A DNA stretch of 28,964 nucleotides from a virus. The stretch covers positions 1 through 28,964 of the IMG/VR virus record IMGVR_UViG_3300042261_000837; one strand, given 5' to 3'. Shown in pieces: positions 1 to 28,964 of this stretch. Every line of letters begins with the position of its first letter. Position 1 is the first letter of the stretch. Both the position numbers and the translations under genes were made by a program. A model generated the notes under the pieces. That model made no database searches. It saw nothing but the letters and a program-made list of their open reading frames with translations, and was not told the origin of the DNA.

Positions 1-353
1 TGTTTTCCTAATAAATTTTTTATAGATGATAGTGTAGTATCAACATTATCATCTAAAATATCATTTTTCAACTTAAACATGTTATGTGGTGCAGATTTTT
101 CTATTAATTCAATTATATCTTTTTCAGTTGGAGGTGGATTAGTTTGCCATATAGTTATACTATAATCAGTTGAACACCTCTCAGGCGATCCATCGTCTGT
201 TCTAATTATACTACCATCATTATTAATAGATATTGCTAAATTATCTTCAGTAAATTTATCTGTATAGTATCTAACTAGAATTGAATGATTTGTTGGATCA
301 ATTTTTAATATTTTATACATTATTTTTGGACGAAAATCATTATTATTTTTCAT
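1..353 (-). CDS. Hypothetical protein downstream of the adhesin (3' end outside window)
   Basis: An open frame of 117 codons runs from an ATG at 353 to base 1 without a stop, so the C-terminus is missing. A GAGAGAA Shine-Dalgarno-like stretch lies just upstream and the preceding adhesin gene ends 15 bases before, so this is the next gene of the same train. The protein begins MKNNNDFRPKIMYKILK. A compact, probably beta-rich half with 'HSILVRYYTDK' and 'YSITIWQTNPPPTE' is followed by a likely helical stretch (about residues 76-117, 'KDIIELIEKSAPHNMFKLK'). I do not recognise a named family. A small protein with a beta N-half and helical C-half right behind a tail adhesin is often a fibre assembly or capping factor, but that is inference from position only. 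Confidence 0.7.
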   Translation of the reverse strand, partial: MKNNNDFRPKIMYKILKIDPTNHSILVRYYTDKFTEDNLAISINNDGSIIRTDDGSPERCSTDYSITIWQTNPPPTEKDIIELIEKSAPHNMFKLKNDILDDNVDTTLSSIKNLLGK

Positions 354-368
354 TTCATTCTCTCATAA

Positions 369-1658
369 TTATCCTGTAGTACTACCAGTAATTGTTCCTG
401 TATTTAATACTCTTATAGTTGAATAACCAGATATAGAAAATCCTCTACTACCTTGAGATCCTTGAGGTCCTGTAGGTCCTGTAGGTCCTGTTGGTCCCTG
501 AGATCCTTGAGGTCCTGTTGGTCCTGTTGGTCCTGTTGGTCCCTGAGATCCTTGAGGTCCCGTAGGACCAGCAGCTCCACCTACTTTTCCACCATATGTA
601 GAACCAAAGGCGTAAGAGCCATTTGCTCCGCCAAATCCAGCAGTGGCTATAGCACCACCTGCACCGCCTGCTGCAGATGGGCCACCACCTCCAGCACCAC
701 CAGTTCCTCCGGTTGTTGTTGTTCCAGGATTTCCAGGATTTGCTCCAGCACCACCAGTAGCAGCAGGTGATCCAGATCCTGCACCACCACCGCCACCGCC
801 GCCACGATAATACGTTGTACTGGCTGGTATATAAGGGGGAACGGCAGGATTGAATACTTCACCACCAGAACCACCGCCACCACCGCCGCCACCGCCAGGT
901 CCACCAGGTCCACCTGAACCACCAGAACCGCCAACTCCACCAGAACCGCCGGGTCCACCAGATCCTCCTGGACCACCAGAACCTCCGGGTCCACCTAAAC
1001 CACCAGAACCGCCAACTCCACCAATGATAGATCCTTGATTGTCTAATAAAAGAATTATTCCTGATGGTGCTTCTGCTAATAGACCTATACCCCCTTGAGC
1101 ACCTGTGCCACCTTGTCCACCTGTGCCACCTTGTCCACCTGTGCCACCTTGTGCGCCTGTACCACCTTGTCCACCTGTGCCACCTTGTGCTCCTATACCA
1201 CCTTGTCCACCTGTGCCACCAGAATTTCCAACAGTAGAAGATATTGCTGGAGACGCTATTCCACCAATTCCGCCTGCACCACCAACGCCATTAGTTCCTG
1301 TGATTCCTGGTGTGCCTGTAGTCCCTGGTGTGCCTGTAGTTCCTGGTGCGCCTGTAGTCCCTGGCGTACCTATAGTTCCTGGTGTACCTGTCGTGCCAGT
1401 TGCACCAGTTGCGCCTGTGATTGTGCTTGAATTTTTAATATAAATTAAATTGCCAGCAGAGTGTCCAGTGCCTGTTGTAAATGCCGGAGAAGTTGTTGTG
1501 CTAGAAATTCCGGCATCTACATAACAATACAAATTAATAGGGTAAGTTATACTGCCTGCAGTTATTCCAATAGTTCCAGTTGCAGCATATAAATTAAATG
1601 CACTTGTGGGCGAAGTAATATTTACTATTTTTGTCGGACGAGCAAGTAATGCTAACAT
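369..1658 (-). CDS. Glycine-rich, collagen-like tail fibre adhesin
   Basis: A 429-aa low-complexity protein, probably the distal receptor-binding tip of the tail fibre. Layout: a unique N-terminal domain (about 1-80), Gly-X-Y collagen-like triplets (about 82-120, mostly GTP/GTT), a GGxGGQ block (about 146-192), a short unique strand '[14 protein letters not shown]' (about 201-214), a GG[SP] block (about 212-266) ending in a run of nine Gly, a second Gly/Ala block (about 285-360), GPTGPQGSQ triplets (about 361-405), and a short tail ending in '[10 protein letters not shown]'. Alternating Gly-rich stretches with short unique inserts recall gp38-type adhesins of T-even and S16-like phages, whose Gly-rich motifs pack as polyglycine-II helices; similarity to that family is inferred. 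The start at 1658 follows the fibre gene stop by 6 bases, with GTGAGA as ribosome site. The GC content is higher than in its neighbours because of Gly and Pro codons. Confidence 0.85.
444..578 (-). repeat. DNA repeat encoding GPTGPQGSQ collagen-like triplets
   Basis: Near-identical 9-base and 36-base units encoding Gly-Pro-Thr and Gly-Pro-Gln-Gly-Ser-Gln (residues about 361-405 of the adhesin). The core 'ggtccctgagatccttgagg' recurs with nearly no change, which suggests recent expansion or continuing slippage/recombination. Confidence 0.8.
861..1025 (-). repeat. DNA repeat encoding GG[SP]GG block
   Basis: Short tandem units encoding Gly-Gly-Ser and Gly-Gly-Pro (residues about 212-266 of the adhesin), ending in a nine-Gly run. 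The plus strand reads as strings of ccacca and ccgcca. Confidence 0.75.
1083..1223 (-). repeat. DNA repeat encoding GGTGGQ / GGTGAQ units
   Basis: Eighteen-base tandem units (plus strand 'ccaccttgtccacctgtg' and variants) encode GGTGGQ or GGTGAQ about seven times (residues about 146-192 of the adhesin). Copies differ by only one or two bases. Confidence 0.8.
1299..1415 (-). repeat. DNA repeat encoding GTPGTTG collagen-like triplets
   Basis: Eighteen- and 27-base repeats of the type 'cctggtgtgcctgtagt' encode Gly-Thr-Pro-Gly-Thr-Thr units (residues about 82-120 of the adhesin). Confidence 0.75.
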
Positions 1659-1664
1659 GATTGA

Positions 1665-3548
1665 TTATCTCACATCAGGAACCATTACACCATACAAATT
1701 AGTACCATCAGAAACAAATGAGAATACATCTCTTCTACCACCAGTGGTTGATAATGATGGGGCTACGCCACCAGTCCATTTAAATATGCTATTCCATGTT
1801 ATTGTTCTTCCGCCTGTTGCATCTTGTATAACATGAAGAATATATGTTCCTATCTTTAGATTTGTTGGTGCAGCAAAAGTTCTATTTCCACCAAGAGTAA
1901 CTGTAGCAACTTGTCCAAGAGAAGTATCCCAAGAAACAGTTACACCATCAGTCAATGTTTGTGAAAGAACGCTTGCTCGTGCAATAGAAAATGTTCCAAC
2001 AACATCTAGTGTTGCAGCAGGAGATGCCGTACCAACACCAAGATTACCACTACTATCAATTCTTACGCGCTCTGCAGCTACTATATCTCCACCAGTATAA
2101 AATCTAAGTCCATTTGATACTTGTGCAATTCGACAATCATAATCTTCTGATGTGCTTGTTCTAAAATCAATATATGCATCACCGGCGGTCTTTGTTAGTT
2201 CAATACCACCATCATTGTTAAATCTTGCATCTTGTGTTCCGTCCGATGAAGATATAGAACCTAAAACTTGAAGAGGTGCCGTTGGTGTTATACCAATACC
2301 AACTCGCCCAGAGCTATCAATTCGTATGCGTTCTGTAGAACCTGTACCTAAAACGAGAGTACTAGTAGCAGGAGAATGTATAAATGTAGTGCCGGTCCAA
2401 TATATGCCAGTATTTACTCCCGAAGTAGGAAATGCAATATTGGCAGAAGACATGACAAGATTTCCGGTCATGGTATTACCGGTTTTCAATACTGCTGTGT
2501 TTCCTCTATCAAAAGCTGCATTTGCAATAGCTGCTGTAACATTAGCTTGTCCGAAAGCATCATTTGCATGTAATCTTGCTGTGTTTGCTTGATCATATGC
2601 AAGATTAGCAACTAAGTTTGCAGCATTGGCGCGAACAAACGCAGAATTAGCTGTATCAAATGCTAAATTAGCAACTAAGTTTGCAGCATTGGCACGAGCA
2701 AACGCTGCATCCGCAGTTATGTTAGCTGTATTTGCTTTTCCAAAACCAAGATTGGCTTGTCCAAAAGCACCATTTGCATGTGTTCTACCAGTATTAGCTT
2801 GATCATATGCAAGATTAGAAATCAAATTTGAGGAATTAGCACGATCAAATGCACCAATTGCAACTAACAAACCACCATCACCAGTTGCCGCTGCGGTATT
2901 GGCTCTATCAAATGCTGCATTTGCAACAGTGGATGTAACATTCTGAGCGGCAAATGCACCATTTGCATGTGTTCTACCAGTATTAGCTTGATCATATGCA
3001 AGATTTGCAATTAAATTTGCTGCATTAGCGCGAGCAAATGCGGCATCAGCAGTTATATTAGCTGTGTTTGCTTTTGCAAAACCAAGATTAGCTTGATCAA
3101 ATGCTGCATTTGCAATAGCTGCAGTTACATTTTGAGCGGCAAATGCACCATTTGCATGTGTTCTACCAGTATTAGCTTGATCATATGCTAAGTTAGCTTG
3201 ACCAAAAGATCCATTTGCATGTGTTCGTCCAGTATTAGCTTGATCATATGAACTACGGATCGCTTGATCAACATTCATATTATTTGCAGTCAATATGATT
3301 GTGTTTGTAAAGATAATTGCTGAATTTACATTGATTGATGATACGCTATTAGCAAATATTGTATTAGAACTAATTGTGTTAGAATTTACTGTATTTGAAT
3401 ATACAACGTTTGCAGTCAAATTTCTATATGTATAACTTGCGTCTCTTGTTCCATCATCAAGATAGTTATTTAAAACAGTTATAGATTCATTCGTGCGAAT
3501 GCGCCATTCATCAAATGTATTTACAAGTGTAACTGTACTAATTGGCAT
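1665..3548 (-). CDS. Tail fibre protein with QAN/HAN helical repeats
   Basis: A 627-aa fibre protein. Residues 1-50 ('TFDEWRIRTNESITVL') match the start of fibre and baseplate-attached proteins of aquatic T4-like phages. Residues about 50-92 are an 'SNTI/ANTI' beta-repeat. Residues about 93-352 form an Ala/Asn-rich repeat array ('AYDQANTGRTHANGAF', 'AAFARANAANL') that is probably a long trimeric coiled coil or helical shaft. Residues about 358-520 hold 'ERIRIDSSGRVGIGITP' beta-repeats in two copies typical of fibre shafts. The C-terminal about 100 residues ('FAAPTNLKIGTYILHVIQD', 'TWNSIFKW', 'FVSDGTNLYGVM') are a tip domain common in phage fibres. The stop is 6 bases before the adhesin, so the two are presumably co-translated and may bind each other. 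The start at 3548 has GGAGCG upstream. Likely a side or long tail fibre; exact equivalence to T4 gp34-37 or gp12 cannot be read. Confidence 0.85.
   Translation of the reverse strand: MPISTVTLVNTFDEWRIRTNESITVLNNYLDDGTRDASYTYRNLTANVVYSNTVNSNTISSNTIFANSVSSINVNSAIIFTNTIILTANNMNVDQAIRSSYDQANTGRTHANGSFGQANLAYDQANTGRTHANGAFAAQNVTAAIANAAFDQANLGFAKANTANITADAAFARANAANLIANLAYDQANTGRTHANGAFAAQNVTSTVANAAFDRANTAAATGDGGLLVAIGAFDRANSSNLISNLAYDQANTGRTHANGAFGQANLGFGKANTANITADAAFARANAANLVANLAFDTANSAFVRANAANLVANLAYDQANTARLHANDAFGQANVTAAIANAAFDRGNTAVLKTGNTMTGNLVMSSANIAFPTSGVNTGIYWTGTTFIHSPATSTLVLGTGSTERIRIDSSGRVGIGITPTAPLQVLGSISSSDGTQDARFNNDGGIELTKTAGDAYIDFRTSTSEDYDCRIAQVSNGLRFYTGGDIVAAERVRIDSSGNLGVGTASPAATLDVVGTFSIARASVLSQTLTDGVTVSWDTSLGQVATVTLGGNRTFAAPTNLKIGTYILHVIQDATGGRTITWNSIFKWTGGVAPSLSTTGGRRDVFSFVSDGTNLYGVMVPDVR
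2493..3272 (-). repeat. Tandem and dispersed repeats in the fibre shaft
   Basis: The stretch encodes fibre residues about 93-352. The 13-residue unit YDQANTGRTHANG appears at residues 101, 122, 185 and 248, with a variant at 318. At DNA level the phrase 'gcatgtgttctaccagtatt' is repeated almost exactly. Intervening units AAFARANAANL(I/V)ANLA and LGF(A/G)KANTANITAD also repeat. Confidence 0.85.
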
Positions 3549-3549
3549 A

Positions 3550-3777
3550 TTACTTGCGCTCCGCTAACAAAAGTTTTAGCATTTCTTTAATTTCAGCCAT
3601 TTCAGCTCTTGTGTTATTTATTTCTTCTCTAACACTATTAATATTTTCCATTGAACGTTTTCTATCTCTATATGCTTTTAATTCATTAAGATCCGTGCTA
3701 AGAATAGCCTTGTTTGACATATCTCGCACCATTTTCTTGTCTCTTATTTGAACATAATCAACTTCATATCTTTTCAT
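3550..3777 (-). CDS. Small coiled-coil protein, hypothetical
   Basis: A 75-aa charged protein lying 1 base before the fibre start and 4 bases after the preceding stop. Residues 1-40 include 'MVRDMSNKAILSTDLNELKAY'; short proteins carrying an 'AI(L/V)-(N/S)-T-D-x-x-x-L-x-x-Y' phrase occur near structural genes of aquatic T4-like phages (recollection, not checked). Residues about 42-75 ('ENINSVREEINNTRAEMAEI', then 'KEMLKLLL') have the heptad pattern of a coiled coil. The ribosome site is GGAAT. No function is known. Its tight fit between structural genes suggests a minor virion or assembly role. Confidence 0.75.
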   Translation of the reverse strand: MKRYEVDYVQIRDKKMVRDMSNKAILSTDLNELKAYRDRKRSMENINSVREEINNTRAEMAEIKEMLKLLLAERK

Positions 3778-3781
3778 TTTT

Positions 3782-5371
3782 TTATTCCAAAGCTATTGCT
3801 CTCATATCTTTGATAACAGGAACGCTTAGATTTGAATTACTAAACATGCAAATCTTTATTGCAAAATATCTAAACGTATCATAAGTTACACCATTTGAGA
3901 CATAAGTTATATTTGTTGGCGGAGAAGCTTGTGCTCCAGAAGGAACATATGTATACTCCGCAAAATCATTTATATTTTGAGCATAGACAAGCGAATTAGA
4001 ATCTACTCTCATTCTTGTCCAATACTTGTTATCAAAATTTTGATCAGGATCTTCAGAACTTAAAACTTTATAATATACTTGAATATCATGATTTGGAAAT
4101 CTATTTGCAGTTATGAATACTTTAATATCTCTAGCATCAAACCCATCAGCAAGAGTTACTTTTCTTGTGGTATAACGAACAAGAGAATTACCACCACTTC
4201 TTGAAGTTTCTCCAACAATTATTGCCGATGCATTGCTATTTCCCGTACCAGTAATTTCCGAAATAGTAACTGTAGGTGTTTCAGTATAACCCGATCCAGA
4301 ATTAATTATATAAATTGCATCAATTGTTCCTGTTGGTGTAACATTTGCAACTGCAGTGGCAGTTACTCCTCCAGTTCTTGTAGGTGCCGATATCGTTACA
4401 GCAGGTATTGCTGCGGAGCAAGCACATGCAACATCAGAATTATATCCAGAACCAGAAGCCGTGATCGCAACTATGCTATTTGTCAATCCACCATCATTTA
4501 TTATATTAGTAACAAATGTAGAATTCAATCTTGTTGTATCAATTATTGGAGATACAAAATCTGAAGTTGAAGAAAGTGTGATAGAAGTTTTAAATGATCC
4601 TTTTGTATTTCCGGAAATTACTTTTCTTTCAGTAGGAATATATGTTCTATTTGTGCTTAGTTCAACATATCCTGGATCCAAAGATCCAGTAGAATTTGAA
4701 GTTGTTATAGCAGAATATGATGTTTTAGTTTTTCCAAAATTAACTTCTGTTGTTGTAAGACTATATGCATCATATACTACATTAGAATTTGCATAACCAG
4801 ATTCTTGAGCGGTATTTGACGTTGGACTATTAAAATATATTACTCCAGATGATGATATGTCAAACTTAGCTCTGTGAATTCTAAACATAACATCTTCATC
4901 TTGAATTGCTGTCCAAGTGCTTCCATTTTGTGATTTAAACAACGATCCTGAATATGGTTGTTTTGAAACTCTTCTATCTGTTCCTAAAATATTTTCTTCT
5001 AATCTAGCAACAAATACATCATAATCTATTGAATTTGTTTTTAAAACAAATGCATGTTCTCCTGGTGGAAGATAAATTGGTTGTCTAAATGTAAATCTAG
5101 TATATTTTGTACTATCGGTAAAGCTTGGTAGATCCGCACCTATTCCTGTTGATGTATTTACGAATGTTGGGAAAACAAGAACTTCAGCGTTATGATATTC
5201 TTTTCCAATATCTGGATATCCATTTGTTGTTGAAGTTAAACTCATGATAACAGGAAGTTGCCCATCTTTAGACTTAAAACATAAATCAATCGCTGCAACA
5301 AACATTCCGTCTGGCGCAGTTTTACTATCTACGAAAAATGTTTGTGCAAAGGGTGTTATTATATTTGCCAT
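3782..5371 (-). CDS. Baseplate/fibre-associated structural protein resembling the C-terminal half of DUF4815 proteins
   Basis: A 529-aa structural protein. The N-terminal domain (about 5-172: 'PFAQTFFVDSKTAPDGMFVA', 'QPIYLPPGEHAFVLKTNSID', 'SKQPYSGSLFKSQNGSTWTA') and the C-terminal part (about 398-455: 'TRKVTLADGFDARDIKVFIT', 'IQVYYKVLSSED') match, as I recall them, segments that follow the DUF4815 region inside one large polypeptide in related phages. Here they form a separate gene, 14 bases after the DUF4815-like gene. Residues about 298-388 carry two GSGY beta-repeats of the type also seen in gp6, gp7 and gp8. GGAAAG precedes the start, so independent initiation is likely. The protein probably sits at the baseplate rim or the fibre attachment site. 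Confidence 0.8.
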   Translation of the reverse strand: MANIITPFAQTFFVDSKTAPDGMFVAAIDLCFKSKDGQLPVIMSLTSTTNGYPDIGKEYHNAEVLVFPTFVNTSTGIGADLPSFTDSTKYTRFTFRQPIYLPPGEHAFVLKTNSIDYDVFVARLEENILGTDRRVSKQPYSGSLFKSQNGSTWTAIQDEDVMFRIHRAKFDISSSGVIYFNSPTSNTAQESGYANSNVVYDAYSLTTTEVNFGKTKTSYSAITTSNSTGSLDPGYVELSTNRTYIPTERKVISGNTKGSFKTSITLSSTSDFVSPIIDTTRLNSTFVTNIINDGGLTNSIVAITASGSGYNSDVACACSAAIPAVTISAPTRTGGVTATAVANVTPTGTIDAIYIINSGSGYTETPTVTISEITGTGNSNASAIIVGETSRSGGNSLVRYTTRKVTLADGFDARDIKVFITANRFPNHDIQVYYKVLSSEDPDQNFDNKYWTRMRVDSNSLVYAQNINDFAEYTYVPSGAQASPPTNITYVSNGVTYDTFRYFAIKICMFSNSNLSVPVIKDMRAIALE

Positions 5372-5385
5372 TTTTTTCTTTCCGA

Positions 5386-8300
5386 TTATCTATCTTTTAA
5401 AATTTTATTCAAAGCAACTTTACTTAGTCTATCTATTTCACTACGATCTACGGGCTTAATCCATCCTTGACGAATAGCAAAAGCTGTTACAACAATTGCA
5501 GGTCTAACAAGAGCGTGCCAGAAATAACGCTTTATTGGAATTTTCTTGTTATTCAACTTCGCATCAATCCATTGTGTACGAGTATTTGCAAAATCCTCCA
5601 ACAAATATCTAATTACGCGATTAGTTGGCATTCTTTTGACAAATGGTAAAAATAGTTTGTGATATGCTTTTTCCCAACTTGGATCAATTTTATTAACTTC
5701 ATTCCAACGCATCCACAATCTATTATTACGAGAAATAGGAGAAAATCCATATAATCTATTCATCATTGTACAGACTATTTTACCCCCACATCCACAACCA
5801 GAGCCACCAGTATCACCGCAACCGGGGTCAGGTCCACCGCCACCGCCACCGCCTTGCCAATACCACTCAGAAGGTGATGATGGTGGTGGTGTATCATCTC
5901 TAACCAAAGTTTGTTGTGTTTCTACACTCGTAATTATATCACTTGTAGTTGTAATTTGTTCAATAGAAGTTGTTACTACAGGTTTTGGAACTCTTACTGA
6001 TATAGATTGTGCTTCTTTTGTTTGCACCAATCCTTGTGCAAAGAAAGTTGCTTCAGCAAAAGTTGGTTTGTCTTGTAATGAATTTGTGAAACTAGATGTT
6101 AATCTAAACTTCTTTTCTCCAGTAAAGAATGTCGCAGGAGGTATAACAAAGCTACCGGCAATTTGTCCCAAATATGGATGAACTGTAGGCAATCCTATAC
6201 TATAAACACTTGTTGTATCTGGCGCTGGAACAAAAGGTTTATCAACAGTTACTATACGATTATTACTATCGTAACTAGCAATCTGACGAACTTGTCCAGA
6301 ACCTGTTCCCGTGACAATCATTATAATATTGTTTTGCGAATCAGAAAGATTGAAAATATTATTAGCACCAAACGTCAAATCATATGGCGGAGGTGTATTT
6401 GGTGCTTCCAATCCGACTTTAGTAGACAAGTTCACAACATATGAATTAGAAGTATTAGCACTACTTACGTTTGCAGAATACACAAATACATTTGCAACAA
6501 CTGCAGAATTACCTGAAGACATACCAGTTATCGTATCACCAATATTGATTGGCGCATGTCCAGCAAATATGGTTAGAACTAACGGCGCGCCGTTTGCTTG
6601 AATTGTTTGAAGAGCTACTTTTCCAATATCTTTATTTGAAATTTGTAGTTTTTCTAGTCCGGTTGAATCAAATCTTCCTGTTGGATTTTTAATCCAAATG
6701 ATAGTTGGATATCTCCAATATGCAAGCATTCTTTGATCATCAAAGAACGGAAAGACCATACTTCCTGCTTTTAACTGTGATGCTTTTACATCTATTTGCG
6801 TAGATCTCATATATGGAACTACAGATACATCAACAATATTATCGCCAATTTGTTTTGTAATTGTTTCTGGAACAATAGTTGTGGTAGTTATTGATCTTGA
6901 CTGTTTAGTTGTTACGGTATCAATACTTCTTGAAACATCTTGTTGCCAAGTTAGATATCCTTGAGTAAATTGACTACTACCTTTATCAACTTTTGTTGAA
7001 GTGACGCCAGACCAATCTGTCTGCCAATCACCATACTTTGTACCAGAATGTAAAGTTGCGGATTCAAATGCATCATTTTCACCTTCAAGATTTACTAGAA
7101 CTGAAGGTCTATTTTCAGTATCTTTCCAAACATCGTTGTCTGGAGTCAACTTCATTGTGCCAATAAATGACGCATAATTGAAAGGATTAATGTTTACTGA
7201 ATTTGTAGCAACATCTTGAACTGCATACTCTTCTAATGTATAACTTAAAGTAGCAGTATCAATTGAGTATTTAATATTTGTATTACCAGTTGCAACTTCT
7301 AGTCTAGAATTATATGTAGAAAATCTTGGTCTTAGTTCTCCTTTTTGGAAATCCATAGAACAAGCGTAATCGTATGAACGAACGTCGCCAACCTTATGTC
7401 CGTTAAAACTATCAACTATAATTCCATTCTTGAATCTTGTTAGCCCATTAGAATCAACAATTGTTGTTGAATCTGCATCAACCTCAAGCAAGTTTAGTGA
7501 TGCATAATATTCAAGATTTTGAATTCGTTTTTCCAAACGACCAATATCGCGCATTGTATATCTTTTATTTTCATTATAACGAACATCAACGAGCGATGGT
7601 TGTGAAGTAAATGGAGGAATATTTAAAGTATAAAGAAGCATATCCCCTTCACGATGTTCTGGTGTTTCGGGAACATCGGCTGGAACACCTTCAATAGTCT
7701 TGAACACTCTATCTGATGATAGAATAATTTTATCAGTTCTTCCAAGATAATAAGAATAATCAGAACTAAATGATTGGTCCGGTTGAAGTATTAGAGCACC
7801 AGAAATACTACCAGTATTTGCTTTATCAATACCATTAGTTCTAATTGGTCTCCAATCAACAGAGTCTGCTAGTCTATATGTTTTTCCTGTTGTTGGACTT
7901 GTATATGTTGGAATTGAAACATATCCATCATTTGTTGTTGCATTTGGATATGAATCAACAGTTAAATAGCCAGAGGTTCCAGCATGAGAATAATAATCAA
8001 AAAACGCAACAAGTCTTCCAACCGGAACTCTTCCTCCAGCCTTTAAAGTAATCGTTGCATGATCATAAAGATTATCATTTTGTCCTGTATCTAATTCATA
8101 ACTACTTGTTAGATCTGTTGCAAATGAAAGATTTGCCTGTGTAATTGTTCTATAATTTCCTCCGGCATCTCTACCAAAATCGTAGATTTTTCTAATGCTA
8201 ACAACATCAGAAACATATAGAGACTGTGGCGTTCCTACAGTTTTAATTACACTATTAGAGTCATAAACTTGAACTTGAACGCTACCATCAGCAAAATATA

Positions 8301-10551
8301 CCTTTGTATTTGTTGATAGCAATGTTGCATTTGCAGTTCCTGTTTGAATTAAAGAAACATTCGCATTATATCTTGATTTAACTCTTTCAGAAGGAGCTGT
8401 TCCTGTTAATCCGACACTATATATTACTTCAGCTTGGAACGTATTTGCATTAGCCCATGTTAGCGTAGCAACACGACCTGTTCCATCAATAGATATTGAT
8501 CTTCCTTGAGAAGTATTGAATGTTAAAATGTCTCCATTTGAATAATAGCCAAATGTGTCTGGTAATGCATCGGATCCTGCTGAAGATTTGTTTTTAAGAA
8601 CAACTGTAAAGTTGCTTAATTTAGCAGAATCGCCAAGTGTTCCTGCTCCAACAAAAGACTCCGGTGAAGAAAGAGTAATTGTTGCAACACTTGTTGTTCC
8701 GCCAGATGTAAATGTTACAGTAGAGCTTTTCTCTCTATATTGATAATCTACATCAGTAATTGAACTTGGTTTAATAAATTGTTGTGGATATGGAAATATC
8801 AACGAATTAAAATCTGTATCTGAAACAAAAGTATTGCCAAAATAATTATTATTTGATTTACTTGATAAATCAATTTGCATTATTTTATTAAATGCAGCAT
8901 TTGACTGATATACTATTCCAGGCATAGCTGAAGTTGTATTGGCAATATAAACTAGACTTTGAGCATCTGCTGTATTATAAGAACTACTTGTAATATTGAT
9001 ATCTGTTAGATATGCTTTGTATATGTGTGTTAGAGAATTTGAATTGTTTGAAGCACTTACAAATTCAAACGCACGGATTCTTGCAGTGCCAATTTTTGTA
9101 TTAGTATAAGTTGCATCTAGTGAATTTGCTACGTTAACTCCGCCAAAAATAGAATTTGCGCCAACTCTATGAATATCATAAATTTCAAATTGATCAATAG
9201 TTGGTAATCCTTTTACACCATTAACATAGACATAGTTTCCTAAAGTTGAAATCAGATCGTAGTTTGATACATTTGAGTAATCGCGACCTCTACGTACCGA
9301 TAACTTTGTAACTCTATTTTCAAATTCATAACCCTTAACATATGCTTTTCCACCAGATAGTTTTACAGTAAATTTATCTGGATTTGAAATTAGAACTTGA
9401 TCTTCTGCCAAACTAAAAACAAAATTATTTGCAAGACTTAGCGAAGTATTTGAAGCAATTGCAGTAACTATATCTGTTTGATTATTTGAAAACAATCTTG
9501 AGTTCACACTAACATCAACAAGAAAACTTGTTCCGTTTCCTGTTACTGTACTTGTTCCTGCGGTTAGAGTTGCTGTTCCTGGAATAGAAGTGGGTTGATG
9601 CTCTTGCAATTCAATTAAAAATGGGGTTACTGTATAATTTCCGGATTCATCAAAAGTTCTTCTTGCTAATGTTTTTTCTATTTCAGAATAAATTGGAAAA
9701 TTAACTTTTTTAGTTATTTCACCATTTTCAATACGAAGCAATTCAATAAATCTTGTGTCATCCGTGCTTGCCAAACTTCTTTTGGCAAGACGAGCAGTTA
9801 TTTTATATCTTGATGCTCCTGGCGCTTGATAATTTGTTGCTTCAAGAGCAGGATCAAGAAGACTTGTATCAGATCCATAGTCAACAATAGAATCATCAAT
9901 TTCTAGTCCAACTCTATATGTTGAGTTGTTTGTAAACTTATCTAGAATTATTGTTTGTGATTGAACTTTGATAAAATAACCATCAAAGAAATATACGCCC
10001 TCATTTATACTTACGACAGATGAACTTACAATGTCTCCCGCAGATGAATTAACTTGAGCAAAAGTGTTTGTTACATTTGCTGTAGTGGTTTGAACAACTA
10101 TATTTGCAGAGAATGAACCTGAAGACATGGGCTTTATGATTAAAACTGGAGGATCCGCAGTTGTCTGCTCAGCCGTTTTTAGAACATACGCTGTTGGTCT
10201 TGTTACTTCACTAAATCTTGTATTTGCAATCTCTGCCGCTATATATTTTTGAAAGAAATTATTTGCAACAATATCACTTGCTTGATATTGTGATTTTAAG
10301 TTTAAACAAATGATATTTTCATCTGCGCCCTGGTATGTTATTTCACCACCAAGAACAACAGAACCGTTTTTGAATATGTGTTTTCCAAATCTTTCAATTT
10401 GTTTTTGTAAAATTGTTTGAAGCTGCGTTAACTCACGCGCCTGAACGGCAAATCCGGGTCTAAACAGAATACGATGAAAATCTTTATTTTCATCATAATC
10501 ATCATAATAAGGAGCTTCAGTTGTTTCAATTGGAACAATTTTATCTACCAT
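5386..10551 (-). CDS. Large DUF4815-like baseplate structural protein
   Basis: A 1721-aa protein. The N-terminus ('MVDKIVPIETTEAPYYDDYD', 'HRILFRPGFAVQARELTQLQ', 'FGKHIFKNGSVVLGGEITY') is the hallmark of DUF4815, a large virion protein of aquatic myoviruses placed at the baseplate periphery after gp8. The middle is beta-rich, with 'TADSVDWRPIR'-like segments (about 790-900) and a long Asn/Ser/Thr-rich region. About residues 1550-1590 form a Pro/Gly/Cys-rich linker ('GGGGGGGPDPGCGDTGGSGC'). The last about 133 residues are a basic, Trp-rich helical module ('KIVCTMMNRLYGFSP', 'KAYHKLFLPFVKRMP', 'LVRPAIVVTAFAIRQGW') that recurs, as I recall, as a C-terminal add-on in some myovirus structural proteins. 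The start has AAGGAAG upstream. Exact equivalence to T4 gp9 or gp10 is not claimed. The part that usually ends these proteins is encoded by the next gene. Confidence 0.85.
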   Translation of the reverse strand: MVDKIVPIETTEAPYYDDYDENKDFHRILFRPGFAVQARELTQLQTILQKQIERFGKHIFKNGSVVLGGEITYQGADENIICLNLKSQYQASDIVANNFFQKYIAAEIANTRFSEVTRPTAYVLKTAEQTTADPPVLIIKPMSSGSFSANIVVQTTTANVTNTFAQVNSSAGDIVSSSVVSINEGVYFFDGYFIKVQSQTIILDKFTNNSTYRVGLEIDDSIVDYGSDTSLLDPALEATNYQAPGASRYKITARLAKRSLASTDDTRFIELLRIENGEITKKVNFPIYSEIEKTLARRTFDESGNYTVTPFLIELQEHQPTSIPGTATLTAGTSTVTGNGTSFLVDVSVNSRLFSNNQTDIVTAIASNTSLSLANNFVFSLAEDQVLISNPDKFTVKLSGGKAYVKGYEFENRVTKLSVRRGRDYSNVSNYDLISTLGNYVYVNGVKGLPTIDQFEIYDIHRVGANSIFGGVNVANSLDATYTNTKIGTARIRAFEFVSASNNSNSLTHIYKAYLTDINITSSSYNTADAQSLVYIANTTSAMPGIVYQSNAAFNKIMQIDLSSKSNNNYFGNTFVSDTDFNSLIFPYPQQFIKPSSITDVDYQYREKSSTVTFTSGGTTSVATITLSSPESFVGAGTLGDSAKLSNFTVVLKNKSSAGSDALPDTFGYYSNGDILTFNTSQGRSISIDGTGRVATLTWANANTFQAEVIYSVGLTGTAPSERVKSRYNANVSLIQTGTANATLLSTNTKVYFADGSVQVQVYDSNSVIKTVGTPQSLYVSDVVSIRKIYDFGRDAGGNYRTITQANLSFATDLTSSYELDTGQNDNLYDHATITLKAGGRVPVGRLVAFFDYYSHAGTSGYLTVDSYPNATTNDGYVSIPTYTSPTTGKTYRLADSVDWRPIRTNGIDKANTGSISGALILQPDQSFSSDYSYYLGRTDKIILSSDRVFKTIEGVPADVPETPEHREGDMLLYTLNIPPFTSQPSLVDVRYNENKRYTMRDIGRLEKRIQNLEYYASLNLLEVDADSTTIVDSNGLTRFKNGIIVDSFNGHKVGDVRSYDYACSMDFQKGELRPRFSTYNSRLEVATGNTNIKYSIDTATLSYTLEEYAVQDVATNSVNINPFNYASFIGTMKLTPDNDVWKDTENRPSVLVNLEGENDAFESATLHSGTKYGDWQTDWSGVTSTKVDKGSSQFTQGYLTWQQDVSRSIDTVTTKQSRSITTTTIVPETITKQIGDNIVDVSVVPYMRSTQIDVKASQLKAGSMVFPFFDDQRMLAYWRYPTIIWIKNPTGRFDSTGLEKLQISNKDIGKVALQTIQANGAPLVLTIFAGHAPINIGDTITGMSSGNSAVVANVFVYSANVSSANTSNSYVVNLSTKVGLEAPNTPPPYDLTFGANNIFNLSDSQNNIIMIVTGTGSGQVRQIASYDSNNRIVTVDKPFVPAPDTTSVYSIGLPTVHPYLGQIAGSFVIPPATFFTGEKKFRLTSSFTNSLQDKPTFAEATFFAQGLVQTKEAQSISVRVPKPVVTTSIEQITTTSDIITSVETQQTLVRDDTPPPSSPSEWYWQGGGGGGGPDPGCGDTGGSGCGCGGKIVCTMMNRLYGFSPISRNNRLWMRWNEVNKIDPSWEKAYHKLFLPFVKRMPTNRVIRYLLEDFANTRTQWIDAKLNNKKIPIKRYFWHALVRPAIVVTAFAIRQGWIKPVDRSEIDRLSKVALNKILKDR

Positions 10552-10560
10552 TTTTCTTCC

Positions 10561-11886
10561 TTAAAACTTTATTACTATTGTTAAACTTTCTGTTTGATCC
10601 AATGATCTTGAAACAGGTTGAATGTTATCTACATACAGTACTTGTCCACTACGAGATTTCAAATTTGGATTAGTAATTTGAGTTACGAATCGTGCAGCAC
10701 CTGAGTTTGCACCGTTCAAATTTCTTGCAGTTGGTGTTCCAAATGTTTCAGTCAACTGCAGCTTTCCGTTTCCTGTATCCCAATAAAAAACTCGTCCTGC
10801 AAATGTAGCTGTTGTTAACGCAGTTCCTTGAAACACCCATTCGTCATTTATATATTCTGGTCCAGAACCTGAAGTTGATAGAGTCGTTAATTGAGTAAAT
10901 GCTACGTTAGAAAAAGCATTTTCTGTACCAAAAACATATGGGTCTCTAATGATTGAGACTTGTCTAAAATCATTAGTCACAGGAACTTTACCATTTTCAC
11001 TAGCATTTATACGAGCATTAATTAATATTGTTGATGCACCAAGTTCATTTATTGGATCACTACCATGCCCATTAATTGGACTCATTATTGCTCTAACATT
11101 TGCCATTGTTCCACTAGTTCCAGCAATAGAAATATTTGCAAACGTATAACCTGTGCCAGAAGAAGTAACTACAACGTTATCAACAATTTGAGAAGTTGTA
11201 TTCAAATATGCTGTAGCAGTAGCTCCTGTACCATCACCATAAATTGAAACAAGTGCATTAGAAACATTTGAATAACCCGTTCCACCATCTTCTACTAAAA
11301 TAATTTCTATTGAGCCATCAATGGCTGCTTCTTGAACACCCCATTGTGGAGAAGCGTCATCGTTAGTTAATCTTTTTACAGGCATCCATTCATCTGTCAA
11401 AAATCTTCTACGATCATTTGTATTTAAAGTATACATATATTTCCAAATATAACCATCTTCTTCAGTAGAAGTTGAATTAAATGTGGTGTAAGTTGGTTTT
11501 ATTGTTGAGTTTGCGCCATCATTGTTAAATAAACACTTATAAACATTATACTCATCTGTCAAAACATAAAACTGAGTACTATCATTTAATAAATTATTTG
11601 CTCTATCATCATACTGTGTATAAACTGTATTTGCTGTCCAATTAAAACGTTTTGTAACTATAGCTATATCGTTACCTGTTATTTTTTTGCCACCTATCAT
11701 GTTTTTCCAGACAGCATTTTGATTGTTTATGCTGTCTACGGCTGTATTTGGATAAGAATCACCATTTGCCCATGGGGTATTTTTGCCTATGGCAATAAAA
11801 AGATTTGTTGGATCAGTTTCTGAAACTTGTTCTTTAAACTGTTCAGCCGAATCGGTTCTAATGCTTTTTGTTCTTAGTGCTGTCAT
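10561..11886 (-). CDS. 8: Baseplate wedge protein gp8
   Basis: 441 aa against 334 in T4. Segments typical of gp8 in T4-like phages are visible: 'NLFIAIGKNTPWANGDSYP' (29-46), 'KKITGNDIAIVTKRFNWTAN' (67-86), 'FYVLTDEYNVYKCLFNN' (106-122), 'EDGYIWKYMYTLN' (143-155), 'MPVKRL' (168-173), and near 280-315 'INELGASTILINARI'. Residues about 192-270 are an insertion of two GSGY beta-repeats ('GGTGYSNVSNALVSIYGDGT', 'GTGYTFANISIAG'), which explains most of the extra length. gp8 is a dimeric wedge component linking gp6/gp7 to the baseplate periphery. It is preceded by a late-promoter motif 28 bases upstream and has only a weak ribosome site. Confidence 0.88.
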   Translation of the reverse strand: MTALRTKSIRTDSAEQFKEQVSETDPTNLFIAIGKNTPWANGDSYPNTAVDSINNQNAVWKNMIGGKKITGNDIAIVTKRFNWTANTVYTQYDDRANNLLNDSTQFYVLTDEYNVYKCLFNNDGANSTIKPTYTTFNSTSTEEDGYIWKYMYTLNTNDRRRFLTDEWMPVKRLTNDDASPQWGVQEAAIDGSIEIILVEDGGTGYSNVSNALVSIYGDGTGATATAYLNTTSQIVDNVVVTSSGTGYTFANISIAGTSGTMANVRAIMSPINGHGSDPINELGASTILINARINASENGKVPVTNDFRQVSIIRDPYVFGTENAFSNVAFTQLTTLSTSGSGPEYINDEWVFQGTALTTATFAGRVFYWDTGNGKLQLTETFGTPTARNLNGANSGAARFVTQITNPNLKSRSGQVLYVDNIQPVSRSLDQTESLTIVIKF

Positions 11887-11914
11887 TTATCTACTTTTAC
11901 TCTATTATAATTCA

Positions 11915-11922
11915 TATTTATG
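11915..11922 (-). promoter_or_regulatory. T4-type late promoter (CATAAATA) for gp8 and downstream genes
   Basis: The minus strand reads CATAAATA, matching the NATAAATA late promoter element of T4-like phages. It overlaps the gp7 stop codon and lies 28 bases before the gp8 start, close to the 26-base spacing of the motif before gp48. It lies in the longest gap between gp6 and the left edge. Confidence 0.55.
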
Positions 11923-14900
11923 TGTCGCTAGGAGAAGTGTTACAAGCAATAATACTATTTGCGAAGTTGAAATTACCACCTCTACCATAATTTATGTTGG
12001 CTTGAGCAACATTACCCTTCAAGTATATAGAGGTATAAATTTCAGATTTAACGTTATAGCGGAAAATAGCATCATTTGTAGAACCAATTATAAATGCTCC
12101 ATTTGCGGAATCATAATATAGTCCGGTCATGGCCGTGTCATTTATGTATTCTGAATGCTTTTTTACGTAAGTAGACGTTATGATATCCCAAGGAGTATTT
12201 AAATTGAATTCATATACAGCATCTTGAGTAGATCCAGTAATGAACATTTTTGTTCCGTTTTCATTAAATGTCAAACCTGTTGGCTGGGTTTCTGTAGTTT
12301 GAGTGAACACATTCACATTTTGCGTATATGTTGCTGTTGCTACATTCCATGCGCTTCCCAAGGTGTACTGATGAATTTTATCAGTTCCTGTTCCTGTAAC
12401 ATACATATACAGTCCCGTATTAGAGAATGAAAGACCGCTAGTGTTTGACTCTTGAGTTGCTACGTTTACTTCACCCGAGTTTGCCAAGAATCCTCCAGCA
12501 GAAACCGTTATACTAAAGATATTCCATGTCTCTGACATATCAAATTGTTTGACTTTGCTTTCTCTATTGTAGATGATATACAATCTACTTCCATCACTCT
12601 TGATAAAGATATCGCTTGGATCAACTGAACCATCTACACAAATACCAACATTTGCTGTATTGCCTATAAATGTTGCGGTATTAACATCCCAAGGTGTAGA
12701 TAGATTGTATTTTCCTATATTCGCATTAACATATCCAATTGTATAGAAACTGGTGCCATCTGGTTTGAAGAATACACCACGAGGATCTTCTTCATATGAT
12801 CTAATATTAAATGAATTGCCTGTGTATGACCATTCCGGATAGATATGAACCATTAGATTTGTTGGCAATAGAGAACCATTAGAACTATTAAATTTGCTCA
12901 TCAATGCAGTATTTGTATGATCAGTATAAGAATTAGAAAACCATAGTTCAGACAAACAACCAATAAATTTATTATTACCTATGACAGTACCCGAAACTGT
13001 CACATTTCCACCTTGATAATCTATTAGTCCTGTTTCTGTTGTTATATACTCACGAACATTGTTTTTTGCATTTCCGATTACAAATATTTTATTATTTCCT
13101 AAACTTATGAATGAACCCTTTGGCTGATCATCCTCATTATCGGTGGTATGTGTAATATAATGTCTTGCAGTTGTTATATCCCAAGGAGTTGATAATCTAT
13201 ACTCGCTTATACCTCTTGCTGTTGTTCCCGTAATATACATTCTAGTTCCAGTATTACTAAAGGTAATTCCTTGTGGAATTGTTTCAATTCCGCCAATGTA
13301 TAGATTAGATGTATAAGAAGCTGTATTAACACTCCAATTCGTACCCAATGTATATTGGTACACTTTACTATTTGCTGAGCAGGTAATATACATGCTATTA
13401 CCTGTAGTTGAAAAATGAAGTCCGTGTGTATTTGTTGCTCTTGAAGAAACATAAACATTTCCAGATTCATTTAGATAATACTTTTCATTATCTGGGCTTG
13501 TAACAGAAATACTTTTTAGATTCCAAGCATTTATCAAATCAAATTCTTTTATTTTTGCTAATGTTTCATCAATAACATAAGCTTTTGTTCCATCTGGTTT
13601 AATAAACATATCTCCTGAATTGGGCCCTTCCATGGTTGCCAAAAATGTAGCCGAAGATATATTTGCACCAGTTGCAGTAACCAAAGGTAATACATTATAT
13701 CCAGTTCCTTTGGCAGTTACAACAATTGAATGAATGACATTATTTTCAGGCTTAGATAAAAGTTCTGCAGTTAGTTCTGCTATACCAAACGCGGTAAATG
13801 ATGCCGATGAAGTATTTGCTCCTCCAGCAGTGATTGTTGGTCTTGTTGTATAACCGGATCCCGCATTTACAATTGTCAATTTATTAATATTTCCAAGAGA
13901 ACCGACTTCGTATGAAATATTAGCGCCCGAACCATTACCACCTGTTATTATTAGATAATTACCATTTGAATATCCAGTTCCTGCAACGTCAATTGAAACA
14001 TTACAAATATTATGCGTTACATTTCCAAGAGTATGCGGCGGTGGTAATATTGTAGGAGGAGAGATCGGATCGTAGCTATGACCAGCAGACTTTACATTGA
14101 TAGCAACAATCGCACCTGAGACAGGATTTACAGAAAACTGAACATTAGCACCAACTCCATCTCCAGAATTAGTTATTGTCAAAAATCCGTTTGAATATCC
14201 TCTACCGGGTGATGTTCCCGATGCGGCAGGGGGTATTCCTATATAAATTCCTGTAAAACTACCATTTCCTTTCGCAACATAGTTTGCTATTGTTCCTGTT
14301 CCGGAACTTTCACTAAACACCAAGGAGCCATTAGAATTATATCCACTTCCGCCGCTAACGATTCTAATATCAGTAACATAACTTAGTTCAGTATTCGCAG
14401 TGCCGTATACAAACTTTGCTGTACTTACATTCCATGGAGTTGATAAGTTGTATTGACTAATATTTGCTCTATCATGACCAACGATAAACATGCTAGTTCC
14501 ATCTGGTCTAAAGAAAATGCCAGTTGGAGTATTTTCTATACTACTTGCAACATTTGTAGTAAACGTTGCTGTTGTTATGTTTGAACCTTGTGCAGTAATT
14601 GTAGGTAGAGATGTATAACCAGATCCAGGATTGTTTATCGTTATACTAAAAATTGTATTTTGTAATGAATTTGATGAATACGATTCATTGCTATTCAAAG
14701 AATTAGCAATCACATAGCTTGCATTTGCTCCAGATCCACCACCACCAGTAAATATTAAATAGCCATTTGAATTATATCCTTGACCGCCAGAAGAAATAGT
14801 TATTTTCTCAATATAACCATCTCCTAATGTAATTGCAAAAGATGCTGGAGCTATATTTGATCCACCAGCCGTTGCAATTGATCTAACATTTGCATTATAT

Positions 14901-17491
14901 GCAAATCCACGATTGTTAATTGTTATTGTAGTTATTGTATTTTGACGAGAATTTGTAGAATAAGATTGTGATGTGTTTATTGAATTTGCAATGGTATATG
15001 TTGCATTTGCCCCACCGATTTGAGTGAATACTATAGATGCATTAGAATTATATCCTTGCCCACCATCAATAATATTAATACCGCTAATATAACCACCAAC
15101 AGAATAGACATTTGAAGTTGGCTCCCAAGGTGAACGAACATTAGTAGAATTTATTTCGTTTAAGAAAATTCTATTATTTGTTACGTTGCTTAGATCCCAA
15201 GTAGACAAAATGTGCATCCAAGTATTAGATATAATTTTGTTTTTTACATTGCTTTCCATTTTTAATAGAAGCACATTAGAAGAATCACGACCTTCTATTC
15301 TAATGAAACTATTAGAGAAGTTTGATGAATCTCCTTTATTAATCAACTTAACTAAAAATCTTGGAGATATTAAAGCAGTATTTGAATTAGAGATTGTTAA
15401 TATTAATTGATCAGTAGCTAAACTGTTTGGATTAAACCAAAAATTAATTGAACCTGTACTGGAATTGGCCGTATCATTTAATGACGAGTTTCTATAAATT
15501 AAAGAATTTGCTGTTGAAAAATAATATGAGTTAGCAGCAAACGGTTGATAGTTTGCAAGTATTGCATCATTTATCAAAACAACGTCATCAATATCAGTAT
15601 TTGATTTATAATCAAATTCAGCCCAAAGCTTAGTTCCTGATGGATGAACAAGATCATTCAAGTACTTTCTATAACTATTCAATGCTTTTCTTACTTTTAC
15701 GACATAGCTATAATTTTGATAATAATCTCTGTCTTCTAGTTTGTTTGTTCCACTTATTAGACCCGTGTCATCTAGATATTTTCCAGGATAAGTAAACGTT
15801 CCTGCATCTGCATTTGCATATGCAGTTGCTGTTCCGTCACCACTAGAAATTAGATTTATTGTTGGTGCATTCAGATAACCATATCCTTTATTTGTTATAG
15901 TTATTCCCAAAATCTGACCAATTGTGCCTGTTGTTGAAGTTAGCGATTCGCCATATCCCAAAAATCCATCAATTTCAATTGATGCGTTTGTTCCGCTTGA
16001 AGTACTTCTAACTTCAATAGTGGGAAGACTTAATTGACTATACGCAAGTCCGCCAATATGTTCAGTTCTTGTTCCTAGTGTGTTTGAACCGTTTAGAAAA
16101 TCTCCTTCAACAGTTCTCCAAGTGTAACTTGTAATTGCACCATTTGCATCAACATTTACATATGCATTTGCACCATAACCATAAACTCCAGTTTTATTCA
16201 TGAATACAATTGTATCACCATTTGAATAACCAACGCCCGGACTAACAATTCTTAAACGACCGGGAACACTTAGAGAACGTAATGTTGTATTACCGACGAT
16301 TGATGCTAATGGTATAGAAGTATATCCAGATCCGCCTTCATTCACTTCAATACTAACTGCTGGACCAATTGGACCATAATCAACATATGACCATGTATTT
16401 GATAAAGGAGTATTTGCGTCCCCAAGTGCTGATGTATTACTATATTGACCTATTCTTGTAGATTGATATTCGCCTACTGTATCAACACACAAACGATAAT
16501 ATGTTGGATGAAATCCACCATTTGCACTAATAGCATCAACGTATCCAGATGCACCAGAACCAAGTCCACCTGTATAAATTACAGGATTTGCAGGTATACC
16601 TGGAGTAGTTCCATTTGCGGTTCCCTTAAATCCTGCTCCACCACTAAGAACTATTGTTCCAGAAACATTACCTAAAGAAACATTGCTAATAAATGCTGTA
16701 GCACCAATACCACCTGATCCGCCTTCAAATACAATTGGAGTTCCTATTGTATAACCAGATCCACCATCAGTTATTGTTATTGAAGAAATAAATCCAGATA
16801 GAAGATTGCCTGATATTGTGTCGCCATCAACATTTACTGCAAAAAATGGCTCACCTGCAATGAAATTTCCCTTTTGCTTCGAGAGATAAAACTCCACATA
16901 ACGACTACCAACTTCGTATGTCGTAAGAATTTTTTCTACTTGTGCCGTCGCAGTTGAATTGTTTCCACGAATTAGTGTGCTATTGAACTTTTTTAATGAT
17001 TCTACAGTCGTATCTGCAATACCATTTACTTTAATGTCTGTTAATCTTACTGATTTTTCAATATACCATTTTCCTGAAGATGCTTTTAGAATATCATCTT
17101 TGGGATAATAGAAGCTTGATTCTTCTCCGAAAAGAATTCTATAGATAAAATCGTATGATTTCTGAGTTCCTGTGCCAAGATAAAAATCTTTTATGTTTTT
17201 TAATATCTTTGAACGATCTGCTTGTGACTCTTTTGGTATGAATGTTAAAAATTGATCATATAATCTATCTGCAAATTGCGTCAATCCGGTTTGATCAATT
17301 TTATCAATATCAAGATAGTTTCTAAAGTTTTTTGCACGTTCAACTGTTTTACCAAAACTTAGAGTATTATTAGATTGTTCAAGATATTCATAATAAGCTT
17401 CAAGAAAGGATATAAATGTTGGATGATCCGATCTAACGAATTCTGGTAGCTGACTAGAAACTATCGTTGATATTTTTGTATTAGTTGTCAT
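11918..17491 (-). CDS. 7: Giant baseplate wedge protein gp7 with GSGY repeats, LamG-like and propeller-like domains
   Basis: 1857 aa against about 1030 in T4. Assignment to gp7 rests on the order gp25-gp6-this-gp8 and on the N-terminal domain (about 1-230: 'LPEFVRSDHPTFISFLEAYY', 'YLGTGTQKSYDFIYRILFGE', 'KWYIEKSVRL') found in the large wedge proteins of aquatic T4-like phages. Further parts: GSGY beta-repeats (about 235-555), a conserved link 'YQNYSYVVKVRKALNSYRKY' (591-610), a LamG/ConA-like half (about 652-800, 'GSINFWFNPNSLA', 'TWMHILSTWD'), GSGY repeats (about 800-985), propeller-like blade A1 (about 988-1035), more GSGY repeats (about 1037-1285), blades A2-A5 (about 1292-1484), the LamG-like second half (about 1488-1545, 'NKFIGCLSELWFSNSYTD'), and blades B1-B5 (about 1571-1825). 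Carbohydrate or envelope contact is a plausible role of the added domains. Its start overlaps the gp6 stop (TAATG). Confidence 0.85.
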   Translation of the reverse strand: MTTNTKISTIVSSQLPEFVRSDHPTFISFLEAYYEYLEQSNNTLSFGKTVERAKNFRNYLDIDKIDQTGLTQFADRLYDQFLTFIPKESQADRSKILKNIKDFYLGTGTQKSYDFIYRILFGEESSFYYPKDDILKASSGKWYIEKSVRLTDIKVNGIADTTVESLKKFNSTLIRGNNSTATAQVEKILTTYEVGSRYVEFYLSKQKGNFIAGEPFFAVNVDGDTISGNLLSGFISSITITDGGSGYTIGTPIVFEGGSGGIGATAFISNVSLGNVSGTIVLSGGAGFKGTANGTTPGIPANPVIYTGGLGSGASGYVDAISANGGFHPTYYRLCVDTVGEYQSTRIGQYSNTSALGDANTPLSNTWSYVDYGPIGPAVSIEVNEGGSGYTSIPLASIVGNTTLRSLSVPGRLRIVSPGVGYSNGDTIVFMNKTGVYGYGANAYVNVDANGAITSYTWRTVEGDFLNGSNTLGTRTEHIGGLAYSQLSLPTIEVRSTSSGTNASIEIDGFLGYGESLTSTTGTIGQILGITITNKGYGYLNAPTINLISSGDGTATAYANADAGTFTYPGKYLDDTGLISGTNKLEDRDYYQNYSYVVKVRKALNSYRKYLNDLVHPSGTKLWAEFDYKSNTDIDDVVLINDAILANYQPFAANSYYFSTANSLIYRNSSLNDTANSSTGSINFWFNPNSLATDQLILTISNSNTALISPRFLVKLINKGDSSNFSNSFIRIEGRDSSNVLLLKMESNVKNKIISNTWMHILSTWDLSNVTNNRIFLNEINSTNVRSPWEPTSNVYSVGGYISGINIIDGGQGYNSNASIVFTQIGGANATYTIANSINTSQSYSTNSRQNTITTITINNRGFAYNANVRSIATAGGSNIAPASFAITLGDGYIEKITISSGGQGYNSNGYLIFTGGGGSGANASYVIANSLNSNESYSSNSLQNTIFSITINNPGSGYTSLPTITAQGSNITTATFTTNVASSIENTPTGIFFRPDGTSMFIVGHDRANISQYNLSTPWNVSTAKFVYGTANTELSYVTDIRIVSGGSGYNSNGSLVFSESSGTGTIANYVAKGNGSFTGIYIGIPPAASGTSPGRGYSNGFLTITNSGDGVGANVQFSVNPVSGAIVAINVKSAGHSYDPISPPTILPPPHTLGNVTHNICNVSIDVAGTGYSNGNYLIITGGNGSGANISYEVGSLGNINKLTIVNAGSGYTTRPTITAGGANTSSASFTAFGIAELTAELLSKPENNVIHSIVVTAKGTGYNVLPLVTATGANISSATFLATMEGPNSGDMFIKPDGTKAYVIDETLAKIKEFDLINAWNLKSISVTSPDNEKYYLNESGNVYVSSRATNTHGLHFSTTGNSMYITCSANSKVYQYTLGTNWSVNTASYTSNLYIGGIETIPQGITFSNTGTRMYITGTTARGISEYRLSTPWDITTARHYITHTTDNEDDQPKGSFISLGNNKIFVIGNAKNNVREYITTETGLIDYQGGNVTVSGTVIGNNKFIGCLSELWFSNSYTDHTNTALMSKFNSSNGSLLPTNLMVHIYPEWSYTGNSFNIRSYEEDPRGVFFKPDGTSFYTIGYVNANIGKYNLSTPWDVNTATFIGNTANVGICVDGSVDPSDIFIKSDGSRLYIIYNRESKVKQFDMSETWNIFSITVSAGGFLANSGEVNVATQESNTSGLSFSNTGLYMYVTGTGTDKIHQYTLGSAWNVATATYTQNVNVFTQTTETQPTGLTFNENGTKMFITGSTQDAVYEFNLNTPWDIITSTYVKKHSEYINDTAMTGLYYDSANGAFIIGSTNDAIFRYNVKSEIYTSIYLKGNVAQANINYGRGGNFNFANSIIACNTSPSDT
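12017..12781 (-). repeat. Propeller-like array B in gp7 (five blades)
   Basis: Encodes gp7 residues about 1571-1825: five units of about 40-60 residues with the pattern G-[VIL]-x-F-x-x-x-G-[TS]-x-[MF]-[YF]-x-x-G, then a strand such as 'IGKYNLSTPWDVNTATF'. Unit starts are near residues 1571, 1626, 1685, 1737 and 1789. Confidence 0.75.
13040..14530 (-). repeat. Propeller-like array A in gp7, interrupted by GSGY repeats
   Basis: Encodes gp7 residues about 988-1484. Blade A1 ('GIFFRPDGTSMFIVGHDRAN') is separated from A2-A5 by about 250 residues of GSGY repeats (13637-14383). Each A blade resembles its counterpart in array B more than its neighbours, for example 'ISQYNLSTPWNVSTAKF' with 'IGKYNLSTPWDVNTATF', and 'VYQYTLGTNWSVNTASYT' with 'IHQYTLGSAWNVATATYT'. 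Confidence 0.7.
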
Positions 17492-19572
17492 TAGATTGCC
17501 TGATTACTCATTTCAACTTGTACTGCTACGGGATCTAAATTATCAATTAACAAAATACGATTTCTTTTTGGATGAACTGTTGGATCATCACTTTCAACAT
17601 TAATTGTCAAAATACCATAATCATAATTTGGATTACGAACAACATCAATTGGATTGAAATCTATCAATCTAATTATTCCTGTAGTATAATTTATTGTTCC
17701 CGCATTTTCATTAATAAAGATCTTTTCTCCTGTACTTTCTTGAATATAAAAAGTTCTTAGAGTTCCAATTTGCGTTGATAGTATTGCTTCTGCACTAGCT
17801 GCATTTCCATCACCAATCAAAGTAACTACTGCTGATGTATAATTTGAACCGCGAGTTTTGACAATGATTCTACTTACTTTTCCGTTAACAATTTCAGAAT
17901 AAGCAGTTGCTCCACTACCATCTCCAGTTATTATTACAGATGGTGGTGTTGAATAGTTATATCCAGGATTGGTAACTGATATAGATTGCACTCCTGTAAA
18001 AGATAATGGAGTTTCTTCAATTATCGCTTCACGAACAACACCTGTTGGATCTATTACTGTGAACGGCGGATATGAATATAATCTATCTTTATAAGTTCCA
18101 CGTTTTAGTGGAGTGTTAAATTCTAACGTATAATTTTTTGCGGCGCCCAAAGTTGGCTGGAATCTTTTTTGTAAAACCACACTCATATCACTACTTAAGA
18201 ACGAATTGTCCGCTGTATCAATTGATTTCTGTAATCTTGATTGTCTAAAGGTGGCATTGAATTTTTCTAGCTCATTTACGCTATAATTTTCAATTTGTGC
18301 TTTCACTTTGTTCTTTAATGCTTCTTCATCTAATATTGTTTTTGTTTCGTCGTAATGAACAATCACATAAAGCTTTAAATAAAGATAATCTGGATCAACT
18401 ATTTCTGGTGTAACTGTTATGATATTTCTTGATTCAAGAAGTTCGCGAATTATTCTTCTTTTTTCCAAATCTGTTATTACATATCCTGCTTTTGGAACTA
18501 GAGATATAAAAACTTTTCCGTATTGAACTGGAATATTTTCTTCTCCGCCCCAAATAGAAGCAGCTTGAATATTTGGATAGTCTTTTTGTAATATTATTTC
18601 ATAATCAGAAACAGTAACTGCTCTATTTTGTGTTGTATAATATTTCGGTGCAGTATATTTTATTTTTTCAATCGATTCTTTATTTGAACCGCCAGAAGAT
18701 GCACTAATTGAGTTAACTATAACATTTGAAAATACACCAGCACCAGAAACTAGTGTAAATGAATTTGCTTTATTTGATGCATCTCCAGATGTGTCAATGT
18801 AACTTAATTGAACAATATTTCCATCATCCAAATTTTTACCAATATAACCATCTCCAAAATAAATTGCATATTGACCCGAAGGATCTTCTTCCAAGAAATA
18901 GACAGTAGAATTTGATTTAATGTCAAGAGTATCTTGCGCCAATGTGTAAGTTTGCTCGGAAGTATCAAGTATAGAAGTTCTTATGCTAACATCTAATGTT
19001 GTCGTATCAACATTTGCTGACGGTATTAAAAATCGTCTTTTTGTATTACTCTCAGTTACCGTAACATTATATGTTAATCTTTCACCTTGTTTTATTTCTA
19101 TTGAAGAAAATGTATAAGTGTTTGAAGTTACATTTTTACTTGCTGTATATGCTTGCGGTGTAACAAAAGTATAATTTATTCCATCAATTTGTTGCGATTG
19201 CAACTGAGAAAATTTTGGCAAAGTATAAGAAGATAAACCACTTCCGCCAGGCAAATCATCTGTGATTACTACATCAACTATAGCTGTTGCTGCTCTGGCA
19301 GATGTTGGCAAATAATTTAGGTGTTTAGCATGAGATACTACAGAACTTCTAATCGTGGCACTATCCAGAAATGCTTCATTACCAACCATGTTCAAGTAAT
19401 ATGACATATAATGTGTGTTATATGCAAGAACGTCAAGCAAAACGTTTAATCCAGAACCTTCAAAATCATAATCAGTAAATTGATTTTGACTTCTTAGATA
19501 ATCTTTGAGATTAGTCTTAATTGCATCAAAATCAAGTTCAGCTATTCTTAAAACTGTATTAGACGCAGCCAT
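17491..19572 (-). CDS. 6: Baseplate wedge protein gp6 (baseplate J family)
   Basis: 693 aa, close to T4 gp6 (660). The N-terminus ('ELDFDAIKTNLKDYLRSQNQ', 'YDFEGSGLNVLLDVLAYNTH', 'YYLNMVGNEAFLDSATIRSS', 'HAKHLNYLP') is diagnostic of gp6, the wedge protein that forms the inner ring holding the hub. 'FGDGYIGKNLDDGNIVQLSY' and 'RAVTVSDYEIILQKDYPNIQ' belong to the J-like core. Residues about 528-597 are two inserted GSGY-type beta-repeats ('NPGYNYSTPPSVIITGDGSG', 'TRGSNYTSAVVTLIGDG') not present in T4 gp6 as far as I know. The start is 1 base after the gp25 stop, with AAAGAG upstream. The stop overlaps the gp7 start. Confidence 0.92.
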   Translation of the reverse strand: MAASNTVLRIAELDFDAIKTNLKDYLRSQNQFTDYDFEGSGLNVLLDVLAYNTHYMSYYLNMVGNEAFLDSATIRSSVVSHAKHLNYLPTSARAATAIVDVVITDDLPGGSGLSSYTLPKFSQLQSQQIDGINYTFVTPQAYTASKNVTSNTYTFSSIEIKQGERLTYNVTVTESNTKRRFLIPSANVDTTTLDVSIRTSILDTSEQTYTLAQDTLDIKSNSTVYFLEEDPSGQYAIYFGDGYIGKNLDDGNIVQLSYIDTSGDASNKANSFTLVSGAGVFSNVIVNSISASSGGSNKESIEKIKYTAPKYYTTQNRAVTVSDYEIILQKDYPNIQAASIWGGEENIPVQYGKVFISLVPKAGYVITDLEKRRIIRELLESRNIITVTPEIVDPDYLYLKLYVIVHYDETKTILDEEALKNKVKAQIENYSVNELEKFNATFRQSRLQKSIDTADNSFLSSDMSVVLQKRFQPTLGAAKNYTLEFNTPLKRGTYKDRLYSYPPFTVIDPTGVVREAIIEETPLSFTGVQSISVTNPGYNYSTPPSVIITGDGSGATAYSEIVNGKVSRIIVKTRGSNYTSAVVTLIGDGNAASAEAILSTQIGTLRTFYIQESTGEKIFINENAGTINYTTGIIRLIDFNPIDVVRNPNYDYGILTINVESDDPTVHPKRNRILLIDNLDPVAVQVEMSNQAI

Positions 19573-19573
19573 A

Positions 19574-19972
19574 TCATCTTGCTCTTTCTAGAAAGAATGA
19601 AATTTTTGTTGGTGTAGCATTATTTCTAATGTAAAATTCGATAGAAACTTGAAATTGATTCAAATCTTCTTTAGTTTGGACAACTACGTCTTTTAGTTGA
19701 ACTCTGGGTTCAAAATTGATTATTGTATCTTCAATTGCTCGCTTGATATGTTGCGTTGTCAAAGGATTCATGTTTTCAAATAGTAATTGACGAATTGAGC
19801 TGCCTATTTCAGGGTGAAAAGGCTTTTCATAATGTCCAAGATAAATCAAATTTCTTACCGAGCGAATCACCGCTTGATCGCCGACACGAGAAGAAACATC
19901 CCCCGTTGAAGGATGTTTAGTGAAATTTAAATCTAAATCTCTAAAAGTTCTAACTATTGTAGATATTGCCAT
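19574..19972 (-). CDS. 25: Baseplate wedge protein gp25
   Basis: 132 aa, the same as T4 gp25. This is the lysozyme-fold-like wedge protein that joins gp6 to the sheath; family members lack lysozyme activity in contractile baseplates. The conserved EPR triplet is at residues 88-90 ('IINFEPRVQLKDVVV'). Other family segments are 'RDLDLNFTKHPSTGDVSSRV', 'AVIRSVRNLIYLGHYEKPFH' and 'IGSSIRQLLFENMNP'. It precedes gp6, the order usual for contractile phages. The start codon is 3 bases after the upstream stop, so translation is probably coupled. Confidence 0.95.
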   Translation of the reverse strand: MAISTIVRTFRDLDLNFTKHPSTGDVSSRVGDQAVIRSVRNLIYLGHYEKPFHPEIGSSIRQLLFENMNPLTTQHIKRAIEDTIINFEPRVQLKDVVVQTKEDLNQFQVSIEFYIRNNATPTKISFFLERAR

Positions 19973-19975
19973 CTT

Positions 19976-20743
19976 TTATTTATTCAACAATCCCAGTAGT
20001 TTTTGTTGTCCTATTTTACTTTCAAGCAGCAATTTTCCGCAAGGATTTTGATACATACTCTCTAATAGTGACGATAAAGAAGCCTGAATTAATTTATCCA
20101 AAGCTTGTTGAAAAAAGTTATTATCTGCATCTATTATATTTTGCAACGTAGTAACCATTTCATTTAATCTATAAGCAATTTCCGTCACATCAGCTAAGCA
20201 GCTATTAATCTGTTCTATCATACTTGCTATTTGACTTCCATAACCACTTAACAATTCTTCTGAAAATAAACCTGTCATATTATTTAATAGACTAAAACAT
20301 TCAGAAGTACCATCAACTGCACCCGATAAATTGCCTAAAGATCTACCAACAGACAAAATTCTATCAAGACCGGGTGTCGGATTTGTTCCTTGAGGAATCA
20401 ATCCCGATAATATTTGTGTATGCGTTGAAAAAAGACTTAGTTGTTGAGATAATCCACCTACGCCACCAGTTCCTATTGCATTATGAAGAGTTGCCTTTTC
20501 CCCACCAGACAAACATCCACTATTAGTAACCACATCATAGATACTACTAATGTTAGTTTCGAGTCCATTTATGACGCCCCCAACCGGATTTTGAAATATC
20601 GCACTTCTTCCTTCTTGAAGTAGCGTCTCAAAAATATTTTGAGACGTTAGTGAAGGCATTGAACTTTGAGGAAATGTTCCACCTGGAAATCCCGAACTAT
20701 TCGGTATTATTACTGGTGAAGACGATGATGGTAATACGGGCAT
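19976..20743 (-). CDS. Uncharacterised virion-associated protein between PAAR and gp25
   Basis: 255 aa. I do not recognise a named family. Residues 1-35 are Pro/Ser/Gly-rich and extended ('MPVLPSSSSPVIIPNSSGFP'). The rest is predicted helical with regular hydrophobic spacing: 'QNIFETLLQEGRSAIFQNPV', 'YGSQIASMIEQINSCLADVT', 'MVTTLQNIIDADNNFFQQAL', 'LIQASLSSLLESMYQNPCGK'. Four Cys (about 82, 149, 187, 237) are spread out with no zinc-finger spacing. Its position between spike tip and gp25 suggests a hub-proximal structural or assembly protein. GGAGAATAA gives a good ribosome site and the start is 16 bases after the PAAR stop. Similar helical, Cys-containing proteins at this position occur in aquatic T4-like phages, as I recall. 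Confidence 0.8.
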   Translation of the reverse strand: MPVLPSSSSPVIIPNSSGFPGGTFPQSSMPSLTSQNIFETLLQEGRSAIFQNPVGGVINGLETNISSIYDVVTNSGCLSGGEKATLHNAIGTGGVGGLSQQLSLFSTHTQILSGLIPQGTNPTPGLDRILSVGRSLGNLSGAVDGTSECFSLLNNMTGLFSEELLSGYGSQIASMIEQINSCLADVTEIAYRLNEMVTTLQNIIDADNNFFQQALDKLIQASLSSLLESMYQNPCGKLLLESKIGQQKLLGLLNK

Positions 20744-20759
20744 GATTTATTCTCCAAAT

Positions 20760-21047
20760 TTAACCAGCAAAAACAGTTGACGATCCTGTTATAACAATTG
20801 AACCACATTCAATTGAGTCACCCACTCTACCGCATTGTAGTCCATTAACAAATACAGTAGATGAGCCAACAGCAAGAATGCTATCATGACATCCTTGATT
20901 CGGACAGCAATGTGTAGACCAATGATCACTTTGTCTATGTATTCCACGACTTTCTACAAATACATCCAAACTAGATGTATCATTTGGTCTTGAGGGAAAA
21001 CATCCATGACCAGAGCATACATCATTTAACATAGTTACTGCTGGCAT
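20760..21047 (-). CDS. 5.4: PAAR-domain spike tip protein (T4 gp5.4 type)
   Basis: 95 aa, close to the 97 of T4 gp5.4. PAAR proteins cap the trimeric gp5/VgrG beta-helix with a sharp metal-binding cone. Visible features: 'MPAVTMLNDVCSGHGCFPSR' at the start, 'DVFVESRGIHRQSDHWSTHC' with 'CPNQGCHDSILAVGSSTVFV' in the middle, and 'NGLQCGRVGDSIECGSIVIT' near the end. Candidate zinc ligands are His14, His42 or His46, His54 and Cys72 or Cys81. It lies close behind the gp5 spike gene (one small gene between), as expected for its partner. AGAG precedes the start. Confidence 0.93.
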   Translation of the reverse strand: MPAVTMLNDVCSGHGCFPSRPNDTSSLDVFVESRGIHRQSDHWSTHCCPNQGCHDSILAVGSSTVFVNGLQCGRVGDSIECGSIVITGSSTVFAG

Positions 21048-21048
21048 A

Positions 21049-21384
21049 TTATTCTCTTGTCAATTCTAAAAATTTTTCTATTTGCTTTTCTACAATTTCT
21101 TTGCGATTTGGCCACTTGATATAAACTTTTTCTGGGTTTTTTGCTAAGTTTAACAAAAGAGGAAGAATCATATCTTCAACTTTTTTAAGACGAGTTCTAA
21201 CTTCCATTTCAATTAAACGCTTGTGTTCGTCAACATCAACTTTAGACAATAGATTATCAAGCTTCTCTTCTAATTTCTTGACATCTTCTGTTGCTGCAGG
21301 AGAAGCTATGGTTGGTGGTGTAGCTAATGATTTTACGTATTCATCTTCATCTACTGCACTAAAGCCAAAATCGTTTTCCGACAT
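21049..21384 (-). CDS. Small conserved T4-like protein between spike and PAAR
   Basis: 111 aa, no named function. It starts 'MSENDFGFSAVDEDEYVKSL', followed by a Pro/Ala linker, a predicted coiled coil (about 34-75, 'EDVKKLEEKLDNLLSKVDV') and a C-terminal motif 'LLLNLAKNPEKVYIKWPNRK'. The combination of an acidic 'FGFxxVDE' start and an 'NPEKxYIxWPNR' end is, as I recall, conserved in small proteins next to gp5 in many T4-like phages. The start follows the gp5 stop by 11 bases with AAGGA upstream, and the stop is 1 base before the PAAR start. Possibly an assembly factor of the hub or spike; this is inferred from position. Confidence 0.8.
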   Translation of the reverse strand: MSENDFGFSAVDEDEYVKSLATPPTIASPAATEDVKKLEEKLDNLLSKVDVDEHKRLIEMEVRTRLKKVEDMILPLLLNLAKNPEKVYIKWPNRKEIVEKQIEKFLELTRE

Positions 21385-21395
21385 CTTTTTTATCC

Positions 21396-23081
21396 TTAAG
21401 CGTTAAGACCCGTTTCATAACCACCACCTCTCCAAGTGAGTAGTTTTGGTCTACTTGGTGGTAACATGCTTCTTGGTCTATTTCCTTTGCGATTGAAACT
21501 AATATGCAACCAACCATTTGGAGAATTAGATGGTATTTCATATATGATTTGATCAAAGCTTAGATTCTCTGAAGCCCACTTACAAATTTCAAGCAATTGT
21601 GCTTTATTCTTGCTTGGCCAAGACACATCTGCAGCTTGTCCAGATCCATGTTGTCCTTGAGATTCTCCTGTACGATATCCACTATTGATTCTCATTCCAG
21701 GATATTGATTTCTCAATGGTTCTAAACAATTTTCTGCCAATGCTTGTAGATTACATGCAATTTCAGATTCTCTTAGACCCTTTTGAGCATTTATTCTATA
21801 TGGGAACAAACAGTTAATCGTCAAGTCTCTTAGCTTGTAGTTTGTGCTTAATTTCTTATTGTAATCAGTCTCCGTCAATGGTTCTGAGAAATCGCCGCAA
21901 GTAACTGGTGGTGTAGGATCAGTATTTGCTGATTCCGTTTCTGCAGTTTTTGGCGGAGCATCTTTCGGCACAAAATCAGGCGATGTTGCTGCATAATTAG
22001 GACTTACATTCAAAGTAACACCAGCAAAATTAAATGATCCTGTTCCACCAGGAACTTGTCTCTTTTCTAAAACTGCAGTTTTAGGATCATATGTCTGTTC
22101 TTTATATTCGGGCGACTCGCCAGCAGGATTGAAATCAATGCGAGGTGCTACAAATTTCATATTACCTGTAGAAACAACATTATACTCACCCCTGACTGTG
22201 GTTGTCATGTTTCCACCAACTTTAAGATCCACATCTCCTCTAACAAATACAGAACCGCTACCATTAATCGTCACGATACAATCGCCCATAACATATAAAT
22301 GATCGTCTGACATGACTATTTGATAATTTTTATTGACTATTTTAGTTACGCGCGAACCATCTGGATGTATTTCATCAAATGTTCCAGATCTATGTGCAGT
22401 ATGTATTCTTTCTGCGCCCGGTGTGTCATCAAATTCCATTACGTGACCAGACTCGGTTTCATAGACATGATTATAAGGATAAACAGCAGCATATTTTGTT
22501 GCAGGTTCGCTCCAGAAATCTTCTTTTGCGCCAGGAACATCTGATACTACAGTTTTTTTCTTGATGCCAACAATTGTATCATCAACACTTTCATTTCTTG
22601 CTAAACGACTAACTGTAGACTCATTTGCAATATTTGGAAATCTTTTTGCCATTTCATTTGTAAATGAAACGCCAGCGCCGTCTGTATTATAAGTTCTTTG
22701 TTTTATAGTTTGAGGCGATTGACTTAATGCTGTATCATCTCTAGGATCAGAAAATCCTTTGTCTATTCTGGGTGTTCCGTCTGGTATGCCTGGAACAACA
22801 CCCATCATTGCAGGAAACTGACCATCATCACCATCTAGAAAAAATCCAAATACCATTTCACCTTCTTTAGGTGCAGCCATACTAGAAACGTTTGATCCAA
22901 GAGGAATTATCGGATGTGCCCACGGCAAATCCTTTGTTGGTATCTCTACCTTGTTTTCAGTATGCCATCCAAAAATACGTACTTGACAACGGCCGACGGC
23001 TAAAGGATCCTTGCGATTTTCAACAACTCCAAACCACCAAACAAAACCATCAAGACCCATAAAATTGTTTTTTGTAATCAT
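21396..23081 (-). CDS. 5: Baseplate hub spike gp5 with C-terminal M15-family peptidase
   Basis: 561 aa. Residues 11-110 are the gp5/VgrG OB-fold ('GVVENRKDPLAVGRCQVRIF', 'WAHPIIPLGSNVSS', 'GEMVFGFFLDGDDGQFPAMM'). Residues about 203-320 are the beta-helix/VgrG-like part ('NHVYETESGHVMEFDDTPGA', 'RIHTAHRSGTFDEIHPDGSR', then repeated short strands). After a Pro/Thr-rich linker (about 360-400), residues about 405-540 match the Peptidase M15_3 family: 'RINSGYRTGESQGQHGSGQAA' region with His478 and Asp485 (H-x6-D), Glu515 in 'FDQIIYE', and His526 in 'GWLHISFNRKGNR'. These are the expected zinc ligands and catalytic acid of a peptidoglycan-cutting peptidase. T4 gp5 instead carries a glycosidase (lysozyme) between OB-fold and helix. 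The start overlaps the gp27 stop by 4 bases, with AAAGAG upstream. Confidence 0.92.
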   Translation of the reverse strand: MITKNNFMGLDGFVWWFGVVENRKDPLAVGRCQVRIFGWHTENKVEIPTKDLPWAHPIIPLGSNVSSMAAPKEGEMVFGFFLDGDDGQFPAMMGVVPGIPDGTPRIDKGFSDPRDDTALSQSPQTIKQRTYNTDGAGVSFTNEMAKRFPNIANESTVSRLARNESVDDTIVGIKKKTVVSDVPGAKEDFWSEPATKYAAVYPYNHVYETESGHVMEFDDTPGAERIHTAHRSGTFDEIHPDGSRVTKIVNKNYQIVMSDDHLYVMGDCIVTINGSGSVFVRGDVDLKVGGNMTTTVRGEYNVVSTGNMKFVAPRIDFNPAGESPEYKEQTYDPKTAVLEKRQVPGGTGSFNFAGVTLNVSPNYAATSPDFVPKDAPPKTAETESANTDPTPPVTCGDFSEPLTETDYNKKLSTNYKLRDLTINCLFPYRINAQKGLRESEIACNLQALAENCLEPLRNQYPGMRINSGYRTGESQGQHGSGQAADVSWPSKNKAQLLEICKWASENLSFDQIIYEIPSNSPNGWLHISFNRKGNRPRSMLPPSRPKLLTWRGGGYETGLNA

Positions 23082-24478
23082 TGTCTCTTTATCTCAATAA
23101 CATCTGGGTTAGTATTATCTGCATCTTTATATGCTGTAGATAAGCAATCTCTTGTCGCTTCAATAATCATTTCATATTTTGATGTATTCATTATATGTCT
23201 TATCGCGGTCACCATATATCTTCCACTATAATAAGGGTTTTCATTTAATTCCCCTTTAACTTTTCTTGCCATTAATGGAACTCTAAATTCAATTATATCA
23301 CCAGTAGTTACAAGTGTATCACCCGGAGCTAAAAGCTTTAATTTGAAATAATTTAATTGACTTAATCTAGAACTTCTTTGTAACATCCATTTTTCAACCA
23401 AATTAGGAATTATTGAAGGTTGTTTTGAGCGAATTGATGATAGCGTGTCATGTCCAGAATTTGTCGGATACATTCTTCTAAATGCAAAATAATTTTTTGT
23501 AGTACTATTCTTTAAACGATCTTCATTTTTATTATAAAATGGATATGGTGTTTTTCTATCTTCTATTTTTGTAATTAAATCATTTTCAACATGAACAGTA
23601 TTATTGAAATTTTCTTCGTAATCTAACACAGTATCGTCAGCTCTTAAACGGACTAAATCAATTCCTTTTAAAACACCAGAAAACATTCCACTTGTTGTAG
23701 ACTTGATAATATCAAAAACATTCATGAATTCATATTTGATGACATCATGATATTCTTGTTCTATAGTTTCCGTTTTTTCGACGTTTTTTGGAGTATATGT
23801 ATATTTTATAGCCGTATCATTTTTAAATAGTTTTTCAATAGATTTGAAATGATATCCAAATCTATTTTCATAAAAAAGAAAGCTTGGACTAACTCCCTTT
23901 CCGCTATTTGATAACGTTCTAGTTGCAATCCAAGATATTGCGGATAAAGGATTCATATAAGGTATGATTAGATTGTGTCTTCCATAAGTTTCTTCTATGT
24001 TTTCAATAAGTAATTTTTCTGAAGACACGCCTAATTGATGCATCAATATATCTTTAACTATATCTGAAGACGTTTTTCCTCTATATGATTTTGATATTGA
24101 TCTTGATAGAGATAATATATTTTCTTCAGAACAAAAATACAAAATATATGTTTGACCGGCTTGTGTTGGTTTATTAGAAACCTCATCAAATTGCATTTTG
24201 TATATTCTAAAAGTTTTATCCATTATAACATCTTTATCATATCCTTTTTTGTTCATTATGATTTTTATAAATTCAAATCCCGATAAGGGAATATCTGCAA
24301 ATAAATCAATAGAGTCTGAAAGTAAAAGACTTCCAGACATTGTTGAATTGTATATATCCTCAAATAGATTTAACTCTATCATTTGAGGATATACGTCAAA
24401 ATATTTTCCGTTTGTACTGAATATGGTTAAAGCTTTTAATTGATAACCTTTTTCAGTTGTATTAGTATTTTCAGACAT
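23078..24478 (-). CDS. 27: Baseplate hub protein gp27-like
   Basis: 466 aa (T4 gp27 is 391). It lies directly before gp5, its expected partner in the hub-spike complex. The N-terminus ('LKALTIFSTNGKYFDVYPQM', 'ELNLFEDIYNSTMSGSLLLS', 'GFEFIKIIMNKKGYDKD') is the first tube-like domain typical of hub proteins of T4-like and VgrG-type systems. 'GKTSSDIVKDILMHQLGVSS' and 'GRHNLIIPYMNPLSAISWIA' are conserved hub segments, as is 'SPSFLFYENRFGYHFKSIEK'. Near the C-terminus 'LLAPGDTLVTTGDIIEFRVP' and 'SGRYMVTAIRHIMNTSKYEM' form the closing beta domain. The start overlaps the gp53 end by 8 bases with no clear ribosome site, so coupled translation is likely. Confidence 0.87.
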   Translation of the reverse strand: MSENTNTTEKGYQLKALTIFSTNGKYFDVYPQMIELNLFEDIYNSTMSGSLLLSDSIDLFADIPLSGFEFIKIIMNKKGYDKDVIMDKTFRIYKMQFDEVSNKPTQAGQTYILYFCSEENILSLSRSISKSYRGKTSSDIVKDILMHQLGVSSEKLLIENIEETYGRHNLIIPYMNPLSAISWIATRTLSNSGKGVSPSFLFYENRFGYHFKSIEKLFKNDTAIKYTYTPKNVEKTETIEQEYHDVIKYEFMNVFDIIKSTTSGMFSGVLKGIDLVRLRADDTVLDYEENFNNTVHVENDLITKIEDRKTPYPFYNKNEDRLKNSTTKNYFAFRRMYPTNSGHDTLSSIRSKQPSIIPNLVEKWMLQRSSRLSQLNYFKLKLLAPGDTLVTTGDIIEFRVPLMARKVKGELNENPYYSGRYMVTAIRHIMNTSKYEMIIEATRDCLSTAYKDADNTNPDVIEIKRQ

Positions 24479-25094
24479 TAGTGTTTAACAATGCTACCAT
24501 TTCTTTCTCAATTTGAGGAACATATGTTTTATCTATTATTTTAATTTTTCTTTTTGATTCATTTAATTCATTTTCATAATCATATGCATACACAATATTT
24601 TTCGTTGTTTTCACTTGAACAGAATTTCCATCTTTTAGATTGAAAGTTTCAATACTTGAACTTGGTAAACTTGAATATGTACCCGAATCAATTTCATATC
24701 TTTTAACTGAAATAGTTCTTGTTACAGAATCGGTTTTTGTTATTATTTTTTCATAATGATGTATTTGTGTTGTGGCGTTTGTAAATGAACCATATTTGCT
24801 ATTGATATAAGATTCAAAATTAGTTGATGATAAAACCCAATCATAATACGGATCAATTATGTCATTTGCCAATAAGATAATCCAATGTTTATTTGGACTA
24901 TCATAGTATTTTGATGCGATTATTTCTGGCGTTTCTCCATCTTGCACATCATACAAATAATACACTAAAGTTTGATTTTTTATACTTGAGAGCATATTGA
25001 CACGAGATAATATATCCGTGACAATTTTCCTCTGTACTGGATTTTCTCCAGTTATACTATAACCAACTAATGTGAAATTTTCAAAAAATGCCAT
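24471..25094 (-). CDS. 53: Baseplate wedge protein gp53
   Basis: 207 aa (T4 gp53 is 196). Diagnostic segment at residues about 44-90: 'VYYLYDVQDGETPEIIASKY', then 'YDSPNKHWIILLANDIIDPY'. This is a LysM-like fold seen in gp53, which clamps adjacent wedges together. The C-terminal part ('YEKIITKTDSVTRTISVKRY', 'YENELNESKRKIKIIDKTYV', 'QIEKEMVALL') fits the family. The start shares the TAATG overlap with the gp48 stop and has AAGGGA upstream. Confidence 0.93.
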   Translation of the reverse strand: MAFFENFTLVGYSITGENPVQRKIVTDILSRVNMLSSIKNQTLVYYLYDVQDGETPEIIASKYYDSPNKHWIILLANDIIDPYYDWVLSSTNFESYINSKYGSFTNATTQIHHYEKIITKTDSVTRTISVKRYEIDSGTYSSLPSSSIETFNLKDGNSVQVKTTKNIVYAYDYENELNESKRKIKIIDKTYVPQIEKEMVALLNTNV

Positions 25095-26089
25095 TAGTAT
25101 CCCTTGTCTATCTTTTCTCTTGTAATTATGTCTAGTTCTTTAAATGATAATCTCATTCTTGTTTGTACGGGCATACCGTCATAAAAGGTGCTCCATTGTC
25201 CAGATGCTGCATAATCAACTTGAACATTTTCTAAAACACAAGAATTTATTCTTGGTATGTTTGTATTTTCTACAAAACTACCATCATTTGTTTTTCTCAA
25301 AAATGAAATATCAAAGTCTGATGGTGGAATAAACACAAGTCCTTCTAAGATTTGTTCTGGCGCTGAATGTCTTCTAAATTCATTAATTATGTCCCAAACA
25401 ACATTAGCTTCTTGCTCATCTCTTGGAGAAAACATGAAATCGAAATTGAATGTTCTCAATGTCGGAGATACATAAAGAACTTCAATAATTGGATTTAGTG
25501 CAAATCCCATAATTTGAGCGCCAGTTTTAGCTACACTTGTTGCTTGTCTATCAATACTCGATAATACTCCCAAAGCTCTTGGTCCCAATAAAGCCGTTAA
25601 TGCAACTGCTGCGCCAGCAGCACCTAAACCAGCTCTTAAAGTTCCAATTGTAGATTGTGCAGCAGATACACCAGTTGCTGCAGCAGTACCACCCAAACCA
25701 AATTTATCTATTAAACTAGGAGTTTCATATTGTTGTTTTGCATCATATACTACAGTTTCTGGAACATATAATGAAATAGCTCTTGCAACACGAGTTGTTC
25801 TTCTAGTCAAACCTAATAATTGATTTGCTTTAGTCGATTTATACCTAGGCGCTTGACCTTGTGCTATTATTTCTCGGCCGCGCGTAGATCCTGCTGACGG
25901 TTCTCCCGGTGCAGTTTCTATCGGCTGACTTAAATCCTTGCTATCTTGATGTACATTTATATTAAATAATAAAGCATGAGACAAAGTTTCTATGTCAGTA
26001 GGATAATTGAAAGAAGAAAACCCATATTTGCTACCCTGAAGTGTGGCTAAGGGTGCACCCCCTGCTCTAGGGGAAAGTCTACTCGACAT
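25094..26089 (-). CDS. 48: Baseplate tail tube cap gp48-like
   Basis: 331 aa, close to T4 gp48 (364). First gene of the minus-strand train. Features: 'TLSHALLFNINVHQDS' (35-50), an extended linker (51-95), 'ARAISLYVPETVVYDAKQQY' (102-121), a Gly/Ala-rich hydrophobic stretch (about 131-178), then the tube-like beta domain 'ALNPIIEVLYVSPTLRTFNF' (197-216), 'FMFSPRDEQEANVVWDIINE' (218-237), 'VQTRMRLSFKELDIITREKI' (308-327). gp48 and gp54 are tube-protein relatives that connect hub to tail tube. The alternative gp54 is less likely because the plus strand holds another tube-like gene. It lies 26 bases from a TATAAATA late motif, with AGGAA before the start. Confidence 0.78.
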   Translation of the reverse strand: MSSRLSPRAGGAPLATLQGSKYGFSSFNYPTDIETLSHALLFNINVHQDSKDLSQPIETAPGEPSAGSTRGREIIAQGQAPRYKSTKANQLLGLTRRTTRVARAISLYVPETVVYDAKQQYETPSLIDKFGLGGTAAATGVSAAQSTIGTLRAGLGAAGAAVALTALLGPRALGVLSSIDRQATSVAKTGAQIMGFALNPIIEVLYVSPTLRTFNFDFMFSPRDEQEANVVWDIINEFRRHSAPEQILEGLVFIPPSDFDISFLRKTNDGSFVENTNIPRINSCVLENVQVDYAASGQWSTFYDGMPVQTRMRLSFKELDIITREKIDKGY

Positions 26090-26096
26090 CTAAATA
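26089..26096 (+). promoter_or_regulatory. Possible late promoter (TCTAAATA) for the plus-strand genes
   Basis: TCTAAATA differs from the TATAAATA consensus at one base. It ends 27 bases before the gp4 start, the same spacing seen for the two minus-strand motifs. It overlaps the first base of the gp48 start codon, so the two transcription units would share and cross this gap. Confidence 0.35.
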
Positions 26097-26115
26097 TTCC
26101 TAGTGTTATTTCTTA

Positions 26116-26123
26116 TATTTATA
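26116..26123 (-). promoter_or_regulatory. T4-type late promoter (TATAAATA) for the minus-strand baseplate train
   Basis: The minus strand reads exactly TATAAATA, the consensus T4 late promoter element used by the phage late sigma factor gp55 with sliding-clamp activation. It lies 26 bases upstream of the gp48 start, the first gene of the train. Confidence 0.65.
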
Positions 26124-26561
26124 ATGTCATACAAGGGCCGATTCATACCAACAAATAGCAGCAAATATCGTGGAGACCCGACAAGAATCGTATATCGTAG
26201 CTTGTGGGAACGAAGGGTTATGGTGTTTCTTGATAATAATCCCTCTATTGTTCAATGGTCATCCGAAGAAATAATAATACCATACTTATCTCCCATTGAT
26301 CGCAAAGTGCATCGTTACTTTCCCGACTTTTACGTTAAAGTAAAAGATAGAACAGGAGTAGTACGTGAAATGATTTGGGAAATAAAACCCAAAAAAGAAT
26401 CTGCACCACCACAAAAAAGATCAAGAATAACACAAAAATACATTACAGAAGTTATGACATGGGGTGTTAATGAAGCAAAATGGAAAGCTGCACAAGAATA
26501 TTGTTTAGATAGAAATTGGCAGTTTAAAGTTCTTACAGAGGATGATTTAGGAATCAAATAA
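26124..26561 (+). CDS. 4: Head completion protein gp4 (PD-(D/E)XK nuclease fold)
   Basis: 145 aa from the ATG at 26124 (T4 gp4 is 150). A longer frame from a GTG at 26103 is possible but adds only seven hydrophobic residues; 'MSYKGRFIPTNSSKYRGDP' is the natural start. Nuclease-fold motifs are visible: Glu29 in 'YRSLWERRVMVFLDNNP', Asp68 in 'RYFPDFYVKV', and Glu86-x-Lys88 in 'MIWEIKPKKES'. 'WSSEEIIIPYLSPID' is also typical of the family. gp4 is needed to finish DNA-filled heads so tails can join. No clear ribosome site is seen. The gene is divergent from gp48, with a 34-base gap to it. Confidence 0.9.
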   Translation: MSYKGRFIPTNSSKYRGDPTRIVYRSLWERRVMVFLDNNPSIVQWSSEEIIIPYLSPIDRKVHRYFPDFYVKVKDRTGVVREMIWEIKPKKESAPPQKRSRITQKYITEVMTWGVNEAKWKAAQEYCLDRNWQFKVLTEDDLGIK

Positions 26562-26569
26562 ATATTCAT

Positions 26570-27151
26570 ATGGCAATAATAGATAGATTACAAAGAGAAC
26601 TGCAGAGACAAAATCTAGCCACAAGTTCAAGTAAGGCTAGACAATGGATCCGAAATAAGGTCAAAGATTTAACAAGTCTTAGATCAAACACGCTCATGCG
26701 TGATAGAAAACGTTTAGAGAATGATTTTGATCTAGGTAAAATGTATTTTTTTGTATATAATCCAAAATTACAAGATAAATTGCCATTTTATGACTTGTTT
26801 CCACTAGTTATTCCTATAGAACAGTATTCAGACGGATTTCTAGGTCTTAATTTACATTATCTTGCACCTGTACCAAGAGCAAAATTACTAGATGCATTGA
26901 GCGAATATGCTCATAGTAAAAAATTCGATGATAAAACAAAAATTGCTGTCACATATCAAATGTTGAAAAGAGCAGCCAGTAATGATATGTTCAAACCGTG
27001 TGTAAAAAGATACTTAACACAACACATTCAATCGCAGTTTTTAAAAATTGATGCTCCTGAATGGGATATAGCAATATTTTTACCAGTTGAAAGTTTCATT
27101 GGAGCATCTAAACAAAAAGTTTTTGCTAATTCAAGAAAGAAATATAAATGA
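26570..27151 (+). CDS. Conserved virion-cluster protein of unknown function
   Basis: 193 aa. I do not recognise a characterised family with certainty. Residues 1-50 are basic and helical ('RQWIRNKVKDLTSLRSNTLM'). Residues 56-105 hold the most distinctive part: 'LGKMYFFVYNPKLQDKLPFY', 'DLFPLVIPIEQYSDGFLGLN', 'LHYLAPVPRAKLLDALSEYA'; this phrase is widespread in T4-like phages, as I recall. The C-terminus is basic ('FANSRKKYK'). It lies 8 bases after gp4 and overlaps the tube-like gene by 4 bases (ATGA). In T4 the gene beside gene 4 is gene 2 (DNA end protector), so a packaging-end role is conceivable, but the sequence gives no direct proof. Confidence 0.8.
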   Translation: MAIIDRLQRELQRQNLATSSSKARQWIRNKVKDLTSLRSNTLMRDRKRLENDFDLGKMYFFVYNPKLQDKLPFYDLFPLVIPIEQYSDGFLGLNLHYLAPVPRAKLLDALSEYAHSKKFDDKTKIAVTYQMLKRAASNDMFKPCVKRYLTQHIQSQFLKIDAPEWDIAIFLPVESFIGASKQKVFANSRKKYK

Positions 27152-27915
27152 GTAGTATAGAAACATTTAGATCTAGTATTAACAAATATACAGATCTTGC
27201 TAGAACTAGTAGATTTGCTGTCTTTATTCCTGAATCTACACTTAGTGATGAAGCTATACAACTTTTATCTCTTCGCTGTGAAGAAGCAGAATTGCCCGGA
27301 AGAGCATTTGCAACTTTTGAACACAGAACATATGGACCATTTCAAAAATTTCCATCATTAAGCACGTATAACGAAATGAGTTTGACTTTTTTATGCTCCG
27401 GAAATCGTGCGGGAGAAGAAGCATCTGGATTTCGCGAAAAAGATCTATTCGATTTATGGATGAAATTTATTCAACCATACAAACGTGGAGAAGTTATAAA
27501 ACAATATATGGCAAATTCGGAATGGAATTTTAATTACAAAAGAAACTATCAAAGAGATATTCAAATTCTACACTATGATACAGTAGGAAAAGAAAATCGT
27601 CCGGTAACTGCACTTCCATTTTCTCCTTCTAATCAATTTGGTCAAACAAGAGTGACACCAACAGAAGTTAGAGAAGTGGGTCCACCTTCATCTGGAAATG
27701 TATTAAGTTATGGAGTTAAACTAATTAATGCATTTCCAACTTCAGTTAATCAAATACAACTGTCTTGGGGCTCAGCAGATGCGATTGCAAGAGTAATTGT
27801 GACAATTGCATATGATTATTGGGAAAAAATAAATGAATCGCCTCCAGAAGTAGAAGCAGCATTGAGAGATACTATGTCTACTCAAATACCAAGACTAAAT
27901 GCAAATAGACGTTGA
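27148..27915 (+). CDS. Tail tube-like baseplate protein (gp54/gp19 family)
   Basis: 255 aa. The fold pattern of T4-like tube proteins is visible: 'LARTSRFAVFIPESTLSDEA' (strand at start), 'LSLRCEEAELPGRAFATFEH', 'RTYGPFQKFPSLSTYNEMSL', 'TFLCSGN', 'REKDLFDLWMKFI', 'RNYQRDIQILHYDTVGKENR', then 'YGVKLINAFPTSVNQIQLSW', 'ARVIVTIAYDYWEKI'. The main tube protein gp19 is usually shorter (about 160-210 aa) and sits by the sheath gene. Here the gene is in the baseplate assembly set near gp48 and gp26, so a gp54-like tube initiator is the better reading. The distinction needs a profile comparison, so no symbol is given. Confidence 0.85.
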   Translation: MSSIETFRSSINKYTDLARTSRFAVFIPESTLSDEAIQLLSLRCEEAELPGRAFATFEHRTYGPFQKFPSLSTYNEMSLTFLCSGNRAGEEASGFREKDLFDLWMKFIQPYKRGEVIKQYMANSEWNFNYKRNYQRDIQILHYDTVGKENRPVTALPFSPSNQFGQTRVTPTEVREVGPPSSGNVLSYGVKLINAFPTSVNQIQLSWGSADAIARVIVTIAYDYWEKINESPPEVEAALRDTMSTQIPRLNANRR

Positions 27916-27941
27916 TATGTATAAAATGAAAGGATTATAAA

Positions 27942-28688
27942 ATGCCATTACCAAAAATTGATTTGCCTACATACGAATTTGAGTTGCCATCATCTGGCAA
28001 AAAAATAAAGTTTAGACCATTTTTGGTCAAAGAACAAAAAATTCTACTAATGGCGCTTGAAGCAGGAAAAGAAGCAGATGTTATCGGCGCCGTAAAACAA
28101 ATAGTGACAAATTGCATAGTTGAAGAAAACTTTGATGTAAATGATATGTCAGCATTTGACATTGAATATTTTTTCATCAATCTTAGAGCAAGATCAATCG
28201 GCGAAAAAATGGCTCTAAATTTCAAATGTAAAAATATAGTAGAAGAAAAAGAATGCGGACATAACATGCAAGTTGAACATGACGTATTGTCTGCAAAAAT
28301 TGAAAAACAACCAGATCATAACAAAACAATATTCTTTAGTAAAGATGTTGGTGTTGTCATGAAATATCCATCTATGAAACTTGCTGAAAATCTAGTTTTG
28401 AAGGCCAAGGCAAAACAAAAGAATTTATCAGAAACAGAAATCGCAATGGATATGATTGTAGATTGTGTAGATTATTTCTTTGAAAAAGATAATATCTTCT
28501 ACATCAATGAAATGAGTCGTGAAGAAGTTAGAGATTACATAGAAAATATACCAAAATCAAGTTTAGATCAAATTGAAAAATTCTTTCAAACTATGCCAAC
28601 TGTCAAATCGTTGGTTGAACATAAATGCGAAAAATGTGGATTTGAACACAAAATACCCATTGAAGGATTAATAAGTTTTTTCGGCTAA
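27942..28688 (+). CDS. 26: Baseplate hub/tail assembly protein gp26-like (T4_baseplate family)
   Basis: 248 aa (T4 gp26 is 208). The start 'MPLPKIDLPTYEFELPSSGK' and 'KFRPFLVKEQKILLMALEAG' are the signature of the T4_baseplate family, assembly factors of the hub. Four Cys (96, 105, 229, 232) in 'NFKCKNIVEEKECGHNM' and 'HKCEKCGFEH' look like a zinc site joining the middle and the C-terminus. The ribosome site AAAGGA is good. The last codons are AGT TTT TTC GGC TAA, with a T TTT TTC slippery heptamer. A second product extended in the -1 frame is expected, as in lambda gpG/gpGT chaperones. Confidence 0.85.
   Translation: MPLPKIDLPTYEFELPSSGKKIKFRPFLVKEQKILLMALEAGKEADVIGAVKQIVTNCIVEENFDVNDMSAFDIEYFFINLRARSIGEKMALNFKCKNIVEEKECGHNMQVEHDVLSAKIEKQPDHNKTIFFSKDVGVVMKYPSMKLAENLVLKAKAKQKNLSETEIAMDMIVDCVDYFFEKDNIFYINEMSREEVRDYIENIPKSSLDQIEKFFQTMPTVKSLVEHKCEKCGFEHKIPIEGLISFFG
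28676..28682 (+). promoter_or_regulatory. Candidate -1 ribosomal frameshift site (T TTT TTC)
   Basis: The heptamer TTTTTTC sits in the X XXY YYZ register of the gp26 frame (codons TTT and TTC), two codons before its stop. A slip of -1 continues as CGG CTA AGC CTT GGT CAT GAA and stays open to a stop at 28880-28882. A weak 5-bp stem (28692-28696 with 28724-28728) lies 9 bases downstream. Confidence 0.65.
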
Positions 28689-28882
28689 GCCTTGGTCATG
28701 AAACATTGATGAATATCTATAGTACCAACTTTGCAATGATGCAGCATCATAAGTATAGTTTAACTGAATTGGAACAAATGATACCGTGGGAAAGAGATGT
28801 TTACATTGTACTACTAGTACAATACATCGAAAAAGAAAATGAAAGACTCAAGCAACAAGCAGCAGAAACGAAGAGAAAATAA
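28682..28882 (+). CDS. gp26 frameshift extension / small tail-assembly ORF
   Basis: Open in the -1 frame relative to gp26, giving 66 residues after the slip ('RLSLGHETLMNIYSTNFAMM', 'QHHKYSLTELEQMIPWERDV', 'YIVLLVQYIEKENERLKQQA'). If it is read as a separate gene, the first ATG is at 28709 (57 aa), but no ribosome site precedes it. The pattern 'MMxHHKYSLxELExMIPWERDxY' followed by an amphipathic helix rich in Glu/Lys is what the downstream part of phage tail-assembly chaperones looks like. The fusion with gp26 would run from 27942 to 28882. It is likely an assembly factor contacting the next gene's product. This reading is inferred. Confidence 0.75.
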   Translation, partial: RLSLGHETLMNIYSTNFAMMQHHKYSLTELEQMIPWERDVYIVLLVQYIEKENERLKQQAAETKRK

Positions 28883-28884
28883 AA

Positions 28885-28964
28885 ATGTCTATCAAACAAC
28901 ACATGGGTAAAAGTTATGCATTTGATGCATTGGCGCAAGGAAAAGGTCTTTGGAAAGAAATTAC
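28885..28964 (+). CDS. Start of a further gene (tape measure or hub assembly by position)
   Basis: The ATG at 28885 lies 2 bases after the stop of the frameshift ORF and opens 26 codons to the window end ('MSIKQHMGKSYAFDALAQGK', 'GLWKEI'). GAAGAG lies about 11 bases upstream. Too short to identify. In phages with a G/GT-type chaperone pair the next gene is usually the tape measure protein, so that is the leading guess from position alone. Confidence 0.5.
   Translation, partial: MSIKQHMGKSYAFDALAQGKGLWKEI

Follow-up and report, generated by a model that had tools for sequence, protein, structure and literature searches.

How did a baseplate wedge protein of a marine phage come to carry ten blade-like repeats, and what could they do for the virion? 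The window, by which we mean the whole stretch of 28,964 bases that was analysed, is a virus record with a T4-like tail module. Its minus strand holds the genes for gp25, gp6, a gp7-type and a gp8-type protein and further tail proteins, after which head-closure, DNA end protector and tail-tube genes follow on the plus strand; the virus is a marine T4-like phage. The organization of the repeat-bearing protein is as follows, with identities to L102, a propeller-free relative whose core is 51% identical.

11918..17491, minus strand: gp7-type baseplate wedge protein, 1857 aa, a single uninterrupted ORF with gp6 upstream and gp8 downstream
15596..17491, minus strand: gp7 core, residues 1-632, with the motifs FYYPKDD and YYQ-SYV...LVHPSG
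15131..15574, minus strand: N-terminal part of the LamG-like domain, residues 640-787, 48% and 39% identical to gp7 segments of L102
14537..15094, minus strand: first insert of GxGY repeats, residues 800-985, ahead of blade A1, placed by motif positions and a phrog_460 match
14384..14536, minus strand: blade A1, residues 986-1036 (blade HMM 3e-17; pLDDT 91-96)
13628..14383, minus strand: second insert of GxGY repeats, residues 1037-1288, from A1 to A2, of low confidence in the model
13025..13627, minus strand: blades A2 to A5, residues 1289-1352, 1353-1404, 1405-1454 and 1455-1489 (pLDDT mostly 90-98)
12851..13024, minus strand: C-terminal part of the LamG-like domain, residues 1490-1547, 44% identical to the C-half of the L102 LamG region
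12050..12850, minus strand: propeller B, residues 1548-1814, a predicted N-terminal closing strand followed by B1 (1567-1620), B2 (1623-1683), B3 (1684-1735), B4 (1736-1785) and B5 (1786-1814)
11918..12049, minus strand: C-terminal SIYLKGN...FNFAN segment, residues 1815-1857, and stop codon, continuing the LamG-like region and aligning with the C-terminus of L102

The protein matches Pfam PF23786 (Baseplate_wedge) above the cut-off, and its core is 44% identical to the propeller-free gp7-type protein of contig L012. By hhalign, the core profile aligns with residues 645-827 of T4 gp7 (probability 93.8, E 1.8e-7), which, together with the order gp25-gp6-gp7-gp8, bears out the gp7 assignment made in an earlier note on this DNA; gp6-gp7-gp8 is also the order of T4, so the two proteins share the position between gp6 and gp8. 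However, the match is confined to that one stretch of T4 gp7, which has other N-terminal domains, whereas the window protein is extended at its C-terminus instead. Because the T4 gp7 Pfam models PF21427, PF21428 and PF21456 are matched by T4 gp7 and not by the window protein, we use the label gp7-type. The blade HMM gave no match in T4 gp7 either, and the earlier statement that propeller arrays are absent from it thus holds at the sequence level. Elsewhere in the module, 5386-10551 and 3782-5371 (minus strand) correspond to successive stretches of phrog_358 (7-1417 and 1423-1586), and one gene of relatives seems to be split in two at 3782-10551 (minus strand); the ORFs 19976-20743 and 21049-21384 (both minus strand), between gp25 and a gp5-type gene, have no PHROG match.

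The repeats had been described as ten units in two sets of five at 12017-14530, which corresponds to residues 988-1825 of the ORF. The ORF, the coordinates and the unit count were all confirmed; the two sets are present, but set A is split, with A1 and A2 kept apart by GxGY repeats over about 250 residues (1037-1288), and residues 1490-1547, between A5 and B1, are LamG-like. As for the proposal that unit n of A pairs with unit n of B, it stands for units 1 to 4 and fails for unit 5. In the global comparison, the pair scores were 163 for A1/B1, 103 for A2/B2, 121 for A3/B3 and 118 for A4/B4, and in both directions the partner outscored every other unit. The A_n/B_n pairing ranked first of 120 permutations, and the paired local scores of these four units exceeded all 500 shuffles (z = 29, 19, 16 and 22). 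Unit 5 had a paired local score inside the range of the 500 shuffles (z 2.8); A5 is weak by sequence and has A1 and B2 as its best partners, and B5 goes best with B4. The shared marks named earlier were largely found in place, namely the long tail and SGxVxV strand of A2/B2, QYTLG in A3/B3 and TPWDI in A4/B4; the ending NTAN, however, occurs in B1 only, and with GTANT in A1 it is TAN that both units have in common.

The propeller geometry suspected from these repeats was recovered by AlphaFold2 (AF2) and structural alignment, which together support two closed five-bladed propellers. The AF2 model of propeller B (residues 1548-1840, 71 sequences) reached a mean pLDDT of 88.9 and a pTM of 0.88 with a 5 x 4 strand pattern. 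It aligned by VIA-align 2 with the C-terminal domain of YjiK (3QQZ) at Z 21.8 and rmsd 2.7 over 224 residues, followed by glutaminyl cyclases at Z about 20, with SMP30 also among the structural matches. Propeller A was modeled within residues 640-1556, from an alignment in which LamG rows falling on propeller columns had been removed or cut before folding. In this model, A1 and A2-A5 meet across the 250-residue insert, and the propeller aligns with 3QQZ at Z 21.1 over 223 residues, YjiK being the best match for both A and B; the LamG and GxGY parts are of low confidence, mostly with pLDDT below 60. A single ring of ten blades is ruled out, because either set by itself matches a full five-bladed propeller in the alignments and the two are separated by a LamG-like segment. 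Searching the PDB by sequence with the raw region turned up a chance match only, and the profile led to YVTN/lactonase-type propellers. The nearest solved folds retrieved with propeller B, the YjiK domain and the glutaminyl cyclases 3MBR, 3NOL and 2IWA, differ from the window protein in being cellular proteins of 10-13% identity. Among predicted structures, A0A6J5SCA5 of an uncultured phage, named "Baseplate wedge subunit," matches propeller B with a TM of 0.80.

Propellers are usually closed by a strand ahead of blade 1. In the model of B, blade 5 is short of full length and strand 11-19 lies ahead of blade 1; the predicted ring is closed by that strand completing blade 5. The same pattern runs through 144 related sets, where blades 1 to 4 reach HMM position 50 and blade 5 stops at 32; the last strand lacking in blade 5 is replaced by the strand ahead of blade 1. 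For propeller A, the 3QQZ alignment begins at residue 973, in a stretch with pLDDT about 40, and residues 788-799 (SPWEPTSNVYSV) are an alternative candidate for the closing strand by sequence.

The earlier note had read the pairing as duplication of a whole five-unit array, and the permutations, a set-level tree and a control on other tandem pairs all support this. In the tree of 53 five-blade sets, the two window sets are sisters (support 92/92, inner branch 0.58), and they are each other's most identical rows, at an identity of only 41%. Across 45 other tandem five-blade pairs, the mean diagonal minus off-diagonal score was 0.7, and the positional pairing ranked first of 24 in 3 pairs; in the same control, the window gave 119.5 versus 63.8 and rank 1. 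Positional pairing as a general property of the family is thereby ruled out. A blade-level tree left the ten short units mostly unresolved and the pairs unproven, though it rejected set A as a single clade (p-AU 0.0008); the case for duplication is carried by the set-level tree and the 45-pair control. Blade-by-blade growth after a split is disfavored by the permutation ranking and by the same control. Since the other pairs lack positional pairing, we conclude that the sequences most likely record, with good support, the duplication of a whole propeller after its blades had diverged by position. The copies stand at two different sites and are not a simple head-to-tail tandem. It is improbable, in our estimate, that A and B were instead acquired separately from a large pool of propellers, with no duplication in this gene: the low identity of A to B, the wide spread of the blade family and a tree support below the strictest threshold would fit such an origin, but the two sets would then hardly be expected as mutually most identical rows, or to pair by position where the 45 other tandem pairs do not.

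How the two copies entered the gene is indicated by comparison with L102, which has the same LamG-like sequence at both sites. Against L102, the window protein reads LamG-like N-half, insert A, LamG-like C-half, insert B, C-terminal segment, with insert A bounded by NEINSTNVR (about 787) and LIDYQGG (about 1490) and insert B by LLPTNLM (1547) and IYTSIYL (1815). The LamG region of L102 carries a GxGY insert of its own at a different place. As expected of a split domain, the window protein has no match to Pfam Laminin_G_3 (PF13385) above the cut-off, hence the wording LamG-like only, whereas L102, which runs colinear with both halves, exceeds the cut-off of 27.6 with a score of 30.9. LamG also recurs in the gp7 tails of L013, L128, L150 and L102. 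By these alignments, both propellers are insertions into the C-terminal LamG-like region of gp7, and the L102 order together with LamG in gp7 tails points to a nested arrangement, in which the LamG-like domain holds A, A holds GxGY repeats, and B follows. The earlier note had rightly placed the array in gp7, without recognizing the LamG-like scaffold, the nested insertions or the commonness of the five-blade family. An assembly chimera is unlikely, for the LamG-like segments keep the L102 order around both inserts and the G+C content has no sharp break. GxGY repeats occur in the gp6-, gp7- and gp8-type proteins of the window (10561-19572, minus strand) and also in head-closure PHROGs families.

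Outside the window, tail-fibre proteins of marine phages commonly carry blades of this family, which also occur in giant VCBS-type repeat-rich proteins of Pelagibacteraceae (SAR11) that look like bacterial surface proteins; in both settings they come almost always in fives. Over about 90 viral loci, the blade HMM detected 80 arrays of exactly five blades and 27 of ten, and cellular arrays came in fives in 114 of 149. Giant Pelagibacteraceae or alphaproteobacterial VCBS-repeat proteins with several five-blade sets each lie at L194-L206, L233, L239 and L250; the Pelagibacteraceae ones share blade family and sets of five with the window protein but are cellular, with the blades between VCBS/cadherin-like repeats and not in a phage baseplate. 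The window protein is the only blade carrier among 97 ORFs matching the gp7 profile, a number that includes a few gp6-/gp8-type ORFs or fragments and near-duplicate contigs (L013-L018, L127), the independent number being smaller. Among open-licence papers, we found none that treats these blades in marine phages or Pelagibacter. As a family the blades are not new, and the window represents an unusual arrangement of known parts, not a new kind of system.

Three further wedge loci deserve comparison. Another marine contig encodes a gp8-type wedge protein (L054:3034-8448) with a five-blade propeller that belongs to the same family and, as in the window, has GxGY repeats next to it; blade 1 of this propeller shares 62% identity with window A1. 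The protein differs in being another wedge protein (PF09215) with one propeller and no detected LamG-like domain. In Synechococcus phage S-SKS1 (L005:575-10760), the gp7 region extends over three ORFs, two of them unannotated, with a propeller in the second and the motif YYQ-SYV...LVHTSG in the third. Like that of the window, this five-blade propeller lies just downstream of gp6; unlike it, it is single and stands before the YYQ-SYV motif, not in the C-terminal tail. The "baseplate wedge protein 53" of Synechococcus phage S-SCSM2R (L011:5509-7851) has four weak blade matches at residues 311-511 and is possibly a further wedge propeller, judging by these matches.

Computation established the fold, the duplication and the insertion relative to the propeller-free relative; from these, we infer the location, copy number, exposure and binding role of the propellers. 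T4 gp7 is monomeric, with six copies per tail at the baseplate periphery (PMC3004832). We propose that a C-terminal LamG-like region (ConA-type, often sugar-binding) of the wedge protein received two five-bladed beta-propellers, A and B, derived by duplication of one whole propeller with blades already diverged by position. The closing strand in B would bring the domain ends close together, allowing the domain to fit in a loop of another domain, and GxGY repeats would additionally have interrupted set A. If the baseplate edge holds six copies of gp7, the number in T4, each virion would display twelve propellers, probably serving as accessory host-surface (glycan) binding sites alongside the tail fibres. 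Host-surface (glycan) binding by the baseplate is the most likely, putative function, and for the whole proposal, a LamG-like tail of a gp7-type wedge with two inserted duplicate propellers for accessory binding, we put the chances somewhat above even. Adhesin-type folds include both LamG and the five-bladed propeller, and the blade family occurs both in tail fibres and in apparent bacterial surface proteins. Against this reading, the best fold matches are YjiK and glutaminyl cyclases (enzymes), a shared fold giving no function, and the phage already encodes separate tail-fibre-like proteins.

A parallel is offered by the receptor-binding protein gp45 of Staphylococcus phage phi11, a baseplate-attached protein whose five-bladed propeller is likewise closed by an N-terminal strand, there completing blade 5; its cavity could hold GlcNAc, and the propeller also resembles 3NOL (PMC4901313). 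However, gp45 is a separate trimeric protein with coiled-coil stem, propeller platform and tower and one propeller per chain, located neither in a wedge protein nor in a LamG domain. It is not among the 50 structural matches listed for the window propeller, and a longer list may hold it.

The same evidence bears on other roles. Propellers and GxGY repeats might only thicken or brace the baseplate edge or serve as spacers, with no host binding; the recurrence of GxGY repeats in the gp6-, gp7- and gp8-type proteins suggests such a building-block role, and no residues for ligand binding were recognized in the blades. We regard this as unlikely, since blades are absent from the other gp7-profile ORFs found, hence dispensable for wedge assembly, and belong to a family also present in tail-fibre proteins. 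Propellers are common protein-protein binders, and the two could instead dock other virion proteins, for example side fibres. A precedent exists in T4, where gp9 binds a domain of gp7 (PMC3004832). Yet close gp7 relatives with the same neighborhood do without propellers and no window-specific partner was identified, so docking is quite improbable. Least probable is that the propellers act on a host surface compound, cutting or modifying it in the manner of lactonase or glutaminyl-cyclase propellers: there is a Pfam SGL match above the cut-off, and glutaminyl cyclases and SMP30 are among the structural matches, but the best stretch spans about a third of the SGL profile, and YjiK, the best structural match, is to our knowledge not an established enzyme.

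Accessory binding to the host surface thus remains our preferred reading. In a broader and more tentative form, which we think possible but doubtful, five-bladed propellers would be plug-in adhesin modules that move among marine phage tail fibres, several wedge proteins (gp7, gp8 and possibly gp53) and giant surface proteins of the likely hosts, turning the wedge, in addition to the fibres, into a variable receptor-binding or host-sensing surface. By the customary view, wedge proteins belong to the conserved machinery, and the variable, host-choosing part is the tail fibres. In this phage, nested insertion has furnished a wedge protein with two copies of an adhesin-type module, at sites revealed by a propeller-free relative, and SAR11-group bacteria have the same module in apparent surface proteins. 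Should the propellers bind hosts, host choice in ocean phages would also involve the baseplate rim.

Follow-up and report, generated by a model that had tools for sequence, protein, structure and literature searches.

Is the short open reading frame (ORF) overlapping the 3' end of gene 26 a gene of its own, or is it reached from within gene 26 by a programmed -1 frameshift? We studied this question for a stretch of viral DNA of 28,964 nt (IMG/VR record IMGVR_UViG_3300042261_000837; in the following, the window), for which an earlier note made from the letters alone had proposed the frameshift. Given the evidence below, gene 26 and the short -1 ORF very probably form one gene with two products, i.e., a short (TAC-N) and a long (TAC-NC) tail-assembly chaperone, the latter being made via -1 frameshifting. 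The respective features are:

27942-28688, plus strand: gene 26, 248 aa, assigned as short tail-assembly chaperone (TAC-N) based on PF12322, phrog_150, hhalign and AlphaFold2
28662-28667, plus strand: GAAGGA, a weak form of a Shine-Dalgarno-like (SD-like) sequence 5' of the slip site, candidate frameshift stimulator
28676-28682, plus strand: slippery heptamer T TTT TTC, in register (TTTTTTN in 91/94 non-redundant relatives)
28676-28882, plus strand: -1 frame with the predicted C-terminal domain (TAC-C, 'gp51'), based on phrog_634, the phrog_150 C-terminus and tblastn
28686-28688, plus strand: gp26 stop codon TAA, end of the zero-frame product
28885-28964, plus strand: start of a tape-measure-like gene, interrupted by the window end (phrog_58 match of the ORF at locus L008, see below)

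The window switches strands at about 26.1 kb (26103-26561 / 25094-26089). Its minus strand holds baseplate and tail-fibre genes, and its plus strand those for head closure, a DNA end protector, a tail-tube-like protein, gp26/51 and the tape measure.

The gp26 frame ends with AGT TTT TTC GGC TAA, i.e., a single sense codon (GGC) separates heptamer and stop. The X XXY YYZ register of tandem slippage fits T TTT TTC at 28676-28682. Shifted by -1, the codons from the slip point on read TTT (28676), TTT (28679) and CGG (28682), and the frame stays open for 66 codons after Phe-Phe until the TAA at 28880-28882 (68 codons plus stop when counted from the slip point). Register, reading length and the peptide LMNIYSTNFAMMQHHKYSLT within the -1 frame are therefore as the earlier note had described them. 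On its 5' side, the -1 frame of the window opens at -22, counted from the gp26 stop. Its earliest ATG is found at 28709, preceded by a TTG at 28706 and by no SD-like sequence.

Conservation was assessed on gp26 relatives gathered from IMG/VR and annotated phages, which were reduced to 94 non-redundant ones (<85% nt identity over 210 nt). TTTTTTC is located exactly at -10 from the stop in 78 of the 94, while the few heptamers at -7 or -13 result from an earlier or later stop. Among the 91 heptamer carriers, the -1 frame is open across the whole domain in 90 and ends at a contig border in the remaining one. At other Phe-Phe pairs of the same genes, the heptamer occurs in 12/112 cases (Fisher p = 6e-45 vs. 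the slip site). The codon usage differs as well: the second Phe codon is TTC in 81/91 slip sites, while TTT is preferred elsewhere (702:355). In 13/94 relatives, the open -1 frame extends no further upstream than -13 or -10, counted from the gp26 stop (slip site or one codon earlier), which marks the slip site as the entry point. The combination of heptamer and open -1 frame is thus confirmed as real, widespread and far beyond chance. That is, the alignment of relatives proposed in the earlier note finds both the heptamer and the open frame 5' of the ATG to be kept.

Only three divergent relatives lack the heptamer. Acinetobacter phage Konradin has separate genes of the T4 type. In Salmonella phage Marshall (L096) and Vibrio phage D508 (L099), the run of six T is gone and a similar-looking -1 frame follows ATT TTC / CTT TTC, which suggests a non-canonical slip site. 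A scan for relatives seeded with an Ochrobactrum phage gp26 gave no matches.

We identified gp26 by its matches to PF12322 (T4_baseplate; E 2.7e-55) and phrog_150 (baseplate hub; E 2.6e-62). The -1 frame matches phrog_634 ('gp51') from residue 2 on (E 2.8e-27) as well as the C-terminus of phrog_150 (E 3e-5). Using the -1 frame from the slip point as tblastn query, we found 576 phage records, 544 of them with at least 80% query coverage, and the homology begins with the first residue read from the slip point. Within 43 aligned relatives, the positions F1, F2, L11, N18, Y27, P37, E39, R40 and Y43 are invariant. The C-terminal domain is modelled as three helices (pLDDT 78). For the -1 ORF, Pfam also gave Stealth_CR2, which was rejected since its score is far below the cut-off (18.8 vs. 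39.4 bits).

To relate both products to T4, we built a profile from 90 in-silico fusions. Its alignment with T4/Konradin gp51 spans 229 columns and runs through the junction (hhalign probability 98.2%, E 2.9e-14), while T4/Konradin gp26 covers its N-terminal part only (probability 99.3%, E 8e-21). T4 gp26 and T4 gp51 also align with each other (93%, E 3e-7). Since gp51 matches the whole fusion and gp26 its N-terminal part, T4 splits over two genes what this phage encodes in one with a frameshift. The T4 genes 26 and 51 can thus be read as short and long chaperone forms, a reading that these alignments support. The abstract of Vladimirov et al. 2022 reportedly assigns T4 26 and 51 as chaperone genes and describes frameshifting as conserved in several T4-like groups.

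The neighbouring gene was studied at locus L008, where gp26 and the -1 frame are identical to those of the window and which supplies the ORF interrupted there. This ORF matches the tail length tape measure protein phrog_58 (E 9e-10), and a tape measure gene is the usual neighbour of tail-assembly chaperones. From the fusion homology and the adjoining tape measure gene, we infer that gp26 represents TAC-N, the short chaperone, and that the long form, TAC-NC, is gp26-51. In S-PM2, the gene 3' of gp51 (L004:1640-3086) matches, over the part examined, ADP-ribosyltransferase families (PF01129, E 4e-6) and not a plain tape measure.

The AlphaFold2 model of gp26 is of good quality, with a pLDDT of 88.9. 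A Foldseek search of the PDB gave no significant match for this model; the HK97 chaperone 2ob9 was a weak match at rank 3 (E 1.9, prob 0.33, TM 0.22/0.46). Within a viral structure library, it matched baseplate-hub gp26 proteins and also the 'baseplate hub assembly catalyst' of Acinetobacter phage ZZ1 (E 1.4e-5).

Slippage, its rate and the chaperone action are inferred from these sequences, and we propose the following course. Most ribosomes would terminate at 28688 and release gp26 (TAC-N, 248 aa, ...GLISFFG). A minority would slip by -1 at T TTT TTC, such that the P-site TTT stays TTT and the A-site TTC becomes TTT. These ribosomes would run on to 28882, which would give a fused protein of some 313 residues (TAC-NC, ...GLISFFRLSLGHE...). 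If lambda G/GT is taken as the model, TAC-N would coat the product of the adjoining tape measure gene, and tail-tube subunits would be recruited by the C-terminal domain. The slip rate is probably raised by an internal SD-like element upstream and, for the relatives from Synechococcus phages, by a hairpin just downstream.

We evaluated both candidate stimulators against synonymous recoding. With regard to anti-SD pairing, the relatives show one sharp peak for 8-mers whose first base lies 18 to 14 nt 5' of the heptamer, where the mean dG goes down to -6.5 kcal/mol compared to about -0.5 around it. The element is usually GGAGG or GAAGG within the codons of a Glu-Gly pair, and many relatives have GGAGGG. 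Its Glu codon is GAG in 44/64 cases vs. 18/71 at Glu-Gly pairs elsewhere (p = 4e-7). The pairing exceeds that of recoded sequences for all groups including the window's clade, but not in control windows. Judged from these sequence comparisons, the internal SD-like element is under selection, while the window's own GAAGGA pairs no more strongly than its amino acids predict.

For RNA structure, the picture depends on the lineage. In the 36 non-redundant Synechococcus-phage loci, the heptamer is immediately followed by a stable stem (mean z -2.7); the folding z is about 0 just upstream, and a weaker signal (z -1.5) is seen some 100 nt downstream. For the window and the clade to which it belongs, the same folding comparison finds no downstream structure (mean z of about 0 to -0.5). 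Within 45 nt of the heptamer, the Synechococcus-phage hairpins (e.g., L004, L155 and L007) fall into at least three designs that differ in stem register. RNAalifold on ungapped alignments of three groups found no common structure, because stems differ between sub-lineages; stems were thus scored by folding single sequences. A search of Rfam gave one chance match only, far below threshold. Taken together, we lean slightly towards a dnaX-like cassette for the T4-like chaperone frameshift, in which the SD-like stimulator is found across the superfamily, hairpins arose within the Synechococcus phages and the tuning differs by lineage. This stimulator analysis may be new relative to the literature, and the relatives offer a set of naturally occurring candidate stimulators that can be tested.

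Could gp51 instead be a separate small gene, with its own translation or with termination-reinitiation at an ATG close to the stop of gp26? Public phage records annotate it that way or omit it: the C-terminal ORF is left unannotated in L006, L007, L092 and L094 and annotated short, from a late ATG, in L100, L093, L095 and L098, and none of the records inspected joins it to gene 26. The short ORF is thus easily missed or drawn as stand-alone, as the earlier note had anticipated. In addition, an ATG is located between -1 and +8 relative to the gp26 stop in 32/93 relatives, and re-initiation there could yield some separate gp51. For the other 61, however, the first ATG lies at least 23 nt past the stop, often within conserved sequence. 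An SD-like 4-mer precedes the first ATG in only 4/93 relatives, compared to 63/87 for the gp26 starts that served as control, such that the ATG at 28709 has, as claimed before, no conserved ribosome site. The -1 frame reaches well 5' of the first ATG, and the peptide encoded before any ATG (FFR-[IL]...) is conserved among the 43 aligned relatives, i.e., under selection. Moreover, T4 gp51 holds the counterpart of the complete fusion in a single reading frame. We thus consider a separate gp51 very unlikely; on this evidence, 'gp51' does not form a gene by itself in cyanophage genomes and those related to them.

Alternatively, the polymerase and not the ribosome could slip on the T run and thereby produce the fused frame (transcriptional slippage). 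A run of six T is present, and a few relatives (L033, L034) have eight. Polymerase slippage, however, would favour longer runs and has no need for a register, whereas most relatives show exactly six T followed by C with one codon register kept, and the selected SD-like element is one that acts on ribosomes. We rate this explanation as slightly less probable still than a separate gp51. Finally, both frames make up one protein, as would be expected if one gene had been split, either by an error in sequencing or by a frameshift mutation that arose recently. The conservation refutes this reading, since the same split is found in 90/94 non-redundant genomes from many habitats and hosts, and its probability is negligible. 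We therefore retain, as the most probable reading, one gene with two products linked by a -1 ribosomal frameshift.

With regard to known systems, the architecture is that of the lambda-type tail chaperones (G/GT), as the earlier note had put forward; the fusion corresponds to gp51, gp26 to T4 gp26, and the tape measure gene comes next. As proposed here, lambda makes two chaperones, the short gpG and the long gpGT, by shifting to the -1 frame close to where the first ORF ends, and the tape measure gene follows immediately. In contrast, the lambda heptamer is a different one (GGGAAAG) and gp26 is larger (248 aa); the likeness described here is one of architecture. It was also correct that the arrangement is not T4's own. 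While T4 gp26 is homologous to TAC-N and T4 gp51 aligns with the entire fusion, genes 26 and 51 of T4 are two separate genes on opposite strands without a frameshift.

An open literature search found no cyanophage paper that names a ribosomal frameshift at the baseplate hub. For T4-like phages, the frameshifted chaperone arrangement has already been described, and the window is a further instance. Respective passages of PMC10885494 cite Vladimirov et al. 2022 for T4-like phages that have one short gene plus a longer, fused one. As far as the accounts in PMC10885494 and PMC12846349 go, these T4-like tail-assembly chaperones (Vladimirov, Gautam & Davidson 2022, Virology 566:9-15) are the same gene pair, with similar poly-T frameshift signals in the TAC-N genes and T4 gp26/gp51 as the two-gene counterpart. 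Passages of PMC12846349 also describe the TAC locus of Vandenendeviridae/Andersonviridae (phage Adele), which has a -1 frameshift at a poly-T (GTTTTT) motif. This is another phage family, likened here by description, with a similar -1 poly-T signal. According to the same passages, its second ORF is usually mis-annotated as a separate gene.
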